In this document: positions 1 to 64,000 of the stretch, in pieces
Layout: every line of letters starts with the position of its first letter
How positions within the stretch are numbered: the stretch's first letter is position 1
NCBI GenBank assembly: GCA_014529675.2
Contig: CP076040.1
Span: 3,057,894 to 3,121,893 of the forward strand
Reading direction: 5' to 3'
Origin: Opitutia bacterium ISCC 52
GTDB taxonomy: Bacteria; Verrucomicrobiota; Verrucomicrobiia; Opitutales; UBA2995
Length of the DNA: 64,000 nt
Program-made: the position numbers and the translations under genes
The notes under the pieces: model-generated
Databases searched by the model: none
What the model was told of the DNA's origin: nothing
The model's input: only the letters and a program-made list of their open reading frames with translations

Positions 1-1860
1 TTGGCTGACTATGTAACCACGGAAACTGGAACCGGCGCAGTTCACACCGCGCCGGGTCATGGTTTGGAGGATTATATGTCCGGGCTGAAATACGGTTTGG
101 AAATTTACTGTCCGCTGGACAACGAAAGTAAGTACATCGACGACGGGCAGATTCCAGCTGAATTGGTCGGAGTATCCGTCCTGGAAAAGAAAGGACGAAG
201 CCAGGCCAACGTCGAAGTCTTAAAGTTACTTGAAGACTCGGGTAATCTGCTTAAATTCGAAAAATTTGAGCACAGCTACCCACACTGCTGGCGCTCAAAG
301 ACTCCCGTAATTTTCCGTGCTACGCCCCAGTGGTTTGTTTCCATGGATACAAACGGGTTCCGTGAACAAGCCCTGGAAGCTATCAGCAAAGTGGACTTTG
401 TTCCAAGCTGGGGCGAAAACCGAATCCGCGGCGCAGTAGAGGGTCGACCGGATTGGTGCGTCAGTCGTCAACGGAGCTGGGGAGTTCCGATTCCCGCATT
501 CTACGACGAAGAAGGCGAAGCCTACGTCGATGCAGAGGTGGTGAGAGCCATTGCTGCAAAAATTGAAAAAGAAGGAACCAATTACTGGTTCGAAAATGAT
601 GCTGCGACCATTTTAGACGGTATTGATCTCCCAGAATCCTGGCAGGGCAAATCCTTAAGCTGTGGGAAAGACACTCTGGATGTTTGGATCGATTCAGGAT
701 CCAGCCACCAAGCGGTTCTTAAGCGAAGAGATGCATTACAATTTCCAGCAGATCTCTATCTCGAAGGTAGTGACCAACATCGCGGATGGTTTCAATCGTC
801 TCTATGGACTTCCATGGCGGCAGAGGGAAAACCACCTTACAAGGAAATCGTAACCCACGGATTTATTGTGCGGGGTGACGGCACGAAGATTAGCAAAAGT
901 GATAATAAGGGAGGAAAACCTCAAACATCAGACGCCTACATCAAACAATATGGCGCAGATGTGATCCGACTGTGGATTGCATCTCAGGATTATCGCAACG
1001 ACATCCCCGTATCCGACGACATCATCAAACGTATTGTTGATAGCTATCGTCTAGTTAGAAATACCCTTCGGTTCCAGCTATCCAACTTGTTCGACTTTAA
1101 CGCTGAATCAGATGCAGTTGCCATTGAGGATCTGGACGTCATCGACCGCTGGGCCTTAAGTAAAACAGCTGAACTAATCGGTCCTGTTACCGAGGCCTAC
1201 GATAAATACGAATTCCACCGCGTCTATCAGCTGATTAATCAATTTTTCTCGGTTACATTGTCTGCGATGTATCACGACATGCTGAAGGATCGCCTTTATA
1301 CACTGGCGCCCGATTCAGCCTTACGCCGATCCTCTCAAACCGCTATTTATCAAATATTTAAGACCGTTTCTCGCTTATTGGCCCCCATTGTGGCGTTTAC
1401 GACCGATGAGGCCTGGAGTTACTTCAAAAATGGCGAGGAATACAGCTCAAGTTCAATACATCTAGAGGATTGGCCAGAAGCTCCCGAGAGCTGGAAATGG
1501 CCTGAGAATGTTGAAGAATTTGAAAATATATTAAAATTCAGAACCAGGGTGAATGAACTTCTTGAAAAGGCTCGACAAGGCAAAGAAATTGGAAAATCTC
1601 TCGACGCCGTCGTCAGCATTACAGGTTCAAACAACGATCCTCTCTTTCAAACTCTTCAAAAATACGAACCCAAGCTACCGGAAATATTTATTACTTCCCA
1701 AGTCTCTTTGGAACCAACTGAAATTGAAGCTGTATCTGTAACCATCCAACCAGCAAACGGGGAACGCTGCCCAAGATGCTGGAGAACTGTAGAATCACTT
1801 TTAGAAACCACTATCCAAGACAACTTATGCCCCCGCTGTAAGGAGGCATTGAACGCTTAA
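1..1860 (+). CDS. ileS: Isoleucyl-tRNA synthetase, 3' part (5' end outside window)
   Basis: Charges tRNA-Ile with isoleucine in the cytoplasm. Only the C-terminal 619 codons are here; full IleRS is about 930 residues, so the first third (HIGH motif and start of the editing domain) lies before base 1. The fragment opens inside the editing domain (TGTGAVHTAPGHG). It then shows the class I motif WCVSRQRSWGVPIP (about residue 151), the KMSKS-type loop KISKS (residues 296-300), the anticodon-binding helical domain, and a C-terminal zinc finger of paired CPRC motifs near residues 589 and 610. The frame is open from the first base, so the initial TTG is internal and not a start. It is followed after 21 bases by the DksA-like gene and lspA. 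Confidence 0.97.
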   Translation: MADYVTTETGTGAVHTAPGHGLEDYMSGLKYGLEIYCPLDNESKYIDDGQIPAELVGVSVLEKKGRSQANVEVLKLLEDSGNLLKFEKFEHSYPHCWRSKTPVIFRATPQWFVSMDTNGFREQALEAISKVDFVPSWGENRIRGAVEGRPDWCVSRQRSWGVPIPAFYDEEGEAYVDAEVVRAIAAKIEKEGTNYWFENDAATILDGIDLPESWQGKSLSCGKDTLDVWIDSGSSHQAVLKRRDALQFPADLYLEGSDQHRGWFQSSLWTSMAAEGKPPYKEIVTHGFIVRGDGTKISKSDNKGGKPQTSDAYIKQYGADVIRLWIASQDYRNDIPVSDDIIKRIVDSYRLVRNTLRFQLSNLFDFNAESDAVAIEDLDVIDRWALSKTAELIGPVTEAYDKYEFHRVYQLINQFFSVTLSAMYHDMLKDRLYTLAPDSALRRSSQTAIYQIFKTVSRLLAPIVAFTTDEAWSYFKNGEEYSSSSIHLEDWPEAPESWKWPENVEEFENILKFRTRVNELLEKARQGKEIGKSLDAVVSITGSNNDPLFQTLQKYEPKLPEIFITSQVSLEPTEIEAVSVTIQPANGERCPRCWRTVESLLETTIQDNLCPRCKEALNA

Positions 1861-1881
1861 TACCAAACTATTCCAATTGTC

Positions 1882-2658
1882 ATGCCTCCTAAAAAAACCG
1901 CCGCAAAAAAAGCTACCAAAGCGAAACCTGCTGCTGAGAAAAAAACACACGCCAAATCAAAAGCCAGCAATGGAAAAGTTGCTGCCTTCACTTTGGATGA
2001 TGTGCAAAGCCTTCTAAAAACCAAAAAGAAGGACGACACCGCCACCGAAAAGAAAGTAGCCAAGAAAGCGGCTAAGAAAAAGGTCGTAGAAGAAGTCGAA
2101 GACGTTCCCCATGAAGCTCAAAGCTTGGGCGCTGCTTCTCTAGCTGATATCCTGGGCTTCGACCCAGCTGCTTCAAGCCCCCAACAGAAGGACGAAACGA
2201 AAGTGCCCAAGAAGTTTAAGCGCTATTACGACCTGCTCATTGAGTTGCGGAATCACGTAAATGACGAGCTCGACCTTCATACCCGAGAAACACTGAAAAA
2301 ATCCAACAAGGAAGATTTCGGCGACATCGCAAGCTACAGCCAGCACATGGCTGATGAAGGCACAGACAACTTTGACCGCGATTTTGCGTTGAGCCTGGTA
2401 TCAAACGAGCAAGAAGCACTGGCCGAAATTGAAGATGCGATTGGACGCATTTTTGATGGAACCTACGGGGTTTGTGAAATCACAGGTGAACCCATCAACA
2501 AGGAACGCCTTCTTGCTGTCCCATTCACCAAACATTCATTGGAAGGACAAAAAAAGCTCGAAAAGAACAAACGCCATTCGGTGCAAAATTCCGGTGGAGT
2601 TTATAGCACTGGTATAGAAGATTCGACTCAGTTTCTAGCAAACGACGATGGCGATTAA
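1882..2658 (+). CDS. DksA/TraR-family protein with lysine-rich N-terminal tail and degenerate zinc finger
   Basis: A 258-aa protein of the DksA/TraR family, whose members bind RNA polymerase through its secondary channel. Residues 1-75 are a basic Lys/Ala-rich tail (repeated AAKKA-like blocks) reminiscent of histone H1-like or AlgP-like tails. Residues about 110-190 are helical with the family pattern ADEGTDNFDRDFAL, followed by YGVCEITGEPI. The four zinc cysteines of DksA are reduced to one: C198 remains, and the others are T201, S219 and G222, so zinc is unlikely to be bound as in DksA. It overlaps lspA by 11 bases, which suggests coupled expression in an ileS-dksA-like-lspA unit. The family is clear; whether it regulates transcription is inference. 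Confidence 0.85.
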   Translation: MPPKKTAAKKATKAKPAAEKKTHAKSKASNGKVAAFTLDDVQSLLKTKKKDDTATEKKVAKKAAKKKVVEEVEDVPHEAQSLGAASLADILGFDPAASSPQQKDETKVPKKFKRYYDLLIELRNHVNDELDLHTRETLKKSNKEDFGDIASYSQHMADEGTDNFDRDFALSLVSNEQEALAEIEDAIGRIFDGTYGVCEITGEPINKERLLAVPFTKHSLEGQKKLEKNKRHSVQNSGGVYSTGIEDSTQFLANDDGD

Positions 2659-3196
2659 ACCTTTATCCGTAGAAGATAAAGTATCTCGGTTTGATCGCAT
2701 AATCTACTACCGCTTGTTTTTCATAGTCGCGGCAACAGCCACGGTTCTGGATCGTGGTTCCAAATGGATTGTTCAAAAGACGATTCCTTATGGTACCTAT
2801 GATCCCTCCTCGATGATTGAGGTCATCCCCAATTTTTTCTACATTTGCCATATCGGCAATACAGGTGCGGCCTGGGGAATGTTTCACGGCAAAAGCTTTC
2901 TGCTAGCCTTGTTTTCCTTAGTCGCTCTCGCCCTACTCTACTTCTTCCGGAACAGCCTGGGGCTGAGAAACATTTTCGTTCAGTTCTCCCTAGGCCTGGT
3001 AACAGGGGGAATACTGGGAAACCTGTACGACCGCTTAGTCTTCAACCACGTGGTAGATTTCCTGGATGTTCATCTAGGGTTCTACAGGTGGCCGGCTTTC
3101 AATGTCGCAGACTCAGCCATATTGATTGGTGTCCTACTCTTCTGTTATTACAGTTTCAAAGAAGAAGCGACCCGCAAGGTGCAGGAACAGCAATAA
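2648..3196 (+). CDS. lspA: Lipoprotein signal peptidase (signal peptidase II)
   Basis: Inner-membrane aspartic protease that removes signal peptides from prolipoproteins after diacylglyceryl modification. The protein has 182 aa, with four hydrophobic segments and the two family motifs: GNLYDRLVFNHVVDFLDVH with catalytic Asp137, and FNVADSAI with catalytic Asp155. The N-terminal extension before the first membrane segment is about 25 residues, slightly long for the family. The start overlaps the preceding gene by 11 bases. It converges on yicC, whose stop lies 11 bases downstream. Confidence 0.96.
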   Translation: MAIKPLSVEDKVSRFDRIIYYRLFFIVAATATVLDRGSKWIVQKTIPYGTYDPSSMIEVIPNFFYICHIGNTGAAWGMFHGKSFLLALFSLVALALLYFFRNSLGLRNIFVQFSLGLVTGGILGNLYDRLVFNHVVDFLDVHLGFYRWPAFNVADSAILIGVLLFCYYSFKEEATRKVQEQQ

Positions 3197-3207
3197 GCTC
3201 CAAACGC

Positions 3208-4080
3208 TTACTCGATATTCGCGATCTGTTCGCGGAAGCGTTCAAGCTCGTTTTTGAAGTCAATCACATGTCGCGAAATGCGAATGTCATTTGACTTACT
3301 ACCAATCGTATTGATCTCTCGATTCATTTCCTGAAGCAGGAAGTCGATCTTGCGTCCAACCGGTCCAGAAGCATCTAAAAATTCTGCCAACTGATCCATG
3401 TGACTTCCAAGACGGGTAATCTCTTCTGAGATATCACTTCGATCGGCGAACAAAGAGATCTCTTTCAAAACACGTTCGTCATCAAGGTCCAATTCGAGGT
3501 CAGCCTGGCGTAGACGTTGAAAGAGCAAGTCCCGGTAATGCGAGACACTATCCCCAGCATACCGCTCGACCTCCTTAACACTCGATCCCAGCAATTCAAG
3601 GCGATCCTGCAAGTCTTCCTTCAACTTCACCCCTTCGCTTTGGCGCATGGCAACCAATGCTTTTACTGCTTCAGTAAACGCATCGCAAACGCTCTCTTTC
3701 ACATCCTCGGCATCAGGAAGCACCTGATTTTTTTTTGCATAGAGGGCTAGCTGGAATAACAGATCCGGGGTTGATTCAAATGGGACCTCCAGGTCCTTCG
3801 ATAATTTTTTGAACTGACCAAAGATTTCCGAAACACCTTTCGTATCAAAATCCCCACTACCTCCTTCGCTCGAAAACTGAGCTTGGATATTAACAACGAC
3901 ACGGCCGCGTTGAATGTGCTCCTTCAGGATTGACAAAAGGCTTCCCTCAAGAAGCTGCCATTCCCGAGGAATCAAAACATTGGCATCGAACGCCTTGCGA
4001 TTCACAGAATGAACTTCTATAGAAATCTCCAGATTCTCATAGAGCGCAGATCCACCCCCATATCCAGTCATTGAATACAT
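3208..4080 (-). CDS. yicC: YicC-family endoribonuclease-like protein
   Basis: A 290-aa member of the YicC/YloC family (N-terminal YicC domain plus C-terminal DUF1732). E. coli YicC has been described as an endoribonuclease acting on small RNA. Diagnostic features are the N-terminal MYSMTGYG and the SVNRKAFDANV region, and the C-terminal pattern KIDFLLQEMNREINTIGSKS. Length matches the family (about 290). The start overlaps the trpB stop by one base (TAATG), so the two genes are probably translated from one message. The trpB-yicC pairing has no obvious functional link. Confidence 0.93.
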   Translation of the reverse strand: MYSMTGYGGGSALYENLEISIEVHSVNRKAFDANVLIPREWQLLEGSLLSILKEHIQRGRVVVNIQAQFSSEGGSGDFDTKGVSEIFGQFKKLSKDLEVPFESTPDLLFQLALYAKKNQVLPDAEDVKESVCDAFTEAVKALVAMRQSEGVKLKEDLQDRLELLGSSVKEVERYAGDSVSHYRDLLFQRLRQADLELDLDDERVLKEISLFADRSDISEEITRLGSHMDQLAEFLDASGPVGRKIDFLLQEMNREINTIGSKSNDIRISRHVIDFKNELERFREQIANIE

Positions 4081-5300
4081 TAAAGTTCTCCCTCTCCAAG
4101 TATGCGTGCGGCCTGCTGAACATCCTTATCTCCACGGCCACTCAAGTTGACTAATAAGATCGAACCCTTGGGCATTTCAGGGGCACGTTTCAAAGCATAA
4201 GCTATAGCATGCGAGGATTCCAAAGCAGGAATAATACCTTCGGTCTGGCTACATTTCTGAAATGCTTCCAGCACGTCTTCGTCGGTAGCATAGGTGTAAT
4301 CAATACGACCTTCATCACGATAGTATGCATGCTCTGGTCCGATAGCAGCGTAGTCTAATCCAGCTGAAACAGAATGAGTCAGTTCGATTTGGCCGTCAGG
4401 ATCCTGAAGTACGTAGGTCTTGGTTCCCTGAAGAACTCCCAGCTTTCCTCCCTGGAAACGGGCTGCATGTTCACCTTGCTGAATACCATGCCCCCCTGCT
4501 TCGACGCCGACCATGCGAACGGATTCATCTTCCAGGAAATCGTAAAAGAGTCCTATCGCATTACTACCTCCACCGACACAGGCACACAGCTCATCGGGCA
4601 AGCGCCCTTCCCTTTCGAGGATTTGTTCCTTGGCTTCCTGACCAATCACTCGGTGGAAATCGCGCACCATCATCGGGTATGGGTGGGAACCCAAAGCAGA
4701 ACCAAGGATGTAGTGCGTACTTCGCACATTAGTCACCCAATCGCGCATGGCCTCGCTCACCGCTTCTTTCAGGGTCTTTTGTCCAGCATCTACGGGAACA
4801 ACCTCCGCGCCACACAAGCGCATGCGATAGACGTTAAGCGCTTGGCGCTCCATATCCACACGCCCCATGTAGATGACGCATTCCAAACCAAACTTCGCAC
4901 AGGCTGCAGCAGTCGCTATACCATGCTGCCCTGCACCTGTTTCAGCGATAATACGCTTCTTGCCCATTCGCAATGCAAGGAGGGCCTGACCGATCACATT
5001 ATTGATCTTGTGAGCTCCGGTATGAAGCAAATCTTCGCGTTTGAAATAAATTTTGGCGCCACCGAGCTCCTCGGTTAGACGTTCGGCAAAATACAATTCC
5101 GTCGGACGGCCGGCAAATTCTTTAAGATGCCATTTGAGCTGCTTCTCATATTCAGGATCCTTGCGGGCTTCGGCATATACTTCTCCTATTTCCTGCAAGG
5201 CAGTCATGAGTGTTTCCGGCACATAAACGCCACCATAGGGACCGAAGTGTCCAGCCTCGTCGGGCAACATTGACGGATTAACGGATGTATCTGTACTCAT
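4080..5300 (-). CDS. trpB: Tryptophan synthase beta chain
   Basis: Catalyses the PLP-dependent condensation of indole with serine, the last step of tryptophan synthesis. The 406-aa protein has the standard TrpB1 length. The PLP lysine is K98 in [13 protein letters not shown], and the phosphate-binding glycine loop [10 protein letters not shown] is present. The alpha subunit (trpA) is not adjacent in this window; the next gene is yicC, overlapping by one base. The residues seen are all consistent with an active enzyme. Confidence 0.97.
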
Positions 5301-5392
5301 TTCGCTATAAAAGACTTACTCAGTAGAATTGCACCAGAAAAATGTCGAGTCGACTGAATGAATATTCCTAGCCGACCTGCGCCAAAGCTTAA

Positions 5393-5899
5393 TCATTCTT
5401 CGTTTTTCAGGAAAGTTAGCAGATCCTGGAATTTGGCCAGGTTAGTCTCATCGATCTTCACCAGATCCTCATGAGCACCAATAAGCATCTCCTTCTTTTC
5501 CTCTTCAGTCTGAGCCTCGCAAGAGAGCCCTTCAGCACCATCAGAGATTTTCTCTGTCTGATCAGAGCTGTTCTCAACAATGTTGACGATACGGTGCAGA
5601 CCCAAATTTTTGACCAATTCTAGATTTCTTTCCCCAAGCCCTGTCAAAGTAACAGAGCCTTGTGGTTCAGACCGTTGCGTATCAATCGCCAGTCCAGCCA
5701 AAATCCCCAAGAACGTACTGTCCATTCCTTCACATTGGGCAAAGTCCAAGGAGAACTCATGGTTTCCCTTCGCTACCATATTTCGAAAAAAGGTGCGTAA
5801 GGGGCTGCAATTCAGAAAATTGGCCCGGGCACAAATATGAACCAGAATGGGTCGGCTCGACACTTCTACCCGGAAGGTAGGCTCGGTATCATCAGCCAT
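5393..5899 (-). CDS. STAS-domain protein (anti-sigma factor antagonist-like)
   Basis: A 168-aa protein whose first 110 residues look like a STAS domain: beta strands, then CEGMDSTFLGILAGLA, in which the D-S pair matches the phosphorylatable serine region of SpoIIAA/RsbV-type antagonists. The last 55 residues are acidic and predicted helical, unlike minimal STAS proteins. It starts 11 bases after the acnA stop, so it is probably cotranscribed with aconitase. No cognate kinase or anti-sigma gene is nearby. The domain assignment is good; the regulatory role is inferred from the family. Confidence 0.75.
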   Translation of the reverse strand: MADDTEPTFRVEVSSRPILVHICARANFLNCSPLRTFFRNMVAKGNHEFSLDFAQCEGMDSTFLGILAGLAIDTQRSEPQGSVTLTGLGERNLELVKNLGLHRIVNIVENSSDQTEKISDGAEGLSCEAQTEEEKKEMLIGAHEDLVKIDETNLAKFQDLLTFLKNEE

Positions 5900-5910
5900 A
5901 TTTTAGGGAA

Positions 5911-8637
5911 TTATTGTGATGCGATAATATTGCGAAGAACGTAGGGAAGAATACCTCCATGACGATAGTATTCTACTTCAATCCCAGTATCGATGCGCAA
6001 TCTTACCTGAGTGTTAAAGCTGCTTCCGTCTGCCCGTTTGACTTCCATATCCAGGAGAATCCCTGGCTGTAGATCATTGGAAAGACCACTAATTGAAACT
6101 TCTTCTGAACCATCCAACTGGAGAGAATCAACACTCTCGCCCTCTACGAACTCCAGCGGAAGCACACCCATTCCAATCAAATTACTGCGGTGAATTCTCT
6201 CAAAGCTTTTGGCAACTACGGCCTTCACACCTAATAGATTGGTGCCTTTGGCGGCCCAGTCACGAGAACTTCCCATACCGTAGTCAACGCCGCCGAACAC
6301 GATAGTTCCAATGCCACGTTTTTTGTATTCCTGGCACGCGTCATGAATAGCCATGAGCTCACCTTCTGGCATCAGTTGGGTATATCCACCTTCTTTACCA
6401 TCCGCCATGCGGTTCTTGATTCGCACATTGGCAAAGGTTCCCCGGGTCATGATTCGATCATTACCACGACGAGAGCCATAGGAATTGAAATCCTTTTGCT
6501 CTACTCCTTTTGAGATCAGGAATTTTCCAGCTGGCGTTTCGGATTTGAACGCACCTGCAGGGGAAATGTGGTCCGTAGTTACGGAATCTCCCAAGATCGC
6601 CAATGGGCGCAAATCATTCAGATTGTTAATTTGGTTAGGATCCATTCCGAATCCGTCAAAAAAGGGTGGTTCCTGAATATAAGTACTTTCGTCCTTCCAG
6701 TTGTATATGTCACCCGTTGATGATTCCACTGATTGCCATTCAGGTGATGCGTCCATGATCTTGGCATATTGTTCGGTGAACATGGAGGATGTGATGCCGG
6801 ATGCTACGTTTTCTTGAACTTCTTCCTGACTTGGCCAGATGTCTTTCAGATAAACGGGATTTCCATCCGAATCATTGCCGATCACATCGGTATCGAGATT
6901 AATATCCACCGTACCTGCTAAGGCATAAGCAACTACTAAAGGAGGTGACATCAAGAAATTGGAGCGAATGGATCCATGAACACGAGCTTCAAAATTCCGG
7001 TTACCAGACAGCACACTTGCAGCGACTAAATCACCTTCGCGGATAGCATTTTCGATAGGATCTGCCAATGGGCCACTATTACCGATACAAGTAGTGCATC
7101 CGTAACCCACTAGGTTGAAGCCAATTTTATCGAGGTATACCTGAAGTCCTGTTGCTTCTAGATACTCGGTAACAACGCGAGACCCAGGGGCCAAACTTGT
7201 TTTGACAGTTGGGTCAATCGTCAGACCTTTCTCAACCGCTTTCTTGGCTACCAAGCCAGCAGCAATCATGACGTTCGGATTCGACGTATTGGTGCAACTA
7301 GTGATAGCGGCAATTAACACACTACCATGTCCAATCTCAGGTTCGGCAACTGCAACGGCTCCATCTCCAGATCGAACGGCTACGGTAGTAGAAAAGTCTT
7401 CAACAGATTTTCCAAAACCACCTTCAGCTACGGGCATCTCGAACAAGGAACGAAATCGTTCCTTGAGATCAGGTACATTGATGCGATCTTGTGGTCGCTT
7501 AGGTCCGGCAACACCAGGTACGACATCTGCCAAATCTAGGTCTAAAGACTTGGTGTATTCAACTTCACCAGCCTTAGGAATTCCAAACATTCCTTGAGCC
7601 ACGTAGTAGTCACGGACCTGGTTGATAGAAGCTTCGTCACGTCCGGTTAGACGCAGGTAATCGAGCGTCTTATCATCAATGGGGAAGAATCCCATGGTTG
7701 CTCCGTACTCGGGAGCCATATTTGCGACGGTAGCGCGGTCTGCTAAAGTAAGTTTCTCAGCTCCATCGCCATAAAACTCGACGAACTTTCCCACTACCTG
7801 CTCTTTACGCAGCAATTCCGTGACGTGGAGAGCGAGGTCTGTAGCCGTCACACCTTCGCGCAAACTGCCAGACAAGTTAACTCCAATGACCTCAGGAGTC
7901 TGAAAGTAAACCGGTTGGCCAAGCATTCCTGCCTCCGCTTCGATACCACCTACACCCCAACCTACAACGCCGAGGCCATTGATCATGGTCGTGTGGGAAT
8001 CCGTTCCCACTAAGGTGTCCGGATAAAGAACGGTGGAATCAACTTCAGCCTTCTCAAAAACGACTCTTGCCAGATACTCCAAGTTCACCTGGTGAACAAT
8101 CCCAATACTAGGTGGCACGACTTGAAAGGTATCAAAGGCCTGCTGCCCCCATTTGAGGAATTCATAGCGCTCACGGTTCCGCTCGAACTCAATGGACAAG
8201 TTTTCTTTAAAGGCATCTACCGTGCCACTTCGGTCGACTTGTACCGAGTGATCGACAACCAAGTCTACTGGTACAAGAGGCTCGATGCATTTGGCATCCT
8301 GACCGAGACGATCCACGGCTGAGCGCATAGCAGCAAGATCTACTAACAACGGAACGCCCGTAAAGTCCTGTAAGACAATGCGAGATACCACAAAAGGGAT
8401 CTCACTTTTGGAAGGAGACTTGGCATTCCAATTGGCTAAGGTCTTCACCTCGTCCTCGGTAATATTCTTCCCATCGCAATTGCGAAGAACAGATTCGAGT
8501 ACGACCCGAATACTAATGGGCAATTTGGATACAGGTCCGATACCAGCGGATTCTAAGGACGGGAGGGAATAGTAATATTTTCCTTCTGCTTCGTTAAGTG
8601 CAGTTAAGGTGTTAAGTGGATTGTTCAAATCACTCAT
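5911..8637 (-). CDS. acnA: Aconitate hydratase A
   Basis: Interconverts citrate and isocitrate through cis-aconitate in the TCA cycle, using a labile [4Fe-4S] cluster. The 908-aa protein has AcnA/IRP1-type length. The cluster cysteines are in TSCTNTSNP and [13 protein letters not shown]. The substrate-binding segment near the C-terminus ([19 protein letters not shown]) is intact, as is [20 protein letters not shown]. It leads a pair with the STAS gene, whose start is 11 bases after the acnA stop. A terminator for the upstream peroxiredoxin gene lies just before the start. Confidence 0.97.
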
Positions 8638-8648
8638 TATAGGGTTTA

Positions 8649-8679
8649 CAAAAAGGAGCCCCCTATTGGGAGGGCTCCT
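8649..8679 (-). terminator. Rho-independent terminator of the peroxiredoxin gene
   Basis: Perfect 8-bp stem AGGAGCCC (8654-8661) / GGGCTCCT (8672-8679) with a 10-base loop. On the minus strand it is followed directly by TTTTTG. It lies 14 bases past the peroxiredoxin stop and 11 bases before the acnA start, so acnA must have its own promoter in or upstream of this hairpin, or depend on read-through. Confidence 0.8.
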
Positions 8680-8693
8680 GTTAAAAATGAAAT

Positions 8694-9164
8694 TTAGTTA
8701 AGTGCTGCTTTGACCGCTTCAAAATCTGGTATCACCATAGGATCGTCGTTGCTGGTGCTGTATTGAATAACTCCATCAGAATCGATGATGAAAACAGATC
8801 GCTTGGCCACGCCTTTTAGACCTAGAAGGTCTTCGTAGAGAACGTCGTAAGCGGTAGCGGTTTCCTTGTTAAAATCGCTTACCAAGGTAAAATTAAGCTC
8901 ATTCTTCTCAGCGAATGCTTCCTGAGTAAACGGACTATCTACGCTCACTCCGATGACATTGGCATTGAGGTCATTAAATTCCTGAATGCTGTCACGCATA
9001 GAACACATTTCGTTCGTGCAAGGGGGAGCAAAGGAGAGAGGGAAAAAGAGAAGGATAGTTTTTCCCTTTGCAAAATGGTCACTCAGAGTGACGTCTTCAA
9101 GACCGCCTGCAGTCTTGGTTTTCAAGGTAAAATCGGGTGCTTTGGTTCCAACTTCTAAGGCCAT
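8694..9164 (-). CDS. Peroxiredoxin (AhpE/Prx-like thiol peroxidase)
   Basis: Reduces hydroperoxides through a peroxidatic cysteine. The 156-aa protein has a thioredoxin fold. The active-site segment [14 protein letters not shown] places the peroxidatic Cys at C49 and a second Cys at C54. The family motif normally reads P-x-x-x-T/S-x-x-C; here it is P-L-S-F-A-P-P-C, typical of the AhpE-like branch. The gene is monocistronic, is followed by a strong terminator, and is divergent from tyrS across a 137-base gap. Confidence 0.9.
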
Positions 9165-9301
9165 GGATGGTGTATTTTTAAGTTTTTAATTTTATTGAGA
9201 CAGAAAGAGTTAAAACAATGGAGGGAAAATCAACCATGGCAATGCTTTCCCTTCGCAAAAAAGACAATTTTCGTTCCTATAAGAGATTATGAGCTTTTCT
9301 A

Positions 9302-10522
9302 TTGAAACTAGAAGAGGAACACGGAATTTATAAGCCTTTTCCTATGAACGTCATTGAACAGATCCGCCGGGGAACCGACACCATTTTAAGTGAAGAGGAG
9401 CTCGAAAAAAAGCTACAGAAGAACAGGCCGCTCCGCATAAAGCTAGGAGCTGACCCTACAAAACCTGATCTCACGCTGGGTCATACCGTAGTCTTGCAGA
9501 AATTGCGACAATTCCAGGACCTGGGGCACACTGCGGTACTGATTATTGGTGATTTCACGGCCCGTATTGGTGATCCCTCCGGAAAATCCGCTACTCGACC
9601 CGAGTTATCTAAAGAAGAAATAGCCGAAAACGCAAAAACCTACATCGACCAAGTCTACAAGATCCTGGATCCAGAAAAAACCGAAATTCATTACAATAGT
9701 AAGTGGCTGGCTTCGATGAGCTTCGAAGACACTTTGGGACTGCTGCGCAAAATGACCGTGGCAAGAATGCTGGAGCGAGACGATTTTTCCAAGCGATTCA
9801 AGTCTCAGACACCCATCTCAGTGGTGGAATTCGTTTACCCCCTCTCCCAAGGCTATGATTCAGTCGTATTGAAGTCAGACGTAGAATTGGGAGGAACCGA
9901 TCAACTATTTAACCTTCTGGTAGGTCGACAGCTCCAAAAAGATGATGGCCAGGAAGAACAGGTCGTCATCACCCTACCCCTATTGGTAGGCTTGGATGGG
10001 GTAAACAAGATGTCCAAGAGCTTAGGCAACTACATAGGCCTCAATGACTCAGCCAAAGAGGTGTTCGGTAAAGTCATGTCCATCAGCGACGATTTGATGT
10101 GGAATTACTGGACCGTGCTTTTCTACAAGTCCGATGAGGAGATCGAGGCGATGAAGCAGGATCACCCAATGTCGATCAAGAAGACCCTTGCAGTCGCAGT
10201 CACCGCCCGGTTGCACGACCCAAAAGCCGGAGAATATGAGCTCCAACAGTTCGAACAGGTGTTCTCGAAGGGTAAACTGCCAGAAACCATGGACGAAGTT
10301 GCCTGGGAAACTGTCTCAGAAGGCGCAGATTCCGTAGGCATCCTGAATTTACTAGGGAATTCCGGGAAATTCCCTAGCCGAAAAGAAGCCAAGCGTATGC
10401 TTCAACAAGGCGCAGTTAAGGTAGATGGTGAAAAAGCGGGCTTCGACCTGGAGCTGCAAAAGCCTGAAGGAGAACTCGTAGTTCAGGCTGGCAAACGCTT
10501 GTTTTTCAAGGTGTTACCTTAG
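9302..10522 (+). CDS. tyrS: Tyrosyl-tRNA synthetase
   Basis: Attaches tyrosine to tRNA-Tyr. The 406-aa protein belongs to the longer TyrRS subgroup seen in Haemophilus-type enzymes. It shows the class I HIGH-type loop [12 protein letters not shown], the [18 protein letters not shown] segment, the KMSKS loop ([13 protein letters not shown]), and a C-terminal S4-like RNA-binding domain ([19 protein letters not shown]). The start is uncertain: TTG at 9302 gives a plausible N-terminus, while the first in-frame ATG is at 9344 and would remove 14 residues. The ATG at 9289 is out of frame. Confidence 0.95.
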
Positions 10523-10844
10523 TATTCGGCCTCTAAAGAACGATATTTCAGGGCTGAAGCCCGTGTATTTGGTAAAAAGATACACTCATAACAAAAATCT
10601 AAGAATTTTTATTTACTTCCTCATCAAGAGGTCTTTTAGTAATTGTTAAGAAGTCAGCTCTAGTTAGCGAAAACTCTCCTTTTAACTCAAAACCCCGCGT
10701 TTAACCCTAGCGCTCATCACTTTCCAGACTTTTGGTAGCAGGTTAAAAGGATAAGTTGGGATTGTAGAGGGTATGAAGAAGGTTTCATGCCCTCTGCTTC
10801 CGTACAGACCTAACGGTTTTTTGGGAAAACCGTGCTTAAGCCGC
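10523..10844. other. 322-bp gap between convergent genes, with stable hairpins
   Basis: No open reading frame of note. The gap is long for two convergent genes in this compact region. It holds a 12-bp stem, AGAGGGTATGAA (10766-10777) with TTCATGCCCTCT (10784-10795), with a single G-U pair when transcribed from the plus strand. A second 8-bp stem, ACGGTTTT (10813-10820) with AAAACCGT (10826-10833), follows. A weaker stem GTGTAT/ATACAC lies just after tyrS. These could be terminators for tyrS and opcA or parts of a small RNA. I do not recognise tmRNA, RNase P or SRP RNA motifs. Confidence 0.4.
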
Positions 10845-11846
10845 CTAGCTATTGAAGAAAATCGCTTCAGCCAAGGTATTTTCAGGAGACAATAGTCCGG
10901 CTCGCAGAGAGTAATTAAAATCTGCGCGTCCCATATTTCCGACTAAGGAAGCCGTGCCTGTCGCAATATCAGCCTGAAATCTTAGCGTTTTGCCATCGGA
11001 ATAGTTAAATTGGAGATCAAAGTCGCTCCCCCCCTCCGTTTCCGACGTTTCAACATCGAGAAGGTCAAAGGGCAACTTGATACCAGACACTTCCGCGCAA
11101 GCCTTCAAGCAGTTGAAAATCCAATGAGAAAGGGCTCCCCCCTCCAAGAAAAAGTCCGGGGAGCAGATCAAAGCGGCGATTTCGAGCTTATCAGTCAGGA
11201 GCGATGGCTCAAAACCACTGAGCCCCTGCCCAATTGACTGCCGCATTGGTAATAGCCGTGCATAACTAAGATTTCGGAATGCATTTGGCTCATCTAATTT
11301 ACTCCGAAACTCCCTACCCTCAATCGATGAGTCGTAGACCTTCTGTTTGCAGAAACTAATAAAGCTTTTGTAGATGGTATTGATTCGGTCAGGCGGAAGT
11401 CGATGGGTCCAATAATAGGTGGGTAAATCACTCTCGAGCCATACGGAAACCTGGTTTTCCAGGTATTTGGGTGCATTTACATCATACCCGAGGGTCAATA
11501 TCTCGAAGCATCTCATATCTCGCCGACTCGAACCGATATAACACCCAGAATAGAGCTTTCCGGTCAGTAGCGTATTTGCATCTTCAGCCGGCGTTGGGCA
11601 AAGAATGATAATTCGACTGGGATACGCATGCGCAAACTCGTTGGCTGTTTTGAACAACTGCTTTGCTTCCTCATTGGTGGTTCCGTAACCGAGATGCAAA
11701 ATAAGATTCATCTGCGAAGCGCGAAACTCCGAAGGGGCGGCGTGTCCGCGCTTCGGTTCGTCCGCTTCCCATAGCTTAGCCATGGTGTCGACCACCTCAG
11801 ATACTGGAAGCTCAATTCCAGGGATTACGCTGAATACAGAAGCCAT
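10845..11846 (-). CDS. opcA: Glucose-6-phosphate dehydrogenase assembly protein OpcA
   Basis: OpcA proteins activate or assist assembly of glucose-6-phosphate dehydrogenase in cyanobacteria and actinobacteria. Family features are the MNLILHLGYG strand, RIIILCPTP, RDMRCFEILTLGY, and the WLESDLPTYYWTHRLP segment. I chose the ATG at 11846 because it forms a TAATG overlap with the zwf stop, giving 333 aa. An upstream in-frame ATG at 11867 would add seven residues and a 22-base overlap. Placement directly after zwf supports the role. Nothing appears truncated. Confidence 0.88.
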   Translation of the reverse strand: MASVFSVIPGIELPVSEVVDTMAKLWEADEPKRGHAAPSEFRASQMNLILHLGYGTTNEEAKQLFKTANEFAHAYPSRIIILCPTPAEDANTLLTGKLYSGCYIGSSRRDMRCFEILTLGYDVNAPKYLENQVSVWLESDLPTYYWTHRLPPDRINTIYKSFISFCKQKVYDSSIEGREFRSKLDEPNAFRNLSYARLLPMRQSIGQGLSGFEPSLLTDKLEIAALICSPDFFLEGGALSHWIFNCLKACAEVSGIKLPFDLLDVETSETEGGSDFDLQFNYSDGKTLRFQADIATGTASLVGNMGRADFNYSLRAGLLSPENTLAEAIFFNS

Positions 11847-13393
11847 TACGGTCCCGGCTTTCTCCATTGATGATTATTTTCCCAAGCAAGCTGATCCGCC
11901 TCAAGAGGCCCCCATGATCCAGATTGATACTCGGCCATGCCCTGATTTCCACAAGATTTCCAGAATTCGAGGATCGGAGTCACAATCTTCCAGGAAGCTT
12001 CCGTTTCATCTCCACGAATAAAGAGCGTACTGTCCCCAATCATGGCATCGAGAATCAAACGTTCGTATGCCTCAGGCGTATTCGAGCCATAAGTGGTTTT
12101 ATAGCGGAAATTCATACGAACCGGTTGAGTCCGTGTTTCTAATCCAGGGATTTTGGAATTCATGACCAGCGAGACTCCCTCATCTGGTTGAATTTGAATG
12201 ACCATGGTATTCGGAGAGAGATCGAAAACGTTACTGCTACTGAATAAAATTCCTGGGGGAGTTTTAAATTGAATGGCGATCTCACTCACTCGACGTGCCA
12301 TACGTTTACCCGATCTTAGATAAAACGGAACGCCTTCCCAACGCCAGTTGTTGATGGAAAGCCGGAGAGCAGCGTACGTCTCGGTAGAAGAATCCTCCGG
12401 AATCCCAGACTCTTCCATGTAAGCTGGCACTTTATTTCCATCAATCAGGCCTTCCCCATAGCGCGCACGAACAACATCACCCCTGGGCGAACTCAATTCC
12501 AGCGGTTGAATGGCCTTCAGGAGCTTTACCTTCTCATCGCGAATCGATTCCGGATCCAGCGATACCGGAGGCTCCATAGCGGTCAAACTGAGCAGTTGCA
12601 TCGTATGATTCTGGATAATATCCCGGAGAGCACCACTTTGATCGTAGTAACCACCACGAGAACCCACACCCAAATCCTCAGAAACAGTAATTTGAACACA
12701 TTCGACAAAATTACGGTTCCAGAGTGGTTCAAATATGGAGTTAGCAAACCGCTGCACCAGAAGATCCTGAACGGTCTCTTTCCCTAAATAATGATCGATG
12801 CGATAAATCTGGTTTTCTTCAAAATGTTGATTGATCGTGGCATTGAGCGAACGAGCCGACTCCAAATCTTTACCGAAAGGTTTTTCAACTACGACTTTGG
12901 AGGCCAAGGGTGTACCTATATTTCTTGAGGCTAGCCCACATGCCCCAAGCTCGGACACAACGGCAGTAAAGACACTGGGTGGAGTAGAAATATAGAACAT
13001 CACCTGAAGATCACGCCCCACCTGTTTCTCATAGGAGTCAATTTGATCTTTCAGCTTCTTGTAACCGGCTGAATCGTCATAAGGTCCATCGACATAGCAA
13101 GTATTAGCCTCAAACCGCTTCCAGATCTTCTCATCCAGATCACGGCGGGAAAACTCAACCAGTGAATCGTGTGCAAGCTGACGAAACTCGTCATTCGGGA
13201 TGGGGTTTCGCCCAAATCCAATGAGAAAAAAGTCAGAAGGAAGCAAGTTATCGAGACCCAAATTATAGATCGCAGGAACAAGCTTCCGCTTGGTTAGATC
13301 CCCCGAAGCGCCAAAGATGACCACAACCGTAGGCGGGGCGCCTCGATGCTTACTGAGACCGTTGAGAAATGGATGTCTGTTTTCTGATGACAT
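11846..13393 (-). CDS. zwf: Glucose-6-phosphate 1-dehydrogenase
   Basis: First enzyme of the oxidative pentose phosphate pathway; oxidises glucose-6-phosphate and makes NADPH. The 515-aa protein has the usual length. The nucleotide-binding motif is VVIFGASGDLTKRKL near the N-terminus, and the catalytic signature is RIDHYLGKE. C-terminal substrate-binding features such as LRSGKRM are present. It is cotranscribed with opcA through a one-base overlap. Upstream (13394-13514) is a short AT-rich gap that must hold its promoter. Confidence 0.97.
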   Translation of the reverse strand: MSSENRHPFLNGLSKHRGAPPTVVVIFGASGDLTKRKLVPAIYNLGLDNLLPSDFFLIGFGRNPIPNDEFRQLAHDSLVEFSRRDLDEKIWKRFEANTCYVDGPYDDSAGYKKLKDQIDSYEKQVGRDLQVMFYISTPPSVFTAVVSELGACGLASRNIGTPLASKVVVEKPFGKDLESARSLNATINQHFEENQIYRIDHYLGKETVQDLLVQRFANSIFEPLWNRNFVECVQITVSEDLGVGSRGGYYDQSGALRDIIQNHTMQLLSLTAMEPPVSLDPESIRDEKVKLLKAIQPLELSSPRGDVVRARYGEGLIDGNKVPAYMEESGIPEDSSTETYAALRLSINNWRWEGVPFYLRSGKRMARRVSEIAIQFKTPPGILFSSSNVFDLSPNTMVIQIQPDEGVSLVMNSKIPGLETRTQPVRMNFRYKTTYGSNTPEAYERLILDAMIGDSTLFIRGDETEASWKIVTPILEFWKSCGNQGMAEYQSGSWGPLEADQLAWENNHQWRKPGP

Positions 13394-13514
13394 AATGAAA
13401 AAGGAAAGCAGTGATTAGATGGCCTCACTAGAGACCCGAATGCAATACCATTAGTAGCACGAAGAAATAATTCATTTCATCAAAATGATTATCGCTAAAA
13501 ATACTCAATACACC

Positions 13515-13909
13515 TCATGAAAACCACTCGACATTTGAAAAATGGAGAATCTCCCATTCTTTTTCCTCCTGATGGTTTACTTCCACCACGTCCAAGCGAA
13601 AGGTCAGTGGCTTCTTTTTGAGCGTTTTCATGTAGGCCTGAGGGCGCGTTTGAGTGCTCGTTTTTTTCGTTTATCAACTGAGTATTACCCAGGAACCAGG
13701 CCACCCGCTCGACGCGTCTTCACTTCCACAAAGACGAGTATATCATCCTCGGTGGTAATCAAATCGATTTCGTCTCTTCCATGTCTCCAGTTGCGTTCGA
13801 GAATCTTAAAGTCCTTTTCTTTTTTGAGAAACTGTTCTGCAGCTTTTTCACCAGCAGCACCGGTAGACGGCGCCTGCACCCCGATTAGCCGTTTTAAGCC
13901 ATCAAACAT
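13515..13909 (-). pseudogene. yraN: YraN/UPF0102 family protein, broken by a stop and a frameshift
   Basis: YraN proteins are small, restriction-endonuclease-fold proteins of uncertain role. The first 74 codons match the family (GEKAAEQFLKK, RNWRHGRDEIDLI, VFVEVKTRRAGG), then end at an in-frame TAA (13685-13687). Reading through gives YSVDKRKKRALKRALR, and a shift to another frame then gives KPLTFRLDVVEV, a YraN-like C-terminus, ending at TGA (13515-13517). So one nonsense codon and one apparent single-base deletion break a gene that would encode about 131 aa, the normal length. Sequencing error cannot be excluded, but the neighbours are also damaged. Confidence 0.8.
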
Positions 13910-13917
13910 CCGAGCTC

Positions 13918-14328
13918 TTATTTGGTAGCCGCGTTGACGTTCACAATCTCTTTCCCGATGGGAAAAAGCGCCAGACTAGCAATTTTCAAATGCTGTACGC
14001 CAAATGGTATCCCAATGATCGTAATGAAGCACAGTATGGCTGAGGTGAAATGCCCGATCGCTAACCATATGCCTCCAAAGACAAACCAAATAATATTACC
14101 GATTGTGCACAAGGTGCCCGTTCCAATATCCGACTTGCCTTGAGACACTCGCCTATCAACTGCCTCACGACCAAACGGCCACAGTACAAACACCCCTGTA
14201 GTAAAACAAGCACGTCCCCAAGGTATCCCGATAATGGATACATACATAATGAGCCCCACAAGGAACCATCCGAGCCCGGTCACTAGTCCAAGAAAAATAA
14301 ACCAAAGAATATTTAAAAGCGTGGTCAC
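13918..14328 (-). CDS. YccF-family inner-membrane protein
   Basis: A 136-aa membrane protein of the YccF family (two YccF domains), function unknown. It has about four hydrophobic segments. The paired motifs IGIPWGRACF...PFG and IGIPFGVQHLKIA...PIGKE show the internal duplication typical of the family. It starts 5 bases after the ankyrin/TonB-like gene and ends 8 bases before yraN, so it sits inside the run of damaged genes but is itself intact. No function can be assigned. Confidence 0.82.
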   Translation of the reverse strand: MTTLLNILWFIFLGLVTGLGWFLVGLIMYVSIIGIPWGRACFTTGVFVLWPFGREAVDRRVSQGKSDIGTGTLCTIGNIIWFVFGGIWLAIGHFTSAILCFITIIGIPFGVQHLKIASLALFPIGKEIVNVNAATK

Positions 14329-14333
14329 TGTTA

Positions 14334-16047
14334 TTACCTCTTCAAAGTAAATGATAATGGAATACGAACCCGGGTTTTTACCGGAGAGCCATCCATAAAT
14401 CCAGGCTTAAACTCCCATTGTTTTACAGCAGACAAGGCGTTCTTTCCAAATTCCGAATGAGAGGATTTCTCGATTTTGGCATCCACTACTTTGCCTTGCT
14501 CGTTGACAACAAATACAACGTCAGCAAATCCCTGAACCCATTTTTTCTTTAATTCAGGAGGATAAACAGGTGCGTATCTTTTTACTGGAACAGGTGCCTG
14601 ATCAAGTTCACCGACCTCAAAGACCTTAACTCCAAAATCTTTAGATTTAAGTTCTATCGGAAGCCTTACCTTATAAGCAGTATTCAATTCATCGGAATGA
14701 GGCAAATCCACAGTCCAACTCCGAATGCTCTCTCTCAAAAATAATCTCAAATCCCATGGAAGAGGTTCCAGGAACTTTGGAAACCTGACTTTCCCCACAG
14801 GATCAATCACCATTTCGATCTTTACCTTCAGATCTCCATATTTCTCTCGTAAGTGCTTAGGGTACTGAACCGACAAATGCTCCTTGGTCATCGACTCTAC
14901 AAACGATTCTGAAGGCTTTTCAAATTTCCAGTTAGGTCGTTTTGACAGGTCAGTCCCATCCTTGAGAAAAACCTCTTTGCAAAGTTCAGCATTGTAATAA
15001 TCAGCCACCCAAGTTCCCGGCACATGCCCACGAAAGCTGCAGTCAGAGGTCAAACATTGCTCCAAGGAAATCTGCACAACCTCTGGAATGTCAAAGGCCA
15101 ATGCGTAGTCCATAAGTTGCATAGCCAGTTTGTCATCCAACTCACATTCAGCTCCATACTGGATTAAGGATTGAATACTCTCTCGTTCATCCTGAACAAC
15201 CGCCATCCACACAGCTGCCGGCCTCTTCTCAGGACGAACATTGGGATCCGCCCCCAGACCTAGCAGCTCATGAACCGAACTCACCTTCTTCGCCAATACC
15301 GCGAGGTAAAAGGGAGTATTCCCTCTGGCATCCAAGCTGTTAATGTCCAGTCCAGCCTCGACCAAGACTTTTATCACAGAAGCATGACCGCTTTGGGCTG
15401 CGTAGTGAAGGCAGGTGTATTTATTGCTCCCAAATATTTTTGGAAAATTTGCCCCCCTGTTCGATTAAGAACTGAACCAGCTCCGCATTGCCTGATTGAA
15501 CAGCCGCTTTGATGGCAGCGTTTCCTCTTATGCTTGTGTTGATATTTAAATCTTCCCTCAACATCGCACGGGCCAACTCCAAGTTTCCCATAGCACAATT
15601 TGAATAAAACAAATTTGCGTAGGTACCAGTCTTCGGCCGAATCTTATCTACCTTCAACTTCACTCCAGCATCCTTTGTTTTCTGAGCAATCATATCGAAG
15701 ATGGCAGGGCGTAATGAACTAACTGCTACATCTAAGGAATTTCCACCCTTCGGGCTCTCATGCTTCAAGTATCGATTCATACCACTGAGGTAGTCCACCA
15801 TTCGAAAGTCTCCCCGCTGTATGACATATTGATACTGGGTATAAATCAGTTTCGATTTTTCTAAAGGATCGTGGCCCTGCTCGATCAGTTCTTTTACCGA
15901 ATTTAGTCTACCGCCGTATATAGCCTGCCTTATGATCGAGGCTTCTTTGTTGCGCTTAATCTTATCCGCTTTGATCTGATTCAAATACTGTAGGACACCC
16001 ACGTTCCCATACAATGCGGCACCATGCATGAGTGAGTATTTATTCAT
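14334..16047 (-). pseudogene. Ankyrin-repeat protein with C-terminal TonB-like domains, split by a frameshift
   Basis: Two reading frames (16047-15421 and the region down to 14334) encode one protein. Removing one G from the G6 run at 15452-15457 joins them as LIEQGANFPKIFGSNKYTCL, a textbook ankyrin junction, giving about 570 aa. The N-terminal 350 residues hold several ankyrin repeats (for example NKYSLMHGAALYGN and DARGNTPFYLAVLAKK). The last 90 residues (YPPELKKKWVQGFADVVFVV to IPLSFTLKR) match the TonB C-terminal domain, and a weaker TonB-like segment precedes it (QYPKHLREKYGDLKVKIEMV). No signal peptide or membrane anchor is visible. The start overlaps the upstream gene by four bases (ATGA). 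Function unknown. Confidence 0.75.
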
Positions 16048-16736
16048 AACTTGTATTCGAGCCAGATTTTTGCCGAAATTTCCAGTCCTTTGAAATCCTC
16101 AGCAGTTCCTGTGCAAGCTAAGCGATAGAGATAATCTGGATTGTCGTTCGCAAAATCCTTTTGGGGGATTCTCACCTCCAAATCATCCTGTCCAATTACA
16201 CAGAAAAATGGAAATCCATCCATATGACTTTCCTTGATCCGAAAATCCTTAAACAGAGAATCCATAAGCCCGGCGTGGATAGGTTTATTCGTTCTGAATA
16301 ATTCGACCGATGTAACCTCACCGTCATAGTACCAGCCGAGCACAACGACCGTTGACTTGAAACCGGAAGAACTCCAGCTAACTGCTTTTCTCCTTGGAAC
16401 TCAGACTAGCTACAACCGGCAAAGTATCCCCATCTAATCCAATGGACAGCAGACCTTCCCCTTCCCGCACAGCATGGACACGGTGAATTTTGTTGAGGAA
16501 GTAAGATCGTGGAAAATGGCAGTTTTCCCAGAACGACTCATTTTCGATCTCCAACCCCCACTCTCCTTCGATAGGTAAATATCGATTTTCGCCATCCTCT
16601 TGATAATAGGGACGAGTAAAATCAAACCCATCTACCGCGAAGGAATTACCCTCGTGATGGTAAACCAAGCGAGCCTGACCACAGAGAACTGAAAGGGTAG
16701 AAAAAAAAGAAGGGCAATGGACCAACCACTTTTCAT
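16044..16736 (-). pseudogene. Secreted protein of unknown function, broken by two frameshifts
   Basis: Not a family I recognise. The ATG at 16736 opens a signal peptide (MKSGWSIALLFF), but the T8 run (16701-16708 on the plus strand as A8) puts the rest out of frame. One more T would join it to STLSVLCGQA, a normal cleavage region. A second break lies at an A4 run (16386-16389): removing one A joins ...SLSSKEK to AVSWSSSGFKSTVVVLGW. The repaired product is about 230 aa. It overlaps the ankyrin/TonB gene by four bases, so the two were probably one operon. Confidence 0.6.
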
Positions 16737-16857
16737 GAGGGATTCAACAGGGTTTCACCGAGATTGGAAGAACGGTTATGCTAATTACAATCGTTCGACC
16801 AAGGCAAACTCCTTTTCCCTCCACCCATTGCTCAACCGCAAATGCGTGTATTAAAAC

Positions 16858-19800
16858 CTAAGTGTTTACTCCGGCAGTAGCCAACTCAACCTCTTCCGTA
16901 GAGCCAGACTCACGATTGAAGCGCATAGAAAGCACCTTACTCACACCCCGTTCCTGCATAGTCACACCATAAATGGTATCAGCGCTAGAGATGGTGCGCT
17001 TGTTGTGAGTGATGATCAGGAACTGTGAATGCTTGGTGAACTGACGGAGGATGTCCACGAAACGACCAATGTTGGCTTCATCCAATGGAGCATCCAGCTC
17101 ATCAAGAAGACAGAATGGACTCGGCTTAACCATGTAGATCGCAAATAGCAGAGCCACGGCGGTCATAGTCTTTTGTCCACCTGACAGAAGTGAGATGGAC
17201 TTCAAACGGGTTCCAGGGGGTTGCGCTACAATCTCAATACCTGATTCGAGGGGATCTTCAGCGTCTTGCAAAGCGAGGTCTGCCTTTCCTCCTCCAAACA
17301 ACTTATCGAAGGTGAAAATGAAATTCTCACGGACCTGCTTGAAGGTCTCCTTGAATTGCGCCAGTGAAGTCTGATTGATGTCGTCGATGGCAGCCAACAA
17401 TTCTTCTTTGGAATTCCAAAGATCCTGGCTTTGCGTTTTCAGGAACTCGTCACGTTCCTTTAATTCACCGTATTCTTCGATCGCCACCAAGTTAACAGGT
17501 CCCATCGAGTGCAGTCGCTTCCGCAACTTATCGACTTCGCTTTTGATGGGTTCCCAATCGGGTTCTTCCAATCCTTCCAGATCTTCAGCACTTGGTTCCT
17601 GGATCTGAGGGGCTGAATCCGGGTCGGGTGCCTCAGCATCCTCTTCTTCCAAATCCAATGCCAGTTTCTCAACCAGTTTCTGATTGGCTAAGAAATACTC
17701 ACGCCGCCATTCGATATCGCCGAGTTCGAGATCGTATTCGCGCATGATCTCTTCTGAGAGGTAGCGCATCTGTGACTTCTTTTCTGCCAGGACGATTGCC
17801 TCTTTATTAAGAGAAGCCTCATACGTCTGAAGTTCTTTGCGAACTTCACCCAAACTACTTTCCTGGGCAGCAATTTCTTTCTCTTGAGCCATCAGAGTCT
17901 CGCGCACTTCATTCGACGCAGCCTGAGCAGTTTCTAGTTCTTCAGAAACTTCGACCATAGCCGCTTCATTTTCCTCAACTTGCTTTAGCAGTTGATTGCT
18001 CTGAGCGTGGAGAGATTCCTTTTCTTCGGTGCGCTGCAGTCGAGCACTTTCAATTTCAACCAGCTGATCCTTCATTTCCTGAAGGCTACGTTCCAGACTT
18101 TCCAGTTGCTGCTTTTTAGCGGCTAACTCTACTCGCACTTCAGAAAGCGCTTCTCGTTTCTGTTCACGCTCTTCACGTAATGACTGTAAAGACTCTTCCA
18201 GTTGAGTGACTGTACTGCGCTTAGCATCCATTGTGCTTTCCGCCTCACCCAACTGCTCATTCGCCTGCTTCAGCTGCTCTGCGTACTGACCGTGCGTCGC
18301 TTCAATCTCCTTGATATTCGACTGCATGAGCTCCAATCGCTCACGCCCTTTCTCAAGTGACGCTGCGGCAGCACGTTGCTCAGATGCGAGAACAGACTCC
18401 TCACGCTGAATTTCCTGCATGCGGCCTTTGAGGGATTCAATGCCCTCCTTGGCCTTGGTTAATTCTTCATCGACACCGCGAGCAGTAGCACGTTTGGCCT
18501 CTAATTCAGTTTCGCATTTCTCAATCTTGGATTTGAGTTCACGTATTTGATTACTGCGCTCCAGGATACTATCAGGTTCATTCTTACTATGACCGCCGAC
18601 AAACCAGCCGCGTCGGTCCACTAAATCACCAGATCGAGAAGCAATACGAGAGAATGCAAAATTTGGGTTGTCTTTCCAAAAAGCCAAGAAGGCATCCAAG
18701 TCGTCGCAGACGTAGCAACCAGCAAGCACACGCTTGAGCGCTTCAGAGGTTCTAAACTCATCGGAATCCACTACTGAATCTGCAGGTGTCAAAAATTCAG
18801 CTACATCCTTAACGTCACCTACCTTGAGTGGTTCAACGGGAAATTGGAGGCATGCTTTTCCCAGCTTACGGATTTCCAACTGCTTAACCACCGTTTGGGC
18901 CACCTCAGCTGAATCGACAAGGAGCGCATCCAAAGAGGCACCGAGCAAAGCTTCAATCGCTCGTGTGTTTTTAGTACTCACCTCGATGCTCTTAGCCAAG
19001 AGACTGAATTCGCTGGCATCAACGATGGCATCAATTCGCCCCTGCATGAGTGCCTTGGCTCCTTCACTGAAACCTTCGAATTTCTTATTGAGGTCGTTCA
19101 GCACATTCAGGTGAGCGGCCATGCGAGCCAACTGGCGATCCATGTCTTGGATTTCCACCTGTAAGTCACGGAAATGAGATAGCAATTTATCAGAAGATGC
19201 CTCTCCAACTTCCAAGCCTTTCTTTACCTCTTCCTTTTCTGTCTCAAAAATCGTGGACCGTTTTTCAATATCGACGAGGTCCTTCTCCAAATGCGTGGTC
19301 TCTTCCGTTAAACAATGAATATCTTCGTTCATGGAAGACTGCTTCACCTCATCGGTCTTCAAAGCTACCTCGAGGTGAGATACGTCTGTACGTAAGCGTG
19401 TGATCGAAACTTCCTGCTCACCAATTAAGCGACGTTCATTTAGCAAATTTGCCTCAGCAGTAGCGATGAGTGTTTGAACTTCAGTAAGTTGATCCGACTT
19501 TTCCTGATGAATTTCATCAGAGTTGCCAACCAGATCGAGCTGTTGTTGACGAACTTCAACATCATCCTCGGACCGATTCTTCACATCATCCTGACGCTTG
19601 GCCATGTTCTGGAGCTCTTGATCGATTTGCTCCAGGCGATGAGTCACATCTTCAATCCGCGACTTGGCAAACTTGGCTTGGTTTTCTGCCTGATCACGCT
19701 TGGATCGCAGATCAAAAATCCCTTGCTGGGATAATTCCAGATTTGTGTAAAGCTGCGTCCGAGATTCTCGCTGAGCTTCGAGTGCTTCTTCCTTGGAAGA

Positions 19801-20586
19801 CACGGAGCTTCGTAGCTCTTCAACCTTACTGGTAAATTCCTTACTGTGCTGACTGGCGGAGTTCAGGTTGGATTCGATTTGCGAAAATTGATGACTGCTC
19901 AGAGCCAGATCCAGGTGCTTCAAGCGATGAGAGATCCGTTTGTATCTTAATGCTTTACTGGCTTGGCGGCGCAGGGATCCGATTTGCCGCGTTACTTCCT
20001 CGATCACGTCGGTTACCCGAGCCAGGTTGGCGTCCACGTGAGAGAGCTTATTAAGCGCTTCCTTACGTTGCGCTTTGTAACGGGTGATGCCTGCGGCCTC
20101 CTCAAAGATCGTCCGACGTTCTGAAGGATTTGAAGATAGGATCTGGTCAATCTGCCCTTGCACCATGAACGAGTAGGAAACTTGCCCGACCCCCGTGTCC
20201 ATGAAGAGCTTACCAATATCCTTTAAGCGACAGGACTTCCCATTGATAAAATAACTGCTTCCACCATCCCTTACTACACTCCGCTTAATTTCCACTTCGT
20301 GGAATCCTTCACCCAGTTCTTTTTCGCAATCAGAGAAGATGAGGCTGACTTCGCAAATGGAGTGCGGCTTGCGCTTATCCGTACCTTCAAAAATGACGTC
20401 CTGCATCTTACCCCCACGCAAAGCCTTAGCACTCTGCTCACCAAGAACCCAGCGAATGCAGTCGGCAATATTACTTTTGCCGCAGCCATTCGGGCCTACG
20501 ATAGCGGTTACTCCAGGTTCGAGCGATAGTTGGGTAAAATCGGCGAAACTCTTGAAGCCGTTAATTCTGACTTCCTTCAGGTACAT
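16858..20586 (-). CDS. smc: Chromosome segregation protein SMC
   Basis: ATPase of the condensin-like complex that organises and segregates the chromosome. The frame is open up to 20799, but the true start is the ATG at 20586 (MYLKEVRINGFKSFADF), giving 1242 aa, the expected SMC length. Walker A is GPNGCGKSN near residue 35. Two long coiled coils flank a hinge at about residues 510-680. The C-terminal half carries the signature LLSGGQKTMTAVAL and Walker B FCLLDELDAPLDEAN. It follows the LptF/LptG-type permease gene by 77 bases in the same direction. Confidence 0.96.
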   Translation of the reverse strand: MYLKEVRINGFKSFADFTQLSLEPGVTAIVGPNGCGKSNIADCIRWVLGEQSAKALRGGKMQDVIFEGTDKRKPHSICEVSLIFSDCEKELGEGFHEVEIKRSVVRDGGSSYFINGKSCRLKDIGKLFMDTGVGQVSYSFMVQGQIDQILSSNPSERRTIFEEAAGITRYKAQRKEALNKLSHVDANLARVTDVIEEVTRQIGSLRRQASKALRYKRISHRLKHLDLALSSHQFSQIESNLNSASQHSKEFTSKVEELRSSVSSKEEALEAQRESRTQLYTNLELSQQGIFDLRSKRDQAENQAKFAKSRIEDVTHRLEQIDQELQNMAKRQDDVKNRSEDDVEVRQQQLDLVGNSDEIHQEKSDQLTEVQTLIATAEANLLNERRLIGEQEVSITRLRTDVSHLEVALKTDEVKQSSMNEDIHCLTEETTHLEKDLVDIEKRSTIFETEKEEVKKGLEVGEASSDKLLSHFRDLQVEIQDMDRQLARMAAHLNVLNDLNKKFEGFSEGAKALMQGRIDAIVDASEFSLLAKSIEVSTKNTRAIEALLGASLDALLVDSAEVAQTVVKQLEIRKLGKACLQFPVEPLKVGDVKDVAEFLTPADSVVDSDEFRTSEALKRVLAGCYVCDDLDAFLAFWKDNPNFAFSRIASRSGDLVDRRGWFVGGHSKNEPDSILERSNQIRELKSKIEKCETELEAKRATARGVDEELTKAKEGIESLKGRMQEIQREESVLASEQRAAAASLEKGRERLELMQSNIKEIEATHGQYAEQLKQANEQLGEAESTMDAKRSTVTQLEESLQSLREEREQKREALSEVRVELAAKKQQLESLERSLQEMKDQLVEIESARLQRTEEKESLHAQSNQLLKQVEENEAAMVEVSEELETAQAASNEVRETLMAQEKEIAAQESSLGEVRKELQTYEASLNKEAIVLAEKKSQMRYLSEEIMREYDLELGDIEWRREYFLANQKLVEKLALDLEEEDAEAPDPDSAPQIQEPSAEDLEGLEEPDWEPIKSEVDKLRKRLHSMGPVNLVAIEEYGELKERDEFLKTQSQDLWNSKEELLAAIDDINQTSLAQFKETFKQVRENFIFTFDKLFGGGKADLALQDAEDPLESGIEIVAQPPGTRLKSISLLSGGQKTMTAVALLFAIYMVKPSPFCLLDELDAPLDEANIGRFVDILRQFTKHSQFLIITHNKRTISSADTIYGVTMQERGVSKVLSMRFNRESGSTEEVELATAGVNT

Positions 20587-20663
20587 GGATAGAAGACGGG
20601 AAGATTTGTAAGCGACTGACGTTTCAGCAACCCTTAATTTCAGGAAAAAAACATCCCTCCGAA

Positions 20664-21800
20664 TTAGCGCCCAGAAATGCGCTTGAAGAGAATAATTCCC
20701 AGCACTTGAAAAGCAATATTGGGCACCCAGATGAGAAGGTCGGGTCTCAACTCCGGCGTCTTTTCCAGCCACTCTACGATCACCGTGGCAAAGTACCAAA
20801 CGAAGGCCAATCCAAGAGCTACGAGTATGTTGGCGTAATTTTCTCCACGCCCCACTTTGATTCCAAGGGGGATCGCCAAGAAGGCGAAAGCCAGCACCGA
20901 GTAGGCCATCGCAAAATTCTTCTGAACCTGGGTCTGCACTCGAACGACCTGCATCTTTTTTTCGTCAGGATCGATCTCTGGATCATTTTGAATGCGTTTC
21001 CGCTCTCTCAACAACTCATTAAAATTCAAGGCAGACAATTTGCGATTCACGGTGGAACGTCCGAGGAAACGATTCAGAGGGAGCTTGATCCCGGCCTTTT
21101 TGAAAGAACCCGCCATGAGCGGCTTGTCTAGGCCATCCGGATCTTTGGAATTCCTGTTTTCAGCATAGCCATCGTAAATGGTAAGCATCATGGCATCCTC
21201 TTCCTGGTCATAGTGAAACTCACCCCGCTGTGCCCGTACCAGTTGATTGACATTGCGGTTCTCATCCAATTCCCAAATCCAGAAGTCGCGCAACTCGGTT
21301 TCTGTTTCCTCTCCTATAAAGAGTACCCGGCGGGGAAATTCTCGGATGAAGGTTTTGGGCACGATGAGCCGCATCGGATCGTTACTGATCGCGTCTCGCA
21401 TCTGGGCACGGTTCTTGGCCTTGGAGTTCGGCGCATAGTAATTATTGATCATGGCCGAGCCAGCTACACCGACGACTGAAATCGCCAGGATAGGAGCGGC
21501 AATCCGCCAGATACCAATGCCTGCGCAGCGCATGGCCGTGATTTCGTTTTGAGCAGAGAGTTTGCCCAGAACCAAGAGAATCCCAGTAAGCATACCTAAA
21601 GGGAGGGCCCAAGAAACCACCAAAGGAATGAGGGTGACCAGCATGGTCAAGAATTGGCTCCAACTCAGATATCCCAAGCTCAAGAGAACTAAGACGTCCT
21701 TAACGACTCGTCCTGACAAAAGAACCAGCGTGAAAAGCGTCAGCGCCATGATACAGGATATGGATACCCGGCGGAATATATAAAAATTAAGCGTTTTCAC
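20664..21800 (-). CDS. LptF/LptG-family permease of the lipopolysaccharide exporter
   Basis: A 378-aa YjgP/YjgQ-family protein, one of the two membrane subunits that with LptB extract LPS from the inner membrane. It has three N-terminal hydrophobic segments, the family motif LSAQNEITAMRCAGIGIWRI, a periplasmic beta-rich middle (about residues 130-270), and three C-terminal membrane segments. Its pair partner is not adjacent, so I cannot decide between LptF and LptG. It supports a Gram-negative cell with LPS. Confidence 0.9.
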   Translation of the reverse strand: MKTLNFYIFRRVSISCIMALTLFTLVLLSGRVVKDVLVLLSLGYLSWSQFLTMLVTLIPLVVSWALPLGMLTGILLVLGKLSAQNEITAMRCAGIGIWRIAAPILAISVVGVAGSAMINNYYAPNSKAKNRAQMRDAISNDPMRLIVPKTFIREFPRRVLFIGEETETELRDFWIWELDENRNVNQLVRAQRGEFHYDQEEDAMMLTIYDGYAENRNSKDPDGLDKPLMAGSFKKAGIKLPLNRFLGRSTVNRKLSALNFNELLRERKRIQNDPEIDPDEKKMQVVRVQTQVQKNFAMAYSVLAFAFLAIPLGIKVGRGENYANILVALGLAFVWYFATVIVEWLEKTPELRPDLLIWVPNIAFQVLGIILFKRISGR

Positions 21801-21917
21801 CCTATCCTGTTGCGATCAGTCAGTTATTAACCAAATAGAACCCCACCAAAAACCACACTGCTTCAACTTGACAACGACAATCCACAACGGTTTCCACTTC
21901 TCGCTCTTTTCTAACCT

Positions 21918-23048
21918 ATGAAATACGAACCCAACCAGGAGCTCATCTACGGTCAAACACTGGAGGAGCTGGAAGCATTCGCCAAAGAAAGCGGGCAACC
22001 GAAATTTCGGGCGAAGCAGCTGACTGAGTGGCTTTATAAGAAAAGGGTCCAGTCTTGGGAGGAAATGAGCAATCTTCCGGCCAAGTGGCGAGAGCAACTC
22101 GAAGAGCAGTTCATCCTCAGCCCCGCCACCCCACTCTTCAACCAGCAGTCCCAAGATGTGACCAATAAAGTGCTGATGAAGCTGGGAGATGACACCATGA
22201 TCGAGACGGTATTGATCCGAGCTCCCATGGAAGGCGTGGGGCAGAAGTCCTCGCGCACCACCGTCTGTATTTCTACGCAAGTGGGCTGTGCCTATGGCTG
22301 CAAGTTTTGTGCATCGGGCCTCATGGGATGGAGACGAGACTTGTTGGCAGGAGAAATAGTGGCGCAGTTGATGCAGGTGTGCCAAATTGAGGACGGCCGA
22401 ACTGAGAGAGCTAAACCGGAAATACCCTCATTCGATAATATTGTGATTATGGGCATGGGAGAACCACTGGCCAACTACGACCACCTGATGAAAGCACTCC
22501 GGATTGTGAATGCTGATTGGGGTCTCAAGTTTGGTGCGCGCCGAATCACCGTATCGACGTCGGGACTTGTCCCTCAGATTAAAAAACTGGCGGAAGAGCC
22601 CATTCAATTTCGATTGGCTATCAGCTTGCATGGAGCCACCAATCATGTGCGCACCAAAATAATGCCAGTTAACAGGAAATACCCACTGGAAGAGCTGGTG
22701 CCAGCAGCCAAGACGTTTGCGAAAACACATGGTCGTATGCTCACCCTGGAGTACATCTTAATTCAGGAGGTCAATGATTCATTGGATCAAGCCACCGCGC
22801 TTGTGGAAATCGCCCGCCAACTTCACGCACACGTAAATTTGATTCCTTACAATCGGGTCGAAGGCCTGGACTGGAAACGACCAGGGCATATGCGGCAGAA
22901 CCGGTTTGGTGATATTTTGAAAAAAGCGAAGGTTTCCTACACCATCCGGAGGGAGAAAGGTCACGATATAGACGCGGCATGCGGTCAACTGCGCCTTAAA
23001 GAAGAAACCCCAGAAAACCTGGATGGAGAGCGGCTTTTCGAGAATTAA
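21918..23048 (+). CDS. rlmN: 23S rRNA (adenine2503-C2)/tRNA methyltransferase RlmN
   Basis: Radical SAM enzyme that methylates C2 of A2503 in 23S rRNA and A37 of some tRNAs. The 376-aa protein carries the cluster motif C124-x3-C128-x2-C131 in GCAYGCKFCASG. MGMGEPLANYDHLMKAL and RITVSTSGLVPQI are also family motifs. The C-terminal DAACGQL segment supplies the cysteine that takes part in the protein-radical mechanism. It is divergent from the lptF/lptG-type gene and precedes metF by 53 bases. Confidence 0.96.
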   Translation: MKYEPNQELIYGQTLEELEAFAKESGQPKFRAKQLTEWLYKKRVQSWEEMSNLPAKWREQLEEQFILSPATPLFNQQSQDVTNKVLMKLGDDTMIETVLIRAPMEGVGQKSSRTTVCISTQVGCAYGCKFCASGLMGWRRDLLAGEIVAQLMQVCQIEDGRTERAKPEIPSFDNIVIMGMGEPLANYDHLMKALRIVNADWGLKFGARRITVSTSGLVPQIKKLAEEPIQFRLAISLHGATNHVRTKIMPVNRKYPLEELVPAAKTFAKTHGRMLTLEYILIQEVNDSLDQATALVEIARQLHAHVNLIPYNRVEGLDWKRPGHMRQNRFGDILKKAKVSYTIRREKGHDIDAACGQLRLKEETPENLDGERLFEN

Positions 23049-23068
23049 GCCCTCAAAATACACTTTAC

Positions 23069-23098
23069 ATATCATCATATCATGATACGTTGATATAT
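23069..23098 (+). promoter_or_regulatory. Candidate operator in the metF leader
   Basis: An AT-rich repeat cluster just upstream of metF. It holds a perfect 10-bp palindrome TATCATGATA (23078-23087), an inverted repeat ATATCA-N8-TGATAT (23077-23096), and a direct repeat of ATATCAT. Such symmetry next to a methionine-cycle gene suggests a repressor site, for example for an ArsR-type regulator of the SahR kind, but the identity is a guess. No clear Shine-Dalgarno sequence separates it from the ATG. Confidence 0.4.
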
Positions 23099-23101
23099 TA
23101 A

Positions 23102-23983
23102 ATGAAAAGCCAGCCTATTTCAGCCCTTCTCCAATCGGGCAAACCGATAAAATCCCTCGAGTTCTTTCCTCCTAAGGACGAAAATGCCAGTCGGCGTCTA
23201 TTTTTAGCTGCCTCTCGCCTACAGGCATTCGCACCCGATTTTGTCTCGGTCACTTACGGAGCCGGTGGATCCACGCGTCACTTTACACAGGAGATCACCG
23301 CGCGCCTGCAAATTGAGTTGGGATGGCTCATGATGCCGCATCTCACCTGTGTAGGCTCTACCCGCGATGAATTGGGGGAGATTATTCAAGGATTTCACGA
23401 CGAAGGATTCCGCAACATCATGACGTTGCGTGGCGATCCGCCAAAGGGATCGAATAAATTTGTCGCGACTCAGGAGGGATTTCGATACGCGAGTGATCTA
23501 GTTGGATTCATTCGTGAAAACTTTCCCGATATCGGCATGGGCGTAGCCGGTTATCCCGAAAAACACCCAGAAGCTCCCTCGATGGAGGAAGATCTTAAAA
23601 ACCTGAAGTACAAGGTCGATCAAGGTGGAGATTTCATCACCACGCAGTTGTTTTACGACAACCAGCTTTATTTCGACTACGTGGATCGCCTTCGAGCCAT
23701 GGACATCACCGTTCCGGTTCTCCCTGGAATCCTTCCAGTATTAAGTATCGCTCAGGTCCAACGCTTCGGAACCGTATTGCCAGAAGCACTTACCAAGCAA
23801 TTGGAAGCGGCCGGTGAAGACAAAGCAGCTCAACGGGAAGTGGGAGTCGATTGGGCCACCGATCAAATTGCCGATCTTATCGATCGAGGTGCACCCGGTG
23901 TCCATCTCTACATTATGAACATGAGTAAGTCCGCCCTCGGAATTCTCGAGCGACTGCAAGCCAGAGGTTATTTCCTCGATTAA
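23102..23983 (+). CDS. metF: 5,10-methylenetetrahydrofolate reductase
   Basis: Reduces methylenetetrahydrofolate to 5-methyltetrahydrofolate for methionine synthesis, using FAD. The 293-aa TIM-barrel protein has the bacterial length. Motifs seen are LEFFPPKDENA (N-terminal FAD/NADH region), SVTYGAGGSTR, NIMTLRGDPPKG, GVAGYPEKHPEA and DFITTQLFYDNQLYFDYV. The start is the ATG directly after the palindromic repeat cluster. No methionine synthase gene is in the window. Confidence 0.95.
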   Translation: MKSQPISALLQSGKPIKSLEFFPPKDENASRRLFLAASRLQAFAPDFVSVTYGAGGSTRHFTQEITARLQIELGWLMMPHLTCVGSTRDELGEIIQGFHDEGFRNIMTLRGDPPKGSNKFVATQEGFRYASDLVGFIRENFPDIGMGVAGYPEKHPEAPSMEEDLKNLKYKVDQGGDFITTQLFYDNQLYFDYVDRLRAMDITVPVLPGILPVLSIAQVQRFGTVLPEALTKQLEAAGEDKAAQREVGVDWATDQIADLIDRGAPGVHLYIMNMSKSALGILERLQARGYFLD

Positions 23984-24083
23984 GCTGGATTCGCTAAATG
24001 GGTAGAGTGACCTTACCGTGAACCGCTCATTGAGTTCGGCTCTTCCACTGCATTCGGTCAGCTGGGCGACCTGACCCTAGCTA

Positions 24084-24476
24084 TCAGCCACCGGCGAAAA
24101 CCACCTGAAATCTCGCCTCTTCCAAAATACGTTTTACGGCGTCCCGGTTGTCTCCCTGGACTTCAAGATTACCACCTTTGATAGTTCCCCCGACTCCACA
24201 GGAACTCTTCATCTTTTTGAGTAGTTGCTCCCGTTCACGCATTTCAATATTTTGCATGCCGTTGACCACGGTTACGGTTTTGCCACCTCGACCGGCCTTC
24301 TCCCGTTTCACATCTACCCGACCTCGTGACTTCTTTTTCACTGCTGGAGTAGGAGCTGAGGAAACCGGTTCTGGCTCAGGAGCGGAGCGGAGACCGTCTG
24401 ATGAGAGTGCGTCGAAGGGATTTTGTCCCAAGGAATCACCTCCACTGGTCGACATGCGTTCTTTTCTTTTGCCCAT
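24084..24476 (-). CDS. SUI1/eIF1-type translation factor (YciH-like)
   Basis: A 130-aa protein whose C-terminal 75 residues form a SUI1 domain: GRGGKTVTVVNGMQNIE, LLKKMKSSCGVGGTIKGGNLEVQGD and VKRILEEARFQVVFAGG. The N-terminal 55 residues are low-complexity (Ser, Pro, Glu). Bacterial YciH-type proteins resemble eIF1 and are thought to influence initiation fidelity. It lies 10 bases downstream of a small conserved-looking gene in the same direction. Confidence 0.88.
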   Translation of the reverse strand: MGKRKERMSTSGGDSLGQNPFDALSSDGLRSAPEPEPVSSAPTPAVKKKSRGRVDVKREKAGRGGKTVTVVNGMQNIEMREREQLLKKMKSSCGVGGTIKGGNLEVQGDNRDAVKRILEEARFQVVFAGG

Positions 24477-24486
24477 TGCTCAGACG

Positions 24487-24693
24487 TTACTCGGGTTGAC
24501 CTTCAATAAATGCCAGTGCCTTTTGATAGCTTCGATTTTCGAGGTAGTGATTCAAGTGACCTTTAATGTCTGAAGCGCGCTCCTTATGGAGGGTATCCAG
24601 AGCCAAGGTCGCGTTAAGGATTCCTTCTGAGTCAGCATTTTCAGTCGCTGATAAAAGATCCCTAATATGGGAGGCAATTTCTTCTTCGATCAT
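24487..24693 (-). CDS. Small hypothetical helical protein
   Basis: A 68-aa acidic, mostly helical protein that I do not recognise. It is taken as real because it has an ATG start, its stop is 10 bases before the SUI1-type gene start in the same direction, and no competing gene overlaps it. No signal peptide, cysteine cluster or membrane segment is present. It may be expressed together with the SUI1-type factor. Confidence 0.6.
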   Translation of the reverse strand: MIEEEIASHIRDLLSATENADSEGILNATLALDTLHKERASDIKGHLNHYLENRSYQKALAFIEGQPE

Positions 24694-24821
24694 TATCTCT
24701 AATTATCTGATGTGGGTATTAATGAATCGAATCTTATATCCGAGCCATTAATGGAGGTGGGCTTGCAGGGTCACTCCCTTCTACATAGCTTTCAAACCTT
24801 TTTATCTCCGTTTCTATAGAA

Positions 24822-27575
24822 ATGAAAACACCGACCTTTGCGACGCAGTGGAATGCCGAGCTCATAGAACAATATTACCAGGATTGGCAAAAGGATGCCA
24901 ATTCCGTGGATTCGCATTGGCAGGCCTTCTTTGAAGGGTTCGAGCTGGGTGAAAATCGTGCTCCAAGCACGGCCAACACAGGGAATAACCAGCAGGGGGT
25001 CAAACAGACCAATGTCGACAGTTTGATCTACGCGTATCGTTCGCTGGGCCACACTCTGGCCAATTTGGATCCTTTAGGGCGCCCGAGGGATGACCAACCG
25101 CGATTGGATATCGAACATTTCGATCTCACCGAAGCAGATTTAGAGGACACATTCCAGACCGGCCACTTGCTCAAACAACAAACGATGAAGCTCAAGGACA
25201 TCATCGCCCTGCTGAAGCGCATCTATTGCGGATCAATCGGAGTCGAGTATGTTCACATTCAAGAGACAGAAGTTCGCCGCTGGATACAGAATCGGATAGA
25301 ACCTTCCGAAAATACGCCGCAATTCGATAACGAGAAAAAAATCCGCATCCTTACCAAGATTCTCGAAGCCGAAACGTTCGAACAATTTCTCCATACTCGG
25401 TATTTAGGACAAAAGCGTTTCTCGCTTGAAGGAGCTGAAACGTTGATCGCTGCCTTGGACGGCATCATCCAACATGCCCCGGAAGCAGGTGTTGAGGAGG
25501 CAGTAGTGGGCATGGCTCATAGAGGACGCCTAAACGTATTGGCGAATATCCTACGAAAGTCCTATGAATTTGTATTTCAGGAGTTCTCCGAGAACTACAT
25601 GCCCAACACGGCATTTGGAGATGGAGATGTGAAATACCACCTCGGATTTCACTCCATGATCACTACCAATGCCGGGCCACAAGTCGAGCTACAGATCGCT
25701 GCCAATCCCAGCCACCTGGAAGCGGTGGATCCGGTCGTGCAAGGAAAAGTCAGAGCAAGACAACGGATTCGTGGAGATAAAGAAAGAAGGCGAGTATTGC
25801 CAATCTTGATACACGGAGATGCGGCATTTGCCGGACAAGGAGTGGTGGCAGAGACCTTAAATTTCTCACAATTGCAAGGCTATCGCACTGGAGGAACCGT
25901 TCACATCATTGTGAATAACCAGATTGGCTTCACCACACTACCACACGATGCACGTTCCAGTCAGTATGCCACTGATGTAGCGAAGATGATCGAGGCTCCT
26001 ATCTTCCATGTAAATGGAGACGACCCACTTTCAGTTGTGATGATCACAGAGCTCGCTCTTGAATTTCGACAGAAGTTTCAAAGAGACGTGGTGATTGATA
26101 TGTATTGCTATCGCAAACAAGGACACAACGAGACGGATGAACCAGCGTTTACCCAACCCACACTCTACAAAGAGATCCGCAACCATAAGAGTATTTCTCA
26201 AATCCTATCGGAGCAACTGGTAGAAGCAGGTACGTTGAACCGGGAAACATATCAACAGATTGAGAAAAAATTTAAGGCAACGCTGGAGGCCGCATTCACA
26301 TCCGTTAAGAGCAAACAGGAAAAACTGGAGCAGGATCCAGATAAGGAAGCTGAGCTGAACGCGATGAAGTCGGAACGCAAACGGCTGAAGCAACAAGGTA
26401 CGCACTACTCTTTTGATCCGATAACGACAGCCGTAGATCGAAACCTATTAGAGAAAGTCATCACTAAACTCACGACGACTCCAGACGGCTTCAACGCCAA
26501 CCCTAAGATCAAGCGCCTCATAGCCGGCCGTAAAAAAGCCTTCGACGATAACCTGCCGATTGATTGGGCTTATGCCGAATCGCTCGCCTTTGGAACCTTA
26601 CTAGCGGAGGGCACTCCGGTTCGTTTGAGTGGACAGGACTCGCGCCGCGGAACGTTCAGCCAACGGCATTCGGTATTCTACGACATCCAGGATCGAGACC
26701 GCTACATCCCGCTTAAGAACATCGACGATGAGCAGGCACAATTCTGCGTTTACAACTCAACGCTCTCCGAAGCAGCCATACTCGGATTCGATTATGGTTA
26801 CTCCTTGGATTACCCAAAGATGCTTTGTCTCTGGGAGGCACAATTTGGTGATTTTGTGAACGGTGCCCAGGTCATCATCGACCAGTTTATTTCAAGCAGT
26901 GAAACCAAGTGGCAACGAATATCCGGAATCGTGATGCTTCTGCCTCACGGCTACGAAGGACAGGGTCCGGAACACTCCTCAGCGCGCCTTGAACGCTTTC
27001 TTCAAGCCTGTGCGGAAAATAATATCCAGGTCTGCAACCTGTCCACACCGGCTCAATATTTCCATGTTCTCCGCAGACAAATGCGACGCGACTTTCGCAA
27101 ACCGCTGGTGATCATGGCTCCAAAAAGTATGCTGCGAAATAAAGATGCGGTAAGCCCATTCAGCGAATTAGAGACCGGGCGATTCCATGAAATAATGGAA
27201 GACGATGAAGCCCCCAAGAAACCAAAGCGCATCGTTCTTTGTTCAGGCAAGGTGTATTGGGATCTATACAATCATCGCAAAGATAACGCCATCGACGACA
27301 CCGTAATTCTGCGAGTGGAACAACTATACCCATTGAATAAGGAACGGTTGAAAGAACTGGCCGACAAGCATAGTGATGCGTCGTCTATCGTTTGGTGTCA
27401 GGAAGAGCCTCAAAACATGGGAGCCTGGACCTTCATTGCGCCTCGACTGGAAACCTTATTTGGGAAAACGCCAGCTTATGCCGGACGAAGCAGCAGTGCC
27501 AGTACCGCGGTAGGTTCCTTGGCACTTCATAAATACGAACAAAGCGAACTCATTTCCCAAGCATTCAGCCTTTAA
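24822..27575 (+). CDS. sucA: 2-Oxoglutarate dehydrogenase E1 component
   Basis: Thiamine-diphosphate-dependent decarboxylase of the TCA cycle; transfers the succinyl group to the lipoyl domain of E2. The 917-aa protein has the typical SucA layout. It includes the short N-terminal E2-binding helix ([17 protein letters not shown]), the ThDP-binding [16 protein letters not shown] with [19 protein letters not shown], and the pyrimidine-domain segment [20 protein letters not shown]. First gene of the sucA-sucB-lpd operon, with 18 bases before sucB. The promoter should lie in the 128-base gap shared with the divergent small gene. Confidence 0.97.
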
Positions 27576-27593
27576 AAAGAAACCGAATTTATT

Positions 27594-28781
27594 ATGGCCA
27601 CAGAAGTAAAAGTTCCACCCGTTGGAGAATCGATCAGCTCAGGTATCCTGGCTGTCTGGCATGTCAAAGAAGGTGATCACGTCAAACGAGACCAATTACT
27701 GTTTGAGTTAGAAACCGACAAGATTACATCAGAAGGCTTGGCGGAAGTAAGCGGTATTATTTCCATCAAGACAGAGGAAGGTGAAGAAGTAGATATAGGC
27801 CAGGTGGTAGCGGTCATCGAAGAATCAGAAGCGGAGGACGAAGGAGAAACTGAAGCGCCTGAACCTACCACGACGTCCGAAACTGCAGCCCAAGCTGAGG
27901 CACAAGAAGATGCACCCGTTTCACCTGCTGTTCGACGAATAGCTGCAGAAACAGGGGTCGACCCAGCCAATATTGAAGGCTCTGGAAAAGGAGGCCGTGT
28001 CACCAAAGGCGACATGCTCGAAGCCAGCGCGGACTCTACTGAAAAACAAGAAGCACCGGCAGCAGCTCCTACGCAAAACCTAGAAAGAACTTCGCGGAAA
28101 AAAATGTCGGGACTGCGCAGCAAAATTGCTGATCGACTAGTCCAAGCACAACAGGAAGCGGCTATACTCACGACCTTCAACGAAGTTGATATGAGTGCGG
28201 TCATGCAGTTGAGAAAACAGCATCAGGAAAAGTTTGTAGCCAAGTACGGTCATAAACTCGGTTTCATGTCTTTTTTCGTTAAAGCGGTTGTGATTGCCTT
28301 GAAGGAAGTCCCCGGGGTAAATGCCCAGATAGACGGAAACGAGATCGTCACCAACCACTACTACGACATCGGTATCGCGGTTGGGACTGAAAAAGGTCTG
28401 ATTGTTCCGGTCGTGAGAGATTGCGACAAAAAATCATTCTCAGGTATCGAGGCAGACATCCTTCAATATGCCGGTAAAGCGCGCGATGGAAAACTGGCCA
28501 TTGAAGATCTTCAAGGTGGCGTATTTACAATCACTAACGGCGGTATTTATGGCTCCATGTTATCAACTCCCATTTTGAATCGACCGCAAAGTGGAATCCT
28601 CGGAATGCATTCCATCCAGGAGCGCCCCATGGCTGTTAATGGTGAAGTCGTTATAAAGCCGATGATGTATTTGGCGCTCTCATACGACCACCGCTTGGTC
28701 GATGGAAAAGAAGCCGTTACCTTCCTTATTAAAGTGAAGGAAGCGATTGAAGATCCCACCACACTCCTTTTCGAAATTTAG
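27594..28781 (+). CDS. sucB: Dihydrolipoyllysine-residue succinyltransferase (E2)
   Basis: Core of the 2-oxoglutarate dehydrogenase complex; moves succinyl groups to CoA. The 395-aa protein has one lipoyl domain (residues 1-75, lipoyl lysine in ELETDKIT), an Ala/Glu/Pro-rich linker, a peripheral-subunit-binding domain ([20 protein letters not shown]) and a catalytic domain ending with the active-site motif [13 protein letters not shown]. It sits between sucA and lpd, with 2 bases separating it from lpd. Confidence 0.97.
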
Positions 28782-28783
28782 TT

Positions 28784-30184
28784 ATGAGCGCAGACAATTT
28801 TGATGTCGTAGTCATTGGGTCAGGCCCTGGCGGTTATGTCGCAGCCATAAGAGCGTCTCAATTAGGCTTGAAAACGGCCTTGATTGAAAAAGGAAATCCA
28901 GGAGGCACTTGCCTGAATGTCGGCTGCATTCCAAGCAAGGCGTTACTGCACTCAACCGAGATGCTTCATTTCACAAAAGACAAAGCCGCCAATCATGGGA
29001 TTCAAGTGGACGGTGTTTCTGTGGATCTGAGCCAGCTCATGAAACGCAAAGACACCGTGGTGAATACGCTCAAGGGTGGCGTAGAAATGCTCGTCATTAA
29101 AAAGGGAGGCACGATCTTTAAAGGATTGGGTGTTATCCAATCTCCTAATACCGTATTGGTAAAACAGGAGGACGGTGAAACAACGCTTCAGACAAAGCAC
29201 ATAATTATAGCAACCGGCTCGACGCCGATCGAGCTCCCCTTCCTCCCATACGATAGTGAAAAAATCGTTTCGAGTGATCAGGCGATCGCGTTTGATTCAA
29301 TTCCAGAAAAATTGGCGGTGATTGGTGCGAGTGCCATCGGGCTCGAACTGGGCTCGGTATGGGCACGCCTCGGATCTGAAGTGACCATCGTTGAATACTT
29401 GCCAAAAATTGCTCCTGGATTTGACGACGACCTACGCAAACTCTCTGAACGCGTATTTAAACGACAAGGACTTAAATTTCTTACCGCCACAAAAGTAACG
29501 AGCGCAGATACCTCCGAGGACAAAGTCGTTCTAAAAGCCCAGAGAAAAGGAAAAGAAGTCAGCATTGAAGCAGACAAAGTCCTCGTAGCGGTAGGCAGAA
29601 AACCCAACACCCTGAACACTGGCGTTGAAGAAGCTGGAGTGAAGACGGATGAAAAGGGACGCATTGAAATCGATCATCACTTTCAATCCAACATACCGGG
29701 TATCTATGCAATTGGGGACGTCGTTGCCGGCCCCATGCTCGCACACAAGGCAGAAGAAGAAGGCGTCGCAGTTGCCGAAATCATCGCTGGCAAAGCGGGT
29801 CACGTTAATTACGACGTGATTCCTGGAGTCATCTACACTGACCCGGAAATCGCTTCGGTTGGCATAACAGAGCAACAAGCACAGGAATCCGGAATTGAAG
29901 TGAATACCGGCAAGTTCAATTTATCTGCCAATGGACGTGCCATAGCATCGGACGTAACAGAAGGCATGGTAAAAGTCATTGCCGATGCAAAAAGCGATAA
30001 GCTTCTTGGCGTGCAGATTCTCGCCCACAACGCATCTGAGCTCATTGCAGCCGCAGTGACGCACATGGAATATGGGGGAAGCGCGGAGGATTTAGCTCGA
30101 ACCATTCATGCTCACCCTACGCTATCGGAATCACTCAAAGAAGCAGCCCTCTCAGCCGATGGGCGGGGAATTCATAGCATTTAA
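28784..30184 (+). CDS. lpd: Dihydrolipoyl dehydrogenase (E3)
   Basis: FAD enzyme that reoxidises the dihydrolipoyl groups and makes NADH. The 466-aa protein has the FAD motif [10 protein letters not shown], the redox disulfide C43/C48 in [16 protein letters not shown], the second FAD motif [20 protein letters not shown], and the C-terminal active-site [13 protein letters not shown] with the catalytic His-Glu pair. Its position after sucB makes it the dedicated E3 of this complex, though E3 is often shared with pyruvate dehydrogenase and the glycine cleavage system. Confidence 0.97.
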
Positions 30185-30272
30185 AACAGATACCGATGGG
30201 TGTTGATTTGCCGAACCAAGATTTTGGATAGAGCCAAATTCCGAAGTCAGGGGCAACCCCTCTGGAAACCAA

Positions 30273-31529
30273 CTAGGCTTCGTAACGCTTGAATACGAGC
30301 GATCCGTTATGGCCGCCAAACCCAAGATTGTTACTCATGGCTACCCGAACATCTAACGTTTCTTTGGTGTTGGGGGTGTAGTCGAGGTCGCACTCCGGAT
30401 CTTGATCGTCCAAGTTAATCGTAGGTGGAATTTCCCCAGTCATAATTGATTTCACACAAGCAACTGCTTCAATCCCTCCCGCAGCACCCAACAAGTGTCC
30501 GGTCATTGATTTGGTGGAACTGATCGCAACTTTCTTAGCGTGATCACCCAGGCAATTTTTAATCGATTGAGTCTCAATCTTGTCGTTGTAGGGAGTAGAA
30601 GTGCCATGAGCATTTACATAGTCTACTTCTTCCGGAGCAATTCCAGCATCCTTCAATGCGATACGCATCGCATTCTCCAAACCTTCACCTGAAGTATCAG
30701 GAGCTGTAATATGATAAGCATCACAAGTGCCCCCGTATCCGGAAATCTCACACAAAATATTGGCTCCACGGTTTAGAGCGTGCTCCAATGATTCAATCAC
30801 AATCACGCCAGCTCCCTCACCCATGACAAATCCATCACGGCCAGCATTGAAAGGTTGGCTCGCTTTCTGAGGATTATCATTCTGAGTACTCATGGCCTTC
30901 ATCTGACAAAAGCCCGCATAAGCCAACTTTGTGACACTGGCTTCACTGCCCCCAGCGACCATCACATCGGCATCACCATAACGTATATGTCGTAGTGCTT
31001 CTCCAATGGAATTGGTTCCTGTTGTGCAGGCACTGACGATTCCGAAGTTGGGTCCTTTTGCGCCAAGATCGATCGCAACCTTACCGCAACCCATGTTCGC
31101 AATGAGCATAGGAATCATAAATGGAGAAACTCTACGAGGCCCACGGTCGAAAAGGGTAAACGATTGTTTCTCAATCGTGTCCATCCCTCCGATTCCAGAA
31201 CCCACGAAGACACCTACACGGTAAGGATCTTCCTGGCTGATATCGATGCCGGAATCCTTAAAGGCTTCCAAAGCAGCATAGAGTGCAAATTGAGTATATC
31301 GATCGTTACGGCGGGACTCTTTTATGTCCATGACCCTGGTCGGGTCCCAATCTTGTATCTCCGCCCCAATCTTACAGGGGTAATCGGTGGTATCAAATGC
31401 CTTAACCGAATCGATCCCACTGACTCCATTCAACAGATTGTCGTAAAAGGCATCCGGAGTGTCACCCAAAGATGTGAGTACACCCATACCGGTAACAACG
31501 ACCCGTCTGTCATTTAGGAAGCTAGTCAT
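30273..31529 (-). CDS. fabF: Beta-ketoacyl-ACP synthase II
   Basis: Elongates acyl-ACP with malonyl-ACP in fatty acid synthesis. The 418-aa protein has the KAS II length and complete triad: Cys in GIVSACTTGTNSIG, His in NAHGTSTPYND, and His in STKSMTGHLLGAAGGIE. GREGFVMGEGAG-like and GFGGHNGSLVFKRY segments are present. Third gene of the fabG-acpP-fabF operon, 39 bases after acpP. Confidence 0.97.
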   Translation of the reverse strand: MTSFLNDRRVVVTGMGVLTSLGDTPDAFYDNLLNGVSGIDSVKAFDTTDYPCKIGAEIQDWDPTRVMDIKESRRNDRYTQFALYAALEAFKDSGIDISQEDPYRVGVFVGSGIGGMDTIEKQSFTLFDRGPRRVSPFMIPMLIANMGCGKVAIDLGAKGPNFGIVSACTTGTNSIGEALRHIRYGDADVMVAGGSEASVTKLAYAGFCQMKAMSTQNDNPQKASQPFNAGRDGFVMGEGAGVIVIESLEHALNRGANILCEISGYGGTCDAYHITAPDTSGEGLENAMRIALKDAGIAPEEVDYVNAHGTSTPYNDKIETQSIKNCLGDHAKKVAISSTKSMTGHLLGAAGGIEAVACVKSIMTGEIPPTINLDDQDPECDLDYTPNTKETLDVRVAMSNNLGFGGHNGSLVFKRYEA

Positions 31530-31568
31530 AGAAAGATGAGTAGTACGCGTGACTACTCAAAGGTTGAG

Positions 31569-31823
31569 CTATTGAGACTCTTCTTTGATGTAGGAAATTA
31601 CATTTCCTACAGTCTGTAGCTTTTCAGCGTCGGACTCAGGAATCTCCCCATCGATCTCGTCTTTGAACTCTTCTTCAAACGCCATGATCAGCTCTACGGT
31701 GTCGAGAGAGTCGGCACCTAAATCATCCAAGAAGGATGCCTCAGGAGTAACTTGCTCTTCGTTTACGTTGAGCTGATTAACGATGATTTCAGTAACGCGT
31801 TCTTCAGTTGTTTTATCTGCCAT
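31569..31823 (-). CDS. acpP: Acyl carrier protein
   Basis: Carries growing acyl chains on a phosphopantetheine arm. The 84-aa acidic protein has the attachment serine S39 in [19 protein letters not shown], the classic ACP motif. It lies between fabG and fabF, the common arrangement in bacteria. Slightly longer at the C-terminus than E. coli ACP. Confidence 0.97.
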
Positions 31824-31857
31824 GGTAGGAACTAGATGTTTAAGATTATTTGAGAGT

Positions 31858-32607
31858 TTAAATCGTCATACCGCCGTCAACAGTAAAAACCTGACCAGTA
31901 ATATAATTCGCTTCCTCAGAAGCCAGGTAGGTTACCATATTGGCGATGTCTTTGGGGTCTCCGAATCGTTTTAAAGGAATTTGCGCCAAAACCTGCTCTG
32001 ATAAATCCCCTTCCTGAAAAGAGCTGGTCATGTCGGTCGCAATAAAACCAGGAGCAACCACATTCGAGGTAATGGAGCGAGTGGCCAACTCTTTCGCCAA
32101 AGTCTTAGCAAAGGCAATCATGCCCGCTTTAGCGCTCGCATAATTGAGCTGCCCGGGATTTCCAATGATACCACTTACAGAGGACACATTAATAATGCGA
32201 CCCCACCGCTTGCGGGTCATGGGACGAACCAGGCCTTTAGCCCAGTAAAAACAGCTACTGAGGTTGGTATCAATGACAGCCTGCCAGTCCTCCTCGGACA
32301 TACGTATCAGAAGATTATCTTTTGTGATTCCGGCGTTATTTACCAGGATATCGATCCCACCATGTTCCTCGATCAGTTGTTTGCAGGCTTCCCCAACAGC
32401 ACTGGAGTCCCCCACATCCACGGCCAGAGAAGAGGCTTTGCCACCATTGGCCAGAATGGCCTCTGCAGCGGATCCACAACTCGCGGGATTCACACTCACA
32501 CAAACCACATGAACTCCTTCAGCGGCCAAGGATTCAGCAATTGCTTTTCCGATGCCTCTTCCGGCACCGGTTACAACCGCTATTCGATCATTAAAAGTCA
32601 GGTTCAT
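31858..32607 (-). CDS. fabG: 3-Oxoacyl-ACP reductase
   Basis: NADPH-dependent short-chain dehydrogenase that reduces beta-ketoacyl-ACP. The nucleotide motif [12 protein letters not shown] is at the N-terminus. The catalytic set includes NNAGITKD, the Ser in INVSSVSG and YASAKAG with Tyr-x3-Lys. I chose the ATG at 32607 ([14 protein letters not shown], 249 aa); a TTG seven codons upstream at 32628 is possible but less likely. First gene of the fabG-acpP-fabF operon. Confidence 0.94.
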
Positions 32608-32698
32608 AAAACGGAAAGTGGGACACAATTTCTATGCCCTATCAAGTGAAATTAAACAGCGAATTAGACGAGTATTTCAGTCAAAATAGTTAGCAACC

Positions 32699-33859
32699 TC
32701 AATAAACATCACGCTGGTAGCGTTTATCTTTCTTTAATTGCTTAAAAAATGCGACCGCGGCCTCCTCGCTCAGTCCACCATGCTCCTGCGCAATCTGGTG
32801 CAGAGCGGCATCTACATCCTTTGCCATACGCTTTGCATCTCCACAGACATAAAATGAAGCTCCCGATTCGAGCCATTCCCACAGTGTAGCCCCGGATTCG
32901 ATCATTTTGTCCTGTACATATACTTTCTCGTCTTGGTCACGCGACCATGCCAAATCGAGGCGCTCGAGATGGTTAGCCTCTTTCATTGCCTCAAATTGCT
33001 CACCATAGAGGTAATCGGTTGCTGCATGCTGATCTCCAAAAAACAACCAGTTTTTACCACTTGCCTTGGTTGCGATGCGCTCTTGAAGAAATGCTCTAAA
33101 AGGTGCAATTCCTGTCCCTGGCCCCACCATAATAATCGGAGTCGAATTATCTTCAGGTAACCCAAAATGGGACTTGGTGACGAATACAGGCAGAATCGCT
33201 TCGTTTAAGGCAACACGGTCTGAGAGATAGGTACTACATACTCCACTACGCTCGCGGTGATTGGTTTCATAACGAACGACAGCTACCGTTAAGTGAATCT
33301 CGCGCGCATGGACCACAGATGAGGACGCTATTGAGTATAACCGGGGCATCAACTTCCTCAATCATTGGACAAAGTCTTGTGGAGAAAATCGAACCGACGG
33401 AAACTCCTCTAACAGGTCAATAAATTCCCGTTCTGACAAAAAGAGGGCTGTACTTTCCTTATTCTCATCCTCCAGGAGTTTAAGTAGCTGAGCTTTCTCA
33501 GCAGCATCTTCAGCTCGTTCGGCAAACGCCCGAAGGGATTTGCGAGTGGGAGATGCCAGGGATAGCTTCCGGGTCAGCGCTTCTTCTAATCGAATTTCAT
33601 TCTCGGTGCGTGGGAGAATGACCGACTCATCGCCACTGGCGTGGAGTGCGCGAAGGATAGCATCTACCTCCTCCTTCGAATTCGAAGGGAAAACTCCCAG
33701 TGAATCTCCACAGCTATACCCCAAGTCACTCCCATCAATACTCACGACGAAATGACGAGTATTCTTGGCAGAGCCGACTTTGTTAAGTTGGGTGTTTTCG
33801 GTGAGCCGAGCCAAAAACGGATTATTTTTGTTGTATTGAGATTCTACTTCAGAAGCCAT
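32699..33859 (-). pseudogene. CysJ-like NADPH:flavin reductase interrupted by an in-frame TGA
   Basis: The two halves are in the same frame and separated only by a TGA (33362-33364). Together they give about 385 codons matching the FAD/NADPH part of sulfite reductase flavoprotein (CysJ), without the N-terminal FMN domain. Motifs: NPFLARLTENTQLN, PRLYSIASS (FAD), VGPGTGIAPFRAFLQER, KNWLFFGDQHAATDYLY, DLAWSRDQDEKVYVQDK, and the C-terminal RYQRDVY. The TGA falls at a position where CysJ has Leu (LLRPLTPRLYS in E. coli), one base away from TTA. If genuine, the enzyme is inactive unless the codon is read through; an assembly error is the alternative. Confidence 0.85.
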
Positions 33860-33947
33860 ACTTTTAATAGTCGCGCCTAATCACTAGGCCATACACACCA
33901 ATTTCAATCTCGAAATTAGAAAATTTAATAATCACACCACCTTCAGA

Positions 33948-34673
33948 ATGTCTGAGCACAATACAGAAAGACTTCAAAAATTCCTTGCCCAGGCTGGCGT
34001 GGCTTCTCGACGTAAAGCCGAAAGGCTCATAGAAGAAGGCCGCGTAACCGTGAACGGACAGGTCGCCCAGATCGGTCAAAAGGTGAATGGTGAGGTAGAT
34101 CATATCTTCTTCGACGGTCGCCGTATACAAAAGTCTGGGACACCCAAAGTCGTTTTGGTTCTAAACAAACCAACGGGATACACCTGTACCCATGCGGATC
34201 CCTATGCAAAGAGGACTATTTATGAGTTGCTGCCGAAAAACTTTCAGGCAGATAGTACCCTTCACTGCGCGGGTCGCTTGGATCGTGACAGCCAAGGCCT
34301 GATTGTTATCACGAATGATGGCGATCTCACCTATTCACTCACTCACCCTTCCCAGAAAGTCCTGAAACACTACCGGGTAGTCGTTGATAAGGAGTTTCCA
34401 TTCCACCTAGTAGGAGACATGATCAAGGGTGTTCGAGATGAGGGCGAACTTCTCCGAGCGGAAGCGGTGTTGCCTAACCCCGGCAAGCCCCGGGAGTTGG
34501 ATGTCACCCTTAATCATGGCAAAAAACGAGAGATCCGACGGCTTCTAAAGCAACTTGGGTTTGACGTTCTCCAGCTAGAACGTTTCAAAATTGGAAAATA
34601 CGGGATCCAAGGCCTACGTTCTGGGTCCGTAAAAAGGCTCACAGAAGCAGAAAAGGAGTTGTTGTTGTCCTAA
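33948..34673 (+). CDS. rRNA pseudouridine synthase, RsuA/RluB/RluE family
   Basis: Isomerises a specific uridine in rRNA. The 241-aa protein has an N-terminal S4 RNA-binding domain (RLQKFLAQAGVASRRKAERLI) and the catalytic domain with the family motif GRLDRDSQGLIVITNDGDLTY, where the Asp of GRLD is catalytic. KHYRVVVD and KREIRRLLKQLGF are further family signatures. The choice among RsuA, RluB and RluE cannot be made safely from the motifs, though RluB-like is favoured. Confidence 0.92.
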   Translation: MSEHNTERLQKFLAQAGVASRRKAERLIEEGRVTVNGQVAQIGQKVNGEVDHIFFDGRRIQKSGTPKVVLVLNKPTGYTCTHADPYAKRTIYELLPKNFQADSTLHCAGRLDRDSQGLIVITNDGDLTYSLTHPSQKVLKHYRVVVDKEFPFHLVGDMIKGVRDEGELLRAEAVLPNPGKPRELDVTLNHGKKREIRRLLKQLGFDVLQLERFKIGKYGIQGLRSGSVKRLTEAEKELLLS

Positions 34674-34710
34674 AGAGACCTTAGCTTCACCGTTCACACG
34701 CAAAAAAATC

Positions 34711-35544
34711 ATGATCCGATCCAAAATTTTGAGAACTGCCCTTCTCTCCCTTTTTCTAATTACAGGTATTCGAGGAGCAGAAGCACAAGGCGTCATTTCG
34801 CTATATTTACAAGCCGATCCCACCTCCCACCTGGTGACCAATATTCCATCTGACGATGCTCGACTCGCATCCGCGGTCGATCTTCCAGCAGAGCCCGGTA
34901 ACGCAAACCTATGGAAGTTCATCGAGTTCGAAGACACTTTCGAAGGTTACGTGCGTAAGTCTTATGTTACCAAGGGACTCACCCTTCAAGTAGGTGCGCC
35001 CGTCTACTTGGTTGCAGGAAATGAAAATACCTTTCTAGCAATCCATCAGGAAAATGGAACCGCTGAAGTGATTGAAGCAGCTGGGGACTATATGAAAGTC
35101 TCCATATCCGCATCCATCCCGGTATTTTTTGAATCTGATACACCCGCTGCAGCTCCTCCTATTCCGGAAGAACCCATCGCGGCAGCCCCTATCGATGATT
35201 TTGAACCCCAATCGGCTGTCGTAGAAGACGACTTGGCAGCCGCCGTTCCCGCAGACGTAGATAATGGAGCTCCCTACCCAGGTGAGCCTATTGACCGCAT
35301 CCTTGAAGGTAAATTAGCCGCCTACAAACCTGTCTTCTCCAACCCCTTCAAACAAGAAGGCTATCAGTGGGAGATTTTAAACCGACGGAAAAAACGGATT
35401 GCTTTCGTTGACCCGCGGAACCTGATCGTGGATCGCCCCCTTGAATCCTATGAAGGCAGACAAGTGAGCCTTTCCGGAAGTATCTACCAAATCAACAAAG
35501 GCCGCGACCTGGTAATAGTAGCTAACCAACTGACCCTGCAGTAA
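34711..35544 (+). CDS. Secreted protein with SH3-like domain, function unknown
   Basis: A 277-aa protein with a signal peptide (positively charged MIRSKILR, hydrophobic core, cleavage near AEA-QG). Residues about 27-95 resemble a bacterial SH3-like fold (LWKFIEFEDTFEGYVRKSYV). An Ala/Pro/Glu-rich linker follows at about 145-195, and the conserved-looking C-terminal 80 residues include KRIAFVDPRNLIV and GRQVSLSGSIYQI. It lies 6 bases before folD and may be cotranscribed. I do not know a function; a cell-envelope role fits the signal peptide. Confidence 0.7.
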   Translation: MIRSKILRTALLSLFLITGIRGAEAQGVISLYLQADPTSHLVTNIPSDDARLASAVDLPAEPGNANLWKFIEFEDTFEGYVRKSYVTKGLTLQVGAPVYLVAGNENTFLAIHQENGTAEVIEAAGDYMKVSISASIPVFFESDTPAAAPPIPEEPIAAAPIDDFEPQSAVVEDDLAAAVPADVDNGAPYPGEPIDRILEGKLAAYKPVFSNPFKQEGYQWEILNRRKKRIAFVDPRNLIVDRPLESYEGRQVSLSGSIYQINKGRDLVIVANQLTLQ

Positions 35545-35550
35545 CATTCT

Positions 35551-36423
35551 ATGAAGCTGATCGACGGCAAGCAAATCGCCGCCACTATCCTTGAAGAAAT
35601 AGCTGAAGAAGTCGCCCAACTGGGTGAAGAAAAACCAGCCGTCACGTTTATCCGAGTTGGAGAAGATCCAGCCTCCGTTTCCTATGTCCGAAACAAAGAA
35701 CGAGCTGCTGCCAAGACCGGCATCCGAAGTGAACTGAAAGTTTTTCCTGAATCTATTACCCAGGATGAACTTCTGGCAGAAGTCGAAGCTCTCAATAACG
35801 ATGCATCCGTTCATGGGATACTCGTGCAGGCGCCTCTCCCAAAGCATATAGATGAAGGCACCATCTTCAGAGCCGTGCTTCCAGAGAAAGATGTAGATGG
35901 ATTTCATACGGTGAACATTGGAAAACTTTGCCAGGAAGATCCCACCGGTTCCGTTGCCTGCACTCCAGCAGGGATCATAGAGCTTTTGAGACGTTCGGAC
36001 ATTCCAGCTGAAGGCAAACATGTCGTTGTGCTGGGTCGCAGTTTGATCGTCGGAAAACCCGCCGCCCTGCTCTTCTTGCAGAAAGGTGCTTTTGGCAATG
36101 CCACCGTTACGGTGTGCCATTCACGTACTCAGGATATTGCTTCTGTGATAAAGCAAGCAGACATCGTAGTTGCTGCCATCGGCCGTGCTCATTTTGTAAC
36201 AGCTGATATGCTGAAACCAGGAGCAGTCGTTATTGATGTGGGTATCAACCGAATTGAAGATAGCTCACGCAAAAGTGGATATCGATTGGTTGGAGATGTG
36301 GATTTTGAAGCGGCTAGCGCAATTGTGTCCGCTATTACGCCGGTACCTGGCGGAGTTGGACCCATGACAGTTGCTATGCTAATGCAAAACACGTTGAGCG
36401 CGTTTAAGACATTGCACTCATAG
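35551..36423 (+). CDS. folD: Methylenetetrahydrofolate dehydrogenase/cyclohydrolase
   Basis: Bifunctional enzyme interconverting methylene-, methenyl- and formyl-tetrahydrofolate. The 290-aa protein has FolD length. Signatures: [15 protein letters not shown] with the catalytic Lys, [45 protein letters not shown] (nucleotide binding) and [16 protein letters not shown] near the C-terminus. Supplies the one-carbon pool also used by MetF in this window. Followed by the RDD gene after 7 bases. Confidence 0.97.
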
Positions 36424-36430
36424 ACACGGT

Positions 36431-36994
36431 ATGGATCAGCCACCGGAGCTTCCATCATCGGCAGAGATTGAAATAGGAATAAGCATGAAACCAGCCCCGG
36501 CGTGGGTACGGTTACTTGCCGGAGCAGCAGATGCCATTGTGGCAGGTTTGTTTTCTCTGGCTATCATCATCTTTTTCCTGATTCCCGTGTTTTACCCAGA
36601 GACTCAGACCATACTGTACGAATATACCGAACAAGCCACCGAATCACTCACCGGAAATACTGAGCTTGCTCGACAACTACTTGAGAACACCGCCGTTCGA
36701 AACATGGTGTTCGCGAGCCAGATTATCAATTATTCGCTCTTCTTCTTTTATTACCTCCTCAATGAATGGATCCTTCGAGGAAGCTCATTTGGCAAAAAGA
36801 TATTTGGAATCAAAACAGTCAGACGGAACCCGGAAGAGGCACTATCGCCCAACACCTTGTTTCTAAGAGCCTGGCTCAAAACACTATTTTTACTTTTTCA
36901 CCCAATTCTTTGGATCACCTTTATTTGGGCGGTATTCCAGAAGGATAGGCGATCGGTACACGATTTAATTACGGGTACCTGGGTAATTGATTAG
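36431..36994 (+). CDS. RDD-family membrane protein
   Basis: A 187-aa inner-membrane protein of the RDD family. It begins with a short polar stretch, then PAWVRLLAGAADAIVAGL (the R..D signature), two further hydrophobic segments, GSSFGKKIFGIKTVRR, and a C-terminal DRRSVHDLITGTWV. The role of RDD proteins is largely unknown; some affect ion or Na+/H+ transport. It probably closes the rsuA-like / SH3-like / folD transcription group. Confidence 0.85.
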   Translation: MDQPPELPSSAEIEIGISMKPAPAWVRLLAGAADAIVAGLFSLAIIIFFLIPVFYPETQTILYEYTEQATESLTGNTELARQLLENTAVRNMVFASQIINYSLFFFYYLLNEWILRGSSFGKKIFGIKTVRRNPEEALSPNTLFLRAWLKTLFLLFHPILWITFIWAVFQKDRRSVHDLITGTWVID

Positions 36995-37032
36995 GAAAAA
37001 TTCCCTAGAATGTAAGTAGTCTTTTAAACTTC

Positions 37033-37090
37033 GGTTTTTTGTTAGACAAAAACCATACCCTAAGGTTTACCCTTAGGCCTCCTTTATAAA
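37033..37090 (+). terminator. Paired hairpins between the RDD gene and the receiver-kinase gene
   Basis: Hairpin 1 pairs GGTTTTT..G (37033-37041) with CAAAAACC (37047-37054). Hairpin 2 pairs CCTAAGG (37059-37065) with CCTTAGG (37071-37077) around the loop TTTAC and is followed by a moderately T-rich CCTCCTTTAT. Together they look like a terminator for the upstream operon. Because they sit 16 bases before a GTG start, they could also influence the next gene. Confidence 0.45.
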
Positions 37091-37105
37091 AACTCTGCAT
37101 CCAAG

Positions 37106-38218
37106 GTGAAGATAAAACCTAAAATTTTAGTGGTTGATGATCAACCCGTGAACGTAAAGCTCCTAGAAAAGAAGCTCATCCGCGAAGATATGGATGTGTG
37201 GACTGCCAACGATGGTGAAACATGCCTGTCGCTGGTGAAAGAGCATCAACCCGATGTCATCCTTCTGGACGTCATGATGCCCAATATGGATGGCCGTGAG
37301 GTGTGCGAACGACTGCAAGAAAGCGAGGATACTCGTTCGATTCCTATTATTTTTATTACGGCTAACTCCTCAAAAGAGGGAAAGCTGGAAGGCCTAAGTG
37401 CCGGCGCAGTTGATTATATCACAAAACCCATAGATCTAGAGGAAACCGTGGCTCGGGTAAATACGCAGCTCCGCTTCCTTGAAGTGAACCGCGAAACCAA
37501 ACGCTTGGGAGAAGCTCGCCGTAATGCAGCCATAGGAGCAATTACCCAGGGGATCGCCCACAATGTAAACAATATGCTGGGAGTAGTCGTAGGTTACTTG
37601 GATCTGATCAAAACCGATCTTACCAACGAAGAACTTGTTCATCGGGGCATAGGAGTCATCGACAAAACGGTGGCCAAAATGACCGGTATTGTAAAACAAC
37701 TCAGCCGCCTTGACAGTGAGACACAAATCGCTGTTGGGGAGTTGATTCTCGACGAGCTTCTCGAAAGAGCGGTCGACCGGTTCAAAGAAGAACACGAGAT
37801 TGAGTATGTGGAACTCCACATGAGCAATCCAGAACTCAAACTCCAGGCCAACCGTGAAACATTTGAGGATGTCGTTTCCAGACTTATGGAAAATGCCATG
37901 GAGAGTTACCATCGATTTGATTGCGACGACCCCATTATACGGGTTGAAACAGACGAAATAATCCGTGAACGTGTAGAAATGTTGCGCTTAAGAGTTACCG
38001 ATAATGGCAAAGGTGTTCCCGATAATATTCGGGATAACATCTTCGAACCATTCGTAACCATAAAAGCTGGGATAGGTTGTGGCATGGGATTGACCGTGGC
38101 CAGACACTCGGCTCGATCTTTGCGCGGCGAAATTGACGTACAGCCCAACCCAGATGGTCAGGGAACTGTATCCACTTTGTACCACCCTATTCACGCGCCC
38201 AATGACTCACAGTTTTAG
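37106..38218 (+). CDS. Receiver domain - histidine kinase hybrid
   Basis: A soluble 370-aa two-component protein with the receiver in front of the kinase. Residues 1-125 are a receiver domain: acidic pair in VVDDQP, phospho-Asp in ILLDVMMPNMDG, Thr in FITANS and Lys in YITKPID. Residues about 145-205 form a dimerisation domain with the histidine in GIAHNVNNMLGVVVGY, as in NtrB-like kinases. The ATPase domain shows the N box (RLMENAMESY), DNGKGVP, IFEPFVTIKAG and GCGMGLTVARH. No membrane segment or sensor domain. The start is a GTG. It overlaps proC by 17 bases; its partner proteins are not in the window. Confidence 0.88.
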   Translation: MKIKPKILVVDDQPVNVKLLEKKLIREDMDVWTANDGETCLSLVKEHQPDVILLDVMMPNMDGREVCERLQESEDTRSIPIIFITANSSKEGKLEGLSAGAVDYITKPIDLEETVARVNTQLRFLEVNRETKRLGEARRNAAIGAITQGIAHNVNNMLGVVVGYLDLIKTDLTNEELVHRGIGVIDKTVAKMTGIVKQLSRLDSETQIAVGELILDELLERAVDRFKEEHEIEYVELHMSNPELKLQANRETFEDVVSRLMENAMESYHRFDCDDPIIRVETDEIIRERVEMLRLRVTDNGKGVPDNIRDNIFEPFVTIKAGIGCGMGLTVARHSARSLRGEIDVQPNPDGQGTVSTLYHPIHAPNDSQF

Positions 38219-39014
38219 GATCGGTTTCTGGGGCAGCGGTAACATGGCCAGTGCCATGATGCGCGGCCTCATTTCGAAAAACGTTGTCCCACCAGAACAA
38301 ATTTACTGCATCAGCGAATTCGGCCGAGGCGCCGGAGCCTTTGCCAAGGAAACGGGAGCCCATTCATGCGGTAACTCTTATGAGGACCTGATTGAAGCCA
38401 GCGACATACTCGTTCTCGCATTTAAGCCTCAACAATTGGACACCCAGGCGGAAGCCGTTGCCTCCATCAACAACCGACTAGTGCTTTCAATCCTGGCCGG
38501 CACGAATCTGAAAAAACTGAATACTTCGATCCCCAATGCCGGGACGATCGTACGCACCATGCCCAATACTCCCGGTCGTATCGGCGAAGGCATGACGGGG
38601 TTTTGTTCGGACAACGAACTTTCAGAAGACCATAAAACAATCCTCCATGCTGTCTTAGGTAGTCTGGGCGAAGTCGTTGAGATCAACGAAACACTTATGG
38701 ATGTCCATACCGCAGTCGCCGGAAGTGGTCCCGCCTATGTATTCGAATTTATCGCTGCCCTGGCAGAAGCAGGTCAGGCCGAAGGGCTCTCAGAAGACAT
38801 GGCCCTACAAATCGCCAAGCAAACCGTTTTCGGTTCAGCCGCACTCGCAAAGCAAGCCGATGAACATCCGGAAGAACTGCGAAACCAAGTCACATCCAAA
38901 GGCGGCACTACACAAGCTGGCCTGGAAACCATGGCTGCAGAAAACTTTCGTACTCTCATTCACAACACTGTTCGGGCCGCTAAAGAGCGTTCCATCGAGA
39001 TGGGGAAAGATTAA
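38202..39014 (+). CDS. proC: Pyrroline-5-carboxylate reductase
   Basis: NADPH-dependent last step of proline synthesis. I chose the ATG at 38202 (MTHSFRIGFWGSGNMASAMM, 270 aa). Further upstream starts in the open frame would run inside the kinase gene. Features: the Rossmann motif FWGSGNMASA, the family block TVRTMPNTPGRIGEGMTG-like (residues about 112-128), and the C-terminal signature VTSKGGTTQAGLETM. It ends in a shared terminator with the convergent cytochrome gene. Confidence 0.95.
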   Translation: MTHSFRIGFWGSGNMASAMMRGLISKNVVPPEQIYCISEFGRGAGAFAKETGAHSCGNSYEDLIEASDILVLAFKPQQLDTQAEAVASINNRLVLSILAGTNLKKLNTSIPNAGTIVRTMPNTPGRIGEGMTGFCSDNELSEDHKTILHAVLGSLGEVVEINETLMDVHTAVAGSGPAYVFEFIAALAEAGQAEGLSEDMALQIAKQTVFGSAALAKQADEHPEELRNQVTSKGGTTQAGLETMAAENFRTLIHNTVRAAKERSIEMGKD

Positions 39015-39038
39015 AGGCCGGAACATCGTCCGGCCTTT
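39013..39038. terminator. Bidirectional hairpin between proC and the act/cco operon
   Basis: Perfect 10-bp stem AAAGGCCGGA (39013-39022) / TCCGGCCTTT (39029-39038) with a six-base loop, overlapping the proC stop codon. It can be read on both strands and lies between convergent genes. The U tracts are short (three bases), so termination strength is uncertain. Confidence 0.7.
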
Positions 39039-39067
39039 AGAATGAAAGTTAATGGGAGTAGCTTTTA

Positions 39068-39724
39068 CTACTCCATCGAGGCTTCAAGCTCTGGAACTGT
39101 CCACATGCTTCGTGCACCTGTAGCGGCACGGGCTTCGGCAACGACTGAAGCGTCAACCGCAGGATAATCGTTACCCCAAGTTTGGCGAACATAGGTCAGC
39201 ACATTGGCGATGTCTTCGTCAGATAAAACGGCTCCCAGTGGCGCCATGATAGAGTTATATTCAGTACCATTAACCATGATAGGACCTTGCATACCTGCGA
39301 TGACTATACGGGCCAACATATCTGGATCTTTTCCTGTCCAGTCTGATCCAGCCAAAGGTGGAAATGCACCCGGCATTCCTTGACCCGTCACTTGGTGACA
39401 AGCCATGCAATTAGACATATAGATTTTTTCACCTAGCGCAATAGGATCATCCGTAGCCACTTCAACGATTCCTCCACCCTGCTCTTTCAATTCTGCAGCG
39501 ATAGTCTCAAACTCAGCATTTATGGAATCTTTCTCCAGATATTCACTGGAATCAAAACCACCAGAAAATTTGGAGATATAGAGTCCTGCCAGGGCAACAG
39601 AAATGACTATACAAAAGTATCCAATCATCTGGGGAAGCCCCAGTGACTTTTTATCGTTTAGCGAAACCAGATCTGCATCTTCTACAGTTCCGGAGTTATT
39701 AGAAATTGATGGATCGTCACTCAT
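39068..39724 (-). CDS. Membrane-anchored mono-heme cytochrome c
   Basis: A 218-aa class I cytochrome c. One hydrophobic segment at about residues 33-50 anchors it, followed by a periplasmic domain with the single heme motif CMACH and a likely Met ligand in the SIMAPLGAVLSDEDIANVLTYV region. It is the last gene of the long act/cco operon, one base overlapping the CcoO-like gene (TAATG). By position it may stand in for CcoP, but it has only one heme site. It probably carries electrons from alternative complex III to an oxidase. Confidence 0.87.
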   Translation of the reverse strand: MSDDPSISNNSGTVEDADLVSLNDKKSLGLPQMIGYFCIVISVALAGLYISKFSGGFDSSEYLEKDSINAEFETIAAELKEQGGGIVEVATDDPIALGEKIYMSNCMACHQVTGQGMPGAFPPLAGSDWTGKDPDMLARIVIAGMQGPIMVNGTEYNSIMAPLGAVLSDEDIANVLTYVRQTWGNDYPAVDASVVAEARAATGARSMWTVPELEASME

Positions 39725-40356
39725 TACTTTAACCGTTTCGATACAGTTGATTCAGTTAGATCGTAGTCGAGGTTGAGGCTCTGCAAATAAGCAACTAAAG
39801 CCACACCTTTAGCTGTAGGAACCACTTCGGTTCCTTCCGCAGGTGTATCGTTACCTGGCAGATCAAGGGCATTCACCGCAGGAGTACCACTAAATTCTTT
39901 CTCTTGGAAGAGATGGGGATAAGCCGGCATGGTCGTAGCATCTGCATGTAAGCTAGGCTTGTAGAGATGCATGAATAACCAGTCCGCTTCGCGGCGAGCA
40001 CCGACATTGGAAAGATCGGGACCCAAACGACGAGAGCCGATCATTGCATTATCATGCAACGCATAATCAGGAGCTACGGACTGACGTCCTCCCCAATCGC
40101 GATCAAAGTCTCCTCCGTATCCCGGGCGACGGACTTGTTGAGTGTGGCAAGCAGCACAGGCCATTTCCCGATAAACATCAGCTCCAGCTGCGGCCAGACC
40201 TTCAGAACCAATGATGATCTTTCCAGCATCGGCTTCAGCTTGAAGCGATTTTATAGCCTCGTTGTTAACATCGCTGGCGCCAACAACGAGTAGGCACAGC
40301 CAAGAGACGGCCATGGCACAAAAAATAAAGGCGAATAAAGATGCGAAATTTTTCAT
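39724..40356 (-). CDS. ccoO: CcoO-like mono-heme cytochrome c (cbb3 oxidase subunit II homologue)
   Basis: A 210-aa protein with an N-terminal membrane anchor and a heme motif in CAACHTQQVRRPGYGGDFDRDWG, the strong CcoO/FixO signature. The distal ligand region TTMPAYPHLF is also CcoO-like. It overlaps the CcoN homologue by four bases (ATGA) and the next cytochrome by one. The subunit itself looks functional, although its CcoN partner lacks the usual redox ligands. Confidence 0.88.
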   Translation of the reverse strand: MKNFASLFAFIFCAMAVSWLCLLVVGASDVNNEAIKSLQAEADAGKIIIGSEGLAAAGADVYREMACAACHTQQVRRPGYGGDFDRDWGGRQSVAPDYALHDNAMIGSRRLGPDLSNVGARREADWLFMHLYKPSLHADATTMPAYPHLFQEKEFSGTPAVNALDLPGNDTPAEGTEVVPTAKGVALVAYLQSLNLDYDLTESTVSKRLK

Positions 40357-41795
40357 GATTCAACTCCTCCCACCGGTTCGGTTTCGGTTCGGGTCAACTC
40401 TTCGATGCAGCTGTCGCAGTCCGGTTTGAGAATAGAAAACAAATTAAGAATAAAGGCACAATGACCGACCCCCAGGAAGATCCAACCCATAGAACGGGCA
40501 GCCATGTAGTAGGACGTTTTACGGACGACTTCTGAGAATGGAATGGAAGCATCCATCATGGCAGAACCCTGTTTCCAACCACCAATGGCTAATGGAACAA
40601 CAATCAGAAGGATTCCGATAAAGGATATCCAGAAGTGTGATGATATGAGAAAGCGCATCGGCCAGTCTCTCCCCATGAATTGAGGGACAAGATAATAGAC
40701 CAAGCCAAACGCAGTCATGCTGAACACACCATAAATAACCAGGAAGCGGTGAGCATCCAGGAGTATTGTGAATTGTGTCACTTCAGCTATGCCACGCAAG
40801 GATAGTAGCGTGGCCCCAATTCCAGAGATCAATAATGCATAGGAAGCAAATTTTGCGAAAAGCAACACATCGTTGTTTTCACTATTCGCTCCACTCTGCC
40901 AGAGGGTACCCACGAAATTGATACCTGTGATGGCAAAAAAGATAAGCATCAGGATGCTAGCTACGATGCCAGCAGTGATAATCCAGGAAGGGAAAGGTCC
41001 ACCGACAAGGCGAGCAACTCCTGCCCAGCTACCTGCAAATATCAGCGCAAAGAACCCAATATGGGACAGACTGTATGACAGGAGACGTGATCCCGACAGC
41101 TTTGGAATCAGATAGTAGAGGCCCGCAACTGCAATCGCGCCAAACCAGAGCCAGGTCAAATTCCCTGCGAACCAGCTAGCTACCAAAGCTTGACTGACTC
41201 CAGAGCTCGCATCCGAACCGAGCATGATTTTCGCCACGATCTGGATCCAGGGAAACACAAAGAGGGCTGCAATGATGAACCACTGAGAGGCATAAACGTC
41301 CTTGTTCGTGCGGTTCGTAAATAACATAATTCCCCAAATGGAAATGAGGGTGGAGGCCATAGCCATAGGTGCTGCAATGTATGCGGGAAGTTCAAGGAAC
41401 TCAAAGGCTCTTAAGTCACCTATCAAAATCCCAACAACTCCTACGGTCAGAGCGATGTTCCAGAAAGCGCCGGCTATAATAAGTGTTAATCCTGCGCGCA
41501 CTTCTGAACCACTGAGTCGAGCCATCATCCAGATAGCGACACCAAATGCCAGGTTACAGGCAAAACCGTAAACCAATATCGCGGTGTAAGCGGCTTGGAC
41601 AAGACCGGTTGTTAAGAAGGAAAATGAATCGAGAAAAGCTTGGTTATGTGATTTCCATGCAGCCAGGTATCCGAAGATGGTTGCAAAAACCAACCACTTG
41701 GCACTTGAGAGCAAAAAGACCAATACCGGAGCTTTCAGCGACTGATCGATGGCCGAAATTCCCGAAGGATTGAGCGATGTATCCGTATCAGACAT
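40353..41795 (-). CDS. CcoN-family membrane subunit lacking most heme and copper ligands
   Basis: A 480-aa polytopic protein (about 12 hydrophobic segments) of the heme-copper oxidase subunit I family, closest to CcoN by position and motifs such as AGLYYLIPK and VYYLVPQF. By hand alignment to CcoN, the low-spin heme His of TM2 (PLHTNAVIF) is Tyr in AAYTAILVYGF. The CuB His in YGHNAVGF is lost in FAGNLTWLW, and the CuB pair in GPHHLHY is replaced by GVARLVG. In GHVHSG only the first His remains (DAHRFLV). It therefore probably cannot reduce oxygen. The start at 41795 (MSDTDTSLN) is preferred to one 30 codons upstream that overlaps the preceding gene. Confidence 0.8.
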   Translation of the reverse strand: MSDTDTSLNPSGISAIDQSLKAPVLVFLLSSAKWLVFATIFGYLAAWKSHNQAFLDSFSFLTTGLVQAAYTAILVYGFACNLAFGVAIWMMARLSGSEVRAGLTLIIAGAFWNIALTVGVVGILIGDLRAFEFLELPAYIAAPMAMASTLISIWGIMLFTNRTNKDVYASQWFIIAALFVFPWIQIVAKIMLGSDASSGVSQALVASWFAGNLTWLWFGAIAVAGLYYLIPKLSGSRLLSYSLSHIGFFALIFAGSWAGVARLVGGPFPSWIITAGIVASILMLIFFAITGINFVGTLWQSGANSENNDVLLFAKFASYALLISGIGATLLSLRGIAEVTQFTILLDAHRFLVIYGVFSMTAFGLVYYLVPQFMGRDWPMRFLISSHFWISFIGILLIVVPLAIGGWKQGSAMMDASIPFSEVVRKTSYYMAARSMGWIFLGVGHCAFILNLFSILKPDCDSCIEELTRTETEPVGGVES

Positions 41796-41803
41796 GGTGT
41801 AAA

Positions 41804-42097
41804 TTACTGGTTCAGTTCTTCGATTACCAACTCGGTCGCCCGCTCGACAGGGATACGAACCGTACCCTTTTCCTGGTCGACCCAACCGTAAGTGCTAAGT
41901 GTTTCCGCTTCTTGCACACGCAAGTCAGCTGCTGATGGTGGTTGATCACCCGATTGTTGTGCTACCTCAACTTTACCCCCATCGCTTAGTTTACTTACTA
42001 AGAGAACGAGCAAAGCGAATACGACAATGGTAACGAGGCCTACAAAAACTGAAGGCAAGATCGAAGATCCGTTTGATTGGGATGAATTAGCGGCCAT
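41804..42097 (-). CDS. Small membrane protein of the act/cco operon
   Basis: A 97-aa protein with one N-terminal hydrophobic segment (about residues 14-36) and a periplasmic or cytoplasmic tail ending in STYGWVDQEKGTVRIPVERA. This tail motif recurs, in my recollection, in small proteins next to cytochrome oxidase and ACIII genes, but it has no assigned function. It overlaps the actF stop region by 11 bases and precedes the CcoN homologue by 8 bases. Confidence 0.75.
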   Translation of the reverse strand: MAANSSQSNGSSILPSVFVGLVTIVVFALLVLLVSKLSDGGKVEVAQQSGDQPPSAADLRVQEAETLSTYGWVDQEKGTVRIPVERATELVIEELNQ

Positions 42098-43334
42098 GGT
42101 GATGCAAAGATTCTGAGATTCTTGGATCCTTCACTGGGATGACTTGTGTTTTTGCCCAGCTTCTCATGAAAGACCAGGCGCAGAGTCCACCGATTCCGAG
42201 GAACGCAGCGATATCCCAAAGAGAGATGTAGAAGGGATATGAGATAAACATCTCATAGTTTTCCCGCTTGGACGGTAGAATGTTGAAATAGAGATCCAAC
42301 ATGTGGAAACAAAGGATCCACACGGAAATAAAGATCATGCGGCTCGCCTTCACCTTGTTTCCGTAAAACAGCAAGTAGATGAAGGTAAACAGGAAGTGGC
42401 CAAAAATGAGGCCCATGCTGACCCACCACCAGGCTCCCTGCTCACGCATGTTGTACCAGAAGGTTTCTTCGGGAATATTGGCGTTATAGATCAGGAAATA
42501 TTGGGAGAAGCTGATGTAAGCCCAGAATACGGTGAAGGCCAACATAAGGCAGCCAAGGTCGTAGAGGTGGCCCCGTTTGAACAGACCGGTTAGGGGTCCG
42601 TTCTTATAAACCTGATACAAACAAACTAAAGCCGTTACCGCCAGAGCAGCCCGCATACTGGCGGCAAAGAACCAGACGCCAAACATGGTAGAGAACCAGT
42701 GGAATTCGATAGATTTGATCCAGTCAATCGCAGCCATGGACAGGGTCAATGCAGTGAAGATCACTCCAACGGCAGACCACCATACCAGCTTGTTCGTCCA
42801 CTTGACATCGCCGTCCTTGTCCTGAGCAGCACTGTAGCTGCGCATCTTGTGAGAAAGAAAAATCCACCCGCCGAAACAGACAATCACACCAATCAGAAAA
42901 CGAGCATCGTTGAGATACCAACTCTTTTTGGTATAAAGCACATCGTCTTTGACTTTTTCAAAATCAATCCATTTCCAGATCAGACCATTGTCTATGAAAT
43001 AGGTCATGATTAGAAAAACTGCAAAGACTCCCGCTAGTACCGGGAAGATAGAAGTAGCATGCTCAACTTGACGCCGAGGAACCGTTGACCAACCGGCACC
43101 AAATACATGGTGAATCAAGTTCAACAACAACATCCCCAAACCGATGCTCAGGTAGAAGGTGAACATGATAAGCAATCCGTAAGCCGGACGTGCGTTATGG
43201 TCCATAGCACCGGAGACGGCTCCGAAGATGGCGACTAAAAGAAAAATCACACCGCCAATAAGACAGATATTCGACCAGTTCTTTTTACCTAAAGAAGCGG
43301 CTACCGCTCCTGGAGTTGTTACTTCGCTGCTCAT
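42087..43334 (-). CDS. actF: Alternative complex III subunit ActF
   Basis: Polytopic membrane subunit of quinol:cytochrome c oxidoreductase (alternative complex III). I chose the start at 43334 (MSSEVTTPGAVAASLG, 415 aa), which overlaps the actE stop by four bases. A longer open frame to 43427 runs inside actE. About ten hydrophobic segments are visible, including AYISFSQYFLIYNANIPEET, a well-conserved ActF region. Last of the six core act genes, before the small 97-aa gene. Confidence 0.9.
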   Translation of the reverse strand: MSSEVTTPGAVAASLGKKNWSNICLIGGVIFLLVAIFGAVSGAMDHNARPAYGLLIMFTFYLSIGLGMLLLNLIHHVFGAGWSTVPRRQVEHATSIFPVLAGVFAVFLIMTYFIDNGLIWKWIDFEKVKDDVLYTKKSWYLNDARFLIGVIVCFGGWIFLSHKMRSYSAAQDKDGDVKWTNKLVWWSAVGVIFTALTLSMAAIDWIKSIEFHWFSTMFGVWFFAASMRAALAVTALVCLYQVYKNGPLTGLFKRGHLYDLGCLMLAFTVFWAYISFSQYFLIYNANIPEETFWYNMREQGAWWWVSMGLIFGHFLFTFIYLLFYGNKVKASRMIFISVWILCFHMLDLYFNILPSKRENYEMFISYPFYISLWDIAAFLGIGGLCAWSFMRSWAKTQVIPVKDPRISESLHHHGR

Positions 43335-43939
43335 AGTCCCAAATCCTTTCTGTTGGCCTGAGGCACGTCTTCGACGGAAGCATTTTGTGCGCGTTGTAAT
43401 ACACGCATGTAGGCAATGACTGCCCATCGTTCTTCCGTAGACAACTTATCTGCATATCCTCCCATAAGACGGATGCCATTGCTCACAGTGTTAAAAATCT
43501 CACCTTCTGGCATATCGCGCAGACGATCGTCGTGGTAAGTGGGAGTGACAACCATGCCGCGGAACTTAGTCACGCCGTTACCATCTCCGGTTCCTCCGTG
43601 ACAAGGGGTGCAATAAATTTGGTATTTAGCAGCACCTAGTTCTATCAGCTCACTCGTAACAGGCATTGGAAATCCTTTTGCCCAAGCGTCGCCGTCTTTT
43701 CCGAAGTGAAGAAACTCGTCGTCCTTAAGGTTACCCCGAGCGATCGTTCCAGTAACTGGAATGCGATCGGTGCGACCATCCGCAAAGAATGCAGACGTTC
43801 CTTGAGGCTTGTATTTGGATTGGTCATCCATGTCTGGGAATACTTCCAGAGGTGGCTCGGTAAAGGTCGTCCCACGGAATCCAAGAATGGAAACAACGGA
43901 AATAACCGCCAAGGCGTATATGAAGAGAAAATATTTCAT
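43331..43939 (-). CDS. actE: Alternative complex III subunit ActE (mono-heme cytochrome c)
   Basis: A 202-aa membrane-attached cytochrome c with an N-terminal hydrophobic segment and one heme motif, CTPCHGGTGDGNG. The Met ligand is probably in the IRLMGGYADKLSTEERWAVI region. This is the electron exit subunit of ACIII. Two bases separate it from actD and four bases overlap actF. Confidence 0.92.
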   Translation of the reverse strand: MKYFLFIYALAVISVVSILGFRGTTFTEPPLEVFPDMDDQSKYKPQGTSAFFADGRTDRIPVTGTIARGNLKDDEFLHFGKDGDAWAKGFPMPVTSELIELGAAKYQIYCTPCHGGTGDGNGVTKFRGMVVTPTYHDDRLRDMPEGEIFNTVSNGIRLMGGYADKLSTEERWAVIAYMRVLQRAQNASVEDVPQANRKDLGL

Positions 43940-43941
43940 GA

Positions 43942-44478
43942 TCAGTCTTCGAGCTCCTGGATGTTGATTCCGCCAATTTCCTGAAGGAAGGCCTTGGTTT
44001 TATCGGAGTCGTATAATGGATCCGAAGCTTCGATCGTGATACGCAAGATATCATCGGTGGTGCCGGCAAAATTCTTGGCTTTCATCACAGGATGATAGTG
44101 ACGAGGCAGGCCATTCAGAATGAACATTCCAGCAATCGTCGAAAGAGCGGCCAAAAGAATGGTCAGCTCATACATGACCGGGAATGGAAAGACCGGACTG
44201 AAGAAAGGCTTACCTCCAACAATCAATGGGTAGTCAAAGGCATTCATATACCAGGCGATGAACGTTCCGGTGCAAAAACCGATACTTCCGCCGATAAAGG
44301 TAAAGAAGGGAACTTTGGAACGTTTGAGTCCCATGGCATCGTCCAATCCGTGAACGGGAAAGGGAGTGATGCAGTCCCAGGACTTAAATCCTTCGTCGCG
44401 GCACTTTTCCGCTGCCTTCATCAAGGCCAGTGGATTTTCAAAATCGGCTGCAAGGCCGTATGTGGTGTTATCAGACAT
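43942..44478 (-). CDS. actD: Alternative complex III subunit ActD (DUF3341)
   Basis: A 178-aa membrane protein with two hydrophobic segments in the middle. Typical ActD features are YGLAADFENPLALMKAAEKC at the N-terminus and DCITPFPVHGLDDAMGLKRS, followed by the membrane hairpin and a cytoplasmic C-terminus. Fifteen bases after the actC stop. Confidence 0.92.
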   Translation of the reverse strand: MSDNTTYGLAADFENPLALMKAAEKCRDEGFKSWDCITPFPVHGLDDAMGLKRSKVPFFTFIGGSIGFCTGTFIAWYMNAFDYPLIVGGKPFFSPVFPFPVMYELTILLAALSTIAGMFILNGLPRHYHPVMKAKNFAGTTDDILRITIEASDPLYDSDKTKAFLQEIGGINIQELED

Positions 44479-44493
44479 ACTTAATTCCTCCGA

Positions 44494-45933
44494 TTAATGG
44501 TGCCCTCCTTCGTAGTGATGCGGATCCGCTTGTGGTGTCACTGCTTTTACCTCGGCAATAGCAATAAGTGGCAGAAAGCGCAGGAATAGAAGGAACAGCG
44601 TGGAGAACACTCCAAAGGTTCCGAAGAAAGTGAAAATATCGACCCAAGTCGGTGAGTAGTAACCCCAACTGGATGGCAGGAAGTCACGAGCCAAAGAAGT
44701 AACCGTAATAACGAAACGCTCGAACCACATACCTACGTTCACGAAGATCGAAATGATCCAAACGACGTGAGGACGTTCACGGATGGCCTTGAACCAGAAC
44801 AGCTGCGGGCAAATCACGTTACAAGAGAACATGGCAATGTAGGACCAGGCGTAGATTCCGAACGCACGGTTGATAAACGCAAAAATCTCAAACGGATTGG
44901 CTCCATAAGCTGCGATGAAGAACTCCATCGTGTAGGCGTAGCCGACAATGGTTCCAGTCGCTAAGGTGATCTTACACATACAGTCGATGTGGTGCTGGGT
45001 AATCAGATCGTGCAGACCGTAGATCGCGCGAAGCGGCAACATCAAGGTAAGCACCATCCCGAATCCGGAAAAGATAGCACCGGCAACGAAGTAAGGTGGA
45101 AAAATGGTGGTGTGCCATCCGGGAACCAGAGACACGGCGAAGTCGAAGGATACGATCGTATGAACCGAAAGAACCAGCGGCGTAGACAGACCCGCGAGCA
45201 GCAGGTAGGCCATCTCGTAGTTGCTCCAGTTGCGATTCGATCCGCGCCAACCCATAGCAAAAAAGCCATAGGCAAACTTGCGAATCTTGGTCTTCGCACG
45301 ATCTCGAACTGTGGCCAAGTCAGGAAGTAGTCCGACATACCAGAACGCGACAGAAACCGTAGCGTAAGTGGATACCGCAAACACGTCCCAGAGGAGCGGA
45401 CTGCGGAAGTTAGGCCAGATCGCATTGGCGTTTGGAAGTGGGAACAACCACCAGGCAAACCAGACACGACCCACGTGAAACACCGGGAAGATACCCGCAC
45501 AAGCCACCGCGAAAATAGTCATCGCCTCAGCTGCACGGTTTATGGTGGTCCGCCACGGCTGTTTTAATAAACAGAGAATCGCGGAAATCAGGGTACCGGC
45601 GTGACCGATACCAATCCAGAATACGAAGTTTACAATCGCCCAACCCCAGTTGATCGGATTGGCCAGGCCCCAAACACCTACCCCGGTTGATACCAGGTAG
45701 GTCAGACCGATTGCGGTAAAGGATGCTAGGAAAACCGCACAACTAAATGCTACCCACCACCAGGTCGGTGTCTTCTCCTCAACGATGCCACACACTTTGT
45801 TGGTAATCCAACTGAAGCTGCGATCGTTTTCAACGAGCTTGGGTCTTGGTTTGTGCGCGGGCTTTACTTCGGCCAGCACTTCTGGAGAAGCTGCCGCTTT
45901 TCCATCTAGAGAGAATTGATCAGAAAATGTCAT
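44494..45933 (-). CDS. actC: Alternative complex III subunit ActC (NrfD-like)
   Basis: A 479-aa integral membrane subunit of the NrfD/PsrC family with about ten transmembrane segments; it carries the quinol-binding side of ACIII. Recognisable parts are the polar N-terminus, [35 protein letters not shown] and [16 protein letters not shown]. It lies between actB and actD in the standard order. Confidence 0.94.
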
Positions 45934-45952
45934 AATCTCGAAATGCTATTAA

Positions 45953-48900
45953 TTAATGACCGTTGTGGCCGCTATCCTCTGTAGCGTGTGCTTCATCGCC
46001 GTGGGAATCTCCATGGCCATCTCCGTGTCCACTCGCCTCATTGTATTCCAAATGACTGAGTGGGTTATCGTAGAAGTCCGGCATGAGCGGATTCGGGTTA
46101 CGCAACTTGGCGAGGTAAGTGGTGCGCGGACGTGTGTTCAAGTAAGCCAACACACCGTAATCGCGGTTGGATTCCTTGAGCTTGGAAACGCGAGATTCAG
46201 GATCGGAAACGTCTCCGAATACAATCGCGTCAGCCGGGCACACTTGCTCGCAAGCGGTTTTGATAGTGCCATCAGGAACTTTGATGTTGTCGGAATCGCG
46301 GGCTTCAACCTTCTGGTCGATCTTCGCTGCCTGGATTCTCTGGAGACAGTAGGTGCACTTCTCCATAACTCCACGCATACGAATGGAAACCTCGGGATTC
46401 TTGCTCATCTTCTTAAGCTCATCCATTCCCTTGGGGCCAAGAGGGCCTTCGTAGTCACGACCCATTTCGCGGTCGTTCCAATCGAAAAAGTTAAACCGGC
46501 GCACTTTGTATGGGCAGTTGTTGGCGCAATAACGCGTTCCTACACAACGATTGTAAGCCATCACGTTCAGACCTTCATCATCGTGAACGGTTGCGTTCAC
46601 TGGACAAACAGACTCACAAGGTGCCGTTTCGCAGTGCTGACAAGTCATCGGTTGCAAAGAAACCTGTGGATCGGTGGGGATCTCATTGGTGTCTTTTCCT
46701 GGACCTGCAGAATAGTAACGATCGAGGCGGATCCAGTGCATCTCACGTCCACGAAGCACTTGTTCGCGACCGACCACTGGAATGTTATTCTCAGACTGAC
46801 ACGCAATCACACAGGCGTTACAACCCGTGCAGGTATTCAAGTCGATGGACATTCCCCATTGGTGGGTGCCAGTGAACTCTGGTGATACGTAAGCCGAGTT
46901 ACCACGGTTGTTATCACCCGATTTGACCAGCTCTTGGAGAGCGACCGTATCGCGGCGATTACCACCGTTTCCATCCAGGCCGAGAATCGCAGGTGAATGC
47001 GACTCCATTCCCATATGGTCCACGAAGTCGGAGTGCTCTTTATAAAAGTCGAGGTTGGCTTCGCGAATAATCGCACGGCCTTCCATGGACCAGTGCTCTT
47101 GCGTATCAGCAAGTTGCTGAACACCACCAACGTTTTTCGCTGAAGCACCGGTAACGGAAGAACATCCAGCCACCGTTCGCAGTGTGTAAGCATTAAAGCC
47201 ACTACCCTCTCCTACGTTTCCGGTCACTGTGCGACCGTAACCTAGAGAAACAACAACCGTGTAGTCTGGCAGACCTGGCTGCACGTGAGCAGGTCCGGTC
47301 AATGTTTTACCGTCGACGGTAACTTCAATGATATGACCTTGCTCTTTTCCACGTTTGTGGGCGTTCGGGTTTTTGCGAACCACCTTCACTAAAGTATTAC
47401 CTGCAATCACGCCAAGCTCTGCGCCCAATTTTGGAGAAACGAGGAACGCATTGTCCCAGGTCAATTTGGTGACAGGGTCCGGACATTCTTGCAGCCATCC
47501 GTTATTATTAAACCGACCGTCGTCGAGACTTGGGTCTTGGAGGAAACGAATTTCGAGGTTGCTAGACGAGGTATTGGCGAGCCCGATTCCTTCTGATGTC
47601 AGCAATTGCTGAGCGGCACCTTGGTTGAAACTTACCGAAGTCGTTTGGCTAGCTGTGCCACTCCAGTATCCATCGTGCAGGAATTTTTCGAATGCTTTTT
47701 GACCTCCGCTCAAAGAACCGATCAAAGCTTCGGATACGATCTGGTAACCATCCTTTGCTGCTCCGTTGATGATGATCTCCAAGATTTCACTTTCAGTAAG
47801 TCCTTGGAAAAGTGGGAGAATCATTGGCTGGATGGCCAAGACAGTGCCGTTATAAGCGATCGCATCTCCCCAGCTTTCGAGGAAGTGAGCCGCGTTGATG
47901 TGGCAATCTGAAATCTCTGACGTCTCGTCAAAGGTGGCTCCGAGGCGAATCACCTCGTCTACCTTAGCTTGAACGTCCGACCAGTTCAGGTCAGCTGGAG
48001 CGTTGTAAACCGGATTTCCACCGAGAACGAAAAGGGTCTTCACAGAGCCTCCGTTGATGGATTCGGCCAGTTCAGAAATGGCGCTCGCTGTATTTTCAGG
48101 AATGCTCACGTAATTCACGGTATTACCTTGAGCCTGTAAAACTTCGTTTAAGGCGATGGTAAGCGCATGAACACTTTGGGACTGGTGTGGTCCTGCAACC
48201 ACGAGCGCTTTTCCGCGATGACTGACAAGATCCTTGGCGCATTCTTCAATCCAATGAGGATCTACGTCCAGGCCTTCACCAGCAGACTTCAAGAATAGAA
48301 TGGCCTGCCCTCCAGTGATGCCAGCTTGTTCTAAAACAGCTGCAGCAACTAACGCAGTAAACGCTGGGATATCACCTGAAGCGATGCGTAAACGGTGATC
48401 AGCCATACCACCCGTGATGGAGTAGTAAGACTCAGCCGCATAGAGGCGGTTCATTTCAGGATGATCGTCGTCCACCTTGCGTGCTTTTGAGAACGCCAGG
48501 GTATCAGCCAGGTGATTCGGGTCGCTGTATAGGAAGTCAGCTTCCAGGGACAGAACTCGTTCCGCCTTAGAATAGTCATAAATGGCGCGAACGCTTTTAC
48601 CTAATACTTGGGCAGCCGCCTTTTCGAAATTGGAAGTGTCGATCGCATCATACTCGGCCCAAACTGCATTGGGGAGTTTGGCTTTGAGCTGCTTCAACTG
48701 AGCTTGGCGAGTCACAGAAGGAGTTCCCTCAGCGAGGAAGGCAAGGCCTTCTCCACCATTTTCAGCATACTGCTTAGAAACAGAAGCCAGATAATCCGCA
48801 CGCTGATCCTCGGTCAGGGTGCGACCGCCTTGGACGGTTTTCTTTGAACGATCGGGATCATAGAGGTCTAGAATAGAAGCTTGAGCATATTGGTTGGTGC

Positions 48901-49306
48901 TACCATTGCTTCCTGGGACCAGGGCATTGCCTTCAAGCTTGGTGGGACGACCTTCATGGGTCTCAGCCACCAAAGCTACCGGATCATTGCGGTGTGGCAT
49001 GGCCGTTGCATAGAACAGTGGCTTACCGTGCACGATCTCCTCGGGCTGCTTGCTGTAAGGCATGACATGCTTCTCCGGACGACGGCAACCCGTCAATCCA
49101 ACGCCTGCAAAGGCAAAAGAAGCTGACATGACTTTCATGAACTGGCGGCGATTTACGCCGTCCAACTCAGAAGCCCCTTCGGGAAATTCCCGGTGCAAAT
49201 AGTCTTTGAAACCTTCGGTCTCGGCCAGTTCGTCGAGGCTTCTCCAGTAGTGAGGTCCCTTAAGATCCGACTCGGAAGGTTCGGGATGTTTTAAGAATTT
49301 ATTCAT
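45953..49306 (-). CDS. actB: Alternative complex III subunit ActB (molybdopterin-like/Fe-S fusion)
   Basis: A 1117-aa periplasm-facing subunit with an N-terminal CISM A-like domain that in known ACIII has no molybdenum, fused to a ferredoxin-like domain. A Tat-type signal (NRRQFMKVMSASFAFAGVGL) lies near residue 55, followed by TGC. Iron-sulfur motifs near the C-terminus are CTGCNACVIAC, CQHCETAPCESVCP, CVGTRYCANNCP, CTYCLQRIQ and CEQVCPADA. The tail is His/Gly/Asp-rich. I prefer the ATG at 49306, which overlaps actA by four bases; one at 49315 is also possible. Confidence 0.94.
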   Translation of the reverse strand: MNKFLKHPEPSESDLKGPHYWRSLDELAETEGFKDYLHREFPEGASELDGVNRRQFMKVMSASFAFAGVGLTGCRRPEKHVMPYSKQPEEIVHGKPLFYATAMPHRNDPVALVAETHEGRPTKLEGNALVPGSNGSTNQYAQASILDLYDPDRSKKTVQGGRTLTEDQRADYLASVSKQYAENGGEGLAFLAEGTPSVTRQAQLKQLKAKLPNAVWAEYDAIDTSNFEKAAAQVLGKSVRAIYDYSKAERVLSLEADFLYSDPNHLADTLAFSKARKVDDDHPEMNRLYAAESYYSITGGMADHRLRIASGDIPAFTALVAAAVLEQAGITGGQAILFLKSAGEGLDVDPHWIEECAKDLVSHRGKALVVAGPHQSQSVHALTIALNEVLQAQGNTVNYVSIPENTASAISELAESINGGSVKTLFVLGGNPVYNAPADLNWSDVQAKVDEVIRLGATFDETSEISDCHINAAHFLESWGDAIAYNGTVLAIQPMILPLFQGLTESEILEIIINGAAKDGYQIVSEALIGSLSGGQKAFEKFLHDGYWSGTASQTTSVSFNQGAAQQLLTSEGIGLANTSSSNLEIRFLQDPSLDDGRFNNNGWLQECPDPVTKLTWDNAFLVSPKLGAELGVIAGNTLVKVVRKNPNAHKRGKEQGHIIEVTVDGKTLTGPAHVQPGLPDYTVVVSLGYGRTVTGNVGEGSGFNAYTLRTVAGCSSVTGASAKNVGGVQQLADTQEHWSMEGRAIIREANLDFYKEHSDFVDHMGMESHSPAILGLDGNGGNRRDTVALQELVKSGDNNRGNSAYVSPEFTGTHQWGMSIDLNTCTGCNACVIACQSENNIPVVGREQVLRGREMHWIRLDRYYSAGPGKDTNEIPTDPQVSLQPMTCQHCETAPCESVCPVNATVHDDEGLNVMAYNRCVGTRYCANNCPYKVRRFNFFDWNDREMGRDYEGPLGPKGMDELKKMSKNPEVSIRMRGVMEKCTYCLQRIQAAKIDQKVEARDSDNIKVPDGTIKTACEQVCPADAIVFGDVSDPESRVSKLKESNRDYGVLAYLNTRPRTTYLAKLRNPNPLMPDFYDNPLSHLEYNEASGHGDGHGDSHGDEAHATEDSGHNGH

Positions 49307-49956
49307 CGGTGACATCCTGAGCAGCTGGTTGGCGGATTGATTTTCCAGTGCTCTTTCATTTCATTTCCAAACTCAAGTTGCGCTTCCTTGCTCTCAGGAC
49401 GCCAATCGAGGTTGGTAATTTGATCGAGAGGGCGAAGTTTTTCTTCTGGATTGCGGTGACATTCCAAGCAGAAGCCCATGCTAAAGGATTTTTCATGGCG
49501 GACTTCATCCATTTCATTCACTTGGCCGTGGCATTCGAAACAACTGATGCCGCGATTCACGTGAACAGAGTGATTGAAATATACATAGTCAGGCACCTTA
49601 TGTACCTGCACCCAGGGAATGGATTCCCCACTCGCAAAACTGTCACGAACCGGCTCTAGCTTCTCACTCAGGACCTGAACCTGGTTGTGGCAGTTCATAC
49701 AGGTGCTGGTGGCCGGAACGTTGGAATGTCCGGATTTCTCCACCTGATTGTGGCAGTAGCGGCAATCCAGGCCCAACTCACCTACGTGGAGTGAGTGTTC
49801 AAAAGGAACAGGCTGAACTGGCTGATAACCTACTCTAGAATACTTGGGAGTAAGATAATAGGTCGCTCCGGCCGTGATGGTCCCGATGACGATCAGTAGT
49901 GCGATGACTACCTGAAGCGGGGCTTTGTTAGCTTCTTTCGGAAAGATTGTAGACAT
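49303..49956 (-). CDS. actA: Alternative complex III subunit ActA (penta-heme cytochrome c)
   Basis: A 217-aa membrane-anchored multiheme cytochrome c. One N-terminal hydrophobic segment precedes five CxxCH motifs: CRYCH, CMNCH, CFECH, CLECH and CSGCH, matching the five hemes of ActA. First core gene of the act operon. Electrons from quinol oxidation are thought to pass through its hemes and the ActB clusters. Confidence 0.95.
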   Translation of the reverse strand: MSTIFPKEANKAPLQVVIALLIVIGTITAGATYYLTPKYSRVGYQPVQPVPFEHSLHVGELGLDCRYCHNQVEKSGHSNVPATSTCMNCHNQVQVLSEKLEPVRDSFASGESIPWVQVHKVPDYVYFNHSVHVNRGISCFECHGQVNEMDEVRHEKSFSMGFCLECHRNPEEKLRPLDQITNLDWRPESKEAQLEFGNEMKEHWKINPPTSCSGCHR

Positions 49957-50037
49957 AGTAAAAGTATCCCTTTGAGCCGCTCGTTAGTTAGAAGGAGCAG
50001 GAAAGCGGTTGAGTAGCATTGTTCGATTGCACCCTGA

Positions 50038-50223
50038 TTAGCTATCGCGCGAAATAGCGCGAGGATCCTGGCGAACTTTGAGGCGCACGTTCTTAGACGA
50101 TGCATCCTGGTTATCTTTCGTTGAGCCGGTTGCGGATTTTCCTAGGAGAATCGACGCAAACCCGGCGCCCAAAAAGCCTTTCAAAAATCTCGGACGTGAA
50201 AGGTTTTCCTTGTTGTCTGCCAT
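50038..50223 (-). CDS. Small leader protein of the act operon with Tat-like N-terminus
   Basis: A 61-aa protein with SRPRFLKGFLGAGFASILLG, which resembles a Tat signal in which the second arginine is displaced (R-P-R). The basic tail (RLKVRQDPRAISRDS) recalls the small 60-70 aa Tat-signal proteins that accompany formate dehydrogenases and other Fe-S/Mo enzymes, though the match is loose. It is 81 bases upstream of actA and 14 bases below a TATAAT box, so it may be the true first gene of the operon. Function unknown. Confidence 0.55.
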   Translation of the reverse strand: MADNKENLSRPRFLKGFLGAGFASILLGKSATGSTKDNQDASSKNVRLKVRQDPRAISRDS

Positions 50224-50241
50224 GGATGGTGGAGAAAAGAG

Positions 50242-50247
50242 ATTATA
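50242..50247 (-). promoter_or_regulatory. Candidate -10 box of the act operon
   Basis: A consensus TATAAT on the minus strand, 18 bases before the ATG of the small leader gene. No convincing -35 element was found at the usual spacing, so the assignment rests on the -10 match and its position in the 140-base gap between the act operon and the ABC exporter ATPase gene. Confidence 0.35.
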
Positions 50248-50363
50248 CGGACGGTTGCAAAAACTACGCTATAGAATGTGCCCGATTTCCTATGGCAATA
50301 ACTTTTTCTAAAAATTAGAGGCTGCAATTTGACTTATGCGAAAAACTTATACGTGAGGGGGTC

Positions 50364-51074
50364 TCAGTTGATAAATTCGCCATCTTCCATTTGCAAAATA
50401 TGGTCGCACTTTTGAGCGATGTCTGGGTTGTGCGTCACGATGAGCACAGCCTGGTCATTTTCGCGTGCCAAACGAGTCAGTAGATCGAAAACGATATTGG
50501 AGTTATGGACGTCCAAATTACCTGTGGGCTCATCTGCCAAAATGACTGAGGGTATATTAGACAATGACCGTGCAATGGCCACACGTTGTTGCTCGCCTCC
50601 TGATAATTGAGTGGCCAAGCGGTGCAGTTTGTCGCCGAGGCCCACATCCTTGAGGTAGGAGGTAGCTCGCTCCTCCATTTCTTCAGAAGACAGCACTCCC
50701 TGCTTGCGCATGGGAATCATCACATTATCCAGGGCGCTGAATTCCTTAAGAAGGAAATGAAACTGGAACACGAAGCCCAAATGCTGGTTGCGTGCAGCTG
50801 TACGTTCCTGATCTCCCATTTGGGTCATTGGCTCACCGCTCAGGTAAATTTCTCCCTCGTCTGGTTGGTCAAGTAACCCCAGTAGGTATAGCAAAGTAGA
50901 TTTCCCACAACCTGAAGGACCCACCACGGCGTATACCTTGCCACGCTCCAACTCAAGCGAGACACCCCGAAGTACGTGAACCCTACCCTCTCCTTCGCCT
51001 AGGTGGCGATGAATGTTCTCACAGCGCAGAGCGATGCGATCACTATTAGATGAACTGGAATTAGGCACACTCAT
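50364..51074 (-). CDS. ABC transporter ATP-binding protein (LolD/MacB type)
   Basis: A 236-aa ATPase of the LolD/MacB/DevA group. Walker A GPSGCGKSTLLYLLGLLD, Q loop FVFQFHFLLKEF, signature QLSGGEQQRVAIARSL, Walker B VILADEPTGNLD and the switch His in LIVTHNPD are all intact. It follows the permease gene with a four-base overlap and is the last gene of the exporter operon that starts at the outer-membrane factor. Confidence 0.93.
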   Translation of the reverse strand: MSVPNSSSSNSDRIALRCENIHRHLGEGEGRVHVLRGVSLELERGKVYAVVGPSGCGKSTLLYLLGLLDQPDEGEIYLSGEPMTQMGDQERTAARNQHLGFVFQFHFLLKEFSALDNVMIPMRKQGVLSSEEMEERATSYLKDVGLGDKLHRLATQLSGGEQQRVAIARSLSNIPSVILADEPTGNLDVHNSNIVFDLLTRLARENDQAVLIVTHNPDIAQKCDHILQMEDGEFIN

Positions 51075-52327
51075 TGGGAAGTTCCGCGAATGACATCGCC
51101 GGGTTCGAGTTTAGCCGCACGACGAGCTGGGATGTAGGAGGCGATCATTACAATCACAGAGGCAATAATCGTGGCTGAGACGTAGTGCCAGATGGACCAA
51201 TTCACGACAAACGAGTCAGTAGTAAAAATTCCAGTAACGCGAAACGGCAGCTTTGAGACACCGTAGGTCATAAGTACCGCGACTATCCAACCAAGGACAT
51301 TTCCTGCCACCAGTACAAACACACCTTGCCAGAGAAAGATGCTGGTGATGTCGCGTCGTGTATAGCCCATTGACCTGAGAATCGCTATTTCTTTGGTTTT
51401 TTCCATGACCATCATGGCGAGCGTATTAAACATACCGAGGCCCGATAAAAGAATGATGGTCGATACCGTGAGCCCGGTCGAAACGCTTAAAACTAAAAAG
51501 GCATCCAGCCAGGATTTCTGCCTCTCCTGCCAACTGGCCACATGGTAATAGATAGTATTCATCATGTGGAAGGCCTCTTCTCTGGCCCGGTGGGGGTCGA
51601 TCAGATTGACTTGAAGGAAAGATGCACCATGAGCCCGCTGAAGCACACTGCGGGTCTCTGACAACTTCATATAGATACGTTCCCGGTCGATATCAGAGAC
51701 TCCAGTTTCAAAAATGCCAGCCACCGTGTATCTGGAGTTTTTATCTAAAGACTTAATAACCACGGTGTCGCCGATACTCACTTGAAGCAGGCGAGCAAAT
51801 TTGGAACCGATCAAAATCCCAGTGGGTTTTGACCGAAAGTCCTCTAAGGATCCAAAGATTATCTGTTTCTCCAGATCAGACACGGCAATGTAATCATCGA
51901 TATCAACCCCAAACAACCGTCCGGTGTAGCTTCGATAATTACTACTGACCAGGACGCTACCGGTGAGTACCTCCGCAATTCCGGTGACACTTTCAAATTC
52001 CTTGAGCGCATCAATCACTTCGAGTGGCTGCTCAATTCCTTCAATATATTTGTAGTTTTCAGTGTTCTCAATCACCCAAGGTGAGTCGCTATCGTCCTCC
52101 TCATCTGCGAGCTCCATGGTCTTGAAGGTAATTCGAATGCGGTCCTGTACACGAATGGCACCATCAGTCCCTAAAATGGTCTTTACGAAAAACTGTTGGA
52201 ATCCCGTCGTTTGCGCCTGTCCAAAAATGAAGAATCCGACTCCAAAGATGATACCCGTCAGGCTCATTGCCATCGCCCGTTTATTGGCGGTCAGAAATCG
52301 CAGCGCTATACGGATGTTTGGGGACAT
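51071..52327 (-). CDS. ABC transporter permease (FtsX/MacB/LolC-E type)
   Basis: A 418-aa permease with one N-terminal membrane segment, a large periplasmic domain (about residues 40-270) and three C-terminal membrane segments containing MVMEKTKEIAILRSMGYTRR, the FtsX-type coupling motif. The C-terminal ASYIPARRAAKLEPGDVIRG is typical of the group. Together with the separate ATPase and adaptor it resembles DevBCA-type machines rather than fused MacB. Confidence 0.9.
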   Translation of the reverse strand: MSPNIRIALRFLTANKRAMAMSLTGIIFGVGFFIFGQAQTTGFQQFFVKTILGTDGAIRVQDRIRITFKTMELADEEDDSDSPWVIENTENYKYIEGIEQPLEVIDALKEFESVTGIAEVLTGSVLVSSNYRSYTGRLFGVDIDDYIAVSDLEKQIIFGSLEDFRSKPTGILIGSKFARLLQVSIGDTVVIKSLDKNSRYTVAGIFETGVSDIDRERIYMKLSETRSVLQRAHGASFLQVNLIDPHRAREEAFHMMNTIYYHVASWQERQKSWLDAFLVLSVSTGLTVSTIILLSGLGMFNTLAMMVMEKTKEIAILRSMGYTRRDITSIFLWQGVFVLVAGNVLGWIVAVLMTYGVSKLPFRVTGIFTTDSFVVNWSIWHYVSATIIASVIVMIASYIPARRAAKLEPGDVIRGTSQ

Positions 52328-52354
52328 AACTATGAATCTGCCACAGCTCGCTCG

Positions 52355-53482
52355 CTAACGAATCGAAAGCTTGTCATCCTTTTCCTTGATCGTAACCCGA
52401 TCTCCAGGCTTTAAAATATCAAGACCTTCAGTAACCACGAGGTCTCCTTCTTCGAGGCCTTCAAGAATCTCAACTTGGATCAAACTCCGGTAACCGTAAA
52501 CAATCTGGCGGAAATCGAGACGTCCATCATTAAAGACGAAAACATAATCTCCTACTAAGGCTCGAGTCGGGATGATGCGGGCATTGGCACGTTCACCAAT
52601 CGTGATCGTGACTTCACCGGTAAGACCTGGAACCAGCAGATCCTGGGAAATCTCAACTTCGAGCTGAACCGAATAGCGTTGAGTATCTGGATCCGCAGAA
52701 GGAAAAATCTTGGCCACCTCGGCATCATAAAGCTCCCCGCCCAACGAGAGAAATCGAACGACGGCTTTCTGCCCTAGCCGGATGCCTGCAAATTGTTCTT
52801 CACTCACTTCAGCTACGACCACTCGTTTTTTGGAAATGATGGAAGCAATGGGAGCACCGGATCCAATCAGGTCTCCTTTTTCAGAAAGAACGTCTTCAAT
52901 AATACCGTCGATGGAACTGCGAATATTCATCTTTTCCATGCGTCGTTTCATCACTTGGATCCCATTTTCCAGACGCTTGATATTCGTATTCGCAGTCAAC
53001 TCTGAGAGCTCAAGATCTCCCTGTGCCTTTCTGAGGTTTCTTTCGGCCTCCTTAACTTGGCGGTCTGATCTCTGTCCCAAATCGAACAGTCGCTTCATCT
53101 CATCCAGGCTCTCCTCGGCCACCTCCACACTAAATTGCTTGGGATTAACAACTTCGAGCTGCCTTTGCGCAAGATCTAGATCTATCTGACGAGCTTCCAA
53201 TTCCAACTCGAGATCCCTTGGATCGACTTGAGCAACCACATCGCCTTCAATGACTTCATCACCTTCCTCGATGAGCACATCCAAAAGCCTTCCCCCTTCA
53301 CCGGCTCGAATTTCGGTCGAATAATCCGCATTCACAGTGACGGTACCAAGGACAACCGAGCGAGCCGTATCAATGACAACCGGTTGGACCACCACTTCGC
53401 GACTGATGATTTTTTTGCTGAAAATCCAGCCGGCAAAACCAACGACTGCTAGAAATAAGATGAGAAATATATAACGAATCAT
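52355..53482 (-). CDS. HlyD/RND-type periplasmic adaptor protein
   Basis: A 375-aa membrane-fusion protein with an N-terminal anchor (about residues 2-22), a lipoyl-like half-motif (EGDEVIEGDVVAQVDPRDLE), a coiled-coil hairpin of roughly 100 residues, the second lipoyl half (VLSEKGDLIGSGAPIASI) and beta-barrel domains. It bridges the inner-membrane permease and the TolC-like channel. Four bases overlap the outer-membrane-factor gene. Confidence 0.92.
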   Translation of the reverse strand: MIRYIFLILFLAVVGFAGWIFSKKIISREVVVQPVVIDTARSVVLGTVTVNADYSTEIRAGEGGRLLDVLIEEGDEVIEGDVVAQVDPRDLELELEARQIDLDLAQRQLEVVNPKQFSVEVAEESLDEMKRLFDLGQRSDRQVKEAERNLRKAQGDLELSELTANTNIKRLENGIQVMKRRMEKMNIRSSIDGIIEDVLSEKGDLIGSGAPIASIISKKRVVVAEVSEEQFAGIRLGQKAVVRFLSLGGELYDAEVAKIFPSADPDTQRYSVQLEVEISQDLLVPGLTGEVTITIGERANARIIPTRALVGDYVFVFNDGRLDFRQIVYGYRSLIQVEILEGLEEGDLVVTEGLDILKPGDRVTIKEKDDKLSIR

Positions 53483-54915
53483 TCTTCGAGATAAGCCAAG
53501 ATTGAGGGGTACTCCAACATCACATAAAGATTGGTCAATGACTTATAATAGCGACCCCGCGTATCAAGCAGGACAATCCGCGCACGCTCCAAGTCCCGCT
53601 TGACTGCTTTCAAATCTTTCTCGGGCGAACGCCCCGCCTTTACATCTTCCTCCATCTGGCGATAACGACCTTCTTCCCAATAAAATGTCTGATCGCTAAG
53701 CAGGCTTTGCTCCCGTTTAATTTCTAGGTCCTTGAAGTAGAAGCCAATATCGTCTTTCAGATTTTTCTTAATGTCGGCCAGTTCTCTTTCCAATTGTCGA
53801 CGCGTTTGCAAAGCGTCTTTAATAAAAGCGGCTGAATACTTACCGTCGTAGACATTCCACCTAACTTCAAGACCCGCAAAACCCTCGGTGTATTCCAAAT
53901 TTTGACGATTACCTGTAATTACGTTGTCGGAATCCCGTCTTAACTGGACCAATCCATTGAGCTTGGGCTTCTGGTTTACCTCATAATTATTCAAGCGCTC
54001 CAGTTCCTGGGTCAGTCGAGTCTGCTTAGAGGCTACCTTCAAAGATGTTGCATCCATGGAAGAGAAGAAACTCTGCATTTTTGCTTCCACAATCGACAAA
54101 TCGTCGGCAACAGCAGGAATACCTCCGCCCATATTAATCGAGGTGGTCTCTTCCGAGCCAATCACTTCATGCAAATCATCGGCTGCTCGCTGAAGACTAT
54201 TTTCCAAGGCCTCGTGCTTTAAGAGCTCAGTTTTATAGTTTAATTCCATGGTTGCGAATTGAGTGGCGGGAAACTCACCTCGTTCCAGCTGCTCGCGTCT
54301 TAGCTCAATGTCCGCTCGATAAATTTCTTCAGCAAGACTACTATATAGTACCCGCTGCTTTAGAATCGCGTAATCGATAAAGCGATTCACCACATCCCGG
54401 TAAATCGCCAGAAATGCCAGTTGTCGGTCCTGCTTAACTCGTTCGACTTCGAGCAATCCGTACCGATGATCTGCTTCGGCAGCGCCCCAAGTATAAAGTG
54501 GCTTCCGTGCATAAACATCAAATTTGTATTTCCATCCATCGGAAGTTTCTGCCCCGGTGTCCTGGATTTGGAATCCAACGTTAGCAGATGCACTTACCTT
54601 GACTGCATTTGAAGACGAGTACCGCATGGACACTGCTTCCGCTCGCCTGAGCAAGATATCCTGCATGTCCATCTTCCAGGAATTAGCCGCCGCAGATTGT
54701 ATGAGCGGTCGTAGTGCCGGATTAATTTCGTCAAGTGGATTTGGTAACACTCCGGTTGGGTTCGTTTGAGCCGACAGGCGTGAAAAATTCCCTAACAGCA
54801 GAATAGCTGAAACCAGAAAGCTTAACGTTTTTGGAATAAAGCGTAGCGGTGTCACGAGTTGGGATGAGCAGTTGTGGTCGATTTTAAAAGGCAGAGCATG
54901 GGAGCTTGTTAACAC
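53479..54915 (-). CDS. TolC-family outer-membrane efflux protein
   Basis: A TolC-like outer-membrane factor with long coiled-coil helices (for example RQLERELADIKKNLKDDIGF). The signal peptide is unusually far from the first ATG: the hydrophobic core (TLSFLVSAILLLG) begins near residue 30. A GTG at about residue 21 would give a normal signal peptide with an SAQ cleavage site, so the true start may be there. First gene of the four-gene exporter operon; substrate unknown. Confidence 0.85.
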   Translation of the reverse strand: MLTSSHALPFKIDHNCSSQLVTPLRFIPKTLSFLVSAILLLGNFSRLSAQTNPTGVLPNPLDEINPALRPLIQSAAANSWKMDMQDILLRRAEAVSMRYSSSNAVKVSASANVGFQIQDTGAETSDGWKYKFDVYARKPLYTWGAAEADHRYGLLEVERVKQDRQLAFLAIYRDVVNRFIDYAILKQRVLYSSLAEEIYRADIELRREQLERGEFPATQFATMELNYKTELLKHEALENSLQRAADDLHEVIGSEETTSINMGGGIPAVADDLSIVEAKMQSFFSSMDATSLKVASKQTRLTQELERLNNYEVNQKPKLNGLVQLRRDSDNVITGNRQNLEYTEGFAGLEVRWNVYDGKYSAAFIKDALQTRRQLERELADIKKNLKDDIGFYFKDLEIKREQSLLSDQTFYWEEGRYRQMEEDVKAGRSPEKDLKAVKRDLERARIVLLDTRGRYYKSLTNLYVMLEYPSILAYLEE

Positions 54916-54986
54916 TTATCGAGCAAAAATTCATGGATAAGGTTCCTTCTTGTCAGAAAGTAATTTTGCAGCCTTCATAACGATCT

Positions 54987-55865
54987 TTGAAAATGAAGCA
55001 CGTAGTTCTACTAGGCGGCAGCGGGTACGTTGGCAAAACGTTCCAAGAGGTCCTCAGCAATCGAAACATTTCTTTCCGGAACTTTTCCCGGGCAGATTTA
55101 AATTACTATAATCCAGCCAAGCTCAAAGAAGCCCTTCAGGCAGAAGCGCCTGATTGCCTGATCAATGCGGCCGGCTACACAGGAAAACCCAATGTGGATG
55201 CTTGCGAAGATGACAAAGCAAACTGCTTGATGGGAAACGCCGTGTTACCGGGAATCATCCGTGAGGTCTGCGAGTCACTTAAACTTCCTTGGGGGCATGT
55301 ATCCTCCGGCTGTATTTACACCGGGAACCGCCCGGATGGTACGGGCTTCATTGAAGACGATACTCCTAATTTCGATTTCAGGCACAATAACTGTAGTTTC
55401 TACAGTGGAACTAAAGCACTAGGGGAAGAAACTCTGAAAGGAGCTGAGGATTGCTACATCTGGCGACTTCGGATTCCATTCGATGAAAGAAACAATCCGA
55501 GAAACTATCTAACCAAGCTACTCACCTATGAATGGCTCTTGGATGCTGAAAACTCAGTCTCACAACGATTCGAATTTATCGATGCCTGCCTCAAATGTTT
55601 TGAAAAAGGTATACCCAGTGGTGTTTACAATGTGACCAACCCTGGAGCGATTTCTGCGAGAGAGATCACCGAAATCATGAAAACACATGGTCTGGTGAAG
55701 AAGGAGCTCAAATTTTTTGAAAGCGAGGAAGCCTTCATGTCTAAGGTTGTGCGAGCTCCACGCTCCAATTGCATCATGTCTTCAGAAAAACTTAGCTGTC
55801 ATGATATCCAATTAACCGAGGTTCATGAAGCTGTGGATAGAGCCTGCAAAAATTGGATTGAATAG
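54987..55865 (+). CDS. Nucleotide-sugar epimerase/reductase, plant NRS/ER (UER1)-like
   Basis: A 292-aa short-chain dehydrogenase. The Rossmann motif is GGSGYVG, the catalytic Tyr-x3-Lys is in SFYSGTKALGEE. It shares several blocks with plant NRS/ER, the C-terminal half of RHM: INAAGYTGKPNVDACEDDK, SGCIY, ERNNPRNYLTKL, GVYNVTNPGAIS and VVRAPRSNCIM. NRS/ER does both the 3,5-epimerisation and 4-reduction of 4-keto-6-deoxyglucose nucleotides to nucleotide-L-rhamnose. The next gene is rmlB, so the pair could make rhamnose without RmlC or RmlD. RmlD alone is the main alternative. Confidence 0.8.
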   Translation: MKMKHVVLLGGSGYVGKTFQEVLSNRNISFRNFSRADLNYYNPAKLKEALQAEAPDCLINAAGYTGKPNVDACEDDKANCLMGNAVLPGIIREVCESLKLPWGHVSSGCIYTGNRPDGTGFIEDDTPNFDFRHNNCSFYSGTKALGEETLKGAEDCYIWRLRIPFDERNNPRNYLTKLLTYEWLLDAENSVSQRFEFIDACLKCFEKGIPSGVYNVTNPGAISAREITEIMKTHGLVKKELKFFESEEAFMSKVVRAPRSNCIMSSEKLSCHDIQLTEVHEAVDRACKNWIE

Positions 55866-55877
55866 ATACATACCAAG

Positions 55878-56897
55878 ATGAACGTATTAGTCACCGGAGG
55901 AGCCGGATTTATTGGTTCTCATTTTCTAGATCTGTTACTTGCAGAAGCAGACAGCTCAACAAACAAGATCATCTGCCTCGACCTGCTCACTTATGCTGGT
56001 CGCGAAGAGAATTTTGCTCACCATGAAGATAAGCCAAACTTCAGCTTTATCATAGGTGACATTGGAGACCAGGGATTGGTAGGCCAGTTATTAAATAGTC
56101 ATCAGATCGACTGGGTAGTCAACTTTGCGGCAGAAACCCATGTGGATCGCTCCATCGAAGGTCCTGACGCGTTTATTCAAACCAATGTGGTTGGCACTCA
56201 CGAGCTGCTGAAGGCAAGTCTTGCGTATTTCTCCGAGTTGAACCCCGAGCAAAAAAGTAACTTTCGATTCTTACACGTATCCACCGATGAAGTGTATGGA
56301 ACGCTTACATCCGATGAGGCAGCCTTTACAGAAGAAAACCAATACCTGCCGAATAGCCCCTACTCTGCTTCAAAGGCGGCAAGTGACCACCTGGTTCGAG
56401 CTTATCACCACACCTTTGGTTTGCCGACGCTCATTACCAATTGCTCCAACAACTATGGGCCAAGACAGTTTCCGGAAAAACTGATCCCGCTAATGATCCA
56501 CAATGCGTTGGATGGCAAAAGCCTCCCTATATATGGAGACGGTTTAAACGTTCGAGATTGGCTCTATGTGACGGATCACTGCGCTGGCATACACAAGGTA
56601 TTGAAAATCGGAAGATTGGGAGAGACCTATAATATAGGAGGCAACTGCGAGAAAACGAATATCCAGATCGTAGATACCATATGCTCCATTCTTGACAACC
56701 AGCAGCCGAAGACAAACGACAGCAGTTACTTAAGCCAGAAAACGTTTGTTACCGATCGGAAGGGACACGACCGACGCTACGCCATTGATTGCCGAAAAAT
56801 CGAGAGTGAGTTAGGCTGGACTCCAGCAGAGACCTTCGAGACAGGGATACAAAAAACCATCCGATGGTATTTAACTCAAATCAATCGAAGCAATTAA
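55878..56897 (+). CDS. rmlB: dTDP-glucose 4,6-dehydratase
   Basis: NAD-dependent extended SDR that makes the 4-keto-6-deoxyglucose nucleotide. The 339-aa protein has GGAGFIGSHFLD, FAAETHVDRSIEGPD, FLHVSTDEVYGTL (the RmlB Asp-Glu pair), the catalytic YSASKAASDHLVRAYHHTFG and NNYGPRQFPEKLIPLMI. Twelve bases separate it from the NRS/ER-like gene, so they form an operon. Whether the substrate is dTDP- or UDP-glucose cannot be read from the sequence. Confidence 0.93.
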   Translation: MNVLVTGGAGFIGSHFLDLLLAEADSSTNKIICLDLLTYAGREENFAHHEDKPNFSFIIGDIGDQGLVGQLLNSHQIDWVVNFAAETHVDRSIEGPDAFIQTNVVGTHELLKASLAYFSELNPEQKSNFRFLHVSTDEVYGTLTSDEAAFTEENQYLPNSPYSASKAASDHLVRAYHHTFGLPTLITNCSNNYGPRQFPEKLIPLMIHNALDGKSLPIYGDGLNVRDWLYVTDHCAGIHKVLKIGRLGETYNIGGNCEKTNIQIVDTICSILDNQQPKTNDSSYLSQKTFVTDRKGHDRRYAIDCRKIESELGWTPAETFETGIQKTIRWYLTQINRSN

Positions 56898-56940
56898 TCA
56901 GGATTGATTCGCGATACATTTAAAACAACGATCAACCTCT

Positions 56941-57744
56941 ATGGACAGCTCCGATAATGCACCCAACGACCTGACACTGCTCAGTATCGTCGTCCCGGCG
57001 AGGGATGAGGAAGGTTGCATCGCCGCAACTGTTGAACACTTGCACCTGGAATTAGAGCTTCAAAAAGTCCCCCACGAGATCCTCGTCGTAGACGACGGAA
57101 GCACTGACAAGACCTGGGACATTCTAAACGAAACCAAAGAAAAAGTTTCAACTCTTAGACCAATTAAGAATAAGGGAGAAAACGGATTTGGTCGCGCCAT
57201 AATTTTGGGTCTCAACAAAATGAAAGGGGATGCCGTTGTTATCATGATGGCAGACCAATCGGATGACGTCAGAGACGTTGTCAGATATTGGGAGCTACTG
57301 AACGAAGGCTGGGATTGTGTCTTTGGCAGTCGTTTTTCCAAAGGTGGAGGCGTAATCGACTACCCCTGGCTAAAACTCCGCGTAAATCGATTGGCCAACT
57401 TCTTTATACGTATCCTTTTTAAGATCAAACTTAACGATACAACCAACGCTTTCAAAGCCTACCGCAAAACGGTTATCGATGGCTGTCAGCCCTTCTTATC
57501 TCCTCATTTCAATCTAACAGTGGAGATTCCTTTAAAAGCAATCGTTCGAGGTTTCTCTTGGACGGTAATGCCCATCACCTGGACCAATCGACGCACCGGA
57601 CAAGCCAAGTTGAAGATAAAAGAAATGGGGAGCCGTTATTTCTTTATCTGCGCTTACGTGTGGCTCGAAAAGTCCTTCAGCAGAGGCGACTATAAAACAG
57701 ATAAGGATGAGGTTGAAACCACTGAGGTCTCAGACAGCCCTTAG
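56941..57744 (+). CDS. Family 2 glycosyltransferase
   Basis: A 267-aa GT2 enzyme of the dolichol/polyprenyl-phosphate sugar synthase type. SIVVPARDEEGC starts the domain, DDGSTDKTWD is the nucleotide-binding motif, MMADQSDD is the DxD-like region, FGSRFSKGGGV and ITWTNRRTGQAKLKIKEMG follow. No clear C-terminal membrane segments. It may transfer a sugar to a lipid carrier. Forty-three bases after rmlB. Its 3' end overlaps the convergent methyltransferase gene by 15 bases. Confidence 0.88.
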   Translation: MDSSDNAPNDLTLLSIVVPARDEEGCIAATVEHLHLELELQKVPHEILVVDDGSTDKTWDILNETKEKVSTLRPIKNKGENGFGRAIILGLNKMKGDAVVIMMADQSDDVRDVVRYWELLNEGWDCVFGSRFSKGGGVIDYPWLKLRVNRLANFFIRILFKIKLNDTTNAFKAYRKTVIDGCQPFLSPHFNLTVEIPLKAIVRGFSWTVMPITWTNRRTGQAKLKIKEMGSRYFFICAYVWLEKSFSRGDYKTDKDEVETTEVSDSP

Positions 57745-58356
57745 GCTTACCATAATCCATGGAAATGGATTTAAGACCTCAACGATTTCAAATCCGTTTT
57801 CAGTTACAGCTTTAGTAAAGGAGTTCGGGCTCCAATGATTGAGATGCCCCGGCGTGTTTCCCCAATCACCAAGATACTTGAAGCGAGCCATATTCAAAAT
57901 ACGCCAGATGGGTTCACGAGGAACAGAGAAGACATAGTGGTCAGCATTTAGACTCCTAAGAGCCTGAAGCCCACGCACCGGATCCTCCAAATGCTCCAAC
58001 ACCTCGCAGCACACCACCACCGATCTGGCATGTTCTTCGGGATTTATATCGTAGATGCTAAGGTGCTTGAAGTCGATCGAGTCACAATCGCGTTTAAGAT
58101 TCTCGTCGATAAGCGCCTCTGAGAAATCACTCGCCAATATCTGGATCTTGTAGCGATCACGAATAAGCCGCGTAAGCCGCCCCTCTCCACAACCCACTTC
58201 ATGCAAGGTTTTCGGTTGGAGGGCATCCAATACCCGGAACAACTTACTATCGAATCCAGAAACAAGCTTTCTGGAAATGGGGTTATTCAGGTTGGATTTA
58301 TCCACCTGATTTCCGATGTAAATGCCCTCTTCTAATTGCTTATCGTGATTGTCCAT
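57730..58356 (-). CDS. Class I SAM-dependent methyltransferase
   Basis: A 208-aa methyltransferase with motif I in HEVGCGEGRLTRLI, the acidic SAM-ribose region ASDFSEALID, and VVVCCEVLEHLEDPVRGL, as in Methyltransf_11 enzymes. The substrate is unknown; the setting suggests a glycan or lipid-carrier intermediate. It starts at the base after the stop of the flippase-like gene and overlaps the opposite glycosyltransferase by 15 bases. Confidence 0.85.
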   Translation of the reverse strand: MDNHDKQLEEGIYIGNQVDKSNLNNPISRKLVSGFDSKLFRVLDALQPKTLHEVGCGEGRLTRLIRDRYKIQILASDFSEALIDENLKRDCDSIDFKHLSIYDINPEEHARSVVVCCEVLEHLEDPVRGLQALRSLNADHYVFSVPREPIWRILNMARFKYLGDWGNTPGHLNHWSPNSFTKAVTENGFEIVEVLNPFPWIMVSLRAV

Positions 58357-59280
58357 TCAGTTACTCTTCTGGGGACGTTTCAGAAAAATCACACTGAGTC
58401 CAAAACAAAATAGATCGCCCAAAACTGAGCTAATGCGCATCCAGGAAGCGACAAATAGCAAGTTCACATTCATCTCAGGTGACATAGAAAATAATGCATA
58501 GGTTGCCTCCCTGACCCCTAGCCCGCCGGGTGCTCCAATCACTAAAAAGCCGGCAGCCCAAGTCACCGAAACCATTTCAAGGATTCGAACGAAGCCCAAC
58601 TGAAGTGGCTCTGCTAACACACCTGCATACAGGGCGAACATGGCTGCCTGTAGAAAAAACACACAAACATAGGACAAAGATCCGATTAAGCCCCAATGCA
58701 AATGTTGAGCTTTCAGAGACTCGGTGATCCCAATTTTCCTCCTCAGCGTTGGGTTTATGAGTGCAATCACCAGAACAAACACCCCGCTCCCAACAACAAC
58801 CAAAGCAGGAATCCCATAGCCTTGTGTGAACAAAAAAGAGAGTCCAATGAGTCCAGCGACAAGCACCAATGCAATGGACTCCATAATCGTAGCGGTTCCC
58901 GCAATGGCAGCTTTTATTCCGAGTTGTTTTGCCAGGACGACCCGCCCGATATGATGAAACACATTTCCAGGTAAGTACTTAGCAAACTGTGTGCGAAATG
59001 ATAAAATGATTGAAGCCATGAATCCGACCTCACTTCCCAAAGCGCGAACCATCAAAGCCCAACCAACTCCAAGGACCGTGTTCACCAAAACCCAACAACC
59101 GGTAGCCCCAACAAGAGGCCACAGAAACTGAATGGGTACACCATGGGTCAACTTGGAATCATCGTAAATCAGTTCTCGAAACACATAAAGACAGCAAACG
59201 AGGCTTAGCGAGAATCCCAATGCACGCGGTATGGAATTTGAACGCTTCCCCTTAGATAGTCCTGTCTGTATATTAAGCAC
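58357..59280 (-). CDS. UPF0104/LPG-synthase-TM family membrane protein (flippase-like)
   Basis: A 307-aa polytopic protein with about eight hydrophobic segments. FAKYLPGNVFHHIGRVVLAK is the family hallmark, and GAPGGLGVREA near the C-terminus is the second. Members include AglD and MprF-like membrane parts and are often found with GT2 genes. It lies between a GT2 gene and a methyltransferase gene with 0-3 base gaps, which supports a joint role in a polyprenyl-linked glycan. Confidence 0.83.
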   Translation of the reverse strand: MLNIQTGLSKGKRSNSIPRALGFSLSLVCCLYVFRELIYDDSKLTHGVPIQFLWPLVGATGCWVLVNTVLGVGWALMVRALGSEVGFMASIILSFRTQFAKYLPGNVFHHIGRVVLAKQLGIKAAIAGTATIMESIALVLVAGLIGLSFLFTQGYGIPALVVVGSGVFVLVIALINPTLRRKIGITESLKAQHLHWGLIGSLSYVCVFFLQAAMFALYAGVLAEPLQLGFVRILEMVSVTWAAGFLVIGAPGGLGVREATYALFSMSPEMNVNLLFVASWMRISSVLGDLFCFGLSVIFLKRPQKSN

Positions 59281-59283
59281 AGG

Positions 59284-60240
59284 CTAGGAGTCTTCTCGAG
59301 AGAGCTCGTCTTCAAGTTTTCGAACCTGCCATTGAATCTTTTGCAACAGCCGTCGATTCACTGAGATTAGGTCCGTAATTACGGCTACAATGGCAAGTAA
59401 CAGCCCCGACCCCATCAGCAAGGCAGATAAAATCACAGACTGGATATGTCCATCCCCAAGACCATTTAAGTAGAAGTACAAAAAACGAAGGGCCAGAGCA
59501 AATCCAGGCACAAAGGCCAAAGCAGCTAAATAGCCAAAAAAACGCATCGGACGATAAACAACAAAGACCCTGAACATGGTCACGATGGACCGTTTCACAT
59601 AGGAAGGAATGCTCTTCACAAGGCGGGATGGCCGTGTTTCTCCATTCACCCGAATCGGGACTGATTTGACAGCCATCCCCATCTGGCCCGCCTGAATGAT
59701 CGTCTCGAGCGTGTAAGTGTAATTACTGAAGACATTGAGCCTCATTGCCGCCTCCCGACTATAAGCCCTGAATCCGCTCGGCGCATCCCGAACGTCCGTC
59801 CGACTAATCGATCGAACCACAGCACTCCCCCACTTTTGCAACAGCTTCTTGATAAAAGAGAAATGTTTGATGCTCGATATGGGACGCTCGCCCACAACCA
59901 TTTCTGCCTGCCCTTCAAGAATAGGTGCCACCAACAAGGGAATGTCGTCCGCGTTGTATTGGTTATCGGCATCGGTGTTCACAATCACATCAGCGCCCAA
60001 TTTCAAACACGCTTCCAGTCCAGCTGAAAATGCTTTGGCAAGGCCTTGGTTTTGCGAAAGCCGCACGATGTGGTCTACACCACCCTTCCGCGCGACATCG
60101 ACGGTTCGGTCCCAACTCCCATCGTCAATCACGAGCCACTCAACCACATCGAATCCCTCCACAGCCCGAGGTAGAGATTGAACTACTGCTGTGATATAAT
60201 CCGCTTCATTGAAGCAGGGGATTTGGATAATTAGTTTCAA
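59284..60240 (-). CDS. Family 2 glycosyltransferase with C-terminal membrane segments
   Basis: A 318-aa GT2 enzyme: IIQIPCFNEADYI, DDGSWDRTVDVA, VNTDADNQYNADDIP and DAPSGFRAYSREAA. Two hydrophobic segments lie near the C-terminus (about residues 236-290), followed by a short basic helix. This layout is typical of polyprenyl-phosphate sugar transferases. First gene of the three-gene operon with the flippase-like and methyltransferase genes. An AT-rich 220-base gap with no clear gene lies upstream. Confidence 0.88.
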   Translation of the reverse strand: MKLIIQIPCFNEADYITAVVQSLPRAVEGFDVVEWLVIDDGSWDRTVDVARKGGVDHIVRLSQNQGLAKAFSAGLEACLKLGADVIVNTDADNQYNADDIPLLVAPILEGQAEMVVGERPISSIKHFSFIKKLLQKWGSAVVRSISRTDVRDAPSGFRAYSREAAMRLNVFSNYTYTLETIIQAGQMGMAVKSVPIRVNGETRPSRLVKSIPSYVKRSIVTMFRVFVVYRPMRFFGYLAALAFVPGFALALRFLYFYLNGLGDGHIQSVILSALLMGSGLLLAIVAVITDLISVNRRLLQKIQWQVRKLEDELSREDS

Positions 60241-60460
60241 AAATATTTTTATAAACGAATAAGCACCTGTTTAGTAACCAAGCACAATAGAAAGATTCGA
60301 CCTAAGGTTCAGTTCTAATTAAGTGAACCAAGCAATTGATACCGAAATCGCCAACTGAATGGCTAGACAATTTAGCCTTATGACTAATTTGAACATAAAA
60401 TGGGAATAAGTTCAGAGCTTCCAACCTTGCATTTACCTTAAATAACTCGTCGAACCACCC

Positions 60461-61744
60461 TCACCGGCTGCGTGCCATTCTAAACCCTGTGTAGGCTAAC
60501 CAATGCGGATCGCCATTCGGAATTGAAGATCCCCGACTACTAGATCGACAGTCTCTTGCAGTTGCATAGAAGTGACCGCCACGCACTACTCGATAGGAGC
60601 CTACAGATGGTCCCAGCGGATCGGTTGCTTTAATGATGTTGTTTTGCCACCAATCCCAGCACCACTCCATCACATTGCCATGAGTATCTCTTAATCCCCA
60701 TGCATTTGAATCCTTCCGCGGATCACCCACAGGCCTCGTGTTCCAACCTCCACCTGGCCATTTGCTATTGGCGACATACCAACCCACCTTATCTAGACTT
60801 GGGTCTGGAGGATCTGCATCAATGAATAATATCTATCCGGAGTAGAATGCATAGATGGAGCCAGCCCTACAACTGTACTCCCATTCTGCCTCGGTCGGAA
60901 GCCGGTAACCATTATTCAAGAAGTTACAATCTGGTTCTAATTCTCCGGTACGATACACTAAACCATCCACCGAGTAGCAAGGCACTAATCCCTCCTCCAT
61001 TTCACTTCTGGCATTCAGCCACTTAACCACATCATACCAATTGACTTCTGCAACAGGGTGCTGATCCGTGGAGTCCTCCTTAAAACCTCTTCTCCCTTCA
61101 GCTAAATCCGAATAGCCATGCTCCATACCCCATGAGCGGACACGATCCCATTCTGCCTTACTGACTTCAGTCCTTCCCATAAAGAAACTTCTTGTAAGAG
61201 TAATTTCACGTCGAACCTCATTGGAGTACTTCCCCTTCTCAGTTGGCAACGGACCCATCCAAAAAGTATCAGACGGTATTTCAGAAAATTCATCGGAAAC
61301 TAGCACTTCTGAAGAGATGGAAAGTCTGTAGAATCGTTTATCCGGAGTCGAACCCATTTCGAAAATCAAATTGCTACCTTCGAATTGGAAATTCTCTGTC
61401 TGCAATGGTTTCCAAACAAGAAGGTCAGTACTAGAATCAATTTCATAGCGCACTCCTTCGGTAATCGGTCCAATTAGCAACCTATTGGGGGAGTTATCCT
61501 CTACAGAAAAAAGAACGCGCGATTTCGGATCGGTGGGATCCAACTTAGCGATGAACTCAAATCGGTTGGAAAAACCATCTCCATCAGGGTCAGCAGTATC
61601 AGCAACATAATTGGCGATATTGCGATGTTCTGCACTAAAATGCATCTCAAGCCACTCCGGCCAACTTTCTCCGCCCAAGCTTAGGGCAGGACAAAGAAGA
61701 AAGATAAAGAAGGATAGCCGAAATAATTTACCAAAATCCTTCAT
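60461..61744 (-). pseudogene. Secreted formylglycine-generating-like (SUMF1) protein interrupted by TAG
   Basis: Signal peptide at residues 1-25, a thrombospondin type-3-like motif (DPDGDGFSNRFEF), then a FGE-sulfatase domain. The first 303 codons (to ...CRAGSIYAFYSG) end in TAG (60833-60835). The frame simply continues as ILFIDADPPDPSLDKVGW..., with the domain end NAWGLRDTHGNVMEWCWDWW and YRVVRGGHF. So one nonsense codon interrupts a 427-codon gene. Many such domains in this phylum are not true sulfatase activators. It is separated from other genes by gaps of 220 and 240 bases in which I see no gene. Confidence 0.8.
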
Positions 61745-61984
61745 TTAAAATCGTTACCTTAAATCAAAATTGATGATGCTAATGCCATGAAAAATCTAAC
61801 TATATTAATCATGAGCGTCAAATTGACTTGATGGAATCACACATAGGGAGGCTTGTTTTATCTCTAATGAATGTAACGCAGTATCAATGTAGGGAGCCCG
61901 TAAATTGCTCCCATAAAGATTTATGGCTCAAATGAGGCGTTAAGGCACGAACCAAACCGATCTCGAATGGATGAGGAAAATCCG

Positions 61985-62647
61985 TTAAGACTTTTCCCAA
62001 ATTGCCTGCCCCGGAGTATACCAAGAGCAAAAAGGAAATCTGACGAGGTTGCCTTGATATTCTTTTTCAATCTCTTTCAACGCACCAAAAACGAGGAGAT
62101 CCTCTTTTTGGCCAATGTCCTCGGTATTATCAAAATAGACCTTGCCGCCAACAACAAGAGTAGGTTCGACCAACCCAAATTCGTGTAACACATGAGGCAT
62201 AGAGTGATTGCCATCTAAAAACACGAACGATGGCGTTTTGCCTTCCAGGACTTCTGCTAACAATCTTAAGCTATCTCCCTGATAGGTATTTATCAAATCA
62301 GATACTCCAGCTTCCTCAAAATTCTTTCGAGCAATTTGTAGATTCTCCTCTTCCAGCTCAATCGTATGAACCTTTCCTTTTGCGCCGGAATCTCTTAATG
62401 CCTGGGCCAGAATAATGGTAGAATAACCCCAGTTGGTACCCGTTTCAATTATAGTGTGCTCTTGGTCTGGATCCAAGGAACACAAACAGCAATAATACAA
62501 TAAATTCCAACCGGGATATCCCACGGTTTTTCCAGTACGTTTCTGGGCGGAAGCCAAATCTACTACCTCCTCTTCTCTTTGCCGAAGAAGAGGGTTGGGA
62601 AGCAGCATCTTGTCGTAATCAAATTTTCTGTAGAATCGTGGGGTCAT
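61985..62647 (-). CDS. Class I methyltransferase, CmcI/Methyltransf_24-like
   Basis: A 220-aa SAM-dependent methyltransferase: ETGTNWGYSTIILAQAL (motif I), TIELEEENLQIARKNFEEAG, and FVFLDGNHSMPHVLHEFGLV with the Asp and His pattern of this family, then GGKVYFDNTED. Probably an O-methyltransferase acting on a sugar or a natural-product hydroxyl; the region suggests sugar. Four bases overlap the upstream coiled-coil methyltransferase, so they are cotranscribed. Confidence 0.82.
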   Translation of the reverse strand: MTPRFYRKFDYDKMLLPNPLLRQREEEVVDLASAQKRTGKTVGYPGWNLLYYCCLCSLDPDQEHTIIETGTNWGYSTIILAQALRDSGAKGKVHTIELEEENLQIARKNFEEAGVSDLINTYQGDSLRLLAEVLEGKTPSFVFLDGNHSMPHVLHEFGLVEPTLVVGGKVYFDNTEDIGQKEDLLVFGALKEIEKEYQGNLVRFPFCSWYTPGQAIWEKS

Positions 62648-64000
62648 TTTTTAGCGTAAATAGCTGTGCGAAAAGCATGCCCGATAAATGTAAATTGGCT
62701 CTTGATAATGCGACTGGCATCTACCGCTTCTTTAACTTCTGGCCACTGTCGTGACCCATAATCGTCAAACATAAACAATCCACCTTTCTTCAAAGTGTCG
62801 GCATAATTCCGAATATCTAAAGCAACTCCTTTCCGAGTATGATCTCCATCCACAAAAATTAAATCTACTGAACGTTTCTTTACCTGCCTAACGATACGCT
62901 TGTGGTGGCTAAACCCCTTGATTAATTCAAATTTTTCGGCATCCAATCCGCACTTATTTATGTTGTACCAAAAGTTGCGACTGTTTACTTCCTGCTTAGT
63001 AACAATGTCGAGCTGGCCGTGTTTATAATAGCCATCCAGAGGATCAATAACTTGGTATTTCAGCTCTTTTCCATATGCAGCACTTAACTCTTCGACGATA
63101 CACAAATTGATCCCAAATAGTGTTCCAATTTCTAAAATTCTACACTGCTTTCTTTTAAGGCCAAATACACTGATCAATCGGATGAGTGCATCTTGAATAT
63201 TAGTAGCTAAACGCCCCACGCAATCCTCTTCAATTTTGCAAATCTTGTGCGCAAGATATCCCATGGTATTAAAGGACATACTAAGCCCAAATAGTTCCAA
63301 CATGGGCTTAAGCGTTTCCTCGTAGTCTTTACGAACGAATCGGCGATCAAAAACTTGAAATGTATTGTAGTTAAAAGTGTTACTACGGTTAACGAGGTTT
63401 TCTATGTTTTTGGTAATTTGATTCTGTCTTTGGACATGACGCATGAAGGAGTCCTCGTTTTCCTTGATACTCACAAGATCAGTTTGAATCGTATTAATCC
63501 TATCCCCGCTTTGCTCTTGGTCAGACTGAAGACCTTTATCGTTTTTCAAAAGATCCATCAACTCCTGGTCAATCCTTGCCGCTTCCTTATCTAGACGAGA
63601 GTTAATCTTTTCAGCGTCTTTACTAAATTTATCCGCCATTTTCTCCAAATGGGAATCGACCTTCTCAAGGTCTTGAGCCGTTTTCTTTTCTAAGCGAGTT
63701 CGATTATCTGAAATAGACTTTTGAAGACTCTGCTTAGTCTCGGCAATCAGCTTCTTACTCTTCTGATTACTGGATAATAATTTCTCATTCAATGATTCAG
63801 CGTCTTTACTAAATTTATCCGCCATTTTCTCCAAATGGGAATCGACCTTCTCAAGGTCTTGAGCCGTTTTCTTTTCTAAGCGAGTTCGATTATCTGAAAT
63901 AGACTTTTGAAGACTCTGCTTAGTCTCGGCAATCAGCTTCTTACTCTTCTGATTACTGGATAATAATTTCTCATTCAATGATTCAGCGTCTTTACTAAAT
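62644..64000 (-). CDS. Coiled-coil methyltransferase with tandem repeats (5' end outside window)
   Basis: The last 230 residues are a Methyltransf_24 domain: RILEIGTLFGINLCIVEEL, QVIDPLDGYY, VDLIFVDGDHTRKGVALDIR and GGLFMFDDYGSRQWPE. N-terminal to it is a long charged coiled coil rich in Lys, Glu, Asp and Ser. The coil contains perfect copies of a 62-residue unit (LLSSNQKSKKLIAETKQSL...). The frame is open at the window edge, and the ATG inside the repeat at 63978 is probably not the true start. In a polysaccharide setting it recalls WbdD, a methyltransferase whose coiled coil sets O-antigen length, but this is an analogy only. Confidence 0.75.
   Translation of the reverse strand, partial: FSKDAESLNEKLLSSNQKSKKLIAETKQSLQKSISDNRTRLEKKTAQDLEKVDSHLEKMADKFSKDAESLNEKLLSSNQKSKKLIAETKQSLQKSISDNRTRLEKKTAQDLEKVDSHLEKMADKFSKDAEKINSRLDKEAARIDQELMDLLKNDKGLQSDQEQSGDRINTIQTDLVSIKENEDSFMRHVQRQNQITKNIENLVNRSNTFNYNTFQVFDRRFVRKDYEETLKPMLELFGLSMSFNTMGYLAHKICKIEEDCVGRLATNIQDALIRLISVFGLKRKQCRILEIGTLFGINLCIVEELSAAYGKELKYQVIDPLDGYYKHGQLDIVTKQEVNSRNFWYNINKCGLDAEKFELIKGFSHHKRIVRQVKKRSVDLIFVDGDHTRKGVALDIRNYADTLKKGGLFMFDDYGSRQWPEVKEAVDASRIIKSQFTFIGHAFRTAIYAKK
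63610..64000 (-). repeat. Perfect 186-bp in-frame tandem repeat
   Basis: Copy 1 covers 63610-63795, copy 2 covers 63796-63981, and copy 3 starts at 63982 and runs out of the window. I saw no base difference between the copies. The unit is 62 codons, so expansion or loss keeps the frame. Complete identity, including silent sites, points to recent duplication or active copy-number change. The total copy number is unknown because the array continues past the edge. Confidence 0.92.

Follow-up and report, generated by a model that had tools for sequence, protein, structure and literature searches.

Apparent repeated loss of metal ligands and of ccoS from a CcoN-like subunit encoded with alternative complex III in Verrucomicrobiota

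The alternative complex III (ACIII) operon in the 64,000-nucleotide stretch of Opitutia bacterium ISCC 52 DNA that we analysed (hereafter the window) encodes a CcoN-like protein in which the fold of the catalytic subunit of C-type (cbb3) oxidases is retained and the chemistry is missing. Heme-copper oxidases are the textbook case of conserved catalytic ligands. On balance, we think it likely, taking the parts of the statement jointly, that on at least four to five occasions the catalytic subunit of a heme-copper oxidase has become a cofactor-free scaffold of an ACIII supercomplex, in genomes that have another oxidase and with ccoS lost as well, and that the “cbb3-type oxidase” described next to ACIII in verrucomicrobial methanotrophs is not an oxidase.

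The window belongs to a single-contig genome of 4.8 Mb that is 97.8% complete. In particular, the operon spans positions 49956-39068 on the minus strand and comprises, in order, actABCDEF, the gene for a 97-aa membrane protein, and the ccoN-like, ccoO-like and ccoP-like genes (Table 1). An operon of this type had been named in the original prediction, and the assignment is borne out by the actABCDEF order, by the ActD match (216 bits) and by the NrfD, FixO and cytochrome c matches. The linked ccoO and cytochrome c (ccoP) genes are those that accompany ccoN in cbb3 operons, and both partners, described earlier as intact, have their CXXCH motifs. (The motif is likewise present in all detected partners of the ligand-less loci described below, 51/51 for CcoO and 51/51 for CcoP.) Note that ActF had no match in Pfam, and that the small protein encoded at 41804-42097 had no match in Pfam or NCBIfam. 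The small gene lies between actF and ccoN in most loci, in six-His and ligand-less operons alike, and its product ends in a conserved C-terminal motif, YGWVD..GxVRIPI (in its wider form, YGWVD..G.VRIPI..AMELT).

Table 1. Features of the ACIII operon in the window, in order of transcription.
Feature	Position	Strand	Basis
ActA of ACIII (pentaheme cytochrome c)	49303..49956	-	co-conserved; five CXXCH in homologues
ActB of ACIII, molybdoenzyme-like domain and Fe-S domain	45953..49315	-	Pfam, NCBIfam
ActC of ACIII (NrfD-like)	44494..45933	-	PF03916
ActD of ACIII	43942..44478	-	PF11821, 216 bits
ActE, monoheme cytochrome c of ACIII	43331..43939	-	PF13442, conserved gene order
ActF, ACIII membrane subunit, 415 aa	42087..43334	-	position and co-conservation with other act genes
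Small one-helix membrane protein, 97 aa	41804..42097	-	ORF, conserved gene order
Ligand-less CcoN-like subunit, 480 aa	40353..41795	-	Pfam match, alignment, predicted fold
CcoO/FixO-like membrane cytochrome c	39724..40356	-	PF02433, 72.7 bits; one CXXCH (CAACH), Met in MPAY motif
CcoP-like membrane cytochrome c	39068..39724	-	PF00034, PF13442; one CXXCH (CMACH)

The CcoN-like open reading frame, which the original prediction had located correctly, runs on the minus strand from an ATG at 41795 to a stop at 40353. Pfam COX1 covers the whole length of its product (137.5 bits), and the top NCBIfam matches are C-type oxidase models, all of them far under their cut-offs (the ccoN model TIGR00780 scored 100.7 bits against a cut-off of 583). 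AlphaFold (AF2) returned a confident multi-helix membrane model (pLDDT 90.9), and the top five matches to this model among solved structures were all cbb3 CcoN chains (Z 48-50, rmsd 1.8-2.5), the best of them 3mk7 (Z 50.5, rmsd 1.8 across 443 residues), followed by NO reductases (Z 41-43) and then A-type oxidases (Z about 36). The 12-helix COX1 fold closest to CcoN is therefore present, in agreement with the earlier assignment. (Identity as the NO reductase NorB was rejected, since the His of the FeB site, which is made of three His plus Glu, are missing and the fold matches cbb3 [Z 50] more closely than NOR [Z 43].)

We read the six ligand positions, which lie in TM2, TM6, TM7 (two) and TM10 (two), against the canonical fused CcoNO proteins of order-mates, which have His at all six in the alignment. 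The residues of the window protein at these positions are Y70, G211, A261, R262, H349 and F351; that is, five of the six metal-ligand His are absent, including both heme b ligands and all three CuB ligands, and His349 alone is kept. Moreover, the active-site Tyr of TM7 is replaced by Gly255. We take His349, the first His of the HxH motif, to correspond to a ligand of heme b3 in CcoN; by homology it would occupy the axial ligand position of that heme. These readings agree with the original prediction on the change of the heme-b His of TM2 to Tyr, on the loss of all three CuB His, on the retention of one His of the GHVHSG motif with Phe in place of the other, and on the presence of only five His in the whole protein (positions 50, 245, 349, 387 and 445), and the structural prediction and alignment that it had put forward as a check restored no His at the five positions. 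Its phrase “missing the same six ligands” was one too many, as its own text had one of them kept. We infer from these residues that heme b and CuB are absent from the window CcoN.

A profile built from 22 relatives matched 268 of 373 genomes in the order and, at an E-value of 1e-60, 122 of 388 genomes in a phylum sample, both counts including some canonical fused CcoNO. After deduplication, the set of six His and the Tyr was complete in 99 aligned members and incomplete in 53. (Note that six canonical CcoNO were counted apart from the 99, and that a handful of the 99 do not belong to the ACIII-linked family.) The named relatives of the family come from Opitutales, Puniceicoccaceae and other Verrucomicrobiota, plus one planctomycete, Pan216. 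As judged from the alignment, the window CcoN exemplifies one state within an ACIII-linked family of CcoN proteins; the other members have kept all six His. The order of act genes, ccoN, ccoO and ccoP is common to almost all ligand-less loci, the exceptions being L208, with actE and actF as the only act genes detected upstream, and L211, which had no actD match. Thus, of the act-linked homologues lacking the ligands for which a profile search had been suggested, 53 were found and almost all are act-linked, but their replacements differ: the patterns include YGARHF, QQHHHN, AHSRRW, SESHFV and RQRKLQ, among others. Sampled relatives from the genus and family of the window organism are also ligand-less (YGARHF, YSARHF, YSAKHF, YNARHF and FGARRF).

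Several members of the family are unusual in other respects. The locus of Planctomycetes bacterium Pan216 (L151; CP036279.1) is a six-His ACIII-CcoNOP operon with ccoS outside Verrucomicrobiota. The genome with locus L043 (G030:C93) has, in addition to a ligand-less ACIII-linked ccoN, a further ccoN-ccoO-ccoP set of the six-His type, and the 18.5 kb surrounding this set contain no act genes. A six-His member at L200 (G309:C1:3322000-3341500) lies in a 999-codon frame; the adjoining frame, of 1016 codons, contains coxA, and no act genes lie close by. One or two in-frame stops occur in the homologue matches of G098, G233, G158, G064 and G077 (family f2) and of G143 and G255 (f13), and may reflect gene decay, a split gene or an error in sequencing.

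We examined the history of the ligand-less state on a tree of 89 rows, made by a quick search with the ligand columns removed. Parsimony placed five changes to the ligand-less state, at least four of them on well supported branches; some branches of the tree are long, and the loss count is an estimate. Forcing all 53 ligand-less rows into one clade cost 166 log-likelihood units (AU p 7e-5), and forcing together only the two large ligand-less groups cost 99 (p 0.0016), so that a single origin of ligand loss is rejected by both tests. The window genus falls in a 38-row group that is ligand-less throughout (support 98). The one new redox-dead class of the original prediction is better described as one state of a family in which, by our estimate, the ligands disappeared on no fewer than four to five occasions, with replacements that differ.

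Loss of the ligands goes together with loss of a neighbouring gene. Six-His operons contain an extra small ORF matching FixS/CcoS between the small gene and ccoN, and with a model built from 15 such ORFs we found ccoS in the operon at 88 of 93 six-His loci versus 1 of 53 ligand-less loci. Five six-His loci were scored as lacking it: at L152 the ccoS ORF, though one of the 15 model seeds, is beyond the distance limit used; at L170 the match is elsewhere in a short locus; and the other three, L200, L216 and L046, are not linked to ACIII. The sole ligand-less locus still with ccoS is L070 (FFNYHY). Consistent with these counts, Pfam FixS searched against whole genomes matched 15 of 20 six-His genomes versus 0 of 24 ligand-less ones, and family searches gave no FixS/CcoS match in the window or the window genome. 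The independent pairs all point in one direction; four to five events are too few for a significant sign test. CcoS has been reported as needed for hemes b and b3 and CuB in CcoN, and CcoNOQP without CcoS assembled yet was inactive (PMC8267372), which provides a direct precedent for a metal-free CcoN that holds its partners. (CcoG was uninformative as a marker of active enzyme because its strong matches adjoin separate canonical fused ccoNO genes; the family search gave no CcoG match in the window genome.)

The ligand-less ccoN is under purifying selection. For the window gene and that of its nearest relative (G005), dN/dS was 0.064, compared to 0.014-0.079 for the ACIII neighbours, 0.101 for ccoO and 0.128 for ccoP in the same pair; ccoN in other pairs gave about 0.04-0.22. 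Six-His members share 128 columns with at least 97% conservation; the ligand-less members have lost 45 of these and retained 37 structural ones. Among the lost columns are those of the six ligands, without exception, and of Tyr255 (2% kept) and Arg67 (11% kept). A pseudogene is ruled out by the dN/dS values together with the kept structural columns.

A further heme-copper homologue was present in all 36 ligand-less genomes checked, and was missing from 3 of 24 six-His genomes (G016, G081 and G012, which are 99%, 98% and 80% complete, respectively), where we also found no bd oxidase. Because G016 and G081 are near-complete and have neither another heme-copper oxidase nor a bd oxidase, the six-His ACIII-linked CcoN probably works as an oxidase. 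The search for a separate complete oxidase that had been suggested for the window genome was successful: by family searches it has one other heme-copper oxidase, an aa3 enzyme at C1:241703, away from the ACIII operon, whose CoxA has all ligands and whose adjoining CoxB has a CuA motif. (No bd oxidase was found there by family search.) In eight loci of other families (L207-L213 and L222) the aa3 coxA gene directly follows ccoP.

We reasoned that a subunit that has lost its metal ligands, and yet is strongly selected and has undergone the same loss repeatedly, is probably a structural docking part. We propose descent from an ACIII-cbb3 operon (ActABCDEF, CcoS and CcoNOP) whose CcoN functioned as a C-type oxygen reductase. 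The CcoN of the window lineage then shed its heme and copper ligands, the active-site Tyr, proton-path residues and the neighbouring ccoS, and remained a folded membrane subunit, most likely one that holds CcoO and CcoP against ACIII; menaquinol electrons would leave ACIII by way of ActA/ActE and CcoO/CcoP and reach the separate aa3 oxidase. We have good confidence in the core of this proposal, namely that a cofactor-free CcoN anchors cytochromes c to ACIII with electrons going on to aa3. Gene order and genome content suggest that CcoN may dock to the oxidase, and it may be a physical part of ACIII. Docking is the better of the two roles in the original prediction; the other, electron relay through CcoN, is unlikely since there would be no cofactor to relay through, and only CcoO and CcoP could serve as relays.

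Other explanations can be weighed against the same evidence. That a single heme is still bound, by His349 or by newly acquired ligands, and that the subunit relays electrons or senses oxygen or NO seems to us unlikely: His349 is kept at the heme b3 position in the window genus, and ligand-site residues are replaceable in principle, but the sister genus has Arg at that position and only 28% of ligand-less members retain the His, no replacement residue is conserved between lineages, and Arg67 on the propionate side, the Tyr and ccoS, the insertion factor, have been lost as well. Quite unlikely, in our judgement, is a new catalytic or ion-channel role, such as quinone binding or proton conduction for ACIII. 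Such a role would suit a large membrane bundle under selection in a complex that already employs cofactor-free membrane subunits; however, the S240, S244, Y321 and T322 columns, which we take to be proton-path equivalents, are lost in most ligand-less members.

The faster evolution of ligand-less members and the in-frame stops in a few homologues would fit a relic that is being lost and is retained only through its position inside an essential operon. This we consider very unlikely given the dN/dS values (0.064 for the window pair and about 0.04-0.22 for others), full-length open frames in many genera and the 37 invariant structural columns. As for misalignment, frameshift or contamination, we give an artefact almost no credence: the same state recurs in independent assemblies of the genus and family, the frame is open, and the ligand columns are anchored by six-His relatives about 40% identical, which together with the structural match rule out an alignment error behind the missing His.

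A cofactor-free scaffold, the reading that we prefer, has partial counterparts in known systems. The window protein shares with cbb3 CcoN its fold (Z 50.5), its length and the ccoN-ccoO-ccoP order, but is only about 20% identical to it and is without five of the six ligands, the active-site Tyr and ccoS. In the ACIII-caa3/aa3 supercomplexes of Rhodothermus marinus and Flavobacterium johnsoniae, electrons pass directly from ACIII to an A-type oxidase, as proposed here; unlike the window operon, these supercomplexes have no CcoN-like subunit described in the accessible text of the reports (PMC5928083, PMC8552683). Within ACIII itself, the molybdoenzyme-like domain B1 of ActB is kept without any prosthetic group, according to one of these reports (PMC5928083), and is in that respect like the proposed CcoN, although it differs in protein family and origin. 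We found no earlier description of a ligand-less CcoN in the open literature (subscription papers were outside the scope of this search, and priority is not established).

The window operon belongs to the same operon family as the ACIII-linked C-type oxidase of Opitutaceae and verrucomicrobial methanotrophs. We found pMMO genes in five class-level relatives with complete or near-complete genomes, which we infer to be verrucomicrobial methanotrophs. The ACIII-linked ccoN is ligand-less in G410, G499 and G437 (SESHFV) and in G599 (ADAHQT), the loci being L212, L213 and L222 (SESHFV) and L211 (ADAHQT); for the homologue in G420, the remaining pMMO-bearing genome, the score (49 bits) is as weak as theirs. 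In G410 and G599, which we read in detail, motif and score suggest A-type, B-type and NOR-like identities for the remaining heme-copper homologues, and by these measures no intact C-type oxidase was seen. Genome work and a review place a cbb3-type oxidase beside ACIII in verrucomicrobial methanotrophs (PMC6688271, PMC8498564), C-type genes beside ACIII have been published for Opitutaceae as well as for these methanotrophs (PMC6688271, and PMC8498564, citing Refojo 2010), and the oxygen affinity of cultivated methanotrophs has been linked to the cbb3 enzyme (PMC6688271). The ligand-less CcoN of the pMMO-bearing genomes and the published cbb3 oxidase beside ACIII are a mismatch; unlike what the published name implies, the window member and those of these genomes lack the ligands, and the enzyme published as a “cbb3 oxidase” next to ACIII in verrucomicrobial methanotrophs appears to be ligand-less as well.

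If true, the repeated conversion of a catalytic subunit to a redox-dead part, with loss of its insertion factor, would constitute a natural experiment on the evolution of respiratory supercomplexes. Genes named “cbb3 oxidase” by similarity in Verrucomicrobiota, including those of cultivated methanotrophs, may encode no oxidase, and the existence of cultivated hosts makes the redox-dead reading of CcoN directly testable.
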